Of a DNA stretch of 64,000 nucleotides, positions 1 through 64,000 are shown piece by piece. This DNA comes from Eubacteriales bacterium (GTDB lineage: Bacteria > Bacillota > Clostridia > Lachnospirales > Lachnospiraceae): NCBI GenBank assembly GCA_030526005.1, contig JAUNDP010000009.1, positions 22,545 to 86,544 of the forward strand, read 5' to 3'. Position numbers and translations under genes: made by a program. Numbering within the stretch: the stretch's first letter is position 1; each line of letters opens with the position of its first letter. Under the pieces are notes generated by a model. It had not been told where the DNA came from, did no database searches, and worked only from the letters and a program-made list of their open reading frames with translations.

Positions 1-599
1 GCGAAAAGATTAAAGGACAGAATTTTTTCCGCGTAGTATTTTATATTCCAAACATACTGTCTGTTGTTATCATCAGCGCAATTTTCAGCGCGATCTACGA
101 TGCAAACAACGGTATGCTGAACAGTATTATTTCTATTTTTAAAGGCGATCCGGTGTACTGGCTGGGCGATCAGAAGATTGTAATCTTCTCACTTGCGGCA
201 GCTATGATCTGGCAGGCGATTGGATATTACATGGTTATGTATATGGCAAGTATGGCCAGCGTTCCAGTCAGCCTCTATGAAAGTTCTGCACTGGACGGAG
301 CTACAAAAATGCAGCAGTTCTTTCAGATTACACTGCCGATGATTTGGACAAACATCCGCACAACGCTGACATTCTTTATCATAAGCAGTATCAATCTGAG
401 TTTCCTTTTTGTAAAGGCGATGACAAGCGGAGGACCTGACGGCAGTACAGAAGTATTCTTGAGCTATATGTATAAACAGGCATATACAAACTCAAGTTAT
501 GGATATGGTATGGCGATAGGAGTAATTATCTTTATCTTTTCCTTCGGTCTTAGTGCTATTGTAAACTTTATTACAAAGCGTGAAGCCATTGATCTGTAG
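1..599 (+). CDS. Sugar ABC transporter permease (MalF/UgpA type), 5' end outside window
   Basis: This is the C-terminal part of an inner-membrane permease of a carbohydrate ABC importer. The reading frame is open from base 3, so the true start lies before the window. Several hydrophobic segments are visible, and the cytoplasmic EAA-type loop (ESSALDGATKMQQFFQITLP) that docks on the ATPase lies around bases 283-345. A second permease follows after 15 bases, then GH112 and NahK genes. The likely substrate is therefore galacto-N-biose or lacto-N-biose, as in bifidobacterial GNB/LNB operons; that substrate is inferred from context. The binding protein is presumably upstream of the window, and no ATPase gene is present nearby, so a shared MsmX-type ATPase is possible. 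Confidence 0.9.
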   Translation, partial: EKIKGQNFFRVVFYIPNILSVVIISAIFSAIYDANNGMLNSIISIFKGDPVYWLGDQKIVIFSLAAAMIWQAIGYYMVMYMASMASVPVSLYESSALDGATKMQQFFQITLPMIWTNIRTTLTFFIISSINLSFLFVKAMTSGGPDGSTEVFLSYMYKQAYTNSSYGYGMAIGVIIFIFSFGLSAIVNFITKREAIDL

Positions 600-614
600 A
601 GGGAGGATGAAGAT

Positions 615-1502
615 ATGAGAAAAAAAGCAAACAAAAAACCATTCAGCATCTACAAACTGTTTATCTATGTGGTGCTGATCGCTCTTGCTGTCAGCATTAT
701 TGTGCCGGTGGCATGGGTATTTATGGCCTCCATCAAACAGAACAGTGAATTTTATGGAAATCCTTGGAATCTTCCGGCAGGTTTCTACTTCCAGAACTTT
801 ATTGATGCGTGGACCAAAGCGCGTATGGGCGAGTATATGTTAAACAGTGTGATTGTGACCGGACTTGCGCTGGTACTTTTGTTAGTAATTGCACTGCCGG
901 CTGCCTATGCTCTGAGCCGCTTCAAATTCAGAGGAAGAAAAATTTTGAATGTGGCATTTATGGCAGGTCTGTTTATCAATGTAAACTATATTATTGTTCC
1001 TATCTTCCTGATGTTTGTGGATGGAAATGCACTGCTTAGAAAGATTGGACTGCCACCATTTTTACTGAACAATATTTTTGTCCTTGCAGTTGTATATGCG
1101 GCGACAGCGCTTCCATTTACGATTTACCTGTTGTCCGGATACTTTGCAACGCTTCCGAAAGACTTTGAGGAAGCGGCATATATGGATGGCGCAGGATATA
1201 CAAGAACAATGGTGCGCATTATCTTTCCAATGGCAAAGCCAAGCATTATCACAGTGATCCTGTTTAACTTCCTTTCCTTCTGGAATGAGTATATCATCGC
1301 TATGACGCTGCTGGCAGATCCGAAAGGCGGAAAGACGCTGCCAGTTGGACTGATGAATCTGATGAAAGCACAGAACGCAGCGGCAGAGTATGGACAGCTG
1401 TATGCCGGACTTGTAATGGTAATGCTTCCAACATTGATCTTATATATCTGCGTTCAGAAAAAGCTTACTCAAGGAATGACGCTGGGCGGTCTGAAAGGAT
1501 AG
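615..1502 (+). CDS. Sugar ABC transporter permease (MalG type)
   Basis: This 295-aa permease is the second membrane subunit of the same carbohydrate importer. A basic N-terminus precedes six predicted membrane helices, and the EAA loop (EEAAYMDGAGYTRTMVRIIF) sits near residues 187-207. It ends in the family-typical LTQGMTLGGLKG tail. The start is set by GGGAGGATG upstream. It lies 15 bases after the first permease and 7 bases before a tiny membrane protein gene, so the three are almost certainly co-transcribed. Confidence 0.93.
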   Translation: MRKKANKKPFSIYKLFIYVVLIALAVSIIVPVAWVFMASIKQNSEFYGNPWNLPAGFYFQNFIDAWTKARMGEYMLNSVIVTGLALVLLLVIALPAAYALSRFKFRGRKILNVAFMAGLFINVNYIIVPIFLMFVDGNALLRKIGLPPFLLNNIFVLAVVYAATALPFTIYLLSGYFATLPKDFEEAAYMDGAGYTRTMVRIIFPMAKPSIITVILFNFLSFWNEYIIAMTLLADPKGGKTLPVGLMNLMKAQNAAAEYGQLYAGLVMVMLPTLILYICVQKKLTQGMTLGGLKG

Positions 1503-1509
1503 GGATAAT

Positions 1510-1689
1510 ATGGAATATAAAAAAGAACGTCTTATAATGATAATTTGTCTGGCTCTGTTTCTGGTATGTATGTGGCTGATTGTCATGGGACAAAAAAAGA
1601 TCAGCTTCAGCGGTCTGGGAATGATGATGCTGGGATTAATCGGGCTTTTAGCTTTATTATGGTATTATAACTGGAGACACAGTAAGTAA
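1510..1689 (+). CDS. Small two-helix membrane protein in the GNB/LNB operon
   Basis: This 59-aa protein has a charged N-terminus (MEYKKERL), a hydrophobic helix at about residues 8-26, a short polar turn (GQKKISFSG) and a second helix at about residues 37-52, and it ends in a basic WRHSK tail. I do not recognise a function. Its position, 7 bases after the permease and 26 bases before the phosphorylase, implies expression with the operon. It could be an accessory subunit that stabilises the permease pair, but that is inference. Confidence 0.7.
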   Translation: MEYKKERLIMIICLALFLVCMWLIVMGQKKISFSGLGMMMLGLIGLLALLWYYNWRHSK

Positions 1690-1715
1690 GAATACAGTAC
1701 AGGATAAGGAGAACC

Positions 1716-3884
1716 ATGGAGAATTTAAAACGAAAAGGTCGTGTGACCATTCCTACAGATGTGGATGTAGTACCTGAGACATTAGAATTAATAGAGAGAT
1801 GGGGAGCCGATGCAATACGAGACTGCGACGGCACAGATTACCCGGAGGAATTAAAACAGGTAGATGCAAAAGTTTACAGCACTTATTATACAACGAGAAA
1901 AGACAATGCCTGGGCGAAAGCAAATCCAGACGAGGTACAGCAGTGCTATATCATGACCGGATTTTACACAGCGGTGGAAGATACACTGAAAATTCCTCTG
2001 ATGAAGGGAATCTCAAAAGAACTGATGATGGCGAACACACGCGATGATATCCATCGCTGGTGGGAAGTAATGGATCGCTCTGAAGGCGTTCCGGTTCCAA
2101 ATGCTCAGTGGGATTACGACGAGAAAGAGGGAAACGTGGTGATCAGGGAAGCAAAACCTTTCCATGAATACACCGTAAGTTTTCTGGCTTATCTGATCTG
2201 GGATCCGGTACATATGTATAATGCTGTGATTAACGACTGGAAAGATGTGGAACATCAGATCACATTTGATGTGCGTCAGCCGAAAACACACGCTTACAGT
2301 TTAGAGAGACTGAAAAAGTTCATTGAGGAGCATCCTTACTTGAATGTAATCCGATACACTACATTTTTCCATCAGTTTACACTCGTATTTGATGAGCTGA
2401 AACGAGAAAAATATGTAGACTGGTATGGATACTCTGCTTCTGTCAGCCCATATATTCTGGAACAGTTTGAGAGAGAAGTCGGATATCCTTTCCGTCCGGA
2501 ATATATCATTGACCAGGGATATTATAACAATCAGTACCGTGTGCCGAGCAAGGAATTCCGTGATTTCCAGGCATTCCAGCGCCGTGAAGTAGCAAAAATT
2601 GTAAAAGAGATGGTAGACATCACGCATTCTTATGGCAAGGAAGCGATGATGTTCCTGGGAGATCACTGGATTGGAACAGAACCGTTTATGGAAGAGTTCC
2701 AGACAATGGGCATAGATGCCGTGGTGGGAAGTGTTGGAAATGGTTCGACACTCCGTCTGATCAGCGACATTCCAGGCGTAAAATATACAGAAGGAAGATT
2801 TCTTCCATATTTCTTCCCGGATACGTTCCACGAGGGAGGCGATCCGGTAAAAGAAGCAAAAGTCAACTGGGTGACAGCGCGCCGTGCGATTCTGCGAAAA
2901 CCGATCGACCGTATCGGATACGGCGGATATTTAAAATTGGCTTATCAGTTCCCTGACTTCTTAGATTATGTAGAGCAGGTGTGCGACGAGTTCCGTGAAT
3001 TATATGACAATATCAAAGGAACAACCCCTCATTGTACCGCTACCGTGGCAGTATTGAACTGCTGGGGAAAAATGCGTTCATGGGGATGCCACATGGTACA
3101 TCATGCTTTATATCAGAAACAGAATTACAGCTATGCAGGAGTCATCGAGGCGCTCAGCGGCGCACCGTTTGACGTGCGTTTTATCAGCTTCGAGGATATC
3201 AAGAAAAATCCGGAGATGCTCAAAGAGATCGACGTGATCATCAATGTGGGAGACGGCGATACCGCGCACACAGGAGGAAACTGGTGGGAGGATACCGTTA
3301 TCACATCTGCGCTCAGACAGTTTGTATACAATGGCGGCGGATGGATCGGCATCGGAGAACCGTCCGGACATCAGTACCAGGGTCATTACTTCCAGCTGGC
3401 TCAGCTGATGGGTGTGGAAAAAGAGACCGGATTTACTCTGAATTATGATAAGTACAACTGGGAAGAGCATCCAGAGCATTTCATTCTGGAAGATGTTCAG
3501 GATCAGGTTGACTTCGGAGAAGGCAAAAAGAATATCTATGCTTTTGAAGATGCACAAGTTCTGGTTCAGAGAGAAAAAGAAGTACAGATGGCAGTAAAAG
3601 AGTTTGGAAACGGACGAAGCGTATATATCAGCGGACTGCCATACAGCTTTGAAAATGCAAGAGTTTTATACCGCGCTATCCTGTGGAGTGCAGGAAAAGA
3701 GAACGAACTGCGCACATGGTATTCTGAAAATGTCAATGTGGAAGTCCATGCTTATGTAAAAAATGGAAAATTCTGTGTCGTAAATAATACATATGAGCCA
3801 CAGGATACCGTGATTTACCGCGGAGACGGTAGCAGCTTCAGTCAGCATTTGGAAGCAAATGAGATTTTATGGTATGAATGTTAG
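1716..3884 (+). CDS. gnpA: 1,3-beta-galactosyl-N-acetylhexosamine phosphorylase (GH112)
   Basis: This 722-aa cytoplasmic GH112 enzyme phosphorolyses galacto-N-biose and/or lacto-N-biose to alpha-galactose 1-phosphate and GalNAc or GlcNAc. The N-terminal signature RVTIPTDVDVVPETLELIER and WGADAIRDCDGTDYPEE is characteristic of the family. The segment MMFLGDHWIGTEPF holds the probable general-acid Asp (residue 316). The later GGGWIGIGEPSGHQYQ segment belongs to the Rossmann-like middle domain and is followed by a C-terminal beta domain. The length matches GH112. The start has AAGGAG seven bases upstream. The downstream kinase recycles the released hexosamine. Which disaccharide is preferred cannot be told from sequence alone. 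Confidence 0.95.
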   Translation: MENLKRKGRVTIPTDVDVVPETLELIERWGADAIRDCDGTDYPEELKQVDAKVYSTYYTTRKDNAWAKANPDEVQQCYIMTGFYTAVEDTLKIPLMKGISKELMMANTRDDIHRWWEVMDRSEGVPVPNAQWDYDEKEGNVVIREAKPFHEYTVSFLAYLIWDPVHMYNAVINDWKDVEHQITFDVRQPKTHAYSLERLKKFIEEHPYLNVIRYTTFFHQFTLVFDELKREKYVDWYGYSASVSPYILEQFEREVGYPFRPEYIIDQGYYNNQYRVPSKEFRDFQAFQRREVAKIVKEMVDITHSYGKEAMMFLGDHWIGTEPFMEEFQTMGIDAVVGSVGNGSTLRLISDIPGVKYTEGRFLPYFFPDTFHEGGDPVKEAKVNWVTARRAILRKPIDRIGYGGYLKLAYQFPDFLDYVEQVCDEFRELYDNIKGTTPHCTATVAVLNCWGKMRSWGCHMVHHALYQKQNYSYAGVIEALSGAPFDVRFISFEDIKKNPEMLKEIDVIINVGDGDTAHTGGNWWEDTVITSALRQFVYNGGGWIGIGEPSGHQYQGHYFQLAQLMGVEKETGFTLNYDKYNWEEHPEHFILEDVQDQVDFGEGKKNIYAFEDAQVLVQREKEVQMAVKEFGNGRSVYISGLPYSFENARVLYRAILWSAGKENELRTWYSENVNVEVHAYVKNGKFCVVNNTYEPQDTVIYRGDGSSFSQHLEANEILWYEC

Positions 3885-3920
3885 GAAAAAAGAAAAAATA
3901 TACGGAAATGAGGTAACAGT

Positions 3921-5012
3921 ATGGTAAAAGTGTTGGGTGCAGAAGGGCTTTGTGTAGAAGAAGTATTGCAGGCCTATGACTGGAAAGGTCAGATTGAGAA
4001 GGTATGCAGATATGGTGCCGGACACATCAACGATACTTTTGAGGTAACGGCTCAGAATCCACAGGAAGGTTCTATCGACTATATCCTGCAGAAAATCAAT
4101 AAGTCTATTTTTAAGATTCCGGAGCAGGTGATGGAAAACATTGTTGGAGTTACGGACTTTTTAAGAAAAAAGATCGTTGAAAGAGGCGGTGATCCAGAGA
4201 GAGAGACACTGACCGTATATAAAACAAAGGATGGACAGAATTATTATAAAGACAGCCAGGGAGAGTATTGGAGAGTATATCTGTTTATCGAAGATGCCAT
4301 CTGTCTTCAGAGCGTGGAAGAACCTCAGCAGTTTTTTGAGAGCGCAAGAAGCTTTGGAAGCTTTATGAATCAGCTGGGAGAATATCCAGCAGCAGCGCTG
4401 CATGAGACGATCCCTGATTTTCATAATACGCCTGTGAGATATGAAAACCTGATGAGAGCGGTAGAGAAAGATGCGATGGGACGCGTAGCCTCTGTGGAGA
4501 AAGAACTGGAATTTATTCGTCAGCGAAAAGAGGATTGCTTTTATCTTGTCCGTCTGCTTGAGCAGAAAGAACTGCCGCTGCGCGTGACACACAATGATAC
4601 AAAGCTGAACAATATTATGCTGGATTCCAAAACACAGAAAGGAATCTGCATTATTGACCTGGATACGATTATGCCAGGACTTGCAGCATATGACTTTGGA
4701 GATTCCATTCGTTTCGGAGCAGCGACTGCCGCAGAAGATGAGCCGGATCTCTCAAAAGTACATTTCGATTCTTCCCTGTATCAGACATATCTGGAAGGAT
4801 ATCTTCAGGGAGCAGGGGATGTACTGACAAGACAGGAGATCGACAGCCTGCCGTGGGGAGCAAGATTGATGACACTGGAATGCGGAATGCGTTTCCTGAC
4901 CGATTATCTGGAGGGAGATCATTACTTTAAGATCAGCAGACCGGAACACAATCTGGACCGCGCAAGAACACAGCTGAAACTTGTCTGGGAAATGGAACAA
5001 TATTTTAAATAA
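3921..5012 (+). CDS. nahK: N-acetylhexosamine 1-kinase-like phosphotransferase
   Basis: This 363-aa protein of the aminoglycoside-phosphotransferase fold is expected to phosphorylate C1 of GlcNAc and GalNAc released by the preceding phosphorylase, feeding UDP-sugar interconversion. The nucleotide-binding N-lobe begins with GAGHINDTFEV. The catalytic loop THNDTKLNNIMLD carries the likely base Asp226, and IIDLDTIMPG is the metal-binding segment. Both the sequence and the position directly after a GH112 gene match bifidobacterial NahK/LnpB. galT and galE are not in the window. A terminator hairpin follows within 40 bases, so this is the last gene of the operon. Confidence 0.9.
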   Translation: MVKVLGAEGLCVEEVLQAYDWKGQIEKVCRYGAGHINDTFEVTAQNPQEGSIDYILQKINKSIFKIPEQVMENIVGVTDFLRKKIVERGGDPERETLTVYKTKDGQNYYKDSQGEYWRVYLFIEDAICLQSVEEPQQFFESARSFGSFMNQLGEYPAAALHETIPDFHNTPVRYENLMRAVEKDAMGRVASVEKELEFIRQRKEDCFYLVRLLEQKELPLRVTHNDTKLNNIMLDSKTQKGICIIDLDTIMPGLAAYDFGDSIRFGAATAAEDEPDLSKVHFDSSLYQTYLEGYLQGAGDVLTRQEIDSLPWGARLMTLECGMRFLTDYLEGDHYFKISRPEHNLDRARTQLKLVWEMEQYFK

Positions 5013-5050
5013 AAAGCGGTATTCAGACGGGACAGAACAGAAACATATGT

Positions 5051-5085
5051 AAAAGCACAGCAAAGAACTTCTCTGCTGTGCTTTT
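5051..5085. terminator. Bidirectional intrinsic terminator between convergent genes
   Basis: A perfect 12-bp stem (AAAAGCACAGCA pairing with TGCTGTGCTTTT) encloses an 11-base loop. A/T runs flank both sides, so it can terminate the rightward GNB/LNB operon and the leftward superoxide reductase gene, whose stop codon is five bases beyond it. Confidence 0.85.
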
Positions 5086-5089
5086 GATA

Positions 5090-5464
5090 TTATGCTTCTT
5101 TTTTCCAAAGTCCGTGAAGGTTGCAGTATTCATATGCAGCAATTAATTTTTCATGCTGTGTCAGGAAAAATTCCGCATGGGGTTTTCCTCCTGGCGTCAG
5201 ATATTTGATCTGCATTCCGGTTTCTGTCTCGATCGCAATCCATTCAATATGATGCTCTTGCGTCATCGGATGTTCTGTCTCGCCGACCATGACAGTGACA
5301 TGAGTGCCATCTGTTTTGATTACAGGCATATGTTTCTCACGTTCTGCATCGGTAGCGCCAGGTTTCAGCTCCTGAAGAGAAATTTCTTTGCATGGAATGT
5401 TTTTATGGTCTAAAAAACTGAAGATTGCTTTGCAGGATGGGCATTCATAAAATTTTGCTGTCAT
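5090..5464 (-). CDS. Superoxide reductase (desulfoferrodoxin/neelaredoxin family)
   Basis: This 124-aa cytoplasmic protein reduces superoxide to peroxide at a mononuclear Fe(His)4Cys centre, the usual anaerobe route that avoids making oxygen. The ligands are visible: His45, His65 (GETEHPM), His71/72 (EHHIEW), and Cys114 with His117 in CNLHG. The N-terminus has only a CPSC pair plus Cys25 rather than the four-Cys desulforedoxin centre, so it is intermediate between the 1Fe and 2Fe forms. A strong AAGGAGGAAA precedes the start. It is monocistronic and divergent from the YitT gene. Confidence 0.92.
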   Translation of the reverse strand: MTAKFYECPSCKAIFSFLDHKNIPCKEISLQELKPGATDAEREKHMPVIKTDGTHVTVMVGETEHPMTQEHHIEWIAIETETGMQIKYLTPGGKPHAEFFLTQHEKLIAAYEYCNLHGLWKKEA

Positions 5465-5559
5465 AATAATTTCCTCCTTATTGATGCTGTATCTGTATCG
5501 TTCCGTGTGTAGTATGCACAGGTGACGAAAAAATCATACAAAAAATCTAAAAATGAAAT

Positions 5560-6432
5560 ATGGGTTATAAGTTTATGGAAAAAAAGAAGCTGAATTACAA
5601 AGAATTTATAAAAGAAACGATTATTTTAACCGTTGCAGTTGCAATCATTGCATCCGCAGTATACTTTTTCTTAGTTCCAAGTCAGACTTCGGTCAGCAGT
5701 ATTTCCGGTCTTGGAATTGTGCTCTCTAATTTTGTGCCGCTTTCTCTGTCAGCCATCACAATGATCTTAAATGTGATCCTGCTGATCATCGGATTTCTGA
5801 CATGTGGAAAAGAATTTGGGATGAAGACGGTTTATACCAGTATTTTACTTCCATTATTCCTTGGATTATTTGAGAAGATATTCCCGGATTTTGGATCTAT
5901 GACAAACAGTCAGGAGTTGGATGTGATCTGCTATATTCTTGTCGTGAGTGTGGGGCTGAGCATTTTGTTCAACAGAAACGCTTCATCGGGCGGGCTGGAC
6001 ATTGTAGCAAAGATAATGAACAAATATCTGCATATGGATCTTGGGAAAGCGATGTCGCTTTCTGGAATGTGCGTGGCGCTTTCATCTGCTCTGATCTATG
6101 ATAAAAAGACGGTGATTTTGAGTATTCTGGGAACGTACTTCAACGGCATTGTGCTGGATCATTTTATCTTTGGACAGAATATAAAGCGCAGAGTCTGTAT
6201 CATCACAAAAAAAGAAGAACAGCTCAGAAAATTTATTATTGAAAATCTGCACAGCGGCGCTACGGTATATGAAGCGATCGGAGCCTACAATATGGAAAAA
6301 AGAAACGAGATCATTACGATTGTCGATAAAAGTGAATACCAAAGACTGATGAACTATATCAATCAGGAAGATCCGGATGCCTTTATCACGGTTTATACTG
6401 TATCGGATATGCGATATAAACCGAAAATATAG
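5560..6432 (+). CDS. YitT-family membrane protein with C-terminal DUF2179 domain
   Basis: This 290-aa protein has about five hydrophobic helices in residues 20-180 and a soluble DUF2179-type domain (from about residue 205: KRRVCIITKKEEQLRKFI). The NRNASSGGLDIVAK segment is typical of YitT proteins. The biochemical role of the family is not established. The start is uncertain: neither the ATG at 5560 nor the in-frame ATG at 5575 has a convincing ribosome binding site, and 5575 gives a more usual charged N-terminus. It is transcribed divergently from the superoxide reductase gene. Confidence 0.88.
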   Translation: MGYKFMEKKKLNYKEFIKETIILTVAVAIIASAVYFFLVPSQTSVSSISGLGIVLSNFVPLSLSAITMILNVILLIIGFLTCGKEFGMKTVYTSILLPLFLGLFEKIFPDFGSMTNSQELDVICYILVVSVGLSILFNRNASSGGLDIVAKIMNKYLHMDLGKAMSLSGMCVALSSALIYDKKTVILSILGTYFNGIVLDHFIFGQNIKRRVCIITKKEEQLRKFIIENLHSGATVYEAIGAYNMEKRNEIITIVDKSEYQRLMNYINQEDPDAFITVYTVSDMRYKPKI

Positions 6433-6539
6433 GGATTTCCATATCATCTGTGCCACTCTGTTTTAAAATTTCGGACATTCCTGCATTCCTGTGCAGCTTA
6501 AAAAAAGAGAGAAAAAAGGAGTACCAACCTCATAAAATA

Positions 6540-6548
6540 TGGTATGAT
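6540..6548 (+). promoter_or_regulatory. Extended -10 promoter for the cytidylate-kinase-like/EamA pair
   Basis: TGG-TATGAT is an extended -10 element 35 bases before the start codon at 6584. No good -35 box is seen 17 bases upstream, which is usual for extended -10 promoters. Confidence 0.45.
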
Positions 6549-6583
6549 ATAAATAAAAACAGATGCAGAGAGGAGAGGTTAAT

Positions 6584-7177
6584 ATGAAAAAGAAAATTAT
6601 CACAATCAGTCGAGAATTTGGCAGTGGGGGAAGAACGATCGGGCGCCAGGTAGCGCAGGAACTGGGATTTGCATTCTATGATAAAGAGCTGATCGAAAAA
6701 GTAGCGGAAGAAAGCGGATTTGATAAACAATATATTGAAGAGCAGGGCGAATACGCACCGGCAAAGAGTTCGTTTGCCTATGCCTTTATCGGGAGAGACC
6801 GAAATGGAATGTCAATCAGCGACTATATCTGGCAGGCTCAGAGAAAAATCATTTTAAGTCTGGCAGAAAAGGGAAACTGCGTTATCGTAGGTCGATGTGC
6901 CGACTATATTTTGCAGGACAGAGAAGATTGTCTGAATGTGTTTATCCACGCTGACATGGAAAAGAGAGCGGAGAGAATTGTAAAGCTGTACGGTGAGACG
7001 GATAAAGCTCCCAAAAAACGTCTGGAAGAAAAAGATAAAAAGAGAAAAGTAAATTATCGATATTATACCGATCGTGAGTGGGGCGCTTCTCAGAATTATC
7101 ATATCTGTCTCGACAGCGGAAAATTCGGTATTGAAAAATGTGCCAAAATTATTGCAGAGCTGGCAAGAGAAGAGTGA
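6584..7177 (+). CDS. Cytidylate kinase-like family protein
   Basis: This 197-aa P-loop kinase-like protein begins MKKKIITISREFGSGGRTIG, and the GSGGRTIG stretch is the nucleotide-binding loop of the cytidylate-kinase-like family. Residues VIVGRCADYIL and the Lys/Arg-rich lid (PKKRLEEKDKKRKVNYRYY) fit a nucleotide kinase fold. The real substrate of this family in Clostridia is unknown. The start at 6584 is preferred over one seven codons earlier because AGGAGAGG lies six bases before it. Its stop overlaps the next start (TGATG), indicating translational coupling. Confidence 0.85.
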   Translation: MKKKIITISREFGSGGRTIGRQVAQELGFAFYDKELIEKVAEESGFDKQYIEEQGEYAPAKSSFAYAFIGRDRNGMSISDYIWQAQRKIILSLAEKGNCVIVGRCADYILQDREDCLNVFIHADMEKRAERIVKLYGETDKAPKKRLEEKDKKRKVNYRYYTDREWGASQNYHICLDSGKFGIEKCAKIIAELAREE

Positions 7178-8148
7178 TGAAGAGAAAAAATATTTTACAG
7201 AATACATGGGTGGTGGCGGCGCTTGCTCTGGTCTGCTGTGCACTGTGGGGCAGTGCATTCCCATGTATTAAAATTGGATATGAAATGTTCTCGATTGGCT
7301 CAGACGCGGCAGGATCACAGATTTTATTTGCCGGATATCGTTTTGCGCTTGCCGGAGTTTTAACGATTCTGTTTGGAAGTCTCCTTCAGAGAAAAGTATT
7401 GTTTCCAAACAGAAATGCAATGGGAAAAGTTTTAAAGCTGAGTCTGACTCAGACCGTATTTCAGTACTTATTCTTTTATATCGGACTGGCGCATACGAGC
7501 GGAGTAAAAGGTGCTATCATTGTCGGGACAAACAGTCTGGCAGCCATTTTGATTGCGAGTCTGATTTTTCATCAGGAAAAACTGACCGTGCCAAAAACAG
7601 TGGGATGCCTTGTGGGACTTGCCGGCGTAGTGGCGGCAAATTTAAGCGGTTCCGGTATGGACTTTGATCTGCACTGGAATGGGGAAGGATTTGTCTTATT
7701 GTCGGTGATTTCCTATGCGTGTTCCTCTGCAATGATGAAAGCGTATGCACAGGATGAAGATCCGGTCATGCTCAGCGGATATCAGTTCCTGACAGGCGGA
7801 GTGGTCATGATTGCAGCGGGATTTTTCATGGGCGGAAAAGTAGTAGGATTTACTGTCGCCTCAACAGGAATGCTTTTGTATCTGGCATTTCTGTCTGCAG
7901 TCGCATATACATTGTGGGGAATTCTGCTGAAATATAATCCGGTCTCAAAAGTGGCAATTTATGGTTTTATGAATCCTGTGATTGGAGTTCTTCTCTCAGC
8001 AGTTTTACTGGGAGAAGGAGAGCAGGCATTTCATATAAAGAATATCCTGGCTTTGATCCTGGTCAGCGCGGGAATTGTGATTGTCAATGTATTTCCGCTA
8101 AGAAGAGACAGAAAGAAAGTCAGGACAGAGAAAACAGACACCGAATGA
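7177..8148 (+). CDS. EamA/DMT-superfamily transporter
   Basis: This 323-aa protein has about ten hydrophobic segments arranged as two EamA repeats. The first repeat carries the typical CCALWGSAFPCIK motif, and the second holds GFMNPVIGVLLSAVLLGE. It is likely a metabolite or amino-acid exporter, with substrate unknown. I place the start at the ATG overlapping the previous stop; an upstream ATG at 7138 would overlap the kinase gene by 40 bases. The C-terminus ends in a long basic tail. A bidirectional terminator follows. Confidence 0.88.
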   Translation: MKRKNILQNTWVVAALALVCCALWGSAFPCIKIGYEMFSIGSDAAGSQILFAGYRFALAGVLTILFGSLLQRKVLFPNRNAMGKVLKLSLTQTVFQYLFFYIGLAHTSGVKGAIIVGTNSLAAILIASLIFHQEKLTVPKTVGCLVGLAGVVAANLSGSGMDFDLHWNGEGFVLLSVISYACSSAMMKAYAQDEDPVMLSGYQFLTGGVVMIAAGFFMGGKVVGFTVASTGMLLYLAFLSAVAYTLWGILLKYNPVSKVAIYGFMNPVIGVLLSAVLLGEGEQAFHIKNILALILVSAGIVIVNVFPLRRDRKKVRTEKTDTE

Positions 8149-8210
8149 TAGAAGCAGACAGGAAAACCAAAAGAGAACAGAATCAGAGAACAAAATAAAA
8201 AAACAGAATG

Positions 8211-8264
8211 AAAAAATGAGGTTTTATGCAGGAAGATTTTCAGGCCTGCACAGAACCTCATTTT
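8211..8264. terminator. Bidirectional terminator between convergent operons
   Basis: AAAATGAGGTT (8213-8223) pairs perfectly with AACCTCATTTT (8254-8264), and an inner GCAGG/CCTGC stem sits in the loop. A-rich and T-rich flanks allow function on both strands, for the EamA gene and for the fmdE-like operon. Confidence 0.8.
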
Positions 8265-8290
8265 CTTTGAATTTTTACCTTATAAAACAA

Positions 8291-8815
8291 TCAGATGAAA
8301 CGGCTGTAAGTGTGGAAGCAGTCCAGACATACCTTTTTTCCGTCTTCCAGACGCATCATAGATTCCATTGTAGTCTCGCCGCAGATCTCACATGGATACG
8401 AGTGGAATAATTTCGCTCTTTCCGGAAGTGTGATCGTAGTCTCTTTGACGTCGAATAATTCAGACGGATCTTTTGCCTGGAGATAGGCGAAGCCTTCTTC
8501 CTTGCTCATCTGTGGCCGATCTTTTAATACAAGACGCACAGATTTTCCTGTCTTTCTGTTGTAGAAAGAAAAAGCTTGTTTTCCACGCAGATGGAACAGC
8601 AAATTTCCTTTTCCGACGCTGCATCCTAAAATAGCCTGGATGGCATCGACGCCGCAGGCATCATTTTCTGTGATGCAGACCACATCTTCATCTTCTGAAT
8701 AATTTAAGTCTAACAATCTTGCTGCATAGACGGCGGCTTTGTAGCCGATGGTAAGTCCTCCGCAGGAATGACCGTGAAATGCAACTGCTTTATCCCATAA
8801 TATTTTTTCGTTCAT
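8291..8815 (-). CDS. FmdE-family protein with C-terminal zinc ribbon
   Basis: This 174-aa protein has an FmdE domain (HGHSCGGLTIGYKAA near the N-terminus, then ENDACGVDAIQ) and a C-terminal four-Cys zinc ribbon (CEIC and CLDC) near residues 140-165. FmdE was named from molybdenum formylmethanofuran dehydrogenase operons, and a role in metal or cofactor handling is suspected but unproven. It is the last gene of the leftward ABC operon. Its ATG overlaps the ATPase stop by four bases, so its product is probably needed together with the transported substrate. Confidence 0.85.
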   Translation of the reverse strand: MNEKILWDKAVAFHGHSCGGLTIGYKAAVYAARLLDLNYSEDEDVVCITENDACGVDAIQAILGCSVGKGNLLFHLRGKQAFSFYNRKTGKSVRLVLKDRPQMSKEEGFAYLQAKDPSELFDVKETTITLPERAKLFHSYPCEICGETTMESMMRLEDGKKVCLDCFHTYSRFI

Positions 8816-10452
8816 AAATCCTCCTGAAATAAATTGATTAATTGATGATCTTGAATTCGTTTTGTCGTTCCATTTTCCACCAGATAAATGCGGTCTGCTA
8901 TTTTTCTTGCACTTTCCAGATCGTGTGTGATCAGTAGCATGGCGCAGCCTTTTTTGTTCTGTATCGCCTTTAACAAGCGTAAAACATTGGCTTTGCTCGA
9001 TGCGTCCAGCATGGAAGTAGGCTCGTCTGCAATCAGAAGCTTTGGCTCCATTGTGAGCGATCTTGCCAGATTGACACGTTGTTTTTGACCGCCGGAAAGC
9101 GTTTCGGTGCGTTTCTTCAGAAAAGAAGCGTCTGTCGGAAGTCCGACTTCATATAACAGATTCTGGATGGTGGTATGGATTGTTTCCTGGTTCTTTTCAC
9201 CGGACAGTTTTAATGGTTCTCCGATGACTTGAGAGACGGTCAGACGTGGATTCAGAGCGCTTGTACTGTCCTGAAAAACCATCTGGATGCCGCCTTTTTC
9301 TCTGTGAAGTTTTTTATAGTCTGCCGGAATGCCTTCAAATAAAATCTCACCTCCGTCGGCTTTCAAAAATCCGGCGAGAATACTGCAAAGTGTTGTCTTT
9401 CCGACGCCGGACTTTCCAACCACAGCGACAAGTTCGCCGGAGTATACTTTTAATGAGGCATCAGAAAGCACTTCCTGTGAACCATATTTTTTTTGCAGTC
9501 TCTGGGCGGACAATGTCTTTACAATCCCACCTCTGTGGCAGGCCACAAAACGGGACGGAGGCCCTTCTTTCAGAAGAGGGCGGCAGTGTGCGCACACATC
9601 AATGCGCTGAGTACAGCGGCTGAAAAATGCACAGTGATTGTCTGGATCACATATGGCATGGTCAGCAGGCCGTATTCCCCACATATCACGGTAGGGAAAC
9701 AGTTCCGGAAAAGAGTGAATCAAACCTCTCGTATAAGGATGGTGAGCCGCATGGAGAAGCTGATCGGTCGGGGCGGTCTCGACCACTTCACCCTGATACA
9801 GAATCATAGTTTTTTCAGACAGTTCTTTTGCAACCATGATATCGTGCGTGATCAGAATGAAAGAAGCGGATGTCGTTTCTCTGATCTTTCTGATCAGTTT
9901 TATGATTTCTTGTTTTGCGCCCGAGTCGAGGGAACTGGTCGGCTCATCGAGGATAATCAGGCGAGGCTTTAGTGCGATTGCCATCGCAATCATAAATTTC
10001 TGAATCATTCCGCCTGACATTTCTTTTGGATAGCGGTTTAAATCTTCCGGGGCAAGGTCTACCTGACGGATGACAGATTCTGCTTTTTGCCGAATTTCTT
10101 TTCTGGAATATTTTCGGCTCAGCACCTCAGCCAGCTGATCGTATAGTTTCATACTGGGATTTAACCATTCTGAAGAACTTTGAAAGCAGACGGAAAACTG
10201 TTCCATGCGGATCTTTTTTAAATCAGATTCTTTCATTTCACTGACGGGATAACCACAGATTTCGATCTGTCCTGACATCTTTGCAGACTGAGGCAAAAGA
10301 CAGGAGAGCGCACGCGCCAGCGTCGTCTTGCCGCTTCCTGATTCGCCGAGAATGGCAAGGGTTTCTCCGGCATACAGCTGAAGCGTCACCGGAAATAATC
10401 GGAAATCCGGATATTGTACGGAGACCTCTTTCAATTTTAATATTTCTTCCAA
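8812..10452 (-). CDS. Peptide/nickel-type ABC transporter, two fused ATPase domains (DppD-DppF)
   Basis: This 546-aa protein carries two nucleotide-binding domains in one chain. Domain 1 has Walker A GESGSGKTT, signature MSGGMIQKFM and Walker B LIILDEPTSSLD. The Cys-rich oligopeptide-transporter tail follows (CDPDNHCAFFSRC). Domain 2 has GKSGVGKTT, LSGGQKQRVN and LIADEPTSMLD. All key residues are intact, so both sites should hydrolyse ATP. I chose a TTG start at 10452: GGGAGG lies just upstream, and it begins right after the permease stop. A longer TTG start at 10494 has no visible ribosome binding site. Confidence 0.92.
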   Translation of the reverse strand: MEEILKLKEVSVQYPDFRLFPVTLQLYAGETLAILGESGSGKTTLARALSCLLPQSAKMSGQIEICGYPVSEMKESDLKKIRMEQFSVCFQSSSEWLNPSMKLYDQLAEVLSRKYSRKEIRQKAESVIRQVDLAPEDLNRYPKEMSGGMIQKFMIAMAIALKPRLIILDEPTSSLDSGAKQEIIKLIRKIRETTSASFILITHDIMVAKELSEKTMILYQGEVVETAPTDQLLHAAHHPYTRGLIHSFPELFPYRDMWGIRPADHAICDPDNHCAFFSRCTQRIDVCAHCRPLLKEGPPSRFVACHRGGIVKTLSAQRLQKKYGSQEVLSDASLKVYSGELVAVVGKSGVGKTTLCSILAGFLKADGGEILFEGIPADYKKLHREKGGIQMVFQDSTSALNPRLTVSQVIGEPLKLSGEKNQETIHTTIQNLLYEVGLPTDASFLKKRTETLSGGQKQRVNLARSLTMEPKLLIADEPTSMLDASSKANVLRLLKAIQNKKGCAMLLITHDLESARKIADRIYLVENGTTKRIQDHQLINLFQEDL

Positions 10453-10453
10453 T

Positions 10454-11275
10454 TTATGCGTCCTCCCTTTTTTCGTTCTCGAATGTTCGTGCAAGAAGCC
10501 GTGTCAAAAGAATGGTTGTCATCAGGACGATGACTGGAGGCAAAAGCCACCATTTCCAGTACGGTGTGAAATAAATTCCGGAAAAACCGGATGCTTTATT
10601 GATCATCAGTCCCCATGATTTTGCCAGAGGATCGGAAAGACCCAGATAGGCAAGGGAAGCTTCCTGGCGGATCGTTTTTCCGATGACGCCGAGTGCATTT
10701 ACAATTAAAAGAGGAAGTAGTTCCATAAGGATATGAGTCCTGATGATATAAAAAGGCTTTCCGCCATAGGCATCAGCCAGTAAAATATATTTCCGTGATT
10801 TTATGGACATCGTTTTGGCGCGGATCTGTTTTGCGATCGGCGCCCAGGAGAACAGAGAGATGATCAGAATAATATTCCACATACTCTGTCCGAAAAATGC
10901 GCCCAGAACAATCAGAACCGGAAGTTGCGGGATGCACAGAAATACATTGATAAAAAAAGTAATGATATGGTCTGTCACGCCTCCTTTATATCCGGCAAGC
11001 GTACCTAAAATTCCGCCTGCGGCAAAAGCCAGAAGCGCAGAGAGGATGCCCATGAACATACTGGAAAAATATCCTCTGGAAATCTGGGCGAAGATGTCAA
11101 TTCCCAGATTATCGGTTCCAAGTATATGGTGGGCAGAAGGAGCTTCCAGGGAAGCGCCGGACGGCGTGTAGGCGCTGTGCGGATACAGCAGCTCACCGTA
11201 GGCAAAAAGCAGTGTCAGAGCAATCAGGAGAAACAGCAAAATGCGTGTGGATTTTTGAGGAATAATTCGTTTCAT
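10454..11275 (-). CDS. ABC transporter permease (DppC/OppC type)
   Basis: This 273-aa permease has about six membrane helices. It carries the OppC-type N-terminal segment (HILGTDNLGIDIFAQI) and the EAA-like loop (DAYGGKPFYIIRTHILMELL). It pairs with the DppB-type permease encoded just upstream, whose stop overlaps its ATG by four bases. The substrate class (peptide, metal chelate or opine) cannot be told from the permease. Confidence 0.92.
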   Translation of the reverse strand: MKRIIPQKSTRILLFLLIALTLLFAYGELLYPHSAYTPSGASLEAPSAHHILGTDNLGIDIFAQISRGYFSSMFMGILSALLAFAAGGILGTLAGYKGGVTDHIITFFINVFLCIPQLPVLIVLGAFFGQSMWNIILIISLFSWAPIAKQIRAKTMSIKSRKYILLADAYGGKPFYIIRTHILMELLPLLIVNALGVIGKTIRQEASLAYLGLSDPLAKSWGLMINKASGFSGIYFTPYWKWWLLPPVIVLMTTILLTRLLARTFENEKREDA

Positions 11276-12237
11276 TGCTGTTCCCTCCTGTCTGATCCGG
11301 CATTGAGTACGTCTGCCAGAAACATACTGACAAGAACGATCACGGCAGAAAGCAGAAAAATCCCCTGTATCATGGGATAATCTCGATAGCGGACTGCTTC
11401 ACGCATCACCGTGCCGATTCCAGGATAGGCAAATACATTTTCTACAAGAAGCGTTCCTCCTATCACCGTGCCGATGCTTAAGAACAGGCGCGCAGTGATC
11501 GGCGTGACGGTATTGCGCAGAATATAAAAAATCCGGATGCGCCATTCGCTCAGCCCTTTTGCCTTTCCGACAAGCAGATATGGCTTGCGCAAAACAGACA
11601 GAAAACTTGCCCGCGATGTAAAGTAAAATCCCGGAACCGTCACAAGGGAAAGCGCAGACACAGGCAGAAGCGCATGTGTGAAAAGATCTTTTAGATATTC
11701 ACCGACCGTATCAAATTTTGCAAAAGCCGTGACTCCGCCTGACAGAGGAATCCAATCGACTTTTGCGGCGATCAGAAACAGAAAAAGCAGTCCGATCAAA
11801 AAGGGCGGAATCTCGGAGAGCGCAGAAAAAAATCCATATAAGATATGGTCCGCTTTTTGATTGCGGACGCTTACAAGCGCAAGCACAACACCTAAAGTAA
11901 GGCTGATGATTAAAGTCACAGCCATGATGCCAAGCGTCCATGGAAGTCTGGAGCAGATCACAGAGGATACAGGCATCTTATAGTGGATACTCATACCGAA
12001 ATCTCCATGGAGATTATTTTTTACCGTGTCAAAAAACTGTTCGGGCAATGGTTTATCCATGCCATAATATTCCCGCATTTTTTCAATCTGCGCCTCGCTG
12101 TACTCCATCGTCATATCTTCCCCTGAAACAGAGGAAGAATAACGAAAGGGATCCCCCGGCATCAGCCGAGGGATGAAAAAATTAAAAAGATAAATTACCA
12201 GAAATGCTCCGAAAAACATGAAAACTTTTCTTTTCAT
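11272..12237 (-). CDS. ABC transporter permease (DppB/OppB type)
   Basis: This 321-aa permease has the DppB-type N-terminus with one helix followed by the PRLMPGDPF motif, then a helix bundle with the GLSEWRIRIFYILRNTVTPI coupling loop near residues 222-242. It lies 14 bases downstream of the binding protein gene and is coupled to the DppC-type gene by ATGA. Confidence 0.93.
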   Translation of the reverse strand: MKRKVFMFFGAFLVIYLFNFFIPRLMPGDPFRYSSSVSGEDMTMEYSEAQIEKMREYYGMDKPLPEQFFDTVKNNLHGDFGMSIHYKMPVSSVICSRLPWTLGIMAVTLIISLTLGVVLALVSVRNQKADHILYGFFSALSEIPPFLIGLLFLFLIAAKVDWIPLSGGVTAFAKFDTVGEYLKDLFTHALLPVSALSLVTVPGFYFTSRASFLSVLRKPYLLVGKAKGLSEWRIRIFYILRNTVTPITARLFLSIGTVIGGTLLVENVFAYPGIGTVMREAVRYRDYPMIQGIFLLSAVIVLVSMFLADVLNAGSDRREQQ

Positions 12238-12251
12238 TTTCTGCTCCCAAA

Positions 12252-13805
12252 CTATCTGGACATAAAGGAGAGACGATTCTGTTCAGCCTGCTGATAAGCG
12301 TACGTTTTCATCCATCCGTCATAATAGTCTTTGCGGTACATAGAGTAGGAAGACTGATTAGCGACAACGATCAGAGGAATCTCATCGCTGACGATTTTCT
12401 GAATGTCTTTAAACATCTGGAGACGTTTGTCAAAATCCGTCTCATCTGCCTGCGCTTCACAAAGTTGTGTCAGTTCTTCATTGGAATATCCGATCGGTCC
12501 CATGGAGTGTGGATTTCCACCTTTATTTTTAGAGATATCAGAGAAGATTGTTCTCATATAAGTAGGAGGGTTGTTGCCCCAGCCGCCGTTTCCGACAAGT
12601 GCAAATTCATAGTCGCCGGAGTTGATCATCTCATCTCTTGTGGAAGATTCATAGGATACAACTTCAACTTCAATGCCGGATGCTTCCAGATCAATTTTGA
12701 TCAGTTCAGCGATACTGACATCGTTTCCGCTGTCCGCTGCCAGAAGCGTAACTTTGATATCTTTTCCGTCGAAAGCCGCTTTTGCTGCTTCCGGATCGTA
12801 CTCATATGTGGTGCATTCATCATTGTAATACAATCCGCCTTCCGGAACATATCCGGCGCTTCCAACGCTTCCGGCGCCACGGAATACACTGTCGACGATA
12901 TTTTGTCTGTTCAGGGCATGGTACAGAGCGGCGCGCAGCTCTTTGTCGAGAAATTCAGGACATTTTTCAAAGTTGATCAGCATTTTGTAGCCCATATCGT
13001 TTGACTTCTCGACAAGACCGATAGAGGCGTCGTTTTTATAGCGATCCATCAGGTCAACCGGCATGGAAGTGATGTCGATCTCCCCATTTTCAAATGCAAG
13101 AAGAGGATCACTGACAGGCACAAAGAGAATGCGCTGTGCCGCAGGTTTCATCGGTACAAAATCATCAAAAGCGGTAAATTCATAGCTTCCGGAGGCAGCG
13201 TCATAGGAGGTGCACATATAAGCGCCGCTTCCAGTCAGATATCCGTCGCCTGTGTAAGTATATGGATCATCTACATTTTCCCAGATATGTTTTGGGATAA
13301 TTTTAAAAGAGCCAAGACTCGACAGTGTGTCGGCGCTGACTTCTTCGGCAGTGATAGCGATCGTCTGATCATCAATGATCTCATAACTTTCTACAAGATA
13401 ATCTTCTCCTGTGCCAAGTGAGTTGGAGACAGGCGGAAATTCTTTATAATAATCAAGAGAAAATGCGACGTCTTCTGTTGTCAGATCGTCCCCGTCATGG
13501 AAAGTCAGACCGTCATACAGGGTAAAAGTAAAAACATTGTCTTCTACGGTCCAATCCTCTGCAAGCCAGCCGATATCTCCTTTTTCATCTTTTTCCAGAA
13601 GGCTTCCATATACAAGCGCTGCTTTTGCCTGCCCCGGTCCTCTGGACTGATGCAGAAATGGATTTGGCGTTCCCCAGTCTGTTCCGCCTTCCAGCTTTAA
13701 TGTTTCTACTTCATAAGACGGTTCGTCCGCAGCAAGGACGGAGGCAGGGGTGAGTGTAAAGAAAGCCGCTGCCGAGATAATGAAACAAAAATTTATATTT
13801 TTCAT
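12252..13805 (-). CDS. Solute-binding protein of the DppA/NikA family (family 5), no lipobox
   Basis: This 517-aa extracytoplasmic binding protein has a signal peptide (residues 1-25, ending in SVLA before ADEP). The family-5 core follows, including LTFHDGDDLTTEDVAFSL and GSGAYMC. Unusually for a Gram-positive bacterium, no lipobox Cys follows the hydrophobic segment. The mature protein would be cleaved by signal peptidase I and would lack a lipid anchor, or the annotated N-terminus is not the functional one. It heads the transporter gene set and is followed after 14 bases by the first permease. The ligand is unknown; family 5 includes peptides, nickel chelates and haem. Confidence 0.9.
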   Translation of the reverse strand: MKNINFCFIISAAAFFTLTPASVLAADEPSYEVETLKLEGGTDWGTPNPFLHQSRGPGQAKAALVYGSLLEKDEKGDIGWLAEDWTVEDNVFTFTLYDGLTFHDGDDLTTEDVAFSLDYYKEFPPVSNSLGTGEDYLVESYEIIDDQTIAITAEEVSADTLSSLGSFKIIPKHIWENVDDPYTYTGDGYLTGSGAYMCTSYDAASGSYEFTAFDDFVPMKPAAQRILFVPVSDPLLAFENGEIDITSMPVDLMDRYKNDASIGLVEKSNDMGYKMLINFEKCPEFLDKELRAALYHALNRQNIVDSVFRGAGSVGSAGYVPEGGLYYNDECTTYEYDPEAAKAAFDGKDIKVTLLAADSGNDVSIAELIKIDLEASGIEVEVVSYESSTRDEMINSGDYEFALVGNGGWGNNPPTYMRTIFSDISKNKGGNPHSMGPIGYSNEELTQLCEAQADETDFDKRLQMFKDIQKIVSDEIPLIVVANQSSYSMYRKDYYDGWMKTYAYQQAEQNRLSFMSR

Positions 13806-13879
13806 ATTTAAAAATCTCCTTTTTATTTGATTATATAATATACAGTTATTTTTACAAGCCCTAATAGGGGATATAAAAT

Positions 13880-14926
13880 TTATTTTATTGCAGATATAGA
13901 GACGTTTTCCATAAGTCCATCGCTGTAATGCACTTCACCGTCGTCCGTCACAAAGAGTGCATAGACTCCCGGAAGACGGTCAATCAGTTCCAGCCCCTTT
14001 TCAAGTCCAAGTGCAAAACAGGAAGTACTCAGCCCATCTCCATCAACAGAGAAATCTGAAAAAATAGTGACAGAGGTGAGATGATTTTCATACGGATATC
14101 CTGTCTTTGGATTCAGAATATGGTGATAAAATTTGCCGTTCTCCTCGAAATTCCGCTCATAAGTGCCGGAAGAGACGACCGATTGATCGGTCAGACTGAC
14201 AGAGGCAAGCGTCTCGTTGCGTTCGGCAAAAGGTTTCTGAATGCCGATGGTAAATGGTGTTTTATCTGGCTTCGAGCCGACGCATAATACATTTCCTCCC
14301 AGATTGATAATAGCGCTTTCCACTCCGTTTGACAGCAGATATTGTTTCAGACCGTCTGCGATGTATCCTTTTGCGATTCCACCCAGATCAATCTCCATTC
14401 CTTCCTTCAGAAAGCGAATGCGGTTTCCCTGGAGATCTACATTTTCCCAGCCTACGCGTTCAAGCGCTTTCTGGAGCTGTTCCTCTTTTGGCACATGAGG
14501 ATTTTCAGAAGAAAAATCCCAGAGAGAAGACACGGGAGCAATCGTGATATCGAAAGCGCCGTCAGAGAGACGGCAGTATTCCAGCCCTTTCTCGATCAGA
14601 TCAGCTGTCTGGTCAGACAAAAGATAATAATCGTCGTCTTTCTCAAGAAGCCCGTGATTTAACTTATAAATTTCACTTGTCTCTTTCGTGCGGCTGAATA
14701 GATTTTCATATTCCTCACATAAATCCATACAGCCATCGAGCAGAGCGGTATCAGAAGAATCGTAGATCGTGACAGTGATTACAGTGTCAAAATGAAACTC
14801 GGTGGCATGAATCGGAGCCTTGGCAGAGGTGGTCTGTCTGGCAGACTGCATGAAAAAGAATGCAGCGATCGTCGCTGCGCACAGCAGCACAATACCGATC
14901 AGTTTGTGATATCGATTTTTTTTCAT
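13880..14926 (-). CDS. apbE: FAD:protein FMN transferase (ApbE family)
   Basis: This 348-aa membrane-anchored enzyme attaches FMN covalently to Thr/Ser of extracytoplasmic flavoprotein domains such as RnfG, RnfD and NqrC. An N-terminal membrane helix (residues 9-26) precedes the ApbE domain. That domain shows TVITVTIYD, SLWDFSSENPHVPKEEQL, EIDLGGIAKGYIADGL and the C-terminal DGLSTSCFALG metal/FAD motif. There is no lipobox Cys, so it appears to be anchored by the helix. It lies 74 bases upstream of the binding protein on the same strand and may be co-transcribed with the transporter. Confidence 0.92.
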   Translation of the reverse strand: MKKNRYHKLIGIVLLCAATIAAFFFMQSARQTTSAKAPIHATEFHFDTVITVTIYDSSDTALLDGCMDLCEEYENLFSRTKETSEIYKLNHGLLEKDDDYYLLSDQTADLIEKGLEYCRLSDGAFDITIAPVSSLWDFSSENPHVPKEEQLQKALERVGWENVDLQGNRIRFLKEGMEIDLGGIAKGYIADGLKQYLLSNGVESAIINLGGNVLCVGSKPDKTPFTIGIQKPFAERNETLASVSLTDQSVVSSGTYERNFEENGKFYHHILNPKTGYPYENHLTSVTIFSDFSVDGDGLSTSCFALGLEKGLELIDRLPGVYALFVTDDGEVHYSDGLMENVSISAIK

Positions 14927-15040
14927 ATAAAATACTCCTTGATAAAATTTTGATGATCGATGGAATGTCTTATGAGGAAGAGCATAAGTGTTCCAGCCTT
15001 ATTTATAAACAAAAAACAAAAACCTGTCAATGGCGTTTGA

Positions 15041-15069
15041 TTGCGTCAGAGCAGAATGTGTGTTAAAAT
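15041..15069 (+). promoter_or_regulatory. Sigma-A promoter for the Sel1 gene
   Basis: TTGCGT, a 17-base spacer and TAAAAT, 28 bases before the start codon at 15097. Confidence 0.6.
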
Positions 15070-15096
15070 CTAAAAAAGAAAATGGAGGAAATGAAC

Positions 15097-15753
15097 ATGA
15101 GTAAGGAACCGATTGATTTTAGTTTAGAAGAATTATTAGTCCTTGCAGAAGGCGAGCAAAGAAATGTTCAGTATGCGGTAGGATTTTACTATGAAAATGG
15201 AGTAAAGACACAGGTGGATTTTGAGAAAGCTGCGCAGTGGTACAAAAAAGCGGCAGATCAGGGACATGAAGAAGCACAGCTGCATCTGGGACTTTTGTAT
15301 GCGCAAGGAAAAGGGGTCGAAAAAGATTACCAAAAAGCGGTCAGTTGGCTGAGACGCGCGGCAAATCAGGGAAATGCCAATGCCCAGTATAACATGGGAC
15401 GATGCTATGAAGAAGGACTGGGCGTCAGTAAAGATGAGTCAAAAGCATTTTCCTGGTTTTTGAAGGCGGCAAAACAAAATGAATACCGTGCAGTGTGCTG
15501 CGTGGGACTGTATTATATGTCAGGAATCTGCGTAGAGAAAGATGAAAAAAAAGCATTTTCTTATTTTGAACAGGCAGCAAAGGCAGAGATACCGATTGCA
15601 CAGTACAATCTTGCCGTGATGTATCAGTATGGTTCTGGTGTGGAAAAAGATACGGCAAAGAGCAGAATGTGGATGGCAAAAGCAGCTCAGCACGGATTTC
15701 AGCTTGCAATAGAAATGATGAAACATGATATTGAGGCACAGCCGGAAGCATAG
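15097..15753 (+). CDS. Sel1-like tetratricopeptide repeat protein
   Basis: This 218-aa soluble protein is built of about five Sel1 repeats of roughly 36 residues each. The pattern A-x2-W(F/Y)xKAAxQGxxxAQxxLGxxYxxGxGVxKD is clearly visible (for example AQWYKKAADQGHEEAQLHLG). It has no signal peptide. Sel1 repeats form scaffolds for protein-protein contacts, and the partner here is unknown. I start at the ATG at 15097 because GGAGG lies eight bases before it; earlier in-frame ATGs at 15082 and 15091 sit on or right after that ribosome binding site. Confidence 0.88.
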   Translation: MSKEPIDFSLEELLVLAEGEQRNVQYAVGFYYENGVKTQVDFEKAAQWYKKAADQGHEEAQLHLGLLYAQGKGVEKDYQKAVSWLRRAANQGNANAQYNMGRCYEEGLGVSKDESKAFSWFLKAAKQNEYRAVCCVGLYYMSGICVEKDEKKAFSYFEQAAKAEIPIAQYNLAVMYQYGSGVEKDTAKSRMWMAKAAQHGFQLAIEMMKHDIEAQPEA

Positions 15754-15786
15754 GGAGAAAAAGTAAGATAAGACAGGAGAAAATGA

Positions 15787-15817
15787 TTCAGCGGGAGAGA
15801 CAGATACTCCCGCTGAA
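15787..15817. terminator. Hairpin between convergent Sel1 and MATE genes
   Basis: A perfect 11-bp stem (TTCAGCGGGAG/CTCCCGCTGAA) with a 9-base loop lies between two convergent stops. The T tract is poor on the plus strand (ATTCTC) and modest on the minus strand, so termination is likely but not textbook. Confidence 0.55.
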
Positions 15818-15859
15818 ATTCTCAAAAAAGAAAAGCAGATCTGAATTTTAGAAAAAGAT

Positions 15860-17233
15860 TTACAGAGGATGCTTTTTCTCAGACATCATCTTCAGCTCGT
15901 GGATGACAGAGATATTTAACGGAATGGACAGTGCAAACGCAGCGATGTCAGCGACAGGCTGTGCAAGCTGAATACCGGTCAGATGCAGAAAAATCGGCAG
16001 TAAAAAAATGGCAGGGAAGAAAAAGATACCCTGGCGGGCGGAGGCAAGTACACTTGCCGGAACCGTCTTTCCGATCGTCTGAAACAACATATTATTCAGC
16101 GTAATCCATCCAAGAAGCGGAAAAGTCAGACATTGCATCCGAAGCGCTGTTGTTCCGATCTGAATCACATTGGCGTCTCCCTTTCGGAAAATCTCGATCA
16201 GCTGCGGAGACAGACAAAAGCCAACGACAGCGGCAATCAGGGAGAAGACAGTGGAGACTTTGACACAGAACCAGAATGCTTCCCGGACACGGTCGTACCG
16301 TTTGGCGCCATAATTAAATCCGCAGACCGGCTGAAATCCCTGGCCGAATCCAATAAGAGCAGAAGCTGCAAAAAATGTGATTCGCATCACGATCGACATG
16401 GCTGCGATTGCAGCATCTCCATATGGATTGGCGGCAAGATTTAATGCAATCGTGGCTACACTTCCTAATCCCTGGCGGAACAGAGAAGGAAGACCTCCTT
16501 TTGCAATTTCCGAAAAACATTTTGGGATGCAGCGAATATTTTTCAGACGGATCGGGATACATCCTGCGAAATGGGCGCCAAGCAAGAGCAGCACAAAACT
16601 GACAAACTGACTGATGACAGTCGCAAGAGCGGCGCCTGAGATTCCCATATCAAATACAAAGATAAAAAGAGGATCTAAGATGATATTGAGCACAGCGCCG
16701 CTTGCAATTCCGATCATGGCATAAAAAGCGCTGCCCTGAAAGCGAAGCTGGTTATTCAGGACAAGCTGCGCCGTCATATATGGAGCGCCGAGCAAAATAA
16801 TGCCGAGATAATCTTCTGTGTAAGGAAGAATTGTATCGGTTGAACCAAGCGCCAGGGCAAGCGGTTTTAAAAAGAAAAGGCCAAAGACCGTGATGAGCAG
16901 GCCGCAGAAAAGAGCCGAGAAGAAACCGGCGGATGCAAGCTGTTCGGCCGAGTCATTTTCTTTTGCACCGAGTTTTCGGGACATGGAATTTCCGGAGCCA
17001 TGTCCAAAAAAGAAGCCAAGCGCCTGTATGATGGACATGAGCGGGAAGACAACTCCAACGGCAGCCGTCGCACTCGTGCCGATTTTACCGACAAAAAAAG
17101 TATCAGCCATGTTGTAGAATGAAGTGACCAACATACTGATAATAGTGGGGACTGCCAGTTTCCCGATCAGGCCTGGCAGAGGAGCTTCAAGCATCCTCTG
17201 AAATTTTTCATCCTGGGATAAGATTTTTTTCAC
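15860..17233 (-). CDS. MATE-family efflux transporter
   Basis: This 457-aa protein has about twelve membrane helices. The first MATE repeat starts PLPGLIGKLAVPTIISMLVT and FYNMADTFFVGKIG, and the second repeat has FRQGLGSVATIALN and GFGQGFQPVCGFNYGAK. These are standard multidrug or metabolite antiporter motifs, driven by Na+ or H+. It is monocistronic and convergent with the Sel1 gene. The region upstream contains TATAAT-like sequence at 17320-17325, but I cannot assign a promoter strand with confidence. Confidence 0.92.
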   Translation of the reverse strand: MKKILSQDEKFQRMLEAPLPGLIGKLAVPTIISMLVTSFYNMADTFFVGKIGTSATAAVGVVFPLMSIIQALGFFFGHGSGNSMSRKLGAKENDSAEQLASAGFFSALFCGLLITVFGLFFLKPLALALGSTDTILPYTEDYLGIILLGAPYMTAQLVLNNQLRFQGSAFYAMIGIASGAVLNIILDPLFIFVFDMGISGAALATVISQFVSFVLLLLGAHFAGCIPIRLKNIRCIPKCFSEIAKGGLPSLFRQGLGSVATIALNLAANPYGDAAIAAMSIVMRITFFAASALIGFGQGFQPVCGFNYGAKRYDRVREAFWFCVKVSTVFSLIAAVVGFCLSPQLIEIFRKGDANVIQIGTTALRMQCLTFPLLGWITLNNMLFQTIGKTVPASVLASARQGIFFFPAIFLLPIFLHLTGIQLAQPVADIAAFALSIPLNISVIHELKMMSEKKHPL

Positions 17234-17442
17234 AAATATAGCACATCCTTTCTATTCAAAAACGCTCTTTTCTCTGTCAGGATTTAGATTCTGAGGCGAT
17301 AGAGAGCGTATGATCTGAATATAATATACCATGAACGGAAGAGAAGAAAAAGAGGCAGATTTTTGTATTAATAAAAGTCACAATAAAAGCAAAAGAGACA
17401 GATAAAAGGACATCTATTTTTTAAAAGAAAAGGGGTAAAAAA

Positions 17443-17946
17443 ATGAGAGAGCATCTGACAGAAAAGGACGTAAAAAAGATTGAAGAAGAAATCGAGTACA
17501 GAAAACTGGTTGTGAGAAAAGAAGCGATTGAGGCAGTAAAAGAGGCAAGAGCGCAGGGCGATCTGAGCGAAAATTTCGAGTACTATGCGGCGAAGAAAGA
17601 TAAGAATAAAAATGAGAGCCGTATTCGCTATCTGGAACGCATGATTAAAAATGCAGAGATTGTATCAGAAGAATCAAGAGAGGACGAAGTGGGACTGAAT
17701 GATACGGTGAAAATTTATGTGGAAGAAGACGATGTGGAGGAGACATACCGTCTGGTAACTTCAATCCGTGGAAATTCTCTGAAAGGATATATCAGCATCG
17801 AATCTCCATTAGGAAGCGCTTTAAGAGGGCATCATGTGGGAGATAAAGTGACAATAAAAGTGAATGACAGCTACAGTTACGATGTGGAAATCCGTTCCAT
17901 CGAGAAGACTGGGGATGATGGAACGGATCAAATCAGAAGTTTTTAA
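17443..17946 (+). CDS. GreA/GreB-family transcription elongation factor
   Basis: This 167-aa protein has an N-terminal antiparallel coiled coil (about residues 5-80) and a C-terminal FKBP-like domain. Its acidic tip is intact: Asp40 and Glu43 in QGDLSENFEYYAAK. These residues reach into the RNA polymerase secondary channel to stimulate cleavage of backtracked RNA. It diverges from the usual greA product and is a second-copy type, so I give no symbol. It is preceded by AAAGGGGT. Its probable terminator lies inside the convergent downstream gene. Confidence 0.88.
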   Translation: MREHLTEKDVKKIEEEIEYRKLVVRKEAIEAVKEARAQGDLSENFEYYAAKKDKNKNESRIRYLERMIKNAEIVSEESREDEVGLNDTVKIYVEEDDVEETYRLVTSIRGNSLKGYISIESPLGSALRGHHVGDKVTIKVNDSYSYDVEIRSIEKTGDDGTDQIRSF

Positions 17947-17959
17947 GATGCGAAACAGA

Positions 17960-19270
17960 TCATTCTTTCCAGATCTGAGCCAAACAGAGACAACCGGGAA
18001 GAAATTTTTCGGCTGGCATCGTTGAACAGGAGAGAAGCAGATCAAGAAATCCAGATTCTTCACGGAGGAGTTCTACAAGAACTCCTCTTTTTTTACAGCG
18101 TGATAAAAACTGTTCTCCTGATACATTGCACGCAAGCCGAAGCGCAAGACTGGTTCCGCCGGAACCGACACGGACGGCAGCGTCTTGTCCAAACGCATGG
18201 CGGACAGCAAAGAGCAGATCTTTTAATTTCGCAGCGTACAAACGTCTTAATTTTCTGGACTGAGCGGCAAGATGACCGTCACGGATAAACTGGCACAGGG
18301 CAATCTGTTCTGCCTTGGAAGCTGTCTGATTGTAATGGCTGGCTCGCAGATGGTATTTTTTTGAAAGTTCAGGGGGCAGAACCATAAAACTGATGCGGAT
18401 GGAAGGCAGCAGAAGACGAGAGAATGATCCGATATAGACAACGCCATGGCCTCCGGAAAGACTCTGAAGAGAGGGAGTAGGTCTTTGAAGATACACAAAT
18501 TCGTTTTCAAAATCGTCTTCCAGAATGATACTTCCTCGGTCCGAAGCGTGGCGCACCAGTTCAAGACGTCGGGAAACAGGCATGATATCACCCCACTTTG
18601 TCATGTGTGCGGGAGAAACATAGATGATATCGCAGTCTTTGTCACGACAGCGCACATCGAATCCATAATCTTCAAAGACAGAGATTCCCTGAACAAAAGA
18701 GGGATTTGGGAAAGAGACGCTTTTTCTGTCTTTCAGAAGAGGACACAGGATATTTAAAAGACTCTGAGTTCCGGCGCCTACCACAATATCATCAGGACTG
18801 CAGATGATATTTCTGTGCGTTTGAACATAGGAAGCAAGCGTTTCACGAAAATCTTTTTCTCCCTGTGGTTCCCCGTAGCTTAAGAGGCGTTCATCCTGAC
18901 GCAGGGCGCTTTTGATATAGCGCCGCCAGATATCAAAGCGAAAACTTTCATGGTCAACTCCTGAGGAGGCAAAATTGTAGACGATGGGAAAGGAAGAAAC
19001 GGGTTTGCTTTCCTGAAAGGAAGGCTGGTGCGCAGAAAGTTCTGTTACATAATAGCCGCTTTGCGGCCGTGCGATAATATATCCGTCGGCGGCGAGCTGG
19101 AGATAGGCAGATTCTACAGTGGTGCGGCTGATTTCCAGTTCTCTGGCACAGCGCCGCAGGGATGGCATCTTTGTGCCGGAAGCCAATCTTCCTGAGAGGA
19201 TCAGTTCTTTATAGTATTGGTACACTTGGATATATAGACGCCCTGATGTCTGTTGCAATTCAAGCTGCAT
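17960..19270 (-). CDS. MocR/PdxR-type GntR regulator with aminotransferase domain, PLP lysine replaced
   Basis: This 436-aa protein has an N-terminal GntR winged helix (about residues 12-75: MPSLRRCARELEISRTTVES) joined to a fold-type I aminotransferase domain. Such proteins sense PLP or an amino-acid ligand and control PLP or amino-acid metabolism genes. The conserved motif GTFSK-x2-xP-x-(I/L)R, whose Lys binds PLP, reads GSFSRLLLPSIRISF here. Residue 285 is Arg (codon CGT), so a normal internal aldimine cannot form. The rest of the fold (DDIVVGAGTQSLLNIL, LEDDFENEF) is intact. The target promoter is unknown, and the divergent lysine-riboswitch unit is the obvious candidate. Confidence 0.9.
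   Translation of the reverse strand: MQLELQQTSGRLYIQVYQYYKELILSGRLASGTKMPSLRRCARELEISRTTVESAYLQLAADGYIIARPQSGYYVTELSAHQPSFQESKPVSSFPIVYNFASSGVDHESFRFDIWRRYIKSALRQDERLLSYGEPQGEKDFRETLASYVQTHRNIICSPDDIVVGAGTQSLLNILCPLLKDRKSVSFPNPSFVQGISVFEDYGFDVRCRDKDCDIIYVSPAHMTKWGDIMPVSRRLELVRHASDRGSIILEDDFENEFVYLQRPTPSLQSLSGGHGVVYIGSFSRLLLPSIRISFMVLPPELSKKYHLRASHYNQTASKAEQIALCQFIRDGHLAAQSRKLRRLYAAKLKDLLFAVRHAFGQDAAVRVGSGGTSLALRLACNVSGEQFLSRCKKRGVLVELLREESGFLDLLLSCSTMPAEKFLPGCLCLAQIWKE
18065..18094 (+). terminator. Terminator for the GreA-like gene, embedded in the convergent mocR-like gene
   Basis: GAGGAGTTCT-ACA-AGAACTCCTC is a perfect 10-bp stem followed by seven T on the plus strand. It lies 119 bases past the greA-like stop and within the last codons of the convergent regulator, where it encodes part of VELLREESGF. 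Confidence 0.75.
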
Positions 19271-19476
19271 GGGAAGGCTCCTTTCTGATTTACATAAAAT
19301 GGGTGATCGTTGAAAAGTGAGGATAGAAAAAATTTTTTCTTTTTATTTTAGGGAAAAAATAGAAAAAAAGCAACACAGGAATTATTTTAAAGAAAAGTAC
19401 CTGTTTTTGAGAAAAACACAAAAAGACAAGGCAGTACCTGATGATGAGAAAACAGAAGAAATTTTCGGAAGAGACA

Positions 19477-19505
19477 TTGCTATTTTTGAGAGGACATGGT
19501 AAAAT
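19477..19505 (+). promoter_or_regulatory. Sigma-A promoter for the lysine riboswitch unit
   Basis: TTGCTA, a 17-base spacer and TAAAAT, about 45 bases before the riboswitch core. It fits a transcript starting near 19512. Confidence 0.7.
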
Positions 19506-19544
19506 CAACCATATAATTGTCGGTTCAAAAAAGATGGACTGGAT

Positions 19545-19712
19545 ACAAAATGGTAGAGGAGCAGGATTCATCAGTAAGATGCATACAATGGCAGGGCAGC
19601 CGTGTCATCTGAAAGGGGAAACTGCCGAAGGATATCAAAGGCCAGACTTGATATTCTGGGGCGATGCAGAATATGTAGCGCACTGTCACAGATGTGGAGC
19701 GCTATCATTGGT
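19545..19712 (+). ncRNA. Lysine riboswitch (L-box)
   Basis: The conserved L-box blocks occur in order: GGTAGAGGAGC (19552), CATCTGAAAGGGGAAACTGC (about 19606), CCGAAGG, CTGGGGC (about 19656), CACTGTCACAG (19681) and GGAGCGCTATC (19696). This is the five-helix lysine-binding aptamer. The region between the regulator at 17960-19270 and the transporter at 19879 otherwise holds an A/T-rich stretch without genes (19271-19470). A terminator hairpin follows at 19749, so lysine should switch transcription off. Confidence 0.88.
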
Positions 19713-19748
19713 TAGGAAGAATATACAAAAAGACGAGACACCACTTAG

Positions 19749-19795
19749 CCATGAACGTTCTCCGGAAGGAGTATCCGTTCATGGTATTTTTTATT
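19749..19795 (+). terminator. Expression-platform terminator of the lysine riboswitch
   Basis: CCATGAACG (19749-19757) pairs with CGTTCATGG (19776-19784), followed by TATTTTTTATT. A small CTCC/GGAG stem lies in the loop. It sits 37 bases after the aptamer and 84 bases before the next start codon, as expected for transcriptional attenuation. Confidence 0.8.
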
Positions 19796-19878
19796 CCTAA
19801 AAAACAGAGGATAAAAAATCGGCTTAAAAGGGAGAAGCCGAATAGAGAAGAAACCGATGAGGAAAGAGAGGTAAATTT

Positions 19879-21516
19879 ATGCGTACAGAAACAAAACGCA
19901 GGCTGCTTTCATCGGCAATTTTGACGATTCTGCTGGTGGTGGGATTTTCGATGATCGTCTTTGCAGGAGGAGATGAGACAGAGGCAGCAAAGCCAGAGAT
20001 GTATGCGACATTCTGGGCACTTGTTCCCCCGATTGTGGCGATCGGACTGGCGCTGATCACAAAGGAAGTATACAGTTCCCTGTTTATTGGAATCTTAGTA
20101 GGAGCGATGTTTTATTCCGGTTTTTCATTTGAGGGAACTATGCTCCATATTTTTCAGGGAGGACTGATTGCGCAGCTTTCGGATGAATATAATGTAGGAA
20201 TCCTGATTTTCCTTGTTATTTTAGGAGCGATGGTCTGTCTGATGAACAAAGCCGGGGGATCGGCAGCGTTCGGGCAGTGGGCAGGAAAACATATCAAGAC
20301 GCGTGTGGGCGCGCAGCTTGCCACAATCGCTTTAGGAGTATTGATCTTTATTGATGATTATTTCAACTGTCTGACTGTCGGAAGCGTGATGCGTCCCGTG
20401 ACAGACAAGCATAAAGTATCGCGTGCAAAACTGGCATATCTGATTGACGCCACTGCAGCGCCAGTCTGCATCATTGCGCCGATTTCTTCGTGGGCGGCAG
20501 CTGTGACAGGATTTGTGGAAGGGGAAGATGGATTTTCTTTATTTATCCGCGCAATCCCGTACAATTTCTATGCGTTGCTGACAATTTTGATGATGATTTT
20601 AATTGCGGTGATGAAAGTGGATTTTGGTCCGATGGCTGTCCATGAGAGAAATGCAAAAAAAGGAGATCTGTTCACGACAGCAAACCGCCCTTATGCAGAC
20701 GCAGAGAAAAATGAAAATGTGATCGCACCGAAAGGAAAAGTGATAGATCTGTTGATTCCGATTCTGTCGCTGATTCTATGCTGCGTTATCGGAATGCTGT
20801 ATACAGGTGGATTTTTCAGCGGCGTGGATTTTGTGACTGCATTTTCACAGAGCGATGCCTCTTTGGGACTGTGCATGGGAAGCTTTTTTGGATTGATTAT
20901 CACTGTAATTTTATATGTGGCGCGCCGTGTAATGTCCTTTAATGAATGTATGGGCTGCATTCCGCAGGGATTTAAAGCGATGGTTCCGGCAATCTTAATT
21001 CTGACATTTGCCTGGACACTGAAAGGAATGACAGACAGCCTTGGAGCAGCAGAATTCGTGGAAGGATTAGTGCATAACAGTGCAAAAGGAATGATGAATC
21101 TGCTTCCGGCTGTGATTTTCTTAGTGGGCTGCGCCCTGGCGTTTGCAACCGGAACATCATGGGGAACATTTGGTATTTTAATACCGATTGTAGTTGAAGC
21201 GTTCCAGAATACAAATCCGACTCTGATGACAATTTCCATCTCTGCCTGCATGGCAGGAGCTGTGTGCGGAGACCATTGTTCACCGATTTCGGATACGACG
21301 ATCATGGCGTCGGCAGGCGCGCAGAGCGACCATGTGAATCATGTGTCGACTCAGCTTCCATATGCGCTTTCCATTGCAGTGATTTCGTGTATTACCTACG
21401 TCATAGCAGGCTTTACACAGTCTGTTTGGATTTCACTTCCAGCGGGAATTGCGATGACCGTTGCATTTTTAATTTTCATGAAAATGAGGATGCCAAAAGA
21501 AGATACGAACATTTAA
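19879..21516 (+). CDS. NhaC-family Na+/H+ antiporter-type transporter, lysine-riboswitch controlled (candidate lysine transporter)
   Basis: This 545-aa membrane protein of the NhaC family has about twelve helices. It carries an N-terminal helix after a basic start, family motifs such as FIDDYFNCLTVGSVMRPVTD and ATGTSWGTFGILIPI, and the CGDHCSPISDTT segment. The family exchanges Na+ or H+ with small solutes. Because it lies behind a lysine riboswitch, it probably imports lysine; NhaC-like proteins under L-boxes have been predicted as lysine transporters (LysW). That function is inferred from regulation. GAGAGGT precedes the start. Confidence 0.88.
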   Translation: MRTETKRRLLSSAILTILLVVGFSMIVFAGGDETEAAKPEMYATFWALVPPIVAIGLALITKEVYSSLFIGILVGAMFYSGFSFEGTMLHIFQGGLIAQLSDEYNVGILIFLVILGAMVCLMNKAGGSAAFGQWAGKHIKTRVGAQLATIALGVLIFIDDYFNCLTVGSVMRPVTDKHKVSRAKLAYLIDATAAPVCIIAPISSWAAAVTGFVEGEDGFSLFIRAIPYNFYALLTILMMILIAVMKVDFGPMAVHERNAKKGDLFTTANRPYADAEKNENVIAPKGKVIDLLIPILSLILCCVIGMLYTGGFFSGVDFVTAFSQSDASLGLCMGSFFGLIITVILYVARRVMSFNECMGCIPQGFKAMVPAILILTFAWTLKGMTDSLGAAEFVEGLVHNSAKGMMNLLPAVIFLVGCALAFATGTSWGTFGILIPIVVEAFQNTNPTLMTISISACMAGAVCGDHCSPISDTTIMASAGAQSDHVNHVSTQLPYALSIAVISCITYVIAGFTQSVWISLPAGIAMTVAFLIFMKMRMPKEDTNI

Positions 21517-21517
21517 A

Positions 21518-21586
21518 AAAGAGCTGCCGTACGATGAAAGAGGCGCTGAATCACGGCGCTGCAGTCATTGTGCGGCAGCTCTTTTT
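21518..21586 (+). terminator. Terminator after the NhaC-family gene
   Basis: AAAAGAGCTGCCG pairs with CGGCAGCTCTTTTT across a loop that contains its own GGCGC/GCGCC-like stem. A second hairpin (AAGTGCAG/CTGCACTT, then T-rich) follows at 21596-21643. Confidence 0.8.
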
Positions 21587-21595
21587 GTCCGAGAA

Positions 21596-21836
21596 AAGTG
21601 CAGTGCCGGAGTGAAATAAACGGTGACTCTGCACTTCTTTTTTATGCAATAAAAGTTCACAAAATATTAAAAAAAATTCAAGAAGATTTTCTTATCTTTT
21701 TGGGACATACTATATTATAATAAAAAAATAACAAAGATAAAAATCTGTTTTTCCAGACAGGACGGATGCTGGTCGTACAAAGTGGAAAACAGGCAGGGAA
21801 GTATACGGGTTCGATAAAGATAGGAGGGAACTTTTT
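21596..21836. other. Intergenic region before the PepSY gene
   Basis: This stretch holds a second terminator-like hairpin (21596-21643) and then A/T-rich DNA. A TATAAT at 21716-21721 with a weak TTATCT 18 bases upstream is a possible promoter for the PepSY gene. I see no coding sequence. Confidence 0.5.
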
Positions 21837-22391
21837 ATGGAAAAGAAAATGAAAAAGACGAGAAGGGGAGCAATCGTATTTGCATTATGTCTTACCGCCG
21901 GAATCGCTTTCTGTGTGAGCGCAGAACCGCTGAAAGAAAAAGACAGCAGCATATCGAGAGAAAAAGCGCTGGAGATTGCGCTGAATCATGCCGGACTGAA
22001 AGAAGAAGACATTACAAAACTTCAGACAGAACGCGATCAGGAAGAGGGCAGAGATATCTACGAAATCACATTTCAGACAGAAAAGAGGGAATATGAATAT
22101 GATATCTGTACGCAGGACGGAGTGATTTCAAAAATGCAGTTTGAGATAAAAGAAGGGCAGCTCAGTCACGACAAAAAGGATAAGAAGCTTTCAAAAGAGG
22201 AAGCAGAGAAGATTGCACTGAAGATGGTGAAAGGTGCAGATGAGGGAGATATCCGAATTGAAAAAGACGAGGACGATGGTCTTACGGTATACGATGGGAA
22301 AATTGTATATGAAGATATCAAATATGAATTTGAGATGGATGCAGTATCAGGTGAACTGCTGAGCTGGGAACAGGAATCTGTGTTGAACTAA
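21837..22391 (+). CDS. Secreted protein with two PepSY domains
   Basis: This 184-aa protein has a signal peptide (about residues 1-29: basic start, then IVFALCLTAGIAFCVSA) and two PepSY domains. The first is at about residues 40-100 (SREKALEIALNHAGLKEEDI), the second at about 118-180 (SKEEAEKIALKMVKGADEGD). PepSY domains are found in peptidase propeptides and in cell-surface proteins and are thought to inhibit or modulate local protease activity. GGAGGGAA lies before the start. It is monocistronic, with a terminator at 22465-22495. Confidence 0.85.
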   Translation: MEKKMKKTRRGAIVFALCLTAGIAFCVSAEPLKEKDSSISREKALEIALNHAGLKEEDITKLQTERDQEEGRDIYEITFQTEKREYEYDICTQDGVISKMQFEIKEGQLSHDKKDKKLSKEEAEKIALKMVKGADEGDIRIEKDEDDGLTVYDGKIVYEDIKYEFEMDAVSGELLSWEQESVLN

Positions 22392-22464
22392 TATCAGCGA
22401 CGTATAAAAATCAGAGGTTTCAGACAGGAATTTTTTCAGAAGGCACGGTATTTGCTCCATACAG

Positions 22465-22495
22465 AAAAAACTTCTCTCATGGAGAGAAGTTTTTT
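22465..22495 (+). terminator. Terminator after the PepSY gene
   Basis: AAAAAACTTCTCT and AGAGAAGTTTTTT pair perfectly around a short CATGG loop; the T tract is part of the stem. Confidence 0.8.
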
Positions 22496-22500
22496 GTATA

Positions 22501-22534
22501 TCTAACTGTAATCTAACTATCAGTTTGATATGAT
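22501..22534 (+). promoter_or_regulatory. Response-regulator direct repeats overlapping a -35 region
   Basis: TCTAACT occurs at 22501-22507 and again at 22512-22518, an 11-bp period on the same helix face. TATGAT (22529-22534) follows after ten bases, and there is no consensus -35. This is the geometry of an OmpR-family activator site. The response regulator encoded at 23080 is the natural candidate. Confidence 0.6.
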
Positions 22535-22584
22535 AGACTTGTAGTTAAAAAATCACAAGAAAAAATGTAAAGGAGCATAATACT

Positions 22585-22977
22585 ATGAAACTTAAAAAAT
22601 TGATTTTAAGCGGCGCTGTTGCAACATTTGCAATGGCAGTATCCATCACTGCATATGCTGCTGCAACCGATTACTTTTATCAGGAAAAGGTAGTTCTCCC
22701 TGCTGGAGATGGAACGATCTCCCTGACAGATGTGGACAAGAATCATCTCCCGGAAGGTGTTTCTTTTCAGGATGAGATTCATCTTGATAGTGAGGGCGGA
22801 ATCTCTTTTAACAATGTGGATAAAGATGCTTTACCAGAGGGACTCATCTTTCAGGAGAAGATTAACTCGGAGGGAGCGCTTTCTTTTGATAACGTAGACG
22901 AGGACAGTATGGCAGCAGGCGTTTATTTCCAAGAGGAAATCAACTTAGGCAGTGAGAACGGTATTCCTCTGAAGTAA
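22585..22977 (+). CDS. Small secreted protein with three 26-27-residue repeats
   Basis: This 130-aa protein has a signal peptide (residues 1-25, ...AVSITAYA) and three near-identical units at about residues 44-70, 71-97 and 98-124. The pattern is (I/L)S(L/F)xxVDxxxLPEGVxFQxEI (unit 3 has MAAG). Aromatic FQ/FY and acidic residues recur at fixed spacing, suggesting a repeated beta-strand structure. I know no named family. AAGGAG precedes the start. It sits between a response-regulator box and the two-component genes, so it may be the main output or the sensed protein of that system. Confidence 0.75.
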   Translation: MKLKKLILSGAVATFAMAVSITAYAAATDYFYQEKVVLPAGDGTISLTDVDKNHLPEGVSFQDEIHLDSEGGISFNNVDKDALPEGLIFQEKINSEGALSFDNVDEDSMAAGVYFQEEINLGSENGIPLK

Positions 22978-23079
22978 CAGTAAATCTTACTTTGACTTCT
23001 TCCCTGAAATCCTGTAATATTCAAAACAGGGTTTTGGGGAATTTTAATTTTAAGAAAAGGATTGAGGAGGAAGATTTGT

Positions 23080-23760
23080 ATGAAATTGTTATTGTTGGAG
23101 GATGAAGAAATATTGTCCAATGCTATTTCTAAAGGATTGCATAAACTTGGATTTGCGGTAGATCAGGCATTTGATGGTGAAACTGGATTGGAATTATATG
23201 AGGTCAATGAATATGATCTAATTATTTTGGATCTGAATCTTCCAGTTCTGGATGGTATGGAGGTGTTGGCTCACATCCGGCGTAAAGACGCAAGAACCAA
23301 AGTATTGATACTGTCTGCCCGCAGTGAGGTCTCTGACCGAGTGTGTGGGCTTGATGCAGGAGCCAATGACTATTTAGTAAAACCCTTTGATTTTGATGAA
23401 CTGATCGCTCGCATCCATAATTTGCTACGTCAGTCTTTTGTCCAAACACCATCTCGTCTCTCGGATGGAACTGTTACCATAGATATACTTTCAAAAAGTG
23501 TGGAGGTAGATGGAGTTCCAGTTACCCTAACGAATAAAGAGTATGCTATTTTGGAATATTTGATGATGAATATGGGGCGTGTGGTTAGCCAAAGTGAGCT
23601 GATCGAACACGTTTGGAATAGTGAGACAGACCCTTTTTCTAACTCTCTCAAATTTCACATGTATTCACTGAAAAAGAAGTTGGGATCAGAGGGATTGATC
23701 TCTACTATCCGAGGCCAAGGTTACATAGTGAAAGGAGGAGAGACGAAACATGAAAGGTAA
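23080..23760 (+). CDS. OmpR-family response regulator
   Basis: This 226-aa protein has a receiver domain with phospho-acceptor Asp in LIILDLNLPVLDG (about residue 51) and Lys in YLVKPFDFDEL. A C-terminal winged helix follows, with VVSQSELIEHVW and LKFHMYSLKKKLG. The start at 23080 has GGAGG nine bases upstream and gives the standard MKLLLLEDEE N-terminus. Its end overlaps the sensor kinase gene by 11 bases. Confidence 0.95.
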   Translation: MKLLLLEDEEILSNAISKGLHKLGFAVDQAFDGETGLELYEVNEYDLIILDLNLPVLDGMEVLAHIRRKDARTKVLILSARSEVSDRVCGLDAGANDYLVKPFDFDELIARIHNLLRQSFVQTPSRLSDGTVTIDILSKSVEVDGVPVTLTNKEYAILEYLMMNMGRVVSQSELIEHVWNSETDPFSNSLKFHMYSLKKKLGSEGLISTIRGQGYIVKGGETKHER

Positions 23761-24931
23761 ACTGTCTTTGCACTGGAGAATCACTTTATCCATGGGGGCA
23801 TTAGTACTGATTGCTTCTTTGCTGCTTACTGCTTTATCCATTTGGAATGTTTCACGACAGTTTGTATTTCCACTGACAGAAATTTATGATAATGAGGTCA
23901 GTAGGAACCCTACTCACTCAGATAAGGAACTTGTATTGGTCACCTCTATAAACGAAACATCGCAGGACGTTATCTTTAAGGAAGAGGTGGATATAGATCC
24001 CCTGCAAGCTCGTAAGATATTTTCTTGGTTCAGTTTGTTATGCACGGTAGTGGTAACGGCAGTCAGTATGATTACTGCTTATTTTCTAGCTCGGAGAGCT
24101 ATGAAGCCGATCTCCCGTCTTAGTCAGGAAATGGAACAAATCAGCGGGAATGATCTATGTAGCCGGGTGTCCGTGCCAGAAACAGATGATGAGATTGCTC
24201 AGCTTTCACAAGCTTTCAATGGACTTTTGGAACGACTGGAGCAGGAAATGGAAAGAGAAAAGAGGTTCTCCGCCGATGCTGCACATGAACTGAAAACGCC
24301 ACTGACTACCATGATTACTAATGCTCAAGTGCTGAAGTTGGAGGACTGCCCCACAATGGAAGAGTATAAAGAAAACTTAGAGATTACACTTCAAAGTGCA
24401 AAGCGTTTGTCCAAGGCGGTTAACGATCTGCTGGCACTGCATGGGGCAGGGAGGGAGTTGGACATGACAGTGATCAATTTGGAAAAGATGTTCCGAGATA
24501 TTTGGATTGAACTTGAACCGGTATATAGAGAAAAGAAGCAGACATTCCAATATGACTTTTCAGTAAAAGAATTGGTTGGTGACAAGCAGCTACTTTACAG
24601 GGCATTGTTCAATCTGGTTGAGAATGCTTGTAAATACACGCCGCAATGTGGCAGTATCAAGATTTTATCTTTTATAGAGGATGGGCACACCGTCTTAAAA
24701 ATTTCAGATAACGGTATTGGGATATCAGACGATGATATACAACATATATTTGAACCTTTTTACCGAGTGGACAAATCCCGTTCCCGGAACATTGCTGGAT
24801 CAGGTCTGGGGATGTCTATCACAAAGGAAATTTTTTCTCTCCATCATGCAGAGGTGTCTGTCAACAGTGTTCCCAAACATGGAACCGAAATACGAATCAT
24901 TTTTGATATAGACCATGATATAAAAAAATAA
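23750..24931 (+). CDS. Sensor histidine kinase (HAMP, HisKA, HATPase)
   Basis: This 393-aa kinase has two membrane helices (about residues 12-33 and 92-112) enclosing a small extracellular sensor loop. A HAMP segment, the phospho-acceptor box SADAAHELKTPLTTM and the ATPase motifs N (NLVENACKYTP), G1 (DNGIGISD) and G2 (GSGLGMSI) follow. It is the cognate partner of the overlapping response regulator. The sensor loop contains acidic residues and NETSQ; the ligand is unknown. Confidence 0.95.
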   Translation: MKGKLSLHWRITLSMGALVLIASLLLTALSIWNVSRQFVFPLTEIYDNEVSRNPTHSDKELVLVTSINETSQDVIFKEEVDIDPLQARKIFSWFSLLCTVVVTAVSMITAYFLARRAMKPISRLSQEMEQISGNDLCSRVSVPETDDEIAQLSQAFNGLLERLEQEMEREKRFSADAAHELKTPLTTMITNAQVLKLEDCPTMEEYKENLEITLQSAKRLSKAVNDLLALHGAGRELDMTVINLEKMFRDIWIELEPVYREKKQTFQYDFSVKELVGDKQLLYRALFNLVENACKYTPQCGSIKILSFIEDGHTVLKISDNGIGISDDDIQHIFEPFYRVDKSRSRNIAGSGLGMSITKEIFSLHHAEVSVNSVPKHGTEIRIIFDIDHDIKK

Positions 24932-25022
24932 GATGGATATTTTTTATTCGCGTCGGAATTTTCTATTGCACAGAAATAATATTTGTATAAATGTAATCGT
25001 GAACTATTAAGTATGGAACGAT

Positions 25023-25077
25023 CCACCAAAAGCAGTAAACAAGAATGAATTTACTGCTTGATATGGTGGAAAAAATC
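25023..25077. terminator. Hairpin between the sensor kinase and the convergent dus operon
   Basis: AAGCAGTAAA pairs with TTTACTGCTT (10 bp), and outer CCACC pairs with GGTGG. It is followed by AAAAAATCG and lies between convergent genes. Confidence 0.6.
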
Positions 25078-25089
25078 GTTCACGTCATG

Positions 25090-25464
25090 TTAAAAAGCGA
25101 GCGCTTTCATCTTTTCTTCGGTTGCCAAAAAGATGCTGACAGCGGCAGCGCCTTCATCGAGCTGAGAAGATTCCATCTGGCAGATGGCGGCGATTTTACT
25201 TGCCCCGTTGCAGATCTGGATATGATCCGACGTAAATACAATGACATCGTCCGATACTTCGGCGCGGCTGTCCGGATTCATGCGCAGAACAGCTGCGAAG
25301 GATGAGATGCCATGGAGCATATTTTTTCTGTGGATAGCTGCTTTTTCCAGCGTCTCTTCTGAAAATTCATAATCAGAAAATAACTGTGACAGCTCTTTTA
25401 AAGAGACATATCCTTTGAAATAATAGTCATTTTCCTGCATTGGTTCATAAAGTTTTAACTGCAT
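25090..25464 (-). CDS. Uncharacterised 124-aa protein in the dus operon
   Basis: This soluble 124-aa protein begins MQLKLYEPMQENDYYFKGYV and contains HRKNMLHGISSFAAVLRMNP and CNGASKIAAICQMESSQLDE. I do not recognise a family. Mixed alpha/beta character and the absence of signal or membrane segments suggest a cytoplasmic protein. It overlaps the dihydrouridine synthase gene by ten bases, so the two are translated from one message. A small Cys pair (CNGASKIAAIC) could be functional, but that is speculation. Confidence 0.65.
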   Translation of the reverse strand: MQLKLYEPMQENDYYFKGYVSLKELSQLFSDYEFSEETLEKAAIHRKNMLHGISSFAAVLRMNPDSRAEVSDDVIVFTSDHIQICNGASKIAAICQMESSQLDEGAAAVSIFLATEEKMKALAF

Positions 25465-26417
25465 AAATTTTCCCCCTTTTTGCTAATCAGTTCTGATTCA
25501 GAAAATAAATAGTCGATAATTTTCTCGTAGGCAGAAAGTTTTTCTGCCTTCTTGATCTGTTTTGCCGTTTTTTCCGGTGAAGCGAACAGATGAATCAGAT
25601 AAAACCATAATTCTTTCATTTTGAATAACACATTTCGATCGCCCGACATGACAGCGCGGTACCCCTCATAGATTTCATCATGAAATGAGCGCAGTGTCTG
25701 TTTTGTCAAAACAGCGTCAGACTGAATCTCGGATACCATTGCCGGATTGACGAGAAGTCCCCTGCCGATCATTACTTGGTCAATTGCATCAAATTTCTGA
25801 TGGAATTGTTCGTATTGATGTGCAGTAAATAAATCGCCATTATAACAAAGCGGATTCCTGCTCAAGCGGCACGCATCTGAAAAAACAGAGAGATTTGGTG
25901 TGTTTTTATAATAATCGGTTTGAAGTCTGGGATGGATAATCAGCTCACGGATCGGGAAGCGGTTATAGATCTCGATCAATTCATAAAATTCTTCCGGATT
26001 TTCTATCCCGATTCTCGTTTTTATAGAAATTGAAATCGTCAGCGCAGAAAAGATTTCATCCAGAAATTCCTGCAGGAGCAATGGCTCTTTTAAAAAACCG
26101 GAACCACGCATTTTTGAAACGACAGTCTTAGAGGGACAGCCCAGATTCAGATTGATTTCGCTGTATCCCATCTGCTCCAGTTTTTTCGCCGTGGCGATAA
26201 ACAGATCGGCGCGGTTTGTCAGGATCTGTGGAACGAGAGAAATTTGTTCGTTGTGCTGCGGCATCACATCCTGGATCTCTCTGGAATGAAAACATTCATT
26301 TTGATTTGGCTGTATAAATGGTGAAAAATATTTGTCAATTCCAGGAAAATATCGGTGGTGTGCATTGCGGTATATGTATCCGGTGATTCCTTCCATCGGT
26401 GCAAAATAAAATTTCAA
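25455..26417 (-). CDS. tRNA-dihydrouridine synthase family protein
   Basis: This 320-aa flavoprotein reduces uridines in tRNA D-loops. The TIM-barrel opens with FYFAPMEGITGYIYRNAHH. NLNLGCPSKTVVSKMRGSGF carries the catalytic Cys, SIKTRIGIENPEEF is the FMN-contact strand, and VMIGRGLLVNPAM is the phosphate-binding loop. I prefer a TTG start at 26417: AGGAGA is 7 bases upstream and it gives the usual N-terminus. An ATG 14 codons earlier has no good ribosome binding site. Confidence 0.9.
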   Translation of the reverse strand: MKFYFAPMEGITGYIYRNAHHRYFPGIDKYFSPFIQPNQNECFHSREIQDVMPQHNEQISLVPQILTNRADLFIATAKKLEQMGYSEINLNLGCPSKTVVSKMRGSGFLKEPLLLQEFLDEIFSALTISISIKTRIGIENPEEFYELIEIYNRFPIRELIIHPRLQTDYYKNTPNLSVFSDACRLSRNPLCYNGDLFTAHQYEQFHQKFDAIDQVMIGRGLLVNPAMVSEIQSDAVLTKQTLRSFHDEIYEGYRAVMSGDRNVLFKMKELWFYLIHLFASPEKTAKQIKKAEKLSAYEKIIDYLFSESELISKKGENLCS

Positions 26418-26506
26418 GTTATGCTCTCCTTTTATGATTTTTTTAATATTCCCTATCATCGCAGTCAGGAATTTTATGTGCTCTTAAAAAACAAGCTTTA
26501 TAAGAT

Positions 26507-26557
26507 GTCCTCCCAAAAGAGAATTTTGTAAGTTCAGTCTATCTCTTTTGGGAGGAC
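26507..26557. repeat. Long perfect inverted repeat downstream of uxaC
   Basis: Two 16-base arms (GTCCTCCCAAAAGAGA and its exact complement) are separated by 19 bases. It lies 32 bases past the uxaC stop and may terminate that leftward operon, though the nearest T run on that strand is about 15 bases beyond the stem. Confidence 0.7.
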
Positions 26558-26588
26558 GTGTCAATAAAAAACAGGATTCGATATCCTG

Positions 26589-28004
26589 TCAGACCGTGTC
26601 GAGGTCAAATTCAAAATAACGCACGGTATTATTGTAGGAAATATCTTTGACGATCGTTTTCAGATTTTCCATATCATTTGGATATTCGCCGTTTTCTACC
26701 CAGTCTCCGATCAGACTGCACAGGATTCTGCGGAAATATTCGTGTCTGGAATACGACAGAAAACTGCGAGAATCCGTGAGCATACCGATAAAATTTCCGA
26801 GGAGACCGAAATTGGCAAGGGATGTCATCTGTCGGATCATGCCTGTTTTATTGTCATTAAACCACCAGGCAGAGCCGTGCTGGACTTTGCCGATGGCTTC
26901 TGGATCTTGAAAACAGCCCGCCAGAGCTGCAATTTTTTCATCGTCGCCTGGATTTAAACTGTACAGAATCGTTTTTGGCAAAATTTCTTTCGTGCTGAGC
27001 GCATCCAAAAAACCGGCAAGCTGTGAGATGGGGGTGAAGTCGCTGATGCAGTCGAAACCTGTGTCAGGCCCCAGTTTTTGAAACATGGCACGGTTGTTGT
27101 CCCGTCTGCAGCCGAAGTGGAGCTGCATCACCCAGTTATATTCTTTATATTTCTGAGCAGAAAATATCATAAAGACAGTCTTAAATTTTAAAATCTCAGC
27201 CTCTGTCAGCGCTTCGCCGGAAAGCCTTCTGGCAAAAATCGCTTCTGCTTCTTCTTTGGAGGCAGGCTGATACATTACATAGTCCATTCCGTGATCGCAG
27301 ATTTTGCATCCCATGGAATGAAAAGCGTTCATGCGGATGGAAAGAGCGCGCTTTAAATCTTGAAACGTTTTGATTTCCACACAGGAAATGGCAGAAAGCT
27401 TTTTCAAGTAATCGAGATAATCGGGGCGTTCCAGATTCATCGCACCATCAGGTCTCCAGGTGGGAAGAATCTGGACGTCAAAAGAGGGATCTTCTTTGAG
27501 CATTTGATGATATCGCAGATCGTCTGCCGGATCGTCTGTCGTGCAAAGCAAAGATACATGAGACTGTTTGATGAGACTGCGCACGCTCATCTTGCCGCGG
27601 CTCAGTTTTTCATTGCACATATTCCAAACAGCATCGGCTGTCTTGCTATTTAATATCCCCTGAAAACCGAAAAACCGCTGCAGTTCCAGATGACTCCAAT
27701 GAAAAAGTGGATTTCCAATGGCTTTTTCCAAAGTTTGAGCATATTTTTGAAATTTTTCCCGATCAGGGGCGTCGCCTGTGATATAAGCTTCTTCGACGCC
27801 ATTGGAACGCATCAGACGCCATTTATAGTGATCAGAGCCGAGCCAGACTTGCGTGATATTTTCAAATGTGCGGTCTATAGCGATTTCTTCTGGATTGATA
27901 TGACAGTGGTAATCGACAATGGGAAGAGGGGATGCAAATTGATGGTACAGTTTTCTTGCCGTTTCTGTATGGAGCAAAAAGTTGTGATCCATAAATGGTT
28001 TCAT
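26589..28004 (-). CDS. uxaC: Glucuronate/galacturonate isomerase
   Basis: This 471-aa amidohydrolase-fold enzyme converts D-glucuronate to D-fructuronate and D-galacturonate to D-tagaturonate. The metal-binding IVDYHCHINPEEIA motif is near the N-terminus, followed by the family segments WRLMRSNGVEEAYITGD and LLCTTDDPADDL. The start is set by AGGAGG eight bases before the ATG at 28004; an ATG 11 codons earlier lies inside the transporter gene's end. It is the last gene of the dctPQM-uxaC operon, 19 bases after dctM. Confidence 0.95.
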   Translation of the reverse strand: MKPFMDHNFLLHTETARKLYHQFASPLPIVDYHCHINPEEIAIDRTFENITQVWLGSDHYKWRLMRSNGVEEAYITGDAPDREKFQKYAQTLEKAIGNPLFHWSHLELQRFFGFQGILNSKTADAVWNMCNEKLSRGKMSVRSLIKQSHVSLLCTTDDPADDLRYHQMLKEDPSFDVQILPTWRPDGAMNLERPDYLDYLKKLSAISCVEIKTFQDLKRALSIRMNAFHSMGCKICDHGMDYVMYQPASKEEAEAIFARRLSGEALTEAEILKFKTVFMIFSAQKYKEYNWVMQLHFGCRRDNNRAMFQKLGPDTGFDCISDFTPISQLAGFLDALSTKEILPKTILYSLNPGDDEKIAALAGCFQDPEAIGKVQHGSAWWFNDNKTGMIRQMTSLANFGLLGNFIGMLTDSRSFLSYSRHEYFRRILCSLIGDWVENGEYPNDMENLKTIVKDISYNNTVRYFEFDLDTV

Positions 28005-28023
28005 AGACAGAACCTCCTGATAT

Positions 28024-29331
28024 TTATACATAGCCAAGCAGTCCCGGCAGCCACATACTGATGAGCGGGACGTAAGTGATGAGCATCAGCACAAGGAAAA
28101 TAGCTGCAAAATAGATGAGAAGCTGGCGAAAGACAGTTTCAATCCGCACGCCGCCGACTCGGACGCCGACAAACAGCGTTGTTCCCACGGGCGGCGTGAT
28201 CGTACCGATACAAAGATTAAAAATCATCATGATCCCGAAATGGACGGGATTCATTCCAAGAGCAAGGCACACGGGGAGAAAAATCGGCGTGAAAATGAGA
28301 CATGCCGGCGTCATATCCATGAATGTACCTATGACGAGAAGGATGACGTTAATCATGAAAAATAGAACATATTTGTTGTCACTGACCGATAACAGTCCGG
28401 ATGACACGGCGGATGGAATATTGGTAAAAGCCATGACCCAGGACATGATACTGGAAACGCCGATCAGAAAAATGATAATGCCTGTCATCTGCGCGCTGTC
28501 CTTGAAGATCTGCGGCAGATCTCTAAGACGGATGGATTTATAGACAAACAAAGACAGAATCAGACTGTAAACGACAGCTACAACTGATCCTTCTGTTGCT
28601 GTAAATATACCGCCGATGATGCCGCCGATGACGAGAATAATCAGAAAAAGACACGGCAGAGACTGCAGAAAAACAGTCCATTTTTCTTTTAAAGTGAAAG
28701 AAGAACGGTTGCGGTATCCGCGTTTTTTCGCAATCAGATAAATGACGATCATACAGGCAAGTCCCCAGAGGATTCCGGGGAGATATCCAGCCATGAAAAG
28801 CGCAGCGACAGAAGTTCCGCCGCTGACTAAAGAGAAGGTAATCATGACGTTGCTTGGGGGAATCAAAAGTCCGGTCGGGGCGGTCGCAATATTTGCCGCC
28901 GCAGAAAAGTTGGGATCATACCCCTCTTCTTTTTCAATCGGTCCGATGATGGAACCCATGGCAGAGGCAGCGGCAGTGCCGGAACCGGAGATTGCGCCAA
29001 ACAGCATATTGGCAAGAACATTTGTCTGAGCAAGCGCGCCTGGCATCCGACCGGTGACGACTTTTGCCAGATTGATGAGACGGATGGCAATGCCGCCTTT
29101 ATTCATGATATTTCCAGCCAGAATAAAGAAAGGAATTGCGAGAAGACTGAATACGGAGATTCCGGAAAAAATTCTCTGAGCGCCGGTCAGAACAGCGGCA
29201 TCCGCATCCATCACCGGCAGAATGGCGCAGATGGAGGAGATGCCCAGAGCGGCGGCGATCGGAACGCCGGCGAGCAGCAGAAGAATCAGCACTGTTAAAA
29301 TAATGAGACCACAGACAATCGCAGTATCCAT
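28024..29331 (-). CDS. TRAP transporter large permease (DctM)
   Basis: This 435-aa integral membrane subunit of a TRAP importer has about twelve helices. Typical DctM motifs include GVPIAAALGISSI, MPGALAQTNVLANMLFGAIS, and NIATAPTGLLIPPSNVMITF near residue 165. It uses a Na+ or H+ gradient rather than ATP. The start at 29331 follows an AGGAG; a longer frame reaching 29409 overlaps the small permease gene and is unlikely. Neighbouring uronate genes indicate a hexuronate substrate. Confidence 0.93.
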   Translation of the reverse strand: MDTAIVCGLIILTVLILLLLAGVPIAAALGISSICAILPVMDADAAVLTGAQRIFSGISVFSLLAIPFFILAGNIMNKGGIAIRLINLAKVVTGRMPGALAQTNVLANMLFGAISGSGTAAASAMGSIIGPIEKEEGYDPNFSAAANIATAPTGLLIPPSNVMITFSLVSGGTSVAALFMAGYLPGILWGLACMIVIYLIAKKRGYRNRSSFTLKEKWTVFLQSLPCLFLIILVIGGIIGGIFTATEGSVVAVVYSLILSLFVYKSIRLRDLPQIFKDSAQMTGIIIFLIGVSSIMSWVMAFTNIPSAVSSGLLSVSDNKYVLFFMINVILLVIGTFMDMTPACLIFTPIFLPVCLALGMNPVHFGIMMIFNLCIGTITPPVGTTLFVGVRVGGVRIETVFRQLLIYFAAIFLVLMLITYVPLISMWLPGLLGYV

Positions 29332-29338
29332 AAATTTT

Positions 29339-29863
29339 TTACACTCCTTTCCTGAAATCTTCTGTTTTTTGTTCTGATATCCCATTTGCAGAACCAAAGA
29401 GCAGATCAACGATATTTAAGACAGAATAAAGCGAAGTCAAGATTCCGGAGATGGGCAGGATGGTATAGACGATGCCCATCGGAATTCCGAGAGAAGCCGT
29501 AGACTGTGTCATGGTCAGACGTACGATCGAAAAACCGCCGTAGATCATCACAGTACCTGCCAGAAGTAAAATCAGAACTTCTGATACGATACATAAGATT
29601 TTCTGCACAGCTCCAGGGAGGCGGTCAGCGAGAAAACTCATGCGCATATGGTCTCTTTTTCCGAAAACGTATGCGGCAGCCAGAAGCGCCATCCAGGTAA
29701 AGCAGTATGTCAAAAGTTCCTCGGAAACGGTGCTGGGACTGCGGAAGATAAAACGTGTCACGATCTGATATGTTCCAATTAGAACCATGGCTGCAAAGAG
29801 CAGGGAACATAAAAAACTCAGGACAAAGTCCATCCCTTTTCTGAGTGAATGCAACGGTTTCAT
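29339..29863 (-). CDS. TRAP transporter small permease (DctQ)
   Basis: This 174-aa four-helix DctQ subunit has the family motif EELLTYCFTWMALLAAAYVF. It forms the membrane complex with DctM, which starts seven bases later. Its ribosome binding site (GGAGGG) lies inside the end of the dctP gene, since only one base separates the two reading frames. Confidence 0.92.
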   Translation of the reverse strand: MKPLHSLRKGMDFVLSFLCSLLFAAMVLIGTYQIVTRFIFRSPSTVSEELLTYCFTWMALLAAAYVFGKRDHMRMSFLADRLPGAVQKILCIVSEVLILLLAGTVMIYGGFSIVRLTMTQSTASLGIPMGIVYTILPISGILTSLYSVLNIVDLLFGSANGISEQKTEDFRKGV

Positions 29864-29864
29864 T

Positions 29865-30896
29865 TTATCGGCCCTCCTGTTGAGATTTTTTGTTTACTTC
29901 CTGAATATGGTCATAGAACGTGCGGATACTTTTATTTTGATCGAGCATATTTTGCTGCACACTGGAAACTTTTTTCTGAAACAGCTCCATGTCTGTCTCA
30001 ATAAAGGTTACGCCCATCTTTTCAGATGCAATCTGCTTCGCCTCTTCAATCTGCTCGTCCCAATATTTCAATTCTGTCTCTGTTGACAGAAGAGCAGCTT
30101 CATAAAAGACATCATATTCTTCAGAAGTTAATCCATCCAGAAATTTTAAACTGCCGATCAAAAGATCCGGCACCATCTGATGCCTTGTATAAGAGTAATA
30201 TTTTGCGACTTCTCCATGTTTGTTGTTCGTCATCGCAAGCTCATTATTCTCAGCGCCGTCGATGACGCCTTGCTGAATCGCCGTATAGACCTCACCGAAA
30301 CTCATCGGCGAGGCGGCGGCGCCGAAAGCCTTGCACATGCTGACGCTGGCGGGGCTTTGCTGGACACGGATTTTCATTCCTCTTAAATCTTCCGGCGTGT
30401 AGATCGGTTTCTTGGCATAAAAGCTGCGCGTTCCGGCATTGTACCATGTCAGCACACGAAAACCGGCTTCATCTGCCGCCTGATAGATCTGTTCCATATA
30501 CTGCGTATCGCTCATGATATTTCGATAGATCTCTTCAGAGTGAAACAGGTAGGGCATACTGAAAATTTCATAGATATCGGAAAAATTTTCCAGATTCGCC
30601 GCAGCGGAGACGACAAAGTCAATCGCCCCTGTCTGCGCCAGCTCAATCGCTTTTTGAGAGCTTCCTAACAATTCATTTGGATAAATCTGCACATCGTATT
30701 GATCCCCTAAATGTTCTTCTACATATTGTTCAAATTTTAAAAGACCAAGATGCTCTGGGTGCGTCTCGGACTGGCCGTGGGCAATGCGCACGATACGTTT
30801 GCCGTTGCTGAAACTGCAGCCTCCGGCAAGAACGCAGCAGCCTAGAATCAGTCCTGCGCCGAGACAAAAGATACCAACTTTTTTTAAAAATTTCAT
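29865..30896 (-). CDS. TRAP transporter solute-binding lipoprotein (DctP family)
   Basis: This 343-aa extracytoplasmic receptor has a lipoprotein signal ending in LAGGC, with the lipidated Cys near residue 27. The DctP fold follows: HGQSETHPEHLGLLKF, the ligand-arginine region EDLRGMKIRVQQSPASV and SFGEVYTAIQQGVIDGAENN. It probably binds glucuronate, galacturonate or a related hexuronate, judging from the operon. It is the first gene of the leftward operon, divergent from uxuA. Confidence 0.93.
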   Translation of the reverse strand: MKFLKKVGIFCLGAGLILGCCVLAGGCSFSNGKRIVRIAHGQSETHPEHLGLLKFEQYVEEHLGDQYDVQIYPNELLGSSQKAIELAQTGAIDFVVSAAANLENFSDIYEIFSMPYLFHSEEIYRNIMSDTQYMEQIYQAADEAGFRVLTWYNAGTRSFYAKKPIYTPEDLRGMKIRVQQSPASVSMCKAFGAAASPMSFGEVYTAIQQGVIDGAENNELAMTNNKHGEVAKYYSYTRHQMVPDLLIGSLKFLDGLTSEEYDVFYEAALLSTETELKYWDEQIEEAKQIASEKMGVTFIETDMELFQKKVSSVQQNMLDQNKSIRTFYDHIQEVNKKSQQEGR

Positions 30897-31230
30897 TTTC
30901 TTTTTCCTTTCAGACAGTGTTCATTCAGATCAGACATCGACCGAGGAATGTCAGAATGAATGACAAATCGTTTGCAGCTGACAAGAGAGACGGGATGGTT
31001 ATCATCTATAATATTTATCATTTTTTATATTTTCATACGTCTGTGGCAGCATATTTCATTCTCCAGAGGGAAAGAATAAAAGGAACGTATTTGAATTTCA
31101 GACGGCTGACAGCCGAACAGCCTGATGCGTGCAGAAATCCATTTACAGCGCGCAATTTATATCTCAGCAGAAAGGAGAAAGCGGCATCTGCACGGAAAAA
31201 ATGTGCATGGAAACCGCAGAATAAAATTTT
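30897..31230. other. Divergent control region of the uronate regulon
   Basis: This 334-base region lies between dctP (leftward) and uxuA (rightward) and should carry both promoters. AT-rich sequence around 31005-31035 could hold a leftward -10. A short palindrome CGGCT-GAC-AGCCG lies at 31103-31115. I could not identify a GntR or LacI operator with confidence. An AAGGAG at 31172 is too far from uxuA to serve it. Confidence 0.4.
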
Positions 31231-32310
31231 ATGAAGATGACTTTTCGATGGTATGGAGAAGGAAGAGACACTGTCTCACTCAAACAGATTCGACAGATCC
31301 CAGGGATGTCCGGAGTGATGGGGGTGCTGGATGAGAAAGCGGCAGGGGAGGTGTGGACAGAAGAAGAAATCAAAACATATGTAGATCACGTTCATGCGGC
31401 AGGTCTGGAATGCGAAGTGATTGAAAGCGTAAATGTCCATGAAGACATTAAGATGGGGCTGCCGTCCAGAGACAAGTATATAGAAAATTATTGTACGACA
31501 ATCCGTAATCTGGCAAAATACGGCATCAAAGTGATTGTCTATAATTTTATGCCGGTGTTTGACTGGCTGCGCACGGACCTGGCGCGTCTCATTCCGGAGG
31601 ACGGCTCTTTTAGTCTGTATTTCGATGAAAAAGAGTTAGGAGAGATGACGCCGCTTGACATTGTAAGGGAGACAGAAAAAAAAAGCAGCGGATTTTCTCT
31701 GCCGGGCTGGGAGAAAGAACGTCTGGCGGATTTGGAGACAACGCTGAAAAGATATGAATCGATATCCAAAGACGATCTGCGCGCCAACTATAAATATTTT
31801 CTGGAAGCGATTATTCCCGTGTGTGAGCAGTGCGGCGTTGTCATGGCGTGCCATCCGGACGACCCCGGCTGGTCCATATTTGGTCTTCCGAGAATTGCGC
31901 ACAGCCAGAGCGACTACGATCAGATAATCGCAATGTATGATTCGCCGTCGAATGCAATCTGCCTGTGCACCGGTTCTCTTGGATCAAACCGTGAAAACGA
32001 TATTCCGGCGATCATTCGCCATTTCGGTGAAAAAAACAGAATTGGCTGTCTTCATGTCAGAAATATTAAGCATCTGGGACACCATAAGTTCAGAGAATCG
32101 AGTCATCTGTCTTCTGACGGAGATCTCGATCTGTTTGAGATTATGAGAGCAGTGTATGACACCTGCCCTGACACATATATCCGTCCTGACCATGGCAGAA
32201 TGATCTGGGATGAGGAGGCAAGACCGGGATATGGTCTGTATGACCGTGCGCTTGGAGCTGCTTATATCAATGGACTGTGGGAAGCGATCAGCAAAATGAA
32301 TAAAAAATAA
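31231..32310 (+). CDS. uxuA: Mannonate dehydratase
   Basis: This 359-aa metal-dependent TIM-barrel enzyme dehydrates D-mannonate to 2-keto-3-deoxygluconate. Motifs include [20 protein letters not shown], the metal-site regions [18 protein letters not shown] and [20 protein letters not shown], and [13 protein letters not shown]. No good ribosome binding site is seen before the ATG at 31231 or the ATG two codons later, so the start could be off by two residues. It opens the rightward operon, 10 bases before uxuB. Confidence 0.95.
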
Positions 32311-32320
32311 GGAGGCTGTT

Positions 32321-33931
32321 ATGCAGTTAAATGAGAGTGGACTAAAAGACAGAGAAGAATGGATGAAAAAAGGATATCGTCTCCCCGAATTTGACCGGGA
32401 GACCGTCAGGAAAAAGACAGAAGAGACACCGCAGTGGATTCATTTCGGAGCGGGAAATATTGTAAGAGCATTTCAGGCAAATGTAGTGCAGGAACTTTTA
32501 AACAGGGGAATCATGGATACGGGGCTGATTGTAGCTGAAGGATACGATTGTGAAATCATAAAAAAGATCAATGACGCGCATGACAGCTTCAGCATTCTGG
32601 TCACTCTGAAGTCAGACGGGACAGTGGAAAAAACGGTGATAGGAAGTGTTGTGGAATCACTGGAAGTAAATCCCCAAAAGGAGAAAGATTTGAAACGTTT
32701 AAAAGAAATTTTTTGCGCCGATTCTCTGCAGATCGCCAGCTTTACCATCACAGAAAAAGGATACAGCCTAAAAGGCGCAGATGGACAGTATCTTCCAGAT
32801 GTGGAGAAAGATCTGAGAAATGGACCGGAAACGCCCAAAAGTTATATCGGAAAGATTGCTTCTCTTTTATATGAGCGATATCGAAGCGGAGAAAAACGAA
32901 TTGCAATGGTGAGCATGGACAACTGTTCGCACAATGGCGATCGCTTAAGAGAAGCTATGGAGACGTTCGCTCTGGCATGGAAAAAAAACAGCAGGACAGA
33001 CGCGGGATTTCTTTCTTATCTTCAGGACAGGGAAAAAGTAAGCTTTCCGTGGAGCATGATCGACAAAATTACGCCTCGCCCTGACAAAAAAGCAGAAGAA
33101 ATTTTAAAAGCAGACGGAATAGAAGGGATGGAACCGATTGTCACAGAAAAAAACACATACATCGCTCCGTTTGTAAATGCTGAGGAATGTCAATATCTTG
33201 TGATCGAGGACGAGTTTCCAAACGGAAGACCGCAGCTGGAAGCGGGTGGAATCTTCCTTACTTCAAGAGAAATCGTGGATAGAGCAGAAAAAATGAAAGT
33301 GTGTACTTGCCTGAACCCCCTCCACACAGCTTTGGCAGTATTCGGATGCCTTCTGGGATATCAGCTCATCTCAGAAGAGATGAAAAATCCGGTATTGAAG
33401 AAACTGATTGAGCGGATCGGATACGAGGAAGGTCTTCCAGTTGTGTCTGATCCTGAAATTTTAGATCCGAGAAAATTTATCGAGGAAGTCATTCAGATTC
33501 GTTTCCCGAATCCATTTATGCCGGACACTCCAAAGAGAATTGCAACCGATACGTCGCAGAAACTCGCCGTCCGTTACGGAGAGACGATAAAAGCATATGA
33601 GAAGGCATACAGATGTGCGGCAGAGGAACTGGAGATGATTCCGCTTGTGATCGCAGGCTGGATTCGCTATCTGATGGCAGTAGATGATCAGGGAAACCCA
33701 TTCACGTTAAGTCCGGACCCTCTTCTCAGTCAGCTTCAGCCGATTGTAAAAGAAATTTCGTTTGGATTTTCTGGTGACATACAGGAGAAGATCAGACCGA
33801 TTCTGGAAAATAAAACGATATTTGGGACAGATCTGTATGAGGTCGGTCTGGCTTCTAAAATCGTTTTTTACCTGAAAGAAATGATTGCAGGGAAAGGCGC
33901 AGTGGAAGCGACGCTGAAAAAGTATGTATAG
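32321..33931 (+). CDS. uxuB: Fructuronate reductase / mannitol dehydrogenase family
   Basis: This 536-aa NAD(H)-dependent long-chain polyol dehydrogenase has the Rossmann motif WIHFGAGNIVRAFQ. The catalytic region includes the conserved Lys and the downstream CLNPLHTALAVFGCLLGY. In this operon it reduces D-fructuronate, made by UxaC, to D-mannonate for UxuA. AAGGAGG precedes the start. A tagaturonate or mannitol role is possible from fold alone, but the adjacent uxuA favours fructuronate. Confidence 0.92.
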   Translation: MQLNESGLKDREEWMKKGYRLPEFDRETVRKKTEETPQWIHFGAGNIVRAFQANVVQELLNRGIMDTGLIVAEGYDCEIIKKINDAHDSFSILVTLKSDGTVEKTVIGSVVESLEVNPQKEKDLKRLKEIFCADSLQIASFTITEKGYSLKGADGQYLPDVEKDLRNGPETPKSYIGKIASLLYERYRSGEKRIAMVSMDNCSHNGDRLREAMETFALAWKKNSRTDAGFLSYLQDREKVSFPWSMIDKITPRPDKKAEEILKADGIEGMEPIVTEKNTYIAPFVNAEECQYLVIEDEFPNGRPQLEAGGIFLTSREIVDRAEKMKVCTCLNPLHTALAVFGCLLGYQLISEEMKNPVLKKLIERIGYEEGLPVVSDPEILDPRKFIEEVIQIRFPNPFMPDTPKRIATDTSQKLAVRYGETIKAYEKAYRCAAEELEMIPLVIAGWIRYLMAVDDQGNPFTLSPDPLLSQLQPIVKEISFGFSGDIQEKIRPILENKTIFGTDLYEVGLASKIVFYLKEMIAGKGAVEATLKKYV

Positions 33932-34105
33932 ACAGGAACGAAGACCTCGTTGGTTTGTTATGCACGATAACGTATAAAACGATTGCAGGAAAAAAGAACA
34001 GATAAAAATCAAAAATGGATAAAAAAGTAAATCGAAAATAAATAGAAAAACGAAGTCAAAAATCGAACTTTTCTATTATATAAAAAGGTAAAATCAGGAG
34101 GTTTT

Positions 34106-34768
34106 ATGGAAAAAGAAGAGATCTTAAAAAAAATGAGAGAAGAAAAATTAGTCTCGGTTCTGCGCGCAAGAGACCAGGAAGAAGGAAAAAAGCTGGTTGA
34201 CGCTGTGATCCGAGGAGGAATTCACCTTATAGAAATCACGATGACGATGGAACAGGGAAACCCAGTGGAATTTCTCCAGACAATGTGTGAGACGTATCGA
34301 GATCAGAAGGAGATTGTGGTCGGAGCAGGGACGGTTCTGGATGCGGAGACGGCAAGACAGGCCATTCTGGCGGGAGCGCAGTATATTGTAAGTCCCGGAT
34401 TAAACACAGAAACGATTCGTCTGTGCAATCGCTATCGTGTGCCGGTATTTCCCGGCGTGATGACGCCGACAGAGGCGATCTGTGCATTGGAGATGGGATG
34501 CGATGTGATCAAGATTTTTCCGGGAAATATTGTCGGACCTTCTGCGATCCGATCACTGAAAGGTCCCCTTCCGCAGGCGGAATTTATGCCTTCCGGAGGC
34601 GTGGACACGGATAATGTGGAACAATGGCTGCAAGCAGGCGCATTTGCCGTAGGCACGGGAAGCAGCCTGACAGTCGGGGCAAAGACAGGAAACTTTGAGG
34701 CTGTGACAGCAAAAGCGAGGGAGTTTGTCCATGCTGTGGCAGAGGCGAAAGAAAAAGTGAGACGATAG
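34106..34768 (+). CDS. eda: KDPG aldolase (2-keto-3-deoxy-6-phosphogluconate aldolase)
   Basis: This 220-aa class I aldolase cleaves KDPG to pyruvate and glyceraldehyde 3-phosphate. Motifs are LVSVLRARDQEEGKKLVDAV, the catalytic Glu in HLIEITMTM, and the Schiff-base Lys136 in DVIKIFPGN. A strong AGGAGG lies upstream. A 174-base gap separates it from uxuB; it contains A/T-rich sequence and a possible internal promoter but no gene. It is followed 15 bases later by the sugar kinase. Confidence 0.94.
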   Translation: MEKEEILKKMREEKLVSVLRARDQEEGKKLVDAVIRGGIHLIEITMTMEQGNPVEFLQTMCETYRDQKEIVVGAGTVLDAETARQAILAGAQYIVSPGLNTETIRLCNRYRVPVFPGVMTPTEAICALEMGCDVIKIFPGNIVGPSAIRSLKGPLPQAEFMPSGGVDTDNVEQWLQAGAFAVGTGSSLTVGAKTGNFEAVTAKAREFVHAVAEAKEKVRR

Positions 34769-34783
34769 AGGGAGGCGAAAAAA

Positions 34784-35881
34784 ATGAATTTAAATATAAA
34801 ATCGAGAGAGGAATGCCGATACGACGCCGTGTCTCTGGGAGAAGTCATGCTGCGGCTTGATCCGGGAGAAGGCAGAATTCGAACTGCCAGAAATTTTAAA
34901 GTGTGGGAAGGCGGCGGAGAATATAATGTCATCCGAGGACTGCGTCGGTGTTTTGGGATGCGCACAGCCGTCATCACAGCGCTGGCAGCTAATGAAACAG
35001 GAAAATTGCTGGAAGATTTGATTTTGCAGGGAGGCGTGGACACGACATTCATTCAATGGATGGAGACGGATGGAATTGGACGAATCTGCCGAAACGGGCT
35101 GAATTTTACGGAAAGGGGATTTGGAATCCGAGGAGCAGTAGGCTGTTCCGACAGAGCCAACACCGCAATCTCAAAAGCAGGACCGGATGATTTTGACTTT
35201 GAATATCTATTTGGAGAACTGGGAGTGCGCTGGCTGCACACAGGAGGGATCTATGCCGCCTTGTCGGAACAGTCGGCGAAGACAGCTCTGGAAGCCATCA
35301 AGACAGCTAAAAAATATGGGACAATCGTGTCGTATGATCTGAATTACCGTCCATCCATGTGGAGTGCATTCGGAGGAAAGCAAAAAGCGCAGGAAGTAAA
35401 CAAAGAGATCGCAAAGTATGTCGATGTGATGATTGGAAATGAAGAAGACTTTACAGCGTGTCTTGGCTTTGAGATTGAAGGAAACGATGCGGAGCTGAAA
35501 AAGCTGAATCTGGACGGATATAAAAAAATGATCAATGAAGCGGCAAGAACGTATCCCAACTTTAAGGCAGTCGCCACAACCCTGAGAGAAGTAAAGACAG
35601 CCACTGTCAATGACTGGAGCGCAATCTGCTGGGCAGACGGAGAAATTTATAAAGCAAAAGATTATAAAGGACTGGAAATTCTCGACCGTGTGGGCGGAGG
35701 CGACTCTTTTGCATCCGGACTGATCTATGGACTGATGACGTCGCAGGATGCGCAGACAGCCGTAAATTATGGCGCCGCTCACGGCGCCCTTGCCATGACA
35801 ACTCCGGGCGATACGACAATGGCAGACAAAAAGGAAGTGGAAGCTGTCATAGGCGGCAAGGGAGCGCGCGTGCAGAGATGA
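34784..35881 (+). CDS. kdgK: 2-keto-3-deoxygluconate kinase (PfkB family)
   Basis: This 365-aa ribokinase-fold enzyme has the N-terminal YDAVSLGEVMLRLDPGEG and sugar-site GGGEYNVIRGL. The C-terminal PfkB signature DRVGGGDSFASGLIYG contains the catalytic Asp. In this operon it phosphorylates KDG, the UxuA product, to KDPG, the Eda substrate, closing the pathway. AGGGAGGCG precedes the start. The symbol is assigned from context; the sequence alone says PfkB kinase. Confidence 0.9.
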   Translation: MNLNIKSREECRYDAVSLGEVMLRLDPGEGRIRTARNFKVWEGGGEYNVIRGLRRCFGMRTAVITALAANETGKLLEDLILQGGVDTTFIQWMETDGIGRICRNGLNFTERGFGIRGAVGCSDRANTAISKAGPDDFDFEYLFGELGVRWLHTGGIYAALSEQSAKTALEAIKTAKKYGTIVSYDLNYRPSMWSAFGGKQKAQEVNKEIAKYVDVMIGNEEDFTACLGFEIEGNDAELKKLNLDGYKKMINEAARTYPNFKAVATTLREVKTATVNDWSAICWADGEIYKAKDYKGLEILDRVGGGDSFASGLIYGLMTSQDAQTAVNYGAAHGALAMTTPGDTTMADKKEVEAVIGGKGARVQR

Positions 35882-36077
35882 AATTATAATTCCTTATTTG
35901 GAGTTTTTCTCATCTTAAAATCATCTTCAAACGATTTCAGCTTTCTGCTATTAATTTCTTTTTACGAAAAATTTTGGGATATCATTTCGCACAATTTGTA
36001 ATGGCATAATTTCACCTGCTTTCTATTTAAAATCATTATATCTCATCTGAGAAGAAAAAGGAATTTGCAAAATACCA

Positions 36078-36107
36078 TTCATGACAAAAAGAAGCACTTC
36101 ATGACAA
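36078..36107 (+). promoter_or_regulatory. Direct repeats upstream of the GH3 promoter (activator-type sites)
   Basis: TTCATGACAA occurs at 36078-36087 and again at 36098-36107, exactly 20 bp apart. The second copy ends five bases before the -35 box. This arrangement resembles an AraC-type activator binding to tandem half-sites; no such regulator is encoded nearby. Confidence 0.55.
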
Positions 36108-36112
36108 TTCGC

Positions 36113-36142
36113 TTGAGAACAGTATTTTTGGGATGTTATAAT
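36113..36142 (+). promoter_or_regulatory. Sigma-A promoter for the GH3 gene
   Basis: TTGAGA, an 18-base spacer and a perfect TATAAT. Transcription should begin near 36149, giving a leader of about 155 bases. Confidence 0.75.
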
Positions 36143-36152
36143 CAGAATTACA

Positions 36153-36168
36153 TTAAAGCCGGCTTTAA
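36153..36168 (+). promoter_or_regulatory. Perfect 16-bp palindrome, LacI-type operator
   Basis: TTAAAGCCGGCTTTAA is a perfect palindrome with the central CG typical of LacI-family operators. It lies just after the predicted transcription start, where a bound repressor would block initiation. Confidence 0.65.
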
Positions 36169-36304
36169 ATCGGAAAATCACTGCGCAGGATTTCCAAATG
36201 TATGAAATGAAGAAATATGGAAAAGAGAATATTCTTTCGGGAAAGGGGGAAAGGCGCTTTTCACGCTGCCGAAAGGCAGTGGGTTTGGTGTCTATGTAAA
36301 TTTT

Positions 36305-38815
36305 ATGAAAAAGAAGAATATTACGATGCTGCTCTCATCGGCGATGATCCTGAATGCAATGAGTCTTCCTGTTTTTGCAGAGGAAAATTCAATTATTCAG
36401 CAGAGCGAATCTGGATTTTATTACATTGAAGAAAATGGAGATCAAGTTCGTCTGAGCAACAAGACAGAAGACGGATTTCTGGAAGTGGACGGGTTATACT
36501 TCCGTGATCTCGACAAAGATGGCGAGTTAGACGTCTATGAAGACTGGCGTGCAGAACAGGAAACGCGTGTCCAGGATCTTCTGGCACAGATGACGCCGGA
36601 AGAAAAAGCAGGTTCTCTGATTTTTGCATGTGTATTTGGAAGCAATGGAAGTACGGTTACTGACTTCGGAGAAAATCAGGATCAGTCCCATGGCGGCGTG
36701 ACAGCTAAGGGAACGCCATATTTAAGCGACCCGGAAGCTTGCCTGTACGGAACAGAACCATACGTTGATGTAGAGGGTTCAAAAGTTGTTCCGATGGAAT
36801 ATCAGATCAAAGAAGCAAAGACGACTACATTTATCGCAGCGCTGACAGGAAATCCAAAAGATCAGCTTGATTTATTTAACTCTATTCAGGCAATCGCAGA
36901 GGAAAGCCGCCTCGGTATTCCATGTGTATTCTCAGGAGACCGTTCCTATAATACATGGGGCGGAATGATTGATATGCCGCACTACGCATTTGGTATCGCT
37001 CATGATGAAGATCTGCTGTATAACCTTGTATCCGAGTATTCAAAAGAATCTGCTGCGCTTGGATATCATCAGGTATTCCATGGATATGGAAATGAAATCG
37101 GCAGCTTCTACGGAGACGATCCAAATTATATCGCAAAAATGTCTGCAATCGAGACAAACGCTTATCAGGATAATGGATGGAGCGCTCACTCCAAACACTT
37201 TATCGCCCGCGGCGGACGTAATTCTTATATGAAAGCAAAATCTCCGGCAGATCTGATCGACAGCTGGATGGTTGGATGGAAGGCAGTCGTAGATGCCGAT
37301 ACGCATTATATCATGACAAATAATGCAGAAGGCGTAACAGAAGGCGTACAGGGATATATGGATAAAGATACGTATGACCTCTTAAGAGAGGATCTTGGAT
37401 ACGAAGGCGTTGTATGTCTGGACTGGCCGCTTGATATCAGCCGTATTATGGGAAATACAGGTATTACATCTGACGGCGTTGATATTTCCACATTATCAGC
37501 AGTAGAGCGATATGCAATGATTCTGAACGCAGGCGTGGATATGTTCAGCTGTTACGGCGCGATCCTTGGAACAGATATTGAAGCTTATGCAGAAGAAGTT
37601 TCCAACCGTGCATTCCCAGATATCATTGTTCAGGCAGTGAATGAAGGTCTTGTGACAGAAGAAGATTTCAATGAGCACGTTGCACGCGTACTCCGCAATA
37701 AATTTGAGCTTGGAATCTTTGAAGATCCATATTCTGACTGGTCAGACGCGCTTGATTTAATCGGATCTGATGCGTATAAAGCAGAACCATTTGCAGTGCT
37801 GAGCAATGAAGAAATCAATACGGCACGCCGCAGTGAAATTACAGAGATGGAAGAAGAACTGATGGTAAAATCTATTGTTCTTCTGAAGAATGACAATAAC
37901 ATTCTTCCGCTGGCAGAAGGCGCAAAAGTATATGTAGACGGCTCAGCTGAAAATATCAAAGAGAGCGATACAGCAGCTCTTGGCGAGCATGGAACAGTTG
38001 TAGACACAATGGAAGAAGCAGACGTATGTGTATTCCATGTGACAACATTTGATGACAACTATTATTACATGATAGAAGATGCACAGGCAGCAGGAAAACC
38101 GATCGTTCTGATATTTGAAGGAACAGTCAGCTTAGAACCAGGTCTGGAGCAGGTAGAAGCTTGTGATGCAATCCTGATGCAGACATTTGCAAACACACCT
38201 GACCACGGATCTTCTGTTGGAAGTTTCTATCGCTATACAACACCGGCAATCACAGCCGATATGCTGTTCGGTGAAAAAGAACCTGCAGGAAGCACTTTAT
38301 ATGAGACTGCTTACAACGAAGAAGATTATACACTGTCATGGGGCGAATTACAGAACGATATCGGTGTTGATACAGAGACACGTCTGTATATGGCAATGCT
38401 GGCAAAAGAGAACCCGACAATCGACATGGCAAACAACTTAGGCGATGTTTTATGGACAACAGACTATGGTATGAGCTACAGCAAACCAGCTGATATTGAA
38501 CTGAGTCTGTTAAGCGTTCCGCAGACAACAGAAGAAAGAGAAGTAGAATCCTTCTGGGGAATGTCCATGGAGACAGTAGCCGTGACAGAAGTACAGAAGG
38601 CAGGCGTTCCGTTTGAGATTAATTTCGTTGCAAAGAATAACGGGGCAGACGGTCATATGACAGTTCAGGTAATGGACGGCGAAAATGTAGCTGCTGAGAA
38701 ATTTGTAGCCCTGGACGAAGGACAGTTCCGTGTAATCTCTGTAGAACTGACTCTGGAAGCTGGCGAGCATGTCATCACTGTAGGCGATATGAGCGAGACC
38801 ATCGTTGTAGAATAA
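36305..38815 (+). CDS. Secreted glycoside hydrolase family 3 protein (beta-glycosidase)
   Basis: This 836-aa exported enzyme has a signal peptide (residues 1-25, ending in PVFA). The GH3 N-terminal barrel follows (LLAQMTPEEKAGSLIF, then SKHFIARGGRN with the conserved Lys-His). The probable nucleophile is Asp373 in GVVCLDWPLDI. The C-terminal GH3 alpha/beta domain (MVKSIVLLKNDNNILPL) and a C-terminal beta-sandwich complete it. There is no LPXTG or lipobox, so it is probably released or loosely wall-bound. Family 3 includes beta-glucosidases, xylosidases and N-acetylglucosaminidases; I cannot choose among them. It is followed by a CBM9-like gene. Confidence 0.93.
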   Translation: MKKKNITMLLSSAMILNAMSLPVFAEENSIIQQSESGFYYIEENGDQVRLSNKTEDGFLEVDGLYFRDLDKDGELDVYEDWRAEQETRVQDLLAQMTPEEKAGSLIFACVFGSNGSTVTDFGENQDQSHGGVTAKGTPYLSDPEACLYGTEPYVDVEGSKVVPMEYQIKEAKTTTFIAALTGNPKDQLDLFNSIQAIAEESRLGIPCVFSGDRSYNTWGGMIDMPHYAFGIAHDEDLLYNLVSEYSKESAALGYHQVFHGYGNEIGSFYGDDPNYIAKMSAIETNAYQDNGWSAHSKHFIARGGRNSYMKAKSPADLIDSWMVGWKAVVDADTHYIMTNNAEGVTEGVQGYMDKDTYDLLREDLGYEGVVCLDWPLDISRIMGNTGITSDGVDISTLSAVERYAMILNAGVDMFSCYGAILGTDIEAYAEEVSNRAFPDIIVQAVNEGLVTEEDFNEHVARVLRNKFELGIFEDPYSDWSDALDLIGSDAYKAEPFAVLSNEEINTARRSEITEMEEELMVKSIVLLKNDNNILPLAEGAKVYVDGSAENIKESDTAALGEHGTVVDTMEEADVCVFHVTTFDDNYYYMIEDAQAAGKPIVLIFEGTVSLEPGLEQVEACDAILMQTFANTPDHGSSVGSFYRYTTPAITADMLFGEKEPAGSTLYETAYNEEDYTLSWGELQNDIGVDTETRLYMAMLAKENPTIDMANNLGDVLWTTDYGMSYSKPADIELSLLSVPQTTEEREVESFWGMSMETVAVTEVQKAGVPFEINFVAKNNGADGHMTVQVMDGENVAAEKFVALDEGQFRVISVELTLEAGEHVITVGDMSETIVVE

Positions 38816-38865
38816 AAACTGGATGAAGCTATCCCAAAAGTATCATCCGATACCTACCATTTTCT

Positions 38866-38895
38866 GGGCGCTGCCGAAACAGCAGCGCCCGTTTT
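38866..38895 (+). terminator. Terminator after the GH3 gene
   Basis: GGGCGCTG (38866-38873) pairs with CAGCGCCC (38883-38890), followed by GTTTTG. The short T tract suggests partial read-through into the CBM9-like gene. Confidence 0.65.
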
Positions 38896-38933
38896 GAGAT
38901 TCAAAAAATAAAAAATGAAAGGGTTTTTAATTT

Positions 38934-39710
38934 ATGAAAAAAGCGTTATTACTATCGAGTGCCATGATTCTGTCGCTGGGAACGATATCAGCAGCAGCGG
39001 CAGAACAACCTTCAGCCTCTGCCTATCGCGCAGAGAAACCAATTACAATCGACGGAGATTTAAGCGAGTGGAATCTGTCTTCTCCGATTGAGATCAAAGA
39101 CGCCTCTCAGATTATCCGTGATAAAGATTCCTGGCTGGGAGAGACCGATGTGAGCTGTATCGTCTATCTGATGTGGGATGAAGACAATTTATATCTGGCA
39201 TCCGATACAAAAGAAGCCTCCAGCCTTGGCGCAGTCGGAGTGATCGGACACAATATGGAAGATAACTTTAAAATTTATATCTCAACAAATCCAGAAGCAG
39301 ACCCGGCACGCACATCGTTTGAGACAAATGATTTTTTGCTGTATCTAATGATGGACAGTCAAAACTGGTATACAGCGATCGACCGTTCTATGATTGAGAG
39401 AGAACAGCTGGCACGATTCACATCGAAAGGAATGGAAGAAAATGCCGATATTCTGGAGGGGTATGAGAAAGAATACACCACGACAGACGAAGGCTTTATC
39501 TTTGAGGCCGCGATCCCGTGGGCAAATTTTTCAAATAAACAGATTGAGCAGTACGTTCCAGAAGCAGGCGATACGATCAATTTTAATTTCTGTATCACAG
39601 ACAATGATTATCCATTTCCAAATACCCAGTCTTCTGTGCAGATGAGCTGGTGCGGAACAATGGAAATCGACAAAAATCCAAGTCTGTGGGGACGCGTGAC
39701 ATTTGAATAA
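38934..39710 (+). CDS. Secreted CBM9-like carbohydrate-binding protein
   Basis: This 258-aa protein has a signal peptide (about residues 1-23, ...GTISAAAA) and a single CBM9/DOMON-like sandwich. It begins with the hallmark KPITIDGDLSEWNLSSPIEI and shows VYLMWDEDNLYLASDTK and FEAAIPWANFS. No catalytic domain is present. It probably binds the glycan attacked by the neighbouring GH3 enzyme. It lies 118 bases after the GH3 gene, across a weak terminator, and is followed by a strong one. Confidence 0.85.
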   Translation: MKKALLLSSAMILSLGTISAAAAEQPSASAYRAEKPITIDGDLSEWNLSSPIEIKDASQIIRDKDSWLGETDVSCIVYLMWDEDNLYLASDTKEASSLGAVGVIGHNMEDNFKIYISTNPEADPARTSFETNDFLLYLMMDSQNWYTAIDRSMIEREQLARFTSKGMEENADILEGYEKEYTTTDEGFIFEAAIPWANFSNKQIEQYVPEAGDTINFNFCITDNDYPFPNTQSSVQMSWCGTMEIDKNPSLWGRVTFE

Positions 39711-39735
39711 AACGAAAATAAAAAATGAAAAAAGG

Positions 39736-39775
39736 AATCATCCTATCCTGCTGATGTGGGATAGGATGATTTTTT
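39736..39775 (+). terminator. Strong terminator after the CBM9-like gene
   Basis: AATCATCCTATCC pairs perfectly with GGATAGGATGATT (13 bp) and is followed by TTTTT. Confidence 0.88.
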
Positions 39776-39895
39776 ATATTAATCAAAAATTATAAAAAAA
39801 TAAGTATCTTCATATGGAGTGGATTTTTTGCTGTTTATCAGAAAAAAATAGTGAAAAAAATGTCGGTTGAATAAAAAAGTCAGGAAAGAAGTTAG

Positions 39896-39924
39896 TTGTT
39901 GTGTTCTGAAATCCGTGATAAACT
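39896..39924 (+). promoter_or_regulatory. Sigma-A promoter for the AAA ATPase gene
   Basis: TTGTTG, a 17-base spacer and TAAACT, about 50 bases before the start codon at 39976. Confidence 0.55.
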
Positions 39925-39975
39925 AGAAACAGCATATCGCATGTAAGATTTTATTTATAAAAGGAGTAGTAAAAT

Positions 39976-41460
39976 ATGCCAGTATTTGATTTTAATTCAT
40001 CACCAGATAAAAAGAACTATGCAGAATGTACCTATACTACATTTCGGTCGAATGAGTCGGAGACATCGGCAGAGAAACCGATTTTAATTTTAGATAACAG
40101 CAGCCGGAAATGGAAACATCATTCCTGCGGAATTTTTACAAATCCGATCAAGAGAACGACGTTTGAGTTTAAAGAAGAGGACGGAACAGTCAGCGCCGAT
40201 ATTCTGCAAATTGACGCACGCTTTGTCAGTCTACTTCGATGGCTGGGAGAAAACCATATCAATGTGCGGCTGTCGGGAGAAAACCGTGAGGATGGCTATG
40301 CAGTCTATAAGATTCGTGAGATTGCATTCGGAGGCGGAACAAAGCTTTCTGCGGAGGACGGATTTCTTCAGTTTATGATCGAGAGACTTCTTGCAAGCAG
40401 CGCTCCTGCCGAGGAGAGAGAAGACGAGGATCAGGCCGAAGAGGGTGACGGCATGAAGCTCACGAGCTTGCAGAGCATCACAGATTTTATGACGTGCGCC
40501 GGCAGAACGCTGCCTGACAATATACAGCTGTGGGCGCGCAGAAATCTTGCTGTGGCACGGTCGCATGAAGTTTCCCCTGAAGAAAGACGCCATGCACAGC
40601 GCGCGCTTTCCATCATGATGAATATTCAGTGGAAAAGTAATTATTTCGAGGCGATTGATCCGGAAGAGGCACGTCGGATTTTAGATGAAGAATTGTATGG
40701 AATGGAAAAAGTAAAACAGAGAATCATTGAGACGGTCATTCAGATCAACCGTACCCATACGCTTCCGGCATACGGTCTGCTTTTGGTTGGACCGGCAGGA
40801 ACAGGAAAATCCCAGATTGCATATGCTGTGGCACGAATTTTAAAACTGCCGTGGACAACACTGGATATGAGTTCGATCAATGATCCGGAGCAGCTGACAG
40901 GAAGCTCCCGTATCTATACAAACGCAAAACCTGGTATCATCATGGAGGCATTTTCCATGGCAGGCGAGTCCAATCTTGTCTTTATCATCAACGAGCTGGA
41001 TAAGGCGGCAGCGGGAAAAGGAAATGGAAACCCTGCTGACGTTCTGCTGACGCTTCTTGATAACCTTGGATTTACGGACAATTATATCGAGTGTATGATT
41101 CCAACCGTAGGCGTCTATCCGATTGCGACAGCAAATGATAAAGATCAGATCAGCGCTCCTTTGATGTCTCGTTTTGCTGTGATTGATATTCCGGATTATA
41201 CGCCGGAGGAGAAAAAAATTATCTTCTCACAGTATGCTCTGCCGAAAGTTCTGGGACGGATGAGCATGAAAGAAAGCGAGTGCATTGTGACTGCGGAAGC
41301 GCTTGATGCAGTCATCGAGAAATACAGTGACACAACAGGAATCCGTGATCTGGAGCAGGCGGCAGAACATATCGCGGCAAATGCGCTGTATCAGATCGAA
41401 GTCAACCACGTCTCAAATGTTGTATTTGATGCAAAAATGGTTCGGGAACTGTTGGGATAA
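39976..41460 (+). CDS. Lon-like AAA+ ATPase without protease domain
   Basis: This 494-aa protein has an unfamiliar N-terminal domain (1-160), a linker helix region (160-225) and an AAA+ module closest to LonA. EELYGMEKVKQRIIETVIQI precedes Walker A GPAGTGKS (Lys278), LTGSSRIYTNAKPGIIMEAF follows, and the sensor-2 lid carries TTGIRDLEQA. The Walker B motif reads VFIINELDK: Asn339 replaces the usual Asp while Glu340 remains. It ends right after the lid, so the Ser-Lys protease domain of Lon is absent. It is probably a remodelling or adaptor ATPase with unknown client. An Ogt gene follows after five bases. Confidence 0.85.
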   Translation: MPVFDFNSSPDKKNYAECTYTTFRSNESETSAEKPILILDNSSRKWKHHSCGIFTNPIKRTTFEFKEEDGTVSADILQIDARFVSLLRWLGENHINVRLSGENREDGYAVYKIREIAFGGGTKLSAEDGFLQFMIERLLASSAPAEEREDEDQAEEGDGMKLTSLQSITDFMTCAGRTLPDNIQLWARRNLAVARSHEVSPEERRHAQRALSIMMNIQWKSNYFEAIDPEEARRILDEELYGMEKVKQRIIETVIQINRTHTLPAYGLLLVGPAGTGKSQIAYAVARILKLPWTTLDMSSINDPEQLTGSSRIYTNAKPGIIMEAFSMAGESNLVFIINELDKAAAGKGNGNPADVLLTLLDNLGFTDNYIECMIPTVGVYPIATANDKDQISAPLMSRFAVIDIPDYTPEEKKIIFSQYALPKVLGRMSMKESECIVTAEALDAVIEKYSDTTGIRDLEQAAEHIAANALYQIEVNHVSNVVFDAKMVRELLG

Positions 41461-41465
41461 AAGAT

Positions 41466-41981
41466 ATGACTTCCGTTTATCAATATAAATCACCACTGGG
41501 CTGGATGACGATGGCAGCGGAAAAAAACGCGCTGACAGGACTGTGGTTTGAAAAACAAAAATATTTTGGATCTACGCTGCCGGAAGATTATGAGGAGAGA
41601 AAACTGGATGTATTTGACAGGACGATGCAATGGCTCGATCTTTACTTCTTGGGTAAGATACCAGATTTTATTCCTCCGATTTCCGTAAAAGGATCGGAAT
41701 TTCAGAAAGAAGTATGGTCGATTTTACTTGATATTCCATATGGAACAACGAGGACATACGGAGAGATTGCGGCAGAGATTGCCAGAAAAAGAGGAATTGC
41801 CCGAATGTCTCCACAGGCAGTAGGAGGAGCAGTAGGCCATAATCCGATTTCTGTCATCATTCCATGTCATCGCGTGATCGGCGCAGACGGAAGTCTGACG
41901 GGCTATGCCGGAGGAATTGAGATCAAAGCAGAGCTGCTGAAATTGGAACAAGAAACGATAGCTGGAATAAGAAACTATTAA
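41466..41981 (+). CDS. ogt: Methylated-DNA-[protein]-cysteine S-methyltransferase
   Basis: This 171-aa suicide repair protein removes methyl groups from O6-methylguanine onto Cys134 in the PCHRVIG motif. The helix-turn-helix segment YGTTRTYGEIAAEIARKRG and the C-terminal LTGYAGGIEIKAELLKLE are typical. It is encoded five bases after the AAA ATPase gene and is likely co-transcribed with it. The stop codon lies inside the start of a dispersed hairpin repeat (41975-42028), so its last residues may be repeat-derived. Confidence 0.94.
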   Translation: MTSVYQYKSPLGWMTMAAEKNALTGLWFEKQKYFGSTLPEDYEERKLDVFDRTMQWLDLYFLGKIPDFIPPISVKGSEFQKEVWSILLDIPYGTTRTYGEIAAEIARKRGIARMSPQAVGGAVGHNPISVIIPCHRVIGADGSLTGYAGGIEIKAELLKLEQETIAGIRNY

Positions 41982-42028
41982 ATGTGTCATAAAACCCCTT
42001 GCTTTAGCTATGGGGAGTGTCAAAAAAG
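41975..42028 (+). repeat. Dispersed hairpin repeat, copy A (IS200/IS605-end-like)
   Basis: The shared pattern is TATTAAATG-(T/C)-GTC-(A/G)-TAAAAC, then a short stem closed by a TTTA-type loop, then GGGGAGTGTCAAAA. Here the stem is CCCC-TTGC with a GCTATGGGG return. Related copies lie at 45929 and 48029. TTTA-loop hairpins of this kind mark the ends of IS200/IS605 elements and the 3' end of TnpB guide RNAs; no tnpA or tnpB is present. Confidence 0.6.
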
Positions 42029-42096
42029 AAACAATTAAATTTGAGATAAAGTACTGTACGGAGAAAAATTTTATTTTGAGAGAAGGGCAGCGACAG

Positions 42097-42411
42097 ATGA
42101 AAAAAGTAAAGATTACGGTTGTGAAGATGGCATGTTATCAGGATTTGATGGAAAAATATGAAAATCCGATGGAACATGCGTGCGATATGAAGATGGGGCA
42201 GGTCTTTGTCGCAAACGGGTGGAAGCAGCCGGAAGGGTTCTGCGACAGCGCATGGGATACGGTCTCTCCTTTTGTGATGACGCTGGCTCATGGAGGAGAA
42301 GATTTTTATCAAGGATGGATGAAGAATAAAAAATCTGCGATGATTTCCTGCAACGATGGATTTCGCCCTGTCAGTTTTTTGATTGAGACGATGGAGGAAG
42401 AGGCAGAGTAA
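42097..42411 (+). CDS. TIGR04076-type small protein
   Basis: This 104-aa protein has the segments VKITVVKMACYQDLMEKYEN, CDMKMGQVFVANGWKQPEGF, CDSAWDTVSPFVMTLAHGG and SAMISCNDGFRPVSFLIE. These match my memory of the TIGR04076 family, conserved in Clostridia and of unknown function. Conserved Cys residues suggest metal or redox chemistry, but no role is known. I start at 42097, where an AGAAGG lies upstream. The frame is open back to 42010 through the repeat. Confidence 0.7.
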   Translation: MKKVKITVVKMACYQDLMEKYENPMEHACDMKMGQVFVANGWKQPEGFCDSAWDTVSPFVMTLAHGGEDFYQGWMKNKKSAMISCNDGFRPVSFLIETMEEEAE

Positions 42412-42422
42412 AGGGGGATAAG

Positions 42423-43289
42423 ATGTGGATCGTATTTGCGTTTGGCTCTGCTTTGTTTGCCGGAATTACTTCTGTTTTGGCGAAATGCGGAATTAGGAAA
42501 ACGGATTCTACAGTTGCAACAGCAATCCGAACAGTTGTTGTACTGCTGTTTTCATGGATTATGGTCTTTGTCGTGGGATCACAGTCACAGATTTCTGAGA
42601 TCGGAGGGAAGTCCTGGCTGTTTCTGATTTTGTCAGGAACAGCGACAGGAGCCTCCTGGCTTTGTTACTTCAAAGCTCTGCAGACAGGAGATATCAACAA
42701 AGTGGTTCCGATAGATAAATCAAGTGTGATTCTGACGATCTTGCTGGCATTTCTTTTTCTGGGCGAGAGCGTCAGTCTTCCTAAGGCGCTTGGAATTATT
42801 CTGATCGGAGCGGGTACTTTTTTGATGATTGAGAGAAAACAGACTGTTTCCGGGCAGATAAAAAAAGGAAACGAATGGTTTTTCTATGCAGCAGGTTCCG
42901 CTTTATTTGCCAGCCTCACTTCTATTCTCGGAAAGGTCGGAATCAGTCAGGTGGAGTCCAATCTGGGAACAGCAATCCGGACAGGCGTTGTGCTGGTGAT
43001 GGCATGGGCAATGGTCTATGTGACAGGAAAGCAGCATCTTGTAAAAGAAATTTCTTTAAAAGAGATGGGATTTATCCTTTTATCCGGGATCGCGACGGGA
43101 GCTTCCTGGCTTTGCTATTATAAGGCGCTGCAGGACGGACCGGCAAGCGTAGTTGTCCCGATTGACAAACTCAGTATTCTTGTCACAGTGGTATTTTCCT
43201 ATCTTGTATTTGGAGAAAAACTTTCAAAAAAATCGTGTCTGGGGTTGGCTTCGATTGTGGCAGGAACATTTGTCATGATGATTCCTTAG
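42423..43289 (+). CDS. EamA/DMT-superfamily transporter
   Basis: This 288-aa protein has ten helices in two almost identical halves. GTATGASWLCYFKALQTGDI and VVPIDKSSVILTILLAFLFL in half 1 recur in half 2 as GIATGASWLCYYKALQDGPA and VVPIDKLSILVTVVFSYLVF. The strong internal repeat shows a clear duplication. Substrate unknown. AAAGGGGGAT precedes the start. It follows the TIGR04076-type gene by 11 bases, so the two may act together. Confidence 0.88.
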   Translation: MWIVFAFGSALFAGITSVLAKCGIRKTDSTVATAIRTVVVLLFSWIMVFVVGSQSQISEIGGKSWLFLILSGTATGASWLCYFKALQTGDINKVVPIDKSSVILTILLAFLFLGESVSLPKALGIILIGAGTFLMIERKQTVSGQIKKGNEWFFYAAGSALFASLTSILGKVGISQVESNLGTAIRTGVVLVMAWAMVYVTGKQHLVKEISLKEMGFILLSGIATGASWLCYYKALQDGPASVVVPIDKLSILVTVVFSYLVFGEKLSKKSCLGLASIVAGTFVMMIP

Positions 43290-43346
43290 CCGAAAACGAA
43301 AAGACAGAAAAAACAGAAAGGAAAAACAGTTGCAGAGGAAAAGCGG

Positions 43347-44009
43347 ATGAGTAAAATTTTAATTATAGATGATGACACTTATATTAATGATATGCTGGAA
43401 AAAGTGCTGATGCGGGAAGGATACGAAGTATTTCACACTTATTCTGGCACAGAAGCTCTGCTGTTTCTGGAAAAATGCAAACCGGATCTGATTCTGCTCG
43501 ACTTAATGCTTCCGGGATTATCAGGCGAGGAAGTACTGCCTCGGATATCTGACATTCCGGTCATCGTGCTCAGTGCAAAAGTGGATGTGAGGGACAAGGT
43601 AGCTCTCTTGATGAATGGAGCAGCGGACTATATGACAAAACCGTTTGAGACGGAAGAGCTTCTGGCAAGAATCGTTGTCCAGCTGAGAAAACAGAAAAAG
43701 ACAGACCGCTCGGAAGAATTGGTTTACAAAGATATTGTGCTTGATCTGACAACCCATACGATAACTGTCAGCCAGAAGAATGTGAAACTGACAAAGACAG
43801 AGTTTGCCATTTTGAAAATTCTGATGGAACATCCAAGACAAGTCATCACAAAGACGATCTTATTGGATCGGATCAGTGAGGAGACACCCGACTGTATGGA
43901 AAGCTCTCTCAGAGTCCATATCAGCAACCTGAGAAAAAAGCTGAGGGATGCATCGGAAAAAGATTATATCGAGGCTGTATGGGGAATCGGATTTAAAATG
44001 GCGGAATAA
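43347..44009 (+). CDS. OmpR-family response regulator
   Basis: This 220-aa protein has a receiver domain (acidic pair IIDDDTYIND, phospho-Asp in LILLDLMLPGLSG, Lys in YMTKPFETEEL) and a winged-helix output domain (PRQVITKTILLDRI, LRVHISNLRKKLR). It precedes an ABC exporter, with the probable partner kinase after that, an arrangement seen in antimicrobial-peptide response modules. Confidence 0.94.
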   Translation: MSKILIIDDDTYINDMLEKVLMREGYEVFHTYSGTEALLFLEKCKPDLILLDLMLPGLSGEEVLPRISDIPVIVLSAKVDVRDKVALLMNGAADYMTKPFETEELLARIVVQLRKQKKTDRSEELVYKDIVLDLTTHTITVSQKNVKLTKTEFAILKILMEHPRQVITKTILLDRISEETPDCMESSLRVHISNLRKKLRDASEKDYIEAVWGIGFKMAE

Positions 44010-44022
44010 AAAATCTTTACTG

Positions 44023-44071
44023 TTTCTTAGCACTCTTCTTAACAGTTTCCTTAATATTTATGGAATAGAAT
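44023..44071 (+). promoter_or_regulatory. Triple CTTA repeat upstream of the ABC genes
   Basis: T(T/C)CTTA-type repeats occur three times with an exact 12-bp period (CTTA at 44026, 44038 and 44050), then TAGAAT at 44066-44071 as a -10. The repeats cover the place of a -35. They are probable sites for the response regulator encoded just upstream. Confidence 0.5.
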
Positions 44072-44105
44072 ACAGATAAATAAAAATGAGGAGGCTGAAG
44101 AAGCG

Positions 44106-45020
44106 ATGGAATATGTACTGACTGCAAATCATCTGTGTAAAAATTATAAACATTTTAAAGCGCTCAATGATTTTTCCATGCACGTTCCAAAAGGAGCAAT
44201 CTATGGATTTGTAGGAAAAAATGGAGCAGGAAAGACGACATTGATCCGCTTGATCTGCGGACTGCAAAAACCTGCGTCTGGAGAGTATATGCTGTATGGA
44301 ACAAAAAATACGGACAGCAGAATTTTAGAGACGCAAAAAAGAATTGGCGCTGTTGTGGAGACACCGTCTGTCTATCAGAACATGACAGCAGAAGAAAATA
44401 TGAGAGAGCAGTATTATCTGCGGGGACTTCCCGATTTTCACGATATCCCTGATATATTAAAGTTAGTGGGATTGGAAGATACAGGAAAGAAAAAAGCGAA
44501 AGATTTTTCACTGGGTATGCGTCAGAGATTGGGAATTGCGATTGCTCTGGCTGGAAAACCAGATATGCTTATTCTGGATGAGCCGACGAATGGACTTGAT
44601 CCGCAGGGAATTATTGAGATCAGAGAGCTGATTTTAAAGCTGAACCGGGAACAGCAGATTACTGTTCTAATCTCAAGCCATATTTTGGATGAACTGTCAA
44701 AACTGGCGACACATTATGGCTTTATCGACAAGGGGACAATGATAAAAGAGATCGACGCAAAAGAATTGGAACGCGTATGTAAAAAATATACAGAGCTGAA
44801 AGTGACAGATACCGCAGCGCTTGCCTCTGAGCTGGATCAAATGGGATTACAGTATGAAATTCAGTCGGATATACAGGCAATGATATATGGAGAGATTCCC
44901 ATTTTCGATCTGACTTTGGCGCTTGCAAAGAAGAACTGCCGTGTGATTTCGATACATGAACATGAAGAAAGCCTTGAGAGCTACTATATCAATTTAGTAG
45001 GAGGTGGAAAACATGAATAG
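44106..45020 (+). CDS. ABC transporter ATP-binding protein (BcrA type)
   Basis: This 304-aa ATPase has Walker A GKNGAGKTT, signature FSLGMRQRLGIA, Walker B MLILDEPTNGLDP and the H-loop ISSHILDEL. It also has a C-terminal regulatory extension. It is of the bacitracin/lantibiotic-immunity type. It overlaps the permease gene by eight bases. Together they likely form an exporter or immunity pump for a peptide antibiotic, an inference from family and from the flanking two-component genes. Confidence 0.93.
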   Translation: MEYVLTANHLCKNYKHFKALNDFSMHVPKGAIYGFVGKNGAGKTTLIRLICGLQKPASGEYMLYGTKNTDSRILETQKRIGAVVETPSVYQNMTAEENMREQYYLRGLPDFHDIPDILKLVGLEDTGKKKAKDFSLGMRQRLGIAIALAGKPDMLILDEPTNGLDPQGIIEIRELILKLNREQQITVLISSHILDELSKLATHYGFIDKGTMIKEIDAKELERVCKKYTELKVTDTAALASELDQMGLQYEIQSDIQAMIYGEIPIFDLTLALAKKNCRVISIHEHEESLESYYINLVGGGKHE

Positions 45021-45837
45021 ATTACTGCACGCAGGAATGTATCGTCTTCGGAAAAATAAAGTATTTTTTGCATCGCTTTTCATTCCGGCATTCTATTCGG
45101 TCTGTGTGATGGTTTCTCAGTATCTGCCAATGAAACAAAGCGGGGCAGATTATGCACCGGATACTTTTTTGTTTCAGTTTTTGATTTTGACAGGTCTTAC
45201 CATGTCGGTGTTTATCAGCCTGTATGTGGGAACAGATTATCACGATGGAACGTTGAGAAACAAGCTGATTGGAGGGTTATCGAGAAATTGTGTATACCTG
45301 TCGAATTTCTTGCTGACCTGCCTTGTTGGAATTTTAAGCGTATTGTTTGCGTATCTGGTTGGAGCGGGGGTAGGAATTTCCTTTTTTGGAATGTTTGAAA
45401 TGCCGCCAGAACAGCTGATTTTAACCGGAATAGTGGGAGTTTTGCTGAATGTGGCATATATTTCTGTTTTCAACATGATTTCTATGCTGAGTTCCAGCAA
45501 AACAAATTCTGCGGTAGATTGTATTCTTTTGGGGCTGGTGATGATCATTGCGGCAAGTATGATTTTTTCTAAATTAAGCCAGCCGGAATGGATCGATCAG
45601 GCACTTATTCAAAATGGAAAAACGACGATGGAAACAGTCAAAAATCCGAGATATGTGACAGGAATGACAAGAGCGATTTATCAGAACATCATAGACTTCC
45701 TGCCTTCTGGCCAGGCTGTACAGATCTTAAATCAGGAAGACATCCATGCAGGAAAAATGATTGCATATGCCATATGTATTATTCTTGGGACCAATATAGC
45801 AGGTTTACAGATATTTAAACGGAAAGATATCAAATAA
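45013..45837 (+). CDS. ABC-2-type permease
   Basis: This 274-aa protein has six hydrophobic helices with the ABC-2/BcrB layout: a short basic N-terminus, a first helix near residue 20, then YVGTDYHDGTLRNKLIGGLS, a typical cytoplasmic coupling segment. The start at 45013 overlaps the ATPase stop, with GGAGGTGG as ribosome binding site. It is the membrane partner of the preceding ATPase. Confidence 0.9.
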   Translation: MNRLLHAGMYRLRKNKVFFASLFIPAFYSVCVMVSQYLPMKQSGADYAPDTFLFQFLILTGLTMSVFISLYVGTDYHDGTLRNKLIGGLSRNCVYLSNFLLTCLVGILSVLFAYLVGAGVGISFFGMFEMPPEQLILTGIVGVLLNVAYISVFNMISMLSSSKTNSAVDCILLGLVMIIAASMIFSKLSQPEWIDQALIQNGKTTMETVKNPRYVTGMTRAIYQNIIDFLPSGQAVQILNQEDIHAGKMIAYAICIILGTNIAGLQIFKRKDIK

Positions 45838-45862
45838 TTTTTATATAAATTAAAACCAGATT

Positions 45863-45886
45863 CCCCATTACCTTTCGGTGATGGGG
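45863..45886 (+). repeat. Hairpin CCCC...GGGG with TTTC loop
   Basis: CCCCATTACC and GGTGATGGGG form a 10-bp stem (one G-T) around TTTC, followed by AGTTCATG. The GGGGAGT exit matches the nearby repeat copies. With the hairpin at 45947 it may bound a roughly 115-base miniature element. Confidence 0.55.
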
Positions 45887-45928
45887 AGTTCATGATTAAA
45901 GAAGAATGCCTGGAAATGGAATCCTATT

Positions 45929-45975
45929 ATTAAATGCGTCGTAAAACCTCTTACTTTAGTGAGGGGGAGTATCAA
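45929..45975 (+). repeat. Dispersed hairpin repeat, copy B
   Basis: TATTAAATGCGTCGTAAAAC precedes the hairpin CCTCTTAC-TTTA-GTGAGGGG (8 bp including two G-T pairs), then GGAGTATCAAAAAC. Compared with copy A the arm bases differ, yet pairing is kept, so the hairpin rather than the sequence seems conserved. Confidence 0.6.
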
Positions 45976-46036
45976 AAACAGAAAAAGAACACTTACGATT
46001 TTAATCACGAGACATTCAAAGAGGAGATTTTTTAAG

Positions 46037-46924
46037 ATGGAAATGGGATTATGGTGCTGCGTTTTTTTGCTTTTGTTGTACAGCGGTTTTCTCACAATAA
46101 AAATATATCTGTTCAAGAAGTCTGCAAGAGAGATAAGGAAGGCATTTTGCACTTTGATTGAGACCGATACAAATGCTATAATCGAGATTTCCAGCCGAGA
46201 TCCCGATCTGTGCAGACTGGCTTTGGCTATCAATACACAGTTGGAATTGTTTTATAAAAAAAGACGCTATTATGAACAGGGAAATTTAGAGCTGAAGGAA
46301 GCAATCACAAATATTTCTCATGATTTGCGGACACCGCTGACAGCAATCTATGGTTACCTGGATCTTTTGAGAAAAGAGGAATGTTTTGAGAATGTAAAAA
46401 ATGGTCTGGCTGTTATCGAAAATCGTACAAGAGTTTTAAAACAGCTGACAGAAGAACTGTTTCAGTATACGATAGTCCTGTCTGACGATGAAAATATGGT
46501 TCTGGAACAGATCTCCTTAAACGGAATTTTGGAAAATACGATTTCTGCTTATTATTCTGTGTTAAAACAAAAAAATATGACCCCTAAGATTTCTATTCCA
46601 GAAAAAAAGATTATGCGGAAAGTAAATGAAAACGCTTTGTCCCGTGTCCTTGGAAATATCATCAGCAATGCTGTCAAATACAGTGACGGTGATCTGGAAA
46701 TCGTATTGACGGAAGAGGGAGAAATTTTATTTTCCAACCATGTGGCTGAACTGACAGAAGTACAGATAGAAAGAATGTTTGATCGCTTCTATACAGTGAA
46801 CACAGCCAGAAAATCGACAGGTCTGGGACTGGCTATTGCCAGAACACTCATTGAAAAAATGGGAGGAACTGTCACAGCAGATTACACAGAAAATATTTTG
46901 ACGATCTGTGTGAGACTGCCGTAA
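46037..46924 (+). CDS. Sensor histidine kinase, single N-terminal helix
   Basis: This 295-aa kinase has one or at most two N-terminal membrane helices (residues 4-26) and no extracellular domain. The H-box ITNISHDLRTPLTAIYGYLD and the ATPase motifs NIISNAVKYSDGD and STGLGLAIARTL follow. Such intramembrane-sensing kinases usually work with an ABC transporter as the actual sensor, which fits the BcrAB-like pair just upstream. The start follows AGAGGAGA. The longer open frame back to 45959 runs through the hairpin repeat and is unlikely. Confidence 0.92.
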   Translation: MEMGLWCCVFLLLLYSGFLTIKIYLFKKSAREIRKAFCTLIETDTNAIIEISSRDPDLCRLALAINTQLELFYKKRRYYEQGNLELKEAITNISHDLRTPLTAIYGYLDLLRKEECFENVKNGLAVIENRTRVLKQLTEELFQYTIVLSDDENMVLEQISLNGILENTISAYYSVLKQKNMTPKISIPEKKIMRKVNENALSRVLGNIISNAVKYSDGDLEIVLTEEGEILFSNHVAELTEVQIERMFDRFYTVNTARKSTGLGLAIARTLIEKMGGTVTADYTENILTICVRLP

Positions 46925-47089
46925 CGGCATGAGGAGAAATTTGGAATCACATTTCGCAAGGCAGAATATATCACAGATTTTGCAGAAAAAGTACAGTCAG
47001 TTTGTATCTCTGGGCAGTGGCAGAAGGCGCTCTTCCAGAGATGAAAGATTATGCGCCAAAAAATAAAAAGTAAACGGAAAGTATATTTT
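46925..47089 (+). pseudogene. Possible frameshifted C-terminal remnant
   Basis: Reading 46940 onward gives a protein-like stretch (FGITFRKAEYITDFAEKVQS and then ISGQWQKA). A one-base frame change near 47025 gives LPEMKDYAPKNKK and a stop. No start or upstream body is present. A competing 46-codon frame from 46929 also exists. I do not recognise the parent protein, and the call is tentative. Confidence 0.3.
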
Positions 47090-47119
47090 TTCCACAAATG
47101 CTGCAGAATATGGTAAAAT
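47090..47119 (+). promoter_or_regulatory. Promoter for the NifX-FKBP gene
   Basis: TTCCAC, an 18-base spacer and an extended -10 (TGG-TAAAAT), 42 bases before the start codon at 47161. Confidence 0.45.
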
Positions 47120-47160
47120 AAACTGTACTTTGAACAAAAATGAAAGATGAGGATATAAAG

Positions 47161-48009
47161 ATGAAAATAGCAGTGACATATGAAAATGGAAATGTATTTC
47201 AGCATTTTGGAAAAACAGAATCTTTCAAAGTGTATGAGGTGGAAGATAATAAAGTGGTATCCAGTGAAGTGATTGGATCAAATGGCGCCGGACATGGCGC
47301 ACTGGCTGGTCTGTTGGCAGATCAGTCTGTCGATGTGCTGATTTGCGGCGGTATCGGCGGCGGCGCACAGGCAGCCCTGACAGAAGCTGGAATTGAATTA
47401 TGCGCAGGAGCAAAAGGAGATGCAGATCAGGCTGTAGAATCTTATCTGAAAGGCGAACTGGTATCGACAGGAGTAAACTGTGATCATCATCATGAAGACG
47501 GTCATAGCTGCGGCGATCACGGGGATGGTCATTCCTGCGGAGGAAACTGCGGAGGAACATGCGGAGCCGGACCGGCTTTGACAGGACGCAACGTAGGAAA
47601 AACATGCCGCACGCATTACAGAGGAACATTCAATGATGGAACGCAGTTTGATTCTTCTTATGACCGCGGCGAACCGTTGGAGTTTATTTGCGGAGCCGGA
47701 CAGATGATCAAAGGATTTGATGCGGCAGTAGCCGACATGGAAGTGGGACAGGAAGTCAATGTCCATCTGATGCCGGAAGAGGCGTATGGTATGCCGGACC
47801 CAGAGGCTATCTTTACGATAGAGATTGCACAGCTTCCAGGATCTGAAAATCTGGAAGTTGGTCAGCAGGTATATCTGTCCAATCAGTATGGTCAGCCTTT
47901 CCTTGTTAAGGTGACAGAAAAGGAAGCTGCTACAATCACATTCGATGCAAATCATGATATGGCAGGAAAGGAATTAAACTTCCACATTGAACTGGTAGAA
48001 GTAAAATAA
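47161..48009 (+). CDS. Fusion of NifX/dinitrogenase cofactor domain and FKBP-type (SlyD-like) prolyl isomerase
   Basis: This 282-aa protein has residues 1-102 forming a NifX/NafY-type metal-cluster domain (MKIAVTYENGNVFQHFGKTE, then DVLICGGIGGGAQAALTEAG). Residues 105-139 are a His/Cys/Gly-rich metal-binding linker (DHHHEDGHSCGDHGDGHSC). Residues 140-282 are a SlyD-like FKBP domain with insert-in-flap (YRGTFNDGTQFDSSYDRGEP, MIKGFDAAVADMEVGQEVNV, MPEEAYGMPDP). It is cytoplasmic. Both parts occur separately in metal-cofactor maturation, which suggests a metallochaperone-foldase. The start follows GAGGAT at 47161. Confidence 0.9.
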   Translation: MKIAVTYENGNVFQHFGKTESFKVYEVEDNKVVSSEVIGSNGAGHGALAGLLADQSVDVLICGGIGGGAQAALTEAGIELCAGAKGDADQAVESYLKGELVSTGVNCDHHHEDGHSCGDHGDGHSCGGNCGGTCGAGPALTGRNVGKTCRTHYRGTFNDGTQFDSSYDRGEPLEFICGAGQMIKGFDAAVADMEVGQEVNVHLMPEEAYGMPDPEAIFTIEIAQLPGSENLEVGQQVYLSNQYGQPFLVKVTEKEAATITFDANHDMAGKELNFHIELVEVK

Positions 48010-48028
48010 AATGAGAACCGAGTAGTTT

Positions 48029-48080
48029 ATCCAATGTGTTGAAAAATTCCTTGCTTTAGATGGACGAGTGACAAAAAGAA
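48029..48080 (+). repeat. Dispersed hairpin repeat, copy C (degenerate)
   Basis: TATCCAATGTGTTGAAAAAT, then TCCTTGCTTTAGATGGACGA and GTGACAAAAAGAAAG align to copies A and B but with a weaker stem. Like them it begins shortly after the stop codon of a plus-strand gene. Confidence 0.5.
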
Positions 48081-48123
48081 AGGTCAAAACAGAATAAAAG
48101 AATAATATTTATTGCATACTGGC

Positions 48124-48171
48124 AAGAGGCTGTGGTGTGAACGGAAATTCTGGAAGCAACAGCCTCTTTTT
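48124..48171 (+). terminator. Terminator after the NifX-FKBP gene
   Basis: AAGAGGCTGT pairs with ACAGCCTCTT (10 bp, perfect), followed by a T run. Confidence 0.8.
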
Positions 48172-48315
48172 GGATTCATTTTATGCAGAGATGCACTGCC
48201 TGTATTTGTCGGTAAGATAGAAAATCCGAGTGGTTCATCCAGTTGCAGCTGTTTGTGATTAAAATTCATATTAAAATTATAGTTTTAATTAGAATTGTGG
48301 CAAGCATGATAGCAT

Positions 48316-48376
48316 CAAAAATCCCCTGATCGTTTTGCACATTTTTATCTGTGTTTTGTGATCAGGGGACTTTTTG
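48316..48376. terminator. Bidirectional terminator before the leftward membrane protein gene
   Basis: TCCCCTGATC (48322-48331) pairs with GATCAGGGGA (48360-48369). AAAAA flanks the left and CTTTTT the right. It ends 27 bases past the stop of the leftward gene at 48403. Confidence 0.75.
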
Positions 48377-48402
48377 ATTGTCCTGATATGACGGTACAAT
48401 GT

Positions 48403-48981
48403 TTATCTTCGTGACTGGTTGCGCCAATAGTCTGCCTTGTTTTGGTAACTTTGCGCAGCTTTGTCTTTTCCACGCAGATAAGCGTCTCTTGCGTCCCACT
48501 CTGCTTTTTTCTGGCGGTCGATAGCATCCCATCGTTCTCTTGCGGCTCTGTCTGCTGCCTGCCGACGTGCTCTTTGTTCAGCCTCTTGCTGAGCCCAGCG
48601 TGAAGATGAACTTGAACTCATAAATGCGTTTGAGCGACTCTGTGTACTCTGCTGTTGAGAAGAGTTGTTTGTCGTACTGAAAATCCATGGCATCGGGGAA
48701 GGATTCTTTTTCTTTTGTTTTGGGGAAAGATCCCTTCCATTTCTGTCATAACCGTAACATTCTAAGCGGTCACGATACTCTCTTTTCAGAATACCTAATC
48801 CAATCCACAGACAAAGTGCCATCAACACATTAGAAGCTGTTTCAGAGCGGGAAATTGACGTCATAAAATTTTCAAAAAACATTAACCCAATGAATTTGAT
48901 TATTATATAGACGATAAATGATGTAACAAGGGATTCAAATGGATGATGTAAAATTACCCATAATCTTGAACGTCTCTGCAT
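48403..48981 (-). CDS. Two-helix membrane protein with Ser/Gln-rich linker and Arg/Ala-rich helical tail
   Basis: This 192-aa protein has two hydrophobic helices (about residues 15-36 and 50-70), then a basic stretch (SPKQKKKNPSP). A Ser/Gln/Asn-rich linker (about 103-127) leads to a highly charged, Ala/Arg-rich C-terminal helix (about 128-190, for example QEAEQRARRQAADRAARERW). The tail looks like a coiled coil or nucleic-acid-binding helix facing the cytoplasm. I know no family. It is monocistronic. Confidence 0.6.
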   Translation of the reverse strand: MQRRSRLWVILHHPFESLVTSFIVYIIIKFIGLMFFENFMTSISRSETASNVLMALCLWIGLGILKREYRDRLECYGYDRNGRDLSPKQKKKNPSPMPWIFSTTNNSSQQQSTQSRSNAFMSSSSSSRWAQQEAEQRARRQAADRAARERWDAIDRQKKAEWDARDAYLRGKDKAAQSYQNKADYWRNQSRR

Positions 48982-49232
48982 ATAAAAATCTCCTTAAAAG
49001 ATAATATTTTTTGTGACAAACGAGCAAATAATTATTTAAGAGTGGCAAGCAGATAAATAACTATTTAAAAATATTGTATATCAATATGTGTTGAAAATCA
49101 ATATCTGCTGAAATTTAAAACATAATATGCTAAAATATATATAAGATAAGGAAAACTTGACAGGGATAAGATTGGAAAAGGTATATATGTTTATGAATGG
49201 AAAAATAAAAATCAGAGAGGAGGATGTATCTT
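48982..49232. repeat. A/T-rich intergenic region with paired direct repeats
   Basis: AAATAA(T/C)TATTTAA occurs at about 49026-49039 and 49055-49068. ATCAATAT(G/C)TG(T/C)TGAAA occurs as two abutting 17-bp copies at 49080-49096 and 49097-49113. These lie between divergent genes and could be regulator binding sites. No gene is visible. Confidence 0.5.
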
Positions 49233-49553
49233 ATGGAGAAACATGGTTTTAAGAAAATTGCTATGAGAATTTTTTCAGTTTTACTTGCTGGATTTTCCAT
49301 TGTATTTGGGGCTACATGGAAACATCATGATGTCTGTCTGGGCGATAGGATTTTTAACAGTCTGGGAATACCCGCTTGGTCAAATGGAACAGAAGGCACA
49401 CATTATGCAGGGATTGTGGCAGTCATACTTTTTATAATCGCTTGTTTTTTATTCGCTGCGACAACGAAAGAAAAAGGGAAAACATTTCGGATTCTTATGA
49501 TAGGAGTTATCTGCATTGTCATTGTTTCCAGTTTTCTGTCCGTTTTGATATAA
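49233..49553 (+). CDS. Small three-helix membrane protein
   Basis: This 106-aa protein has hydrophobic helices at about residues 12-28, 58-76 and 84-104 and a polar loop (DVCLGDRIFNSLGIPAWSNG) between the first two. The start at 49233 has AGGAGG nine bases upstream. Function unknown. It is monocistronic, with a terminator-like hairpin at 49645-49697. Confidence 0.65.
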   Translation: MEKHGFKKIAMRIFSVLLAGFSIVFGATWKHHDVCLGDRIFNSLGIPAWSNGTEGTHYAGIVAVILFIIACFLFAATTKEKGKTFRILMIGVICIVIVSSFLSVLI

Positions 49554-49644
49554 AAAATAGGATTTTTGGCAGAAAAAAGATTGATGAATGGAAAATAAAT
49601 GGATACCGTATCATATTCAGCGAAGATTTTGTATCTCTTATATA

Positions 49645-49697
49645 CAAAAAATCCGGAAGGACTTTTGAAACAAAAGGATTCCTTTCGGATTTTTTTA
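49645..49697. terminator. Bidirectional terminator between convergent genes
   Basis: AAAAAATCCGGAAGGA pairs (one G-T) with TCCTTTCGGATTTTTTT. It serves the small membrane protein gene and the leftward HTH gene. Confidence 0.75.
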
Positions 49698-49745
49698 TGT
49701 ATAGAGTGATGATATCGTTCAATCATCTGATTTAACGATTTTGCG

Positions 49746-50021
49746 TCACTCGATTGTAAATGGTTTTTCAGAATATGAATGATTCCTTTGAGGCAGGGAA
49801 CCCTCCTCAGTTGCGGCTTGAATGCCACGAACCATTGCATTCTGCATGGCTCCTTTTAATTGTGCCACTTCAGCTTCATGACGTTTGTCTTTTAGAGCAT
49901 TGTGGATTGTAGATTGTGATACATCGTACAAAGCAGCAAGTTTTGTTTGAGAAAATCCATCTTCTTCTGAAAGTTGATAAATTCTATTTTTTTGGTATTC
50001 TGTAAGTGATCTTTTTGCCAT
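49746..50021 (-). CDS. Small helix-turn-helix protein
   Basis: This 91-aa protein has an N-terminal HTH of the resolvase/Hin-like or homeodomain-like kind (LTEYQKNRIYQLSEEDGFSQ, then TKLAALYDVSQSTIHNALKD) and a short polar tail. A strong AAAAGGAGGG precedes the start. It stands divergently from the helicase gene, and the space between holds repeats of ACTTAATAA(C/T)TAT at about 50044 and 50098. It could therefore repress itself or the defence genes; that is inference. Confidence 0.7.
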   Translation of the reverse strand: MAKRSLTEYQKNRIYQLSEEDGFSQTKLAALYDVSQSTIHNALKDKRHEAEVAQLKGAMQNAMVRGIQAATEEGSLPQRNHSYSEKPFTIE

Positions 50022-50042
50022 GCAGCAAGCCCTCCTTTTATT

Positions 50043-50107
50043 AACTTAATAATTTATGATGAAATTATACCAATAAAATCAATGAAATTCAATATTTACT
50101 TAATAAC
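50043..50107. promoter_or_regulatory. Repeated A/T-rich motif upstream of the HTH gene
   Basis: AACTTAATAATTTAT (about 50043-50057) and TACTTAATAACTATA (about 50097-50111) share ACTTAATAA-YTAT at a 54-bp distance. Candidate operators of the adjacent HTH protein. Confidence 0.35.
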
Positions 50108-50265
50108 TATATTATTTAATAAAGAAAACAGATGATTTAGGTGGAAAGAATGTTTATCTGATGGTTAGAAAAAATATATGTTTTATAGTTTTGAAGCAGA
50201 ATCTTCAAAAAGCGGGGATATAAAATCTGGATAATATGATAAAATGAGAAGTACAGGAGGTGGGA

Positions 50266-53262
50266 ATGATAGAACAAGAAAAATTATTAGAATTGCATAG
50301 AGGATTTGAAACAGCATTTATAAATGGAACGACTGCTTCAAATTTAACATATAAGCCTCAGTTTATTTCAAATAATTATAAACAAGGAAAGAAAGTATTA
50401 TCATCTATAGAAGATGAGTTATCCATATGCGAACAATTCCAGATTAGTGTTGCCTTCATTACGATGGGGGGAATTACTCCGTTGCTACAGACATTAAAAG
50501 AACTGGAAAAGAAAGGAATTAAAGGCGAAATTCTTACGACTAATTATTTGAATTTCAGCGAGCCCAGAGCTTTAGAAAAATTGAACCGTCTTTCAAATAT
50601 CACGCTGCGAATGTATGATGTGGAAGCTGCTGGGGAAGGTTTCCATACAAAAGGATATATCTTTAAAAAAGATGAAATTTATAGAATTATTATTGGAAGT
50701 TCTAATATGACCAGAACAGCGCTTACAACGAATCGAGAATGGAATACGCGTCTGGTATCAACGGAAAAAGGCGAAGTGGCTCAGAATATTTTAAATGAGT
50801 TTAAGGAACTATGGAATAGTAAATATGCTTCTGACTATGATGATTTTTATGAAATATATAAAGAGCGTTACAAGATTATCAAGAGACAGCGCCAAATTGC
50901 TCGAAGCGAAGAGGTGCCTTCCATTCAAAAATACCGTTTGCAGCCAAATTCTATGCAGACAAGTTTTATTGTAAATCTGAGAAAAATAATTGAGGCTGGT
51001 GAAAAAAGAGCATTGCTGATTTCAGCTACAGGTACAGGAAAAACATATGCTTCGGCATTCGCTATGCGTGAATTGGGATATAAAAGAGTATTATTTTTGG
51101 TACACCGTGGTCAGTTAGCACGCCAGACAAAAAGATCCTATCAGAAAGTATTTGGGAAAAATATTTCGATGGGATTAGTAGGGGCTGGATATTCCGACTA
51201 TAATGCTGATTATGTATTTGCAATGGTGCAGACAATAAGCCGCCCGGAACATTTACATAAATATAAACCAGATGATTTTGAATGTATTATTCTTGATGAA
51301 GCACACCATAGCTCCGCAGATACCTATCAGAAGATTTTGGATTATTTTGAACCTAAATTGTGGCTTGGAATGACAGCGACACCTGATAAGAGAGATGATA
51401 ATATTGCCGGGCGAAATATCTATGAAATTTTTCATTATCAGATTGCTTATGAAATTCGGCTGCAACAGGCGATGGAAGAGAATTTATTGTGTCCTTTTCA
51501 CTATTTTGGAATTAGTGATCTCTCTATTTTGGATGATAAGCAATTAAAATCAAGAAAAATGACAGATAGAGATTTTAATCTGCTTACAGGGGATGAACGT
51601 GTCCGCCATATTATAGAACAGGCGGAATATTATGGATATAGTGGCGATAGAGTAAAGGGATTGGTTTTTTGCAGCAGAATAGATGAGACAGAAGAGCTTT
51701 CTCAAAAATTTAACCAAGCTGGTTTCAGAACGATTGCATTAAATGGAAGCGCATCGGAAGAAGAGAGAGCAAGTGCATTTGAAAGACTTGCAATGGATGA
51801 AAAAGATGCAAATGAACAGATACAGCCACTAGATTATATTTTTTCTGTAGAAATTTTAAATGAGGGTGTTGATATCGTAGAAGTAAATCAAGTTATTATG
51901 CTTCGTCCTACAGAATCGCCGATTGTTTTTATTCAGCAGCTTGGAAGAGGACTGCGCAAAGCAGAAGGCAAAGAATATGTTGTTATTCTGGATTTTATTG
52001 GAAATTATAATAATAATTTTATGATTCCAGTAGCGCTTTCAGGAGACCGCACTTATAATGCTGATACGATTAGAAAATATGTGATCAGCGGAAACTCAAC
52101 AATTCCAGGCGCTTCGACAGTACATTTTGATGAGATTGCAAAAGATAAAATTTTTTCTTCTATTGATAAAATGAAAGGAATAAAAATAATCATAAAGTCA
52201 AGCTATAAAAAATTAAAAAATAGATTAGGGCGTGTTCCGTATTTGATAGACTTTTATGATGCGGGCGAAGTAGATCCATTAGCCATTATTCGTGAATATA
52301 AAACATATCAGGCATTTCTGGAGTCAGAAGAAAAAGAATTGTACATCGGAAAAATTTCTGAGGAAGAGATAACGATCTTAGAATATCTGTCAAAGACAGT
52401 TTTAAATGGTATTCGTCCATATGAGCTGGAAATATTAAAATGCTTTATGAAACAGGAAGTTATTCAGGTAGAGCAGATGAGAGATGAATTAAAAGAAAAG
52501 TATGGATATATTGTTGATACGACTTCGTTTTCCAATGCAGTGGATGTACTAAGAGGACATTTTGTAAGTAAAAAAGATGAATATCAAAAATATTGCCATA
52601 TTGATATCATAAATAATGATAACAAACAGACGCTTCAGAGAATGATGAGATATGCAGAATTTTTAAAGCATACCGAATTTTATCGGCAGATCAACGATAT
52701 TATCGAGGTTGGGCTGAGGCGGTATCAAGAAAAATATCATGAAGGAAGAACAGAGGAATGTCCATTTGTTTTATATGAAAAATATTCCAGACGTGATGTG
52801 AGCCTGCTGATGAATTGTGGAAAAGATTTATCCTCGATCATGTATGGGATGAAACGGATCGAAGACGATGTATTTCTTTTTGTTACCTATCATAAGCAGG
52901 AAAGCAAGGATGAAGCTGAATTGTATGTGGCTGGCAAGCCAGATTATGCAGATGCTTTTGAAGATCATATGATTTTTAATTGGGATTCGCAGATTGGAAA
53001 AGGCGCAGACAGTTCTTATATGAAAGAAGTCTGCACAGCAAAGAGAAAACATTTATTTGTTAAAAAAAGTGACGCGGAAAGCAATTTTTATTATATGGGT
53101 CAGTTCCATATTCTGGAAGTAAAAGCTGATAAAAAGAAAGATAAAAGTGGAAAAGACAGGGATATTGCCAAAGTAAAAATGCAGATGAAACAACCTGTCA
53201 GGGATGATTTGCTGCGGTATTTGCAGAGTAATATTGAGACAGAAGGTGAAAAAGCGGTATGA
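50266..53262 (+). CDS. PLD-nuclease / SF2 helicase / DUF3427 defence-type protein
   Basis: This 998-aa protein has three parts. An N-terminal phospholipase-D-like nuclease domain carries HTKGYIFKKD (His127, Lys129) and GSSNMTRTAL. An SF2 helicase shows Walker A SATGTGKT (Lys259), DEAH at 344-347, GMTATPDKRDD and motif VI QQLGRGLRK. The C-terminal third (about 640-990) matches DUF3427. This architecture is recurrent in anti-phage islands; single PLD motifs usually act as dimers. The start at 50266 has CAGGAGG five bases upstream. Its stop overlaps the Nudix start (ATGA). The helicase could translocate on invader DNA while the PLD domain cuts; that is inference. Confidence 0.92.
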   Translation: MIEQEKLLELHRGFETAFINGTTASNLTYKPQFISNNYKQGKKVLSSIEDELSICEQFQISVAFITMGGITPLLQTLKELEKKGIKGEILTTNYLNFSEPRALEKLNRLSNITLRMYDVEAAGEGFHTKGYIFKKDEIYRIIIGSSNMTRTALTTNREWNTRLVSTEKGEVAQNILNEFKELWNSKYASDYDDFYEIYKERYKIIKRQRQIARSEEVPSIQKYRLQPNSMQTSFIVNLRKIIEAGEKRALLISATGTGKTYASAFAMRELGYKRVLFLVHRGQLARQTKRSYQKVFGKNISMGLVGAGYSDYNADYVFAMVQTISRPEHLHKYKPDDFECIILDEAHHSSADTYQKILDYFEPKLWLGMTATPDKRDDNIAGRNIYEIFHYQIAYEIRLQQAMEENLLCPFHYFGISDLSILDDKQLKSRKMTDRDFNLLTGDERVRHIIEQAEYYGYSGDRVKGLVFCSRIDETEELSQKFNQAGFRTIALNGSASEEERASAFERLAMDEKDANEQIQPLDYIFSVEILNEGVDIVEVNQVIMLRPTESPIVFIQQLGRGLRKAEGKEYVVILDFIGNYNNNFMIPVALSGDRTYNADTIRKYVISGNSTIPGASTVHFDEIAKDKIFSSIDKMKGIKIIIKSSYKKLKNRLGRVPYLIDFYDAGEVDPLAIIREYKTYQAFLESEEKELYIGKISEEEITILEYLSKTVLNGIRPYELEILKCFMKQEVIQVEQMRDELKEKYGYIVDTTSFSNAVDVLRGHFVSKKDEYQKYCHIDIINNDNKQTLQRMMRYAEFLKHTEFYRQINDIIEVGLRRYQEKYHEGRTEECPFVLYEKYSRRDVSLLMNCGKDLSSIMYGMKRIEDDVFLFVTYHKQESKDEAELYVAGKPDYADAFEDHMIFNWDSQIGKGADSSYMKEVCTAKRKHLFVKKSDAESNFYYMGQFHILEVKADKKKDKSGKDRDIAKVKMQMKQPVRDDLLRYLQSNIETEGEKAV

Positions 53263-53660
53263 AAACAATAAGAGTGGCTGCCGCCATTATTAAGAAAGTA
53301 AATGAAAAAGGAGAAACCATTATTTTTGCAACACAACGTGGATATGGCGATCTAAAAGGCGGATGGGAATTCCCAGGAGGTAAAATTGAGGCAGGTGAAA
53401 CGTCTCAGGAAGCTTTGAAGCGTGAAATCAGGGAAGAACTGGAAACAGAAATCACGGTGGGAGATTTGATCGATACGATAGAATACGATTATCCAACTTT
53501 TCATCTATCAATGGATTGCTTTTGGGCAGAAGCTGTGTCAGGCAGTTTCAGATTAAAAGAACATCAAGCTGCCAAGTGGCTGACGAAAAAAGAATTGGAT
53601 TCGGTTGAGTGGCTTCCGGCAGATATCATATTGCTTGATGCAATTAAAAATGAAATGTGA
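53259..53660 (+). CDS. Nudix (deoxy)nucleoside triphosphate pyrophosphohydrolase
   Basis: This 133-aa MutT-like hydrolase has a Nudix box of GGKIEAGETSQEALKREIRE and then EL, with the catalytic Glu residues present. The closest known types cleave oxidised or modified dNTPs or CTP (MutT/NudG group). Its ATG overlaps the helicase stop by four bases, so the two proteins are translated together. This suggests a joint role such as nucleotide clearance during defence. A 112-base gap follows. Confidence 0.88.
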   Translation: MKTIRVAAAIIKKVNEKGETIIFATQRGYGDLKGGWEFPGGKIEAGETSQEALKREIREELETEITVGDLIDTIEYDYPTFHLSMDCFWAEAVSGSFRLKEHQAAKWLTKKELDSVEWLPADIILLDAIKNEM

Positions 53661-53772
53661 TATAGAAAAACACAGAGATATATTATAAAATAGTGAAAGA
53701 GAAATTTTAGAAAATAAATTTCATCTGTCACACAAGATTGAATAAATAGAGTAATAAGAGGAGAGATACCGT

Positions 53773-55515
53773 ATGGATGCACGCAAAGGAAACATTTATG
53801 AAATATTGAATGGAAATTATCAATATTTGATACCTGTTTATCAAAGATTTTATAGTTGGGAGACAGAACAATGTAAGCGCCTTTGGAATGATATTGTAGA
53901 GATGCAGAGAAAGAAAAAAGAGGGGCATTTTGTTGGTTCTATCGTCAATATTGCAGAACGGGCTATGCCGACAGGCGTTCAGAAATATATGATTATTGAC
54001 GGCCAGCAACGTATGACAACATTAACATTGCTGTTGGCGGCATTGCGTGACTATGTGATTGATCATCCAGATGACGTTTCTGTCAATGCACATCGTATTG
54101 ATGGAATGCTTTTAAAAAATGAATATGAAAGTGGCGATGAGAGATATAAGCTTCTGCTGACAGAAACAGATAGAGATATTCTCATTAGTATTGTAGAAAG
54201 AAAACCTGTTCCTCCAGATATAAGATCCAGATTATTGGATAACTATAAATATTTTTCAGGGAAGATTGCAGACAAAGAACTTTCGCCTATAGAAGTGTGG
54301 GAATCAATCGGAAAGCTGCAGATTGTGAATATTACTTTGGATCGTGCTTCAGATGATGCACAGGCAATTTTTGAGAGTTTAAATTCTACTGGAAAAGAAC
54401 TTTCAGAATCAGATTTAATTCGGAATTATGTCCTTATGGGATTAGAACAATCAGAACAAATGTATGTATATGAGCATCTGTGGAGACCAATGGAGCAGCT
54501 GTTTGCATATGAGACACAGAGTCCGGCTATGGATAGTTTTTTTCGCCATTATTTGACGATGAAAAGTTCTCGCATCCCAAAACAGGGACGTGTATATGAA
54601 GAATTTAAAGCATATCATTTGAATTGCGAATTTAGTTCAATCCGTGAACTGTGCCAGGATCTTTTCTGTTATGCTAAGTATTATACAGATATTGTATTTA
54701 GAAGAAGCGATGACGCAGAATTAAGACAATTATATGAAGATATAGTGGAATTAAGAATGGAAGTTTCGTATCCGTTTTTACTTAAAGTGCACCATGATTG
54801 GGAAGAGAAGATTATTACAGATAATAATTTAAAAGAAATTCTGCGTCTGTGTATCAGCTATGTGCTGAGACGGAACATTTGTGATATTCCGGCAAATTCT
54901 ATGAATAAAACATTTGCTGTTTTTAAGAATGCAATCAACTTGGATGATTATATGAACTCTATAAAAACATTTTTTATTATACAGGATACTTACAAGGAAT
55001 TTCCAGATAATGATAAATTTTCAGAAGCATTTGCCACAAGGAATATCTATAATATGCGTGCCAGAAATTATATACTCAGCCGATTGGAAAATTATGAAAA
55101 TAAAGCTCCGATTATCATTGAGAATTATACGATTGAACATATTATGCCGCAGAACAAGGAGCTTTCAATAGAATGGCAGAGAGATCTTGGAGATAATTGG
55201 AAGGAGATCCAGAAAAAATATCTTCATACCATTGGCAATCTGACTTTGACAGCATACAATTCGGAAATGGGTGATCGACCATTTATGGAAAAAGTGAATA
55301 TGCCGGGCGGATTCAAAGAAAGTGCACTCAGGTTGAATAAATATGTTGTATCACTCTCAAAGTGGAATGAGGATGCTATTCAGAAAAGAGCTCAGGAATT
55401 GATAGAGAAAGCGCAACAGATATGGCCTTATCCCGATCCTGATTTATCAAAAGGGGAACTTATTATGGGATATAAAATGAACAGAAATCAACGCAAACGC
55501 GTAATTTGGAGTTAG
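53773..55515 (+). CDS. GmrSD-type DUF262/DUF1524 nuclease
   Basis: This 580-aa protein has an N-terminal DUF262 (ParB/Srx-like) domain (YLIPVYQRFYSWETEQCKRL, and the nucleotide-site motif IIDGQQRMTT with Asp76-Arg80). A C-terminal DUF1524 His-Me nuclease carries YTIEHIMPQNKELS (His456) and HTIGNLTLTAYNSEMGDRPF. GmrS and GmrD are fused here as in many type IV restriction enzymes, which cut DNA with modified (for example glucosylated) cytosine using NTP. GAGGAGAG precedes the start. All key residues are intact. It overlaps a 65-aa ORF. Confidence 0.92.
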   Translation: MDARKGNIYEILNGNYQYLIPVYQRFYSWETEQCKRLWNDIVEMQRKKKEGHFVGSIVNIAERAMPTGVQKYMIIDGQQRMTTLTLLLAALRDYVIDHPDDVSVNAHRIDGMLLKNEYESGDERYKLLLTETDRDILISIVERKPVPPDIRSRLLDNYKYFSGKIADKELSPIEVWESIGKLQIVNITLDRASDDAQAIFESLNSTGKELSESDLIRNYVLMGLEQSEQMYVYEHLWRPMEQLFAYETQSPAMDSFFRHYLTMKSSRIPKQGRVYEEFKAYHLNCEFSSIRELCQDLFCYAKYYTDIVFRRSDDAELRQLYEDIVELRMEVSYPFLLKVHHDWEEKIITDNNLKEILRLCISYVLRRNICDIPANSMNKTFAVFKNAINLDDYMNSIKTFFIIQDTYKEFPDNDKFSEAFATRNIYNMRARNYILSRLENYENKAPIIIENYTIEHIMPQNKELSIEWQRDLGDNWKEIQKKYLHTIGNLTLTAYNSEMGDRPFMEKVNMPGGFKESALRLNKYVVSLSKWNEDAIQKRAQELIEKAQQIWPYPDPDLSKGELIMGYKMNRNQRKRVIWS

Positions 55516-55703
55516 ATGATATAAATATAGCCATGAAGATGTTTTTTGATGCTCTGGACAGGCATATTATGAATCTTTCACCGTCTGTAAAACGCGAGTT
55601 TAAAAAATTATATATAGCATATAAGCTAGATAGCAACTTGAAGAATCGTATCGAATACAGGCAAAATAAAAGAAAACAATTATTTAGATCATCAGAGGAA
55701 TAA
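55506..55703 (+). CDS. Small basic protein between the GmrSD and WYL genes
   Basis: This 65-aa lysine/arginine-rich, all-helical-looking protein (SPSVKREFKKLYIAYK, and NRIEYRQNKRKQLF) begins at a TTG that overlaps the last codons of the nuclease gene, implying translational coupling. An internal ATG at 55533 is the alternative start. I know no family. It ends four bases before the first WYL gene. It could be a subunit or inhibitor of the nuclease, but nothing in the sequence proves it. Confidence 0.5.
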   Translation: MELDDINIAMKMFFDALDRHIMNLSPSVKREFKKLYIAYKLDSNLKNRIEYRQNKRKQLFRSSEE

Positions 55704-55706
55704 ACG

Positions 55707-56951
55707 ATGGCATACCATGAATTAGTGAAAAATTTTAATAGAATTCGTGATTATATGCGTGAATTTTATATTTATGGATTTAAGAGCCGGGAGGAATATA
55801 CGAGAAAGAGTGCGCGTTCTTATGACGATGAACGCCGCCGATTGGAAAACTGGATGGAGAATTATATTTATTTTCGGCAGAAGTCAGATAGAAAAAATGT
55901 TTTTCTGTCTATTGACAGCCGTGCAGCTCATCAAAATCCCTTTTACAAAGCTTTCAAAACAAAAAGTTTTACGGATACAGATATTACTCTTCATTTTATT
56001 CTGTTAGATCTATTAGATGAAGCAGGAAAAGAATTATCTATCGGCGAAATTACAAAAAAGCTGGATGAATATTTATCGGTGTTTTCAGAACCAAGAGTGT
56101 TTGATGAGTCAACGGTACGCAAAAAACTGAAAGAATATGTAAAAGAAGGAATGCTGGTTACAGAAAAACAGGGAAAATCTTTATATTATAAGAGAACAAA
56201 AGCAGCGCCAGAATATAACACAGATCTTCTGCATTTCTTTTCAGAAATTGCTCCCTGCGGCATAATCGGTTCCTATCTGCTTGATAAAAAAGAGGACTAT
56301 GAAGAACATTTTACATTTAAACATCATTACATAACGAGCGCTATGGACAGTGAAATCATCTGTCAATTATTTATCGCCATGCGTGAGAAGAGAAGCGTTA
56401 CATTGGAGGCATGGAACCGCCATAAAAATCATATGACAAAAACTTCTGTGATCCCGATTCGAATGATGATCAGCGTGCAGAACGGAAGACAATATCTAAT
56501 GGCATATACCCCGCAATTTAAACGGATTACCTCTTTCCGAACAGATCATATTGTTTCAGTGAAGTTTGGTGAAAAGATAGACAGATTCGATGAGCTTCGA
56601 GAAAAATTAAACAGTATGAAATTTCATATGTGGGGCGTCAGCACACAGAGCAGATCTCGTCATAGAATGGACCACGTTGAATTTACGGTTCATTATGATG
56701 ACAGCGAACAGCATATTCATCGACGCCTGGAACGTGAGAAACGGTGTGGCACAGTAGAGAGGATTGACAAAAATACAAGCAGATTTTCAGCCGATGTATA
56801 CGATGCAAGTGAGATGGTGCCATGGATCAGAACGTTTATCTGTCGTATCACAGACGTTCATTTTTCAGATAAAAAACTGGAGGAACAGTTTAAAAATGAC
56901 ATCGAGAAAATGTACCGGCTATATGGAATAGAAAGCAGTGAAATACAATGA
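55707..56951 (+). CDS. WYL-domain transcriptional regulator 1
   Basis: This 414-aa protein has an N-terminal helical region, a winged HTH at about residues 90-165 (ELSIGEITKKLDEYLSVFSE, and VRKKLKEYVKEGMLVTEK) and a WYL domain at about 210-320 (NGRQYLMAYTPQFKRITSFR, where QYL takes the place of WYL). A WCX-like C-terminal extension completes it. WYL domains bind nucleic acids or nucleotides and control defence and DNA-damage genes. The stop overlaps the next WYL gene by four bases, so the two are a pair. Confidence 0.88.
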   Translation: MAYHELVKNFNRIRDYMREFYIYGFKSREEYTRKSARSYDDERRRLENWMENYIYFRQKSDRKNVFLSIDSRAAHQNPFYKAFKTKSFTDTDITLHFILLDLLDEAGKELSIGEITKKLDEYLSVFSEPRVFDESTVRKKLKEYVKEGMLVTEKQGKSLYYKRTKAAPEYNTDLLHFFSEIAPCGIIGSYLLDKKEDYEEHFTFKHHYITSAMDSEIICQLFIAMREKRSVTLEAWNRHKNHMTKTSVIPIRMMISVQNGRQYLMAYTPQFKRITSFRTDHIVSVKFGEKIDRFDELREKLNSMKFHMWGVSTQSRSRHRMDHVEFTVHYDDSEQHIHRRLEREKRCGTVERIDKNTSRFSADVYDASEMVPWIRTFICRITDVHFSDKKLEEQFKNDIEKMYRLYGIESSEIQ

Positions 56952-57862
56952 TTTTCAGTGAAATATATGGCGTATATTATAAGACGGTCGCTGAGATTCT
57001 AAAAGAAGCAATTGATCATCCTCAGCAGAAAAATGAACTGAGAGAAATAATAAGAAAAAATGCGTTTAAGGAAAGCATTTTGAATATAGAGCCGGCGCTG
57101 TATGAAGAAAGGTGGCAGCTATTAAAGAGAGATGGAACGACACCGATCAGAAAGGCTCCGACAATGCCTCTTACAACGATTCAGAAGCGATGGCTGAAAG
57201 CAATTTCCTTAGATCCTCGGATTCGATTATTTCAAGATGAGTGGACTGATTTTCCAGAAGTGGAACCGCTTTTCACAAAGGATGATTATGATGTGTTCGA
57301 TCAATATGCCGATGGAGATCCTTATGAGAATGAGGAGTACAGATCTCATTTTAAAACCATCTTGAACGCGATAAAGAATCAGGATCTTCTTGCCATAGAA
57401 ATGAAGAACAGGAGAGGAAAGAAGATAGAAATACAATTAATGCCCAAATATCTAGAATATTCTGAAAAGGATGATAAATTTCGCTTAATAGGTTTTAGCA
57501 AAAGGTGTACGAGGACCGTGAACCTGGGGCGCATCCTTTCTTGTAAAAGAGATGGGAGCGTTTATGAGAATTTGCCTATGCAGAAATTCACCGCCAGATC
57601 ACGAAAGGTTATCTTTGAATTGGCAGATGAGAGAAAGGCGTTGGAGAGAGTCCTTCTTCATTTTGCTAATTTTGAGAAGCAGACGGAACGGATAAATGAA
57701 AACCATTATCGTGTTACTGTAAATTATGACAGAGACGATGAAACAGAAATGGTGATACGAATTTTATCATTCGGACCGATGATAAAAGTAACAGAGCCAG
57801 ATCACTTTGTAAACTTAATAAAAGAGAGATTGATACGTCAAAAAGTTGTGGACAATGAATAG
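56948..57862 (+). CDS. WYL-domain protein 2
   Basis: This 304-aa partner of the preceding regulator has an N-terminal region (1-95) and a WYL domain (about 140-220). In that domain KFRLIGFSKRCTRTVNLGRI takes the WYL position, and a WCX-like tail follows. A clear HTH is less obvious than in the first protein. Translational coupling by ATGA suggests a heterodimer comparable to the PafB-PafC pair. A terminator overlaps its stop codon. Confidence 0.82.
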   Translation: MIFSEIYGVYYKTVAEILKEAIDHPQQKNELREIIRKNAFKESILNIEPALYEERWQLLKRDGTTPIRKAPTMPLTTIQKRWLKAISLDPRIRLFQDEWTDFPEVEPLFTKDDYDVFDQYADGDPYENEEYRSHFKTILNAIKNQDLLAIEMKNRRGKKIEIQLMPKYLEYSEKDDKFRLIGFSKRCTRTVNLGRILSCKRDGSVYENLPMQKFTARSRKVIFELADERKALERVLLHFANFEKQTERINENHYRVTVNYDRDDETEMVIRILSFGPMIKVTEPDHFVNLIKERLIRQKVVDNE

Positions 57863-57877
57863 TTCGCAACTTTTTTT
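57839..57877 (+). terminator. Terminator overlapping the end of WYL gene 2
   Basis: AAAAAGTTG pairs with CAACTTTTT (9 bp) and T7 follows; the stop codon at 57860 lies in the loop. It separates the restriction/WYL operon from rtcB, although read-through is possible. Confidence 0.6.
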
Positions 57878-57972
57878 CCATGATAAAAACAAATGCCATG
57901 TGTAAAATAAAAATAGAAACAGCGAAGATGAGACAGTGTTTATAAAAAAATCGGAGAAGAAGGAGAGAAGCG

Positions 57973-59193
57973 ATGTTAGAGATAAAAGGAAAAATGAATA
58001 CAGCGATCTGTTATGCAAAAGTCATAGAAGACGAAGCGGTAGAACAGATACGCAGAATGTGTGATTATGCGTTGAGTGAAGGGACAAAAATCAGAATTAT
58101 GCCGGATGTTCATGCCGGAAAAGGATGTACCATTGGAACGACGATGACCATTGTTGATAAGGTGTGTCCCAACATTGTCGGGGTAGATCTTGGATGCGGG
58201 ATGTATACGGTAAAACTTGCAGATACCGTGCTTGATTTTGAGAAGATTGATGAGGCATGCCATTTTATTCCATCCGGGATGAATGTCTGGGAAGGGCGAA
58301 TGGAACGATTTGATTTGACAGATCTTCGCTGTTACAGATCTTTAAAAGATGCAAAGCGTTTGGAACGTTCGCTTGGAACTTTGGGCGGAGGAAATCATTT
58401 TATAGAAATTGACAGATCTACTGATGGATTTTATTACTTGATTATCCATTCTGGAAGCAGAAATCTGGGAAAGCAAGTGGCAGAGTATTATCAGCAGCTG
58501 GCGATAGACCTTCAGATGGGAAAGGAAGAGTATTTTTACCAAAGAGATGAGATTATCCGCACTTATAAGGAGATGGGAAGGCGCTCTGAGATTCAGGAAG
58601 AATTAAAGAAATTAGAACAGACTTTCAAGGCGAAAAGTTTATTGGTGCCAGAGGATATCTGCTGGCTGTATGGAACCTTTTTGGAGGATTATCTGCATGA
58701 TGTGGAGATCTGTCAAAAATTTGCAAAGAGAAGCAGGGAGCGTATGGCAGAGATTATCATTGAAAAAACGGGAATGAAAGCAGTGGAAGCTTTTCATACG
58801 ATCCATAATTATATCGATACAGAAGAAATGATTCTTAGAAAAGGCGCGATTGCTGCGCATAAAAGCGAAAAGGTTCTGATACCGATTAATATGAGAGATG
58901 GGTCTGTTATTGCCATCGGCAAGGGAAATCCTGAATGGAATTACTCGGCGCCTCATGGAGCTGGCAGAATCATGTCGAGAACAAAAGCAAAGGAATTATT
59001 GGATATGACAGCATATAAGGATGCTATGAAAGGAATTTATACAACCTCTGTCAATGAAGCAACATTGGATGAAGCGCCTATGGCATACAAATCATTGGAG
59101 GATATCATAGATGTGATCGGTGACTCTGTAGAAGTGCGGGATATTATGAAGCCTGTCTATAATTTTAAGGCATCAAGCAATAATATACTTTAG
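57973..59193 (+). CDS. rtcB: RtcB-family RNA ligase
   Basis: This 406-aa Mn2+/GTP-dependent ligase joins 2',3'-cyclic-phosphate or 3'-phosphate RNA ends to 5'-OH ends, such as those left by ribotoxins. Active-site motifs are complete: PDVHAGKGCTIG, VGVDLGCGM, LGGGNHFIEI, HSGSRNLGKQ and SAPHGAGRIMSR, with His328 the likely guanylated residue. GAAGGAGAG precedes the start. No RtcA, archease or RtcR is nearby; instead a RlaP-type nucleotidyltransferase follows 16 bases later. Confidence 0.95.
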   Translation: MLEIKGKMNTAICYAKVIEDEAVEQIRRMCDYALSEGTKIRIMPDVHAGKGCTIGTTMTIVDKVCPNIVGVDLGCGMYTVKLADTVLDFEKIDEACHFIPSGMNVWEGRMERFDLTDLRCYRSLKDAKRLERSLGTLGGGNHFIEIDRSTDGFYYLIIHSGSRNLGKQVAEYYQQLAIDLQMGKEEYFYQRDEIIRTYKEMGRRSEIQEELKKLEQTFKAKSLLVPEDICWLYGTFLEDYLHDVEICQKFAKRSRERMAEIIIEKTGMKAVEAFHTIHNYIDTEEMILRKGAIAAHKSEKVLIPINMRDGSVIAIGKGNPEWNYSAPHGAGRIMSRTKAKELLDMTAYKDAMKGIYTTSVNEATLDEAPMAYKSLEDIIDVIGDSVEVRDIMKPVYNFKASSNNIL

Positions 59194-59209
59194 AAAAAGG
59201 AGCTAAAAA

Positions 59210-59968
59210 ATGGAAAAGCTGATTGTGAATAAATTACAGGAAATGGAAGAAAAAGAGAATATTCGGATTTTATTGGCAGTTGAGTCGGGAAGCAGAGCAT
59301 GGGGATTTGCCTCGCCGGATAGTGATTATGATGTTCGTTTCATATACATTCGCAAGAAAGAAGATTATTTGCGATTGGATGAAATAAGAGATGTAGTGGA
59401 AGGGCAGTTGGATGATGTGTTTGATATCAATGGCTGGGATGTGAAAAAAGCGTTACGTCTGTTATACAAATCAAATCCAACTGTGTTTGAATGGTGCGCA
59501 TCCCCGATTATTTATCGAACTTCACCTGAATTTGAAAAATTGAAAATGTTATTGCCTTTTTATTTTTCAAAGAAAAAATTATTGTATCATTATTGGCATA
59601 TGGCGGAGACAAATTATCGCGGATATTTAAAAATAGATGAAGTAAACATAAAAAAATATTTTTATGTTTTAAGACCGTTGCTTGCCGCAAAATGGATTTT
59701 AGATAAAGATTGTCCGCCACCTATGTTGTTTTCTGAATTAGTGGAAGCAGAACTAGAGGATGAATTGAAACCGCAAGCAGAGCAATTACTGAAGATGAAA
59801 CAAGAGCTTCCGGAAAAGGGATTTGCTCCGAAAAATCAAGCTTTGACGAATTATATTGAGTATATGATGGAGAAAATGAAAAATAAAGCGGATGAAATCA
59901 TAACACAAGATAATTGTGGATGGGAATATTTGAATCATTATTTTATGTCATTGTTAGATTTGCAGTGA
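59210..59968 (+). CDS. RlaP-type nucleotidyltransferase (RNA-repair associated)
   Basis: This 252-aa protein of the DNA-polymerase-beta-like superfamily has an NTase core GSRAWGFASPDSDYDVRF (Gly27-Ser28 and metal-binding Asp39/Asp41), then a helical C-terminal domain (YWHMAETNYRGYLK). RlaP proteins are known as RtcB/RNA-ligase neighbours and may add nucleotides to damaged RNA ends. AAAAAGGAGC precedes the start, and the 16-base spacing to rtcB implies one operon. Confidence 0.88.
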   Translation: MEKLIVNKLQEMEEKENIRILLAVESGSRAWGFASPDSDYDVRFIYIRKKEDYLRLDEIRDVVEGQLDDVFDINGWDVKKALRLLYKSNPTVFEWCASPIIYRTSPEFEKLKMLLPFYFSKKKLLYHYWHMAETNYRGYLKIDEVNIKKYFYVLRPLLAAKWILDKDCPPPMLFSELVEAELEDELKPQAEQLLKMKQELPEKGFAPKNQALTNYIEYMMEKMKNKADEIITQDNCGWEYLNHYFMSLLDLQ

Positions 59969-60013
59969 GAAGCAGTCATTCAGTAAAATATGAATTTTAA
60001 AATGCTGCATTTA

Positions 60014-60042
60014 TTGAAAACAGAAAAATATACAGGTATAAT
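60014..60042 (+). promoter_or_regulatory. Near-consensus sigma-A promoter for the HNH gene
   Basis: TTGAAA, a 17-base spacer and TATAAT, 92 bases before the start codon at 60135. It indicates that the HNH gene is transcribed separately from rtcB. Confidence 0.75.
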
Positions 60043-60134
60043 ACTGGATATAATCAACAAAGTTAGAAAATTTGAGACTTGCTGCAGAAGAAAATTAGAA
60101 TATGGAGAAGGTCAGGCTAAGAAGAGGTGAAAAA

Positions 60135-61310
60135 ATGGAGCCATTTCATGCACATCAAGGTGGATATACGTTGAGCATTAAGGAAAAATACATAAATACA
60201 TTAGATATTGAAAGTTTTTCTCAAATGCTGAAAGATCCTTCTTATTGCTATAAGTTTTATTGGTTGGAAGCGATTGTAAATCTAATTTCAAAGGGAATTC
60301 AGAACACAACATTTGATGAAATTATTGATGAAATGATCTGTAATGCTTGGTATTCAGTAAGAGAATTTCATATTCATCTTAGTGGACTGCAGGCAGATGG
60401 ACTGGTAAGAGATGGATTGGAACGAGCAATATTACAATTAACAAAATTAAGTGATTTGCCTGCCAACGCATCAAAAATTGAGATAAAAAATGCAATAGCA
60501 GATCATAATGAGGAATTGAAAATTTACAAAGAACAGTTGACCAATATGGTTCCAGGACGTGCATTAGCAGGATTTTTTACGAAAAGTAATGAGGTCGTAC
60601 CATGGGGGAGTGTGCGAAGACTGACAGAATATATTCGCAGGATTCATACCACATTTGTTCAGCTTCCATATACTTTTGGAGATAGTAGTAGACTGAAAAA
60701 AGAAGTTTATTTTAATGAAGATTGGATGCGGATGATACAGGATCATACAGTAAATATATTGGGATGGATTCAATATGAAAAAGTGAAATGGCTGCAAAAT
60801 AACAATCCGGAGATGCCAAGCTTAATTTATAAATTGTCACCAATGGATGAGAAAATGCGAAAGCTGAATCATGTACGAAAACTTTGGGAAGGAATTTTGA
60901 CAGTTTGTGAAGTTAGAGATGTATTTACTGGACAGCCGATTGAACCGAAGAAATATGATGTAGATCATTTTATTCCTTGGTCTTTTGTCATGAATGATGA
61001 ATTGTGGAATTTAATGCCAATGGATTCTTCATTAAATTCTTCTAAAAGCAATAAACTTCCTAAATGGAATCCATTTTTTATCATTTTTGCAGAAAATCAA
61101 TATCATATGTACCGGTTGATTCATGAAAGAAAAGAATTATATAAACATTTTGAGGCATGCTATCGGGACAATTTACATTCCATTTGGGCTGGACAGGAAC
61201 TGTACCGTTCAGGAAATTTAAAAGAAGAGTTTGTAAATATTTTAGAGAAAAACATGAGACCAGTTTATGATTCTGCTAGACGGCAGGGATATGAAATTTG
61301 GAATTATTAA
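60135..61310 (+). CDS. HNH endonuclease domain protein
   Basis: This 391-aa protein has a long helical N-terminal region (1-240) of unknown family and a C-terminal HNH site, YDVDHFIPWSFVMNDELWNL followed by NSSKSNKLPKW. The His, Asn and final Asn/Lys residues needed for metal binding are present. There is no CxxC zinc pair. It is probably a DNA nuclease of the island with its own promoter. AAGAGGTG precedes the start at 60135. An earlier in-frame ATG at 60102 lacks a site. Confidence 0.82.
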   Translation: MEPFHAHQGGYTLSIKEKYINTLDIESFSQMLKDPSYCYKFYWLEAIVNLISKGIQNTTFDEIIDEMICNAWYSVREFHIHLSGLQADGLVRDGLERAILQLTKLSDLPANASKIEIKNAIADHNEELKIYKEQLTNMVPGRALAGFFTKSNEVVPWGSVRRLTEYIRRIHTTFVQLPYTFGDSSRLKKEVYFNEDWMRMIQDHTVNILGWIQYEKVKWLQNNNPEMPSLIYKLSPMDEKMRKLNHVRKLWEGILTVCEVRDVFTGQPIEPKKYDVDHFIPWSFVMNDELWNLMPMDSSLNSSKSNKLPKWNPFFIIFAENQYHMYRLIHERKELYKHFEACYRDNLHSIWAGQELYRSGNLKEEFVNILEKNMRPVYDSARRQGYEIWNY

Positions 61311-61400
61311 GAAAAAATTCTGATAGAAAATAATAGAAAGATTATAATAAAGAAAATAAAGCCTGAGCTAGAGTTTTATTTTTTGAGGAAGGTAAACGAT

Positions 61401-61742
61401 ATGAATATTCAAATATTTGGAACAAAAAAATCTTTTGATACTAAAAAAGCAGAACGTTATTTTAAAGAGCGGGGAATAAAGTATCAGTTTGTGGATATGA
61501 AAGAAAAAGGATTGAGTAAGGGAGAATTTAATTCAGTGTGTCAGGCAGTAGGCGGAATGGAAAAGTTGATGGATCAAGATTGCAAAGATAAGGAGTTGAT
61601 GGCATTGATCCAATATATTGCAGATGAGGATAAAGAGGATAAGATTCTTGAAAATCAGAAAGTGATCAAGACGCCGATTGTGCGAAATGGTAAACAGGCA
61701 ACTGTTGGATATCAACCGGATATATGGAAAAATTGGAAATAA
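61401..61742 (+). CDS. ArsC/Spx-fold protein lacking the active Cys
   Basis: This 113-aa thioredoxin-fold protein of the arsenate-reductase-like family begins MNIQIFGTKKSFDTKKAERY. The CX2C or CX3 redox motif of ArsC and Spx is replaced by KKSFDT. The C-terminal KTPIVRNGKQATVGYQPDIW matches the family cis-Pro and tail regions. GAGGAAGG precedes the start. Without the Cys it cannot reduce arsenate; a binding or Spx-like role is possible. It is one of the more conserved-looking genes in the island. Confidence 0.8.
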   Translation: MNIQIFGTKKSFDTKKAERYFKERGIKYQFVDMKEKGLSKGEFNSVCQAVGGMEKLMDQDCKDKELMALIQYIADEDKEDKILENQKVIKTPIVRNGKQATVGYQPDIWKNWK

Positions 61743-61911
61743 TGATAGAATAGGAAACAATTATGAAAAAGAGAAGAAGGAACCGCTTTAAATTTTTTAA
61801 TCCAGAATAAAAATTTGGCGGGTACTGTACGGTATATTTTGAAGAACGGGTTCCATAAAGAGGGACGGTGTCTTTAGAAAAAATATTGGAGATAAAGAAG
61901 GAGGTAAGACT
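61743..61911. other. Short intergenic stretch before the ATA-start gene
   Basis: Between the ArsC/Spx-like gene and the next frame there is a 15-codon ORF starting at 61763 (MKKRRRNRFKFFNPE) and otherwise no recognisable gene. A strong ribosome binding site, AGAAGGAGG, lies at 61896-61904. Confidence 0.4.
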
Positions 61912-62601
61912 ATAAAAATAATAAAAGATATTCGCATTTATAAGAGCAATATAGAAAACATTGATGGCAACTCCTATCCACATAGTTTTACCGAAAAATC
62001 TCTTCATATTATTATTCATAGAATTGTGATGAAATTGCGAGAATATAAATTTTCTTTTGGAGAGTTTGATCACTTGTATCTGAATTTTACTACTTGTTTG
62101 CCTTTTGGGCAAATTGAGCCTGCCAGACGAAGTATCAATATATACCATCCATGGTATAGGTATTATGATATAGGCATTCAAGCCAATATGTATGAAAATC
62201 TTGATAAAAATATTGAGATGGTCATACATGGATTAAGTAAAACGCTTAGCTGCTATTTTGCGAAACAGAATGGTGTTGAGAATATAAACACTTTTATCGA
62301 ATCTGCATTGCAGGAAGGTGAAAAAATGAAGATTTTTTATAAGGAGAAGAAATCTGCAAAAAATATTGCCAGAATCTATCTAAGATATTTAGATAACGGT
62401 AAGTATTTACCTTTGCTATGTGTTTATGATTTGGAGAAGAATGAAATTTTTCATGCAGATCTTCCGCAAATGATAGATCTATTTGCACTGGGAGAAATTC
62501 AACTGAATAGTAAAAAAGTTACCATACAACCTCGTAAGAATATTTTTACAGAGGGAATGAAACCTATTACATATGAATTGCAAAAGATAGATCATGTTTA
62601 A
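61912..62601 (+). CDS. Orphan protein, probable non-canonical ATA start
   Basis: The frame encodes about 229 aa of unrecognised soluble protein (for example KLREYKFSFGEFDHLYLNFT, RRSINIYHPWYRYYDIGIQA and YLRYLDNGKYLPLLCVYDLE). The first usual starts are GTG at 62026 and ATG at 62029, which have no ribosome binding site. The frame stays open upstream, and AGAAGGAGG lies seven bases before an ATA at 61912 that opens KIIKDIRIYKSNIENIDGNS. So the gene probably starts at ATA, or its ATG has mutated. No known family; the aromatic-rich sequence recalls small immunity-type proteins, which is only an impression. Confidence 0.55.
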   Translation: MKIIKDIRIYKSNIENIDGNSYPHSFTEKSLHIIIHRIVMKLREYKFSFGEFDHLYLNFTTCLPFGQIEPARRSINIYHPWYRYYDIGIQANMYENLDKNIEMVIHGLSKTLSCYFAKQNGVENINTFIESALQEGEKMKIFYKEKKSAKNIARIYLRYLDNGKYLPLLCVYDLEKNEIFHADLPQMIDLFALGEIQLNSKKVTIQPRKNIFTEGMKPITYELQKIDHV

Positions 62602-62852
62602 AAATTTATCGGCAGAAATTTTGCTGTAAGCAATGGGAATAAAAATGTGCCGATTGTTCCTTTATCCTCGAAGGCATATCATATAGAGTAACGCTATAGA
62701 CAGAAGCAGAGAGATTATATGCTTATATTTATAAAGTAATATGTGAGATGGAAGAAATGAATGCAATGGATGCCTTAGTATATTTTAGAATTAAAATTAA
62801 TGATGAAGTGAGAAAAGAACTTTTAAGATATAATATCGAACTTGTTGTATGA
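62602..62852 (+). pseudogene. Decayed coding sequence in two frames
   Basis: In frame with the preceding gene, after its stop, comes FIGRNFAVSNGNKNVPIVPL and then SSKAYHIE with a stop near 62690. In another frame from 62700 comes TEAERLYAYIYKVICEMEEM, and the stretch ends in LLRYNIELVV with a stop at 62852. Both look like real protein, so one gene seems to have been broken by an indel or deletion. I do not recognise the parent. After it, up to 62982, only a 30-codon ORF (62874-62966) is seen. Confidence 0.4.
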
Positions 62853-62982
62853 TAATAAGTTTAATTTTTAGAAATGAAAAAATTTGAATTGATTAATCTG
62901 AAAGCGAGAATTGTTCCTTATCCACAGGAGAAGGAGTCAGCATACAGAAAGAATTTGAAAATCTAAAAAAGGGAGATTAAAA

Positions 62983-63813
62983 ATGAAATCAGTTTTACTT
63001 ATAGGACAATCAAATATGGCAGGACGCGGATTTTTGAACGAGGTTACGCCGATTTATAATGAAAATATTTTTATGCTCAGAAACGGCAGATGGCAAATGA
63101 TGACAGAACCTATCCACTTTGACAGGTCAGTTGCCGGTGTCGGACTGGCGGCTTCTTTTGCACAGGCATGGTGCAATGAAAATAAAAATGAACAAATTGG
63201 ACTTATACCTTGTGCGGAAGGAGGAAGTTCTATTGATGAGTGGAATAAAGAAGGTGCTTTATTTCGTCACGCCGTCAGTGAAGCAAAATTCGCTATGGAA
63301 AACAGTGAATTGATTGCAATTTTGTGGCATCAAGGAGAAAGTGATGGTTATCGTGAAAAATACAAAAATTATTATCAAAAACTGAATGATTTAGTTCATT
63401 CATTTAGAAAAGAACTTGGAGCTTTGGAAATTCCGTTCATTGTTGGCGGTTTGGGAGATTATTTAGGTAAGTCTGGATTTGGAAAAAGTTGTGTAGAGTC
63501 TGATTTAATTAACCAAGAATTACTTAAATACACAGAAAATAATAAGAACTGTTATTTTGTAACAGGAGAAAAATTATACCCTAATCCAGACGGTATCCAT
63601 ATCAATGCAGAGTCTCAAAGAAGATTTGGCATTAGATATTTTGAAGCTTATCAGACTAAATCAAATATCATTGAGCCATTAGACAATGAAGCGAATATGG
63701 TAAAAGCATTGTGTGAAAGAGAACACTCTATTGCAGAAAAAAGATACATAACGCTGGAACAATTTACATTAGGAAAAAGCTCTATGGAAGAAGTAATGAA
63801 ATTTTTAAAATAG
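62983..63813 (+). CDS. SASA/SGNH-type esterase (sialate O-acetylesterase-like)
   Basis: This 276-aa carbohydrate-esterase-6-like protein starts MKSVLLIGQSNMAGRGFLNE with nucleophile Ser10 in GQSNMAG. WHQGESDG and the catalytic Asp-His in PDGIHINAESQRRFG follow. There is no signal peptide, so it is cytoplasmic. It is likely to remove acetyl groups from sialic acid or other sugars. Its place at the edge of a defence island is odd and may reflect insertion. AAGGGAGA precedes the start. The C-terminal 50 residues extend beyond the esterase fold. Confidence 0.88.
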   Translation: MKSVLLIGQSNMAGRGFLNEVTPIYNENIFMLRNGRWQMMTEPIHFDRSVAGVGLAASFAQAWCNENKNEQIGLIPCAEGGSSIDEWNKEGALFRHAVSEAKFAMENSELIAILWHQGESDGYREKYKNYYQKLNDLVHSFRKELGALEIPFIVGGLGDYLGKSGFGKSCVESDLINQELLKYTENNKNCYFVTGEKLYPNPDGIHINAESQRRFGIRYFEAYQTKSNIIEPLDNEANMVKALCEREHSIAEKRYITLEQFTLGKSSMEEVMKFLK

Positions 63814-63820
63814 GAATATA

Positions 63821-63976
63821 AATGCCAGTTTTTTCGACAGAAATAAAAGAATTGCTGCGACGATATTTCTTTATTTTCTTGATAAAAATGAAGCTTTATT
63901 TGTGGATGGAGAAAAGAAAATAAAAGATGTTGCTTTGGCTGCATTTGGTTCTATGTCAAGATTTAGTACAAGTTAA
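63821..63976 (+). pseudogene. C-terminal remnant of a Fic/RhuM-type protein
   Basis: A 51-codon frame with no usable start reads NASFFDRNKRIAATIFLYFL and then DKNEALFVDGEKKIKD, and it ends at 63976. It matches the HPFxDGNKR helix of Fic domains as found in RhuM-type proteins, but the His is lost and DGNKR has become DRNKR. The rest of the gene is absent here. A small hairpin (ATGAGG/CCTCAT) follows the stop. Confidence 0.5.
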
Positions 63977-64000
63977 AATGAGGGTTTCCTCATCTTAACC

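What the first reader, a model, noticed from the sequence alone, without database searches (positions are those of the whole stretch)
50266..59968. Candidate composite defence locus: helicase/Nudix, GmrSD, paired WYL regulators and an RNA-repair pair
Seen: eight genes in a row on one strand with overlaps (53259, 55506, 56948) or short gaps. They are PLD-helicase-DUF3427, Nudix, DUF262/DUF1524, a basic 65-aa ORF, WYL, WYL, RtcB and RlaP. Known: the first three families are DNA-directed defence types, and RtcB with RlaP repairs RNA cut by ribotoxins. Inference: one island may couple DNA restriction with RNA repair, with the WYL pair as the damage or invader sensor. I know of no described system with this exact set.
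Basis: partly seen in the sequence, partly recalled or inferred. Interest (0 to 1): 0.72.

Follow-up and report, generated by a model that had tools for sequence, protein, structure and literature searches.

The report
Switchable RNA-repair operon of gut bacteria
The eight genes are not one combined defence machine: four of them are an RNA-repair set, two paired switch proteins with an RNA ligase and an end-repair enzyme, that shares an unusually strict DNA control signal with other gut bacteria, while the DNA-cutting genes beside it look like unrelated neighbours.

Summary
The conserved unit is WYL1-WYL2 (55707-57862) with RtcB-RlaP (57973-59968). In 80 named loci chosen by WYL1 alone, WYL2 follows in 79. 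Of 50 with at least 5 kb downstream, 38 hold a repair enzyme there (RtcB 36) and 9 more only DUF2828 or SPFH. GmrSD occurs in 0 of 80, the helicase in 1. After WYL2 the window holds TTCGCAACTTTTTTTCCATGA (57863-57883), 19 nt before a -10 box. This element occurs in 11 of 30 family genomes with a WYL1 match, 0 of 170 without. In three genomes it lies away from the WYL pair, before RtcB or DUF2828; twice it precedes Hen1-Pnkp, another RNA-repair system. I infer a PafBC-like activator of a repair regulon that senses damaged RNA; activation and ligand are untested. In sister loci the promoter also precedes arrays of Y-RNA-like, partly tRNA-like RNAs before DUF2828, and another structured leader before SPFH; neither was found in the window. 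Helicase-Nudix is a separate, common unit.

The parts
55707..56951 (+). WYL1, 414-aa WYL regulator
   Evidence: Pfam WYL, PADLOC WYL; a profile of 20 sequences finds PafC and PafBC as best, weak PDB hits (E 0.045 and 0.27); HTH-like region around residues 34-50 read by eye
56948..57862 (+). WYL2, 304-aa partner WYL protein
   Evidence: PADLOC WYL E 1e-11; follows WYL1 in 79 of 80 loci, the other being cut by its contig end
57840..57875 (+). Hairpin followed by a T run at the end of WYL2; probable terminator, overlaps the element
   Evidence: -15.9 kcal/mol, z -5.3; left arm absent at the four trans sites
57863..57883 (+). Conserved element TTCGCAACTTTTTTTCCATGA, candidate WYL1-WYL2 operator
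   Evidence: single perfect site in the assembly
57903..57908 (+). -10 box TAAAAT, 19 nt after the element
   Evidence: 19-nt spacing in 65 of 71 sites
57973..59193 (+). RtcB, 3'-phosphate or cyclic-phosphate / 5'-OH RNA ligase
   Evidence: Pfam RtcB E 2e-53; four active-site motifs aligned to solved RtcB structures
59210..59968 (+). RlaP, RNA-ligase-associated Pol-beta nucleotidyltransferase
   Evidence: Pfam RlaP E 1.9e-85; GS...DYD motif by eye
50260..53262 (+). Neighbour, not part of the unit: PLD-helicase-DUF3427, type IV restriction enzyme-like
53259..53660 (+). Neighbour: Nudix (MutT-like; PADLOC PDC-S07), partner of the helicase
53773..55515 (+). Neighbour: GmrSD-type DUF262-DUF1524 protein, shorter than its seven best relatives
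55506..55703 (+). 65-aa ORF, perhaps a fragment of a DUF5655-type domain rather than a gene of the unit
   Evidence: no relative of it in the WYL loci

Best explanation
WYL1-WYL2 and RtcB-RlaP form an inducible RNA-repair unit that lies by chance, or by ordinary island clustering, next to unrelated restriction genes. Shown: the gene linkage, a strict promoter-like element with fixed spacing, its restriction (in 591 genome searches) to genomes with a WYL1 match, its presence in trans before RtcB or DUF2828, and its place before another repair system (Hen1-Pnkp). Inferred: the WYL pair acts as a PafBC-like heterodimer that binds TTCGCA[AG]CTTTTTTTCC[AG]TGA and brings RNA polymerase to promoters without a -35 box; [quoted passage not shown] RtcB then rejoins the RNA and RlaP restores lost nucleotides beforehand. 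In sister loci the same promoter precedes Y-RNA-like RNAs with DUF2828, or a different structured RNA with an SPFH protein, ahead of RtcB. The confidence given is for the unit and its regulon; I put activation (rather than repression) at about 0.75 and an RNA ligand at about 0.5.
For: Linkage: RtcB in 17 of 31 family stretches; 38 of 50 loci with RtcB, RlaP or Hen1-Pnkp within 5 kb and 9 more with only DUF2828 or SPFH. Element: perfect site in the window, 0.01 expected at up to 3 mismatches. Family: 12 sites in 11 of 200 genomes; 11 of 30 with a WYL1 match, 0 of 170 without. Class: 15 sites in 14 of 391; 14 of 43 with a match, 0 of 348 without. Reversed-pattern control 0 in both. In 80 loci (1.21 Mb) 70 sites, all on the operon strand, 66 with WYL2 as nearest recognised gene upstream. 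Spacing exactly 19 nt in 65 of 71 and no TTGACA-like -35. Trans sites before RtcB (G002) and DUF2828 (G047, G092). Hen1-Pnkp after the element in L133 (one mismatch) and L124. PafBC precedent (PMC11804915, passages).
Against: No expression or binding data. Five loci (L080, L085, L096, L103, L106) have sequence after WYL2 but no site by this pattern; L103 has a near copy one T shorter. Fourteen of 31 family stretches hold no RtcB; of these three have DUF2828, two SPFH and one RlaP, and eight none of them. WYL pairs of about 40% identity and below sit by RtcB of another kind without this element. A Treponema plasmid pair (44%) has neither the element nor a recognised repair gene in the 6 kb after it. 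In part of the cis loci the element overlaps a terminator-like hairpin. One trans site (L189) precedes no recognised repair gene. Known ligands of related WYL activators are ssDNA.
Confidence: 0.8

Rival explanations
1. Composite defence system: helicase, Nudix, GmrSD, WYL pair and RtcB-RlaP act together, restriction of DNA being coupled to RNA repair.
For: All on one strand with short gaps. A second genome, G002, has helicase and Nudix just upstream of the WYL pair, and an RtcB with the element about 11.6 kb from that pair on the same strand.
Against: GmrSD 0 of 80 and helicase 1 of 80 WYL loci; 0 of 20 helicase loci with WYL, RtcB or RlaP; own promoter and terminator-like hairpin before RtcB; GmrSD shorter than its seven best relatives.
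Confidence: 0.06
2. The WYL pair represses the repair genes and the ligand relieves repression.
For: At least one WYL protein is a negative regulator (sll7009, PMC4012209, passages).
Against: The element lies upstream of the -10 at a rigid spacing and takes the place of the -35 region instead of covering the -10 or start site.
Confidence: 0.2
3. The conserved element is only the intrinsic terminator of WYL2.
For: Hairpin of -15.9 kcal/mol and a run of seven T in the window; an upstream arm exactly complementary to the 8-base core in 15 of 58 cis sites (the window's arm has a mismatch and is not among the 15).
Against: The four trans sites have no such arm and are not behind WYL2, yet keep the element; the fixed 19 nt to a -10 box is not explained; no site on the other strand in 80 loci.
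Confidence: 0.05

Closest known systems
RtcR-controlled rsr-yrlBA-rtcBA RNA-repair operon of Salmonella (PMC7790460; abstract and passages seen)
   Same: RtcB under a dedicated, nearby ligand-sensing regulator; in sister loci a candidate RNA-binding protein with tRNA-like noncoding RNAs and RtcB in one row
   Different: Regulator is a WYL pair at a promoter with a -10 box, not a CARF-sigma54 activator; RlaP instead of RtcA in the window; DUF2828 instead of TROVE Ro60 in sister loci
PafBC, mycobacterial WYL heterodimer (PMC11804915; abstract and passages seen)
   Same: Two WYL proteins; PafB/C are the best, though weak, PDB sequence hits of WYL1; target promoters do not rely on a normal -35 contact
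   Different: PafBC uses a -26 motif; here the element lies further upstream. Targets are RNA-repair genes, not DNA-damage genes; ligand unknown
RNA-repair neighbourhoods with RtcB and RlaP, Burroughs and Aravind 2016 (not held; known here through citing passages in PMC7824862 and PMC6514570)
   Same: RlaP working with RNA ligases in counter-ribotoxin repair
   Different: I could not check whether that paper lists WYL pairs or DUF2828 with RtcB in Clostridia; the element and the RNA arrays come from my calls
SauUSI-like type IV restriction enzyme and GmrSD (SauUSI recalled; Pfam GmrSD; PADLOC mREase_IV and Orf5/HEC-06)
   Same: Domain make-up of the neighbours at 50260-55515
   Different: Not linked to the repair unit in the loci examined

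Membership tests
Regulated RtcB RNA-repair operon | RtcB with conserved catalytic motifs | tested here: met
   Alignment to solved RtcB shows the D-C, GNHF, HSGSR and PHGAGR motifs; residue roles recalled; the further metal-binding His (HNYIDTE) only by eye
Regulated RtcB RNA-repair operon | Dedicated regulator linked to rtcB | tested here: met
   RtcB within 5 kb of WYL2 in 36 of 50 loci; 17 of 31 family stretches
Regulated RtcB RNA-repair operon | RtcR (CARF-sigma54) regulation | tested here: not met
   Adjacent regulators are WYL proteins; the promoter has a -10 box. RtcR was not searched for elsewhere in the genome
Regulated RtcB RNA-repair operon | Induction by damaged RNA | not testable with these tools
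   Needs experiment
PafBC-type WYL activator pair | Two adjacent WYL proteins | tested here: met
   79 of 80 loci
PafBC-type WYL activator pair | Target promoters with a dedicated element and a -10 but no normal -35 | tested here: met
   that the pair binds there is not shown
PafBC-type WYL activator pair | Sequence homology to PafB/PafC beyond the WYL domain | tested here: inconclusive
PafBC-type WYL activator pair | Nucleic-acid ligand at the WYL domains | not testable with these tools
   Needs experiment
Ro60-Y RNA system (sister loci only) | TROVE-domain Ro60 | tested here: not met
   Pfam names DUF2828/DUF7788 in the two members scanned; hhalign to four Firmicute TROVE proteins aligns mainly the vWA part, probability 42, P 2.6e-4
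Ro60-Y RNA system (sister loci only) | Noncoding RNA with a stem from its two ends and a tRNA-like body | tested here: met
   71 of 82 closing stems exact against 4.5% for swapped arms; ARAGORN hits in 10 of 35 leader regions, two of them overlapping. Binding to DUF2828 not tested

The most novel reading that the evidence does not exclude
An RNA-damage regulon of Clostridia: one WYL pair reads broken RNA and, through a single near-invariant promoter element, switches on interchangeable RNA-repair modules (RtcB-RlaP, Hen1-Pnkp), a counterpart of the Ro60-Y RNA particle (DUF2828 with tandem tRNA-like RNAs), and an SPFH protein with a second new structured RNA. The window holds its minimal form.
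Probability: 0.45. Interest if true: 0.85.

Novelty: new variant of a known kind. Interest (0 to 1): 0.72.

Why it matters
RtcR is the one RNA-repair switch that I found worked out in the papers seen. A strict, searchable promoter element that ties a WYL pair to RNA-repair genes, including two unrelated repair systems, makes a second kind of switch and its signal directly testable. It also exposes two candidate RNA families: in the loci searched, Rfam gave their leaders nothing but tRNA hits at gathering level (8 loci) and short sub-threshold tmRNA matches. And it corrects a tempting reading of a defence island.

Tried and rejected
Composite-system reading: rejected. Single transcript for all eight genes: unlikely. 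The 65-aa ORF as a gene of the unit: not supported; no relative in the WYL loci, weak DUF5655 match; it had no hit among the longest plus-strand ORFs of ten GmrSD relatives, but three of those ten relatives lie on the other strand and were not covered, so its origin stays open. Element carried by phages: exact pattern 0 times in viral contigs; the closest phage RtcB (76% identity, MT839421) has no site at up to 3 mismatches. Noncoding RNA in the window: none by Rfam at E up to 0.5 over 49000-64000, no Y-like RNA by the motif scan of the window. TROVE in the own genome: none (6 of 299 phylum genomes have it).

The genome counts use every WYL1 match at E up to 0.001. The element was found by eye in these leaders before it was counted, and the 71 sites were chosen by the pattern (up to 3 mismatches), so conservation inside the 21 bases is partly built in; the -10 and the spacing are not. 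The RNA motif was also seen before it was counted; leader regions L131_11669 and L075_9510 were dropped as overlapping others (36 to 34). Shuffles are of two-base blocks; at a looser setting (85%) ARAGORN also hits the other strand in 5 of 35. Some tRNA-like bodies (L129) end in CCA and score like real tRNAs, so real tRNA genes among them are possible. The SPFH-leader covariation has no control. Of five plasmid records with WYL1 two were opened. Absence in print was checked only among open-licence papers; listings were seen for these, passages only of the papers named.
Full report
Observation. The A+T-rich stretch begins near 49 kb and continues to the window end, which is also the contig end. 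So the row is real; the question is what belongs together.

What travels together. I searched by WYL1 alone. In 200 genomes of the family (the own one included), 30 have a WYL1 match at E up to 0.001. I fetched 31 stretches from 29 genomes, one of them a second WYL pair of the own genome. RtcB relatives lie in 17 of 31, the helicase in 1, GmrSD in 0, RlaP in 1. Of the 14 without RtcB, three have DUF2828, two SPFH, one RlaP and eight none of these. In the six closer loci RtcB (50-80% identity) is downstream on the same strand; in the eleven more distant ones an RtcB of another kind (25-31%) is upstream and divergent from WYL1, so the association has been kept or remade through rearrangement. 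There WYL2 follows WYL1 in 79 of 80, the other being cut. Of 50 loci with at least 5 kb after WYL2, 36 have RtcB, 25 DUF2828, 12 SPFH (Band_7), 9 RlaP and 1 Hen1-Pnkp; 38 have at least one repair enzyme gene, 9 more only DUF2828 or SPFH, 3 none. Upstream of WYL1 (51 loci with at least 6 kb) there is one helicase, two Nudix, two RtcB and no GmrSD. RlaP follows RtcB in 10 of its 12 loci.

The neighbours. In 20 loci that I picked among the higher-scoring helicase matches, Nudix is present in 18 (15 within 400 bp on the same strand), the HNH_4 protein in 5, and WYL, RtcB, RlaP and GmrSD in none. Helicase and Nudix are thus a unit of their own; PADLOC calls them mREase_IV and PDC-S07. The seven best GmrSD relatives have open frames of 712-869 aa against 585 here; weaker ones are of varied length. 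The 65-aa ORF resembles only the first third of DUF5655, weakly. I read this as a shortened restriction gene abutting the repair unit, without proof. One genome, G002, also has helicase and Nudix beside a WYL pair.

The promoter element. Directly after the WYL2 stop codon the window reads TTCGCAACTTTTTTTCCATGA (57863-57883), then 19 nt, then TAAAAT (57903-57908). It is the only perfect match in the assembly (about 95% complete), next to one three-mismatch match; 0.01 are expected in the window at up to 3 mismatches. With up to one mismatch it occurs 12 times in 11 of 200 family genomes: 11 of the 30 with a WYL1 match, 0 of the 170 without. In the class it occurs 15 times in 14 of 391: 14 of 43 with a match, 0 of 348 without. 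The reversed-pattern control gave 0 both times. The genomes with a site are among those with the closest WYL1 (43% identity or more in the family set); more distant WYL pairs lack it, as expected if protein and site co-evolve. In the 80 loci (1.21 Mb) there are 70 sites at up to 3 mismatches, all on the operon strand, in 67 loci; WYL2 is the nearest recognised gene upstream in 66. Of the 13 loci without a site, eight end within or just after WYL1-WYL2; five do not (L080, L085, L096, L103, L106). Over 71 sites including the window, 13 of the 21 positions are invariant (the sites were chosen by the pattern), the spacing to the best -10 is 19 nt in 65, and the -35 position reads GTGATA or similar, not TTGACA.

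Sites in trans are the strongest test. In G002 the WYL pair has no RtcB beside it, but an 80%-identical RtcB, whose element lies about 11.6 kb from WYL1, starts 54-60 bp after that perfect element. In G047 and G092 elements lie on other contigs before DUF2828; a fourth trans site (L189) has no recognised gene after it. In L133 and L124 the element after WYL2 leads into Hen1 and Pnkp, an RNA-repair system unrelated to RtcB (recalled; a Pnkp1-Rnl-Hen1 complex is in the listing). A Subdoligranulum record filed as a plasmid has WYL pair, element, SPFH, RtcB and RlaP in a row. Against this, a Treponema plasmid pair has neither element nor a recognised repair gene nearby. One regulator and one element before different repair systems point to RNA damage as the common theme.

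Mechanism. PafBC, a WYL heterodimer, activates its promoters by sigma adaptation, standing between the DNA and the sigma domain that normally reads the -35, after binding ssDNA (PMC11804915, passages). RtcR turns on rtcBA after binding tRNA halves with cyclic phosphate (PMC7790460, passages). WYL factors have been predicted to sense such RNA ends, and some to regulate RNA repair (PMC9503650, passages). RlaP is predicted to restore nucleotides lost before ligation (PMC7824862, passages). The promoter design here fits an activator. I therefore propose a PafBC-like activator of RNA repair; that it activates, and by what ligand, is inferred. The hairpin at 57840-57875 (-15.9 kcal/mol, z -5.3) probably ends the WYL transcript and further separates RtcB-RlaP from the upstream genes. 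Its left arm is missing at the trans sites, so termination alone does not explain the element.

The wider system. The DUF2828 leaders have a median of 320 nt and range from 33 to 1759 nt, leaving out one of 2954 nt that spans the WYL genes. In 34 such leaders there are 92 NNACAGC[AG] motifs (30 leaders), 82 of them preceded by an AAG-type 7-nt arm; 71 of 82 have the exact complement of their own arm 25-140 nt downstream against 4.5% for arms of another type, and G follows in 71 of 71. One to six such RNAs stand in 29 of the 34 leaders; five leaders have none. Of 83 found in the 80 loci on both strands, 77 lie in these leaders, five in a leader cut by its contig end (L111) and one elsewhere in L083. 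SPFH leaders have none (0 of 16). ARAGORN at default finds tRNA-like bodies in 10 of 35 leader regions (two of them overlapping parts of L131), 0 on the other strand, 0 in five block shuffles; in SPFH leaders 1 of 16. At gathering level Rfam gives tRNA in the leaders of 3 of 8 loci searched and nothing else there. A stem made from the two ends, a conserved loop and a tRNA-like body is the plan of bacterial Y RNA (YrlA; recalled), so DUF2828 is a candidate Ro60 counterpart; profile comparison supports only a shared vWA part. The SPFH leaders (16 sequences) form a different structured RNA, 36 of 57 predicted pairs with changes on both sides (no control), with only short tmRNA-like matches below the gathering score in 3 of 4 such loci. 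Neither RNA was found in the window: it is the short form, element-RtcB-RlaP.

Novelty. RtcB-RlaP pairs and WYL regulators in conflict systems are known. I found no paper linking a WYL pair to a defined promoter of RNA-repair genes in the listings, but the key survey (Burroughs and Aravind 2016) is not held. I therefore rate it a new variant of a known kind.

Noticed in passing
L064:4182-4965, L088:4908-5766, L129:12216-13947 and other DUF2828 leaders: Tandem Y-RNA-like, partly tRNA-like noncoding RNAs with covarying end stems (71 of 82)
   Followed up: partly
L138:3097-3525, L113:10879-11376 and 14 other SPFH leaders (alignment A5): Second structured leader RNA of about 450 nt with a tRNA-type T arm; 36 of 57 predicted pairs have changes on both sides (no control)
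   Followed up: partly
L107:12534-14609 (+); L191:5046-7124 (-): A 690-aa protein family (56% identity) with no match in Pfam above its cut-offs or in PADLOC, after an element in L107 and after RtcB in G002
   Followed up: partly
G000:C51 (L060): Second WYL pair in the same genome, next to a DUF2828 gene and without this element
   Followed up: no
window 60102-61310: HNH_4 protein after RlaP; its relatives are near the helicase in 5 of 20 helicase loci
   Followed up: partly
L209 (G647): A TROVE (Ro60-type) gene next to RlaP in another family of the phylum
   Followed up: no
L215 (MT839421.1):648-1850: RtcB 76% identical to the window's in a small human-gut phage contig, without the element
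   Followed up: partly
L075:9510; L118:117: Element copies ahead of WYL1 in two loci (0 and 3 mismatches), possible autoregulation
   Followed up: no
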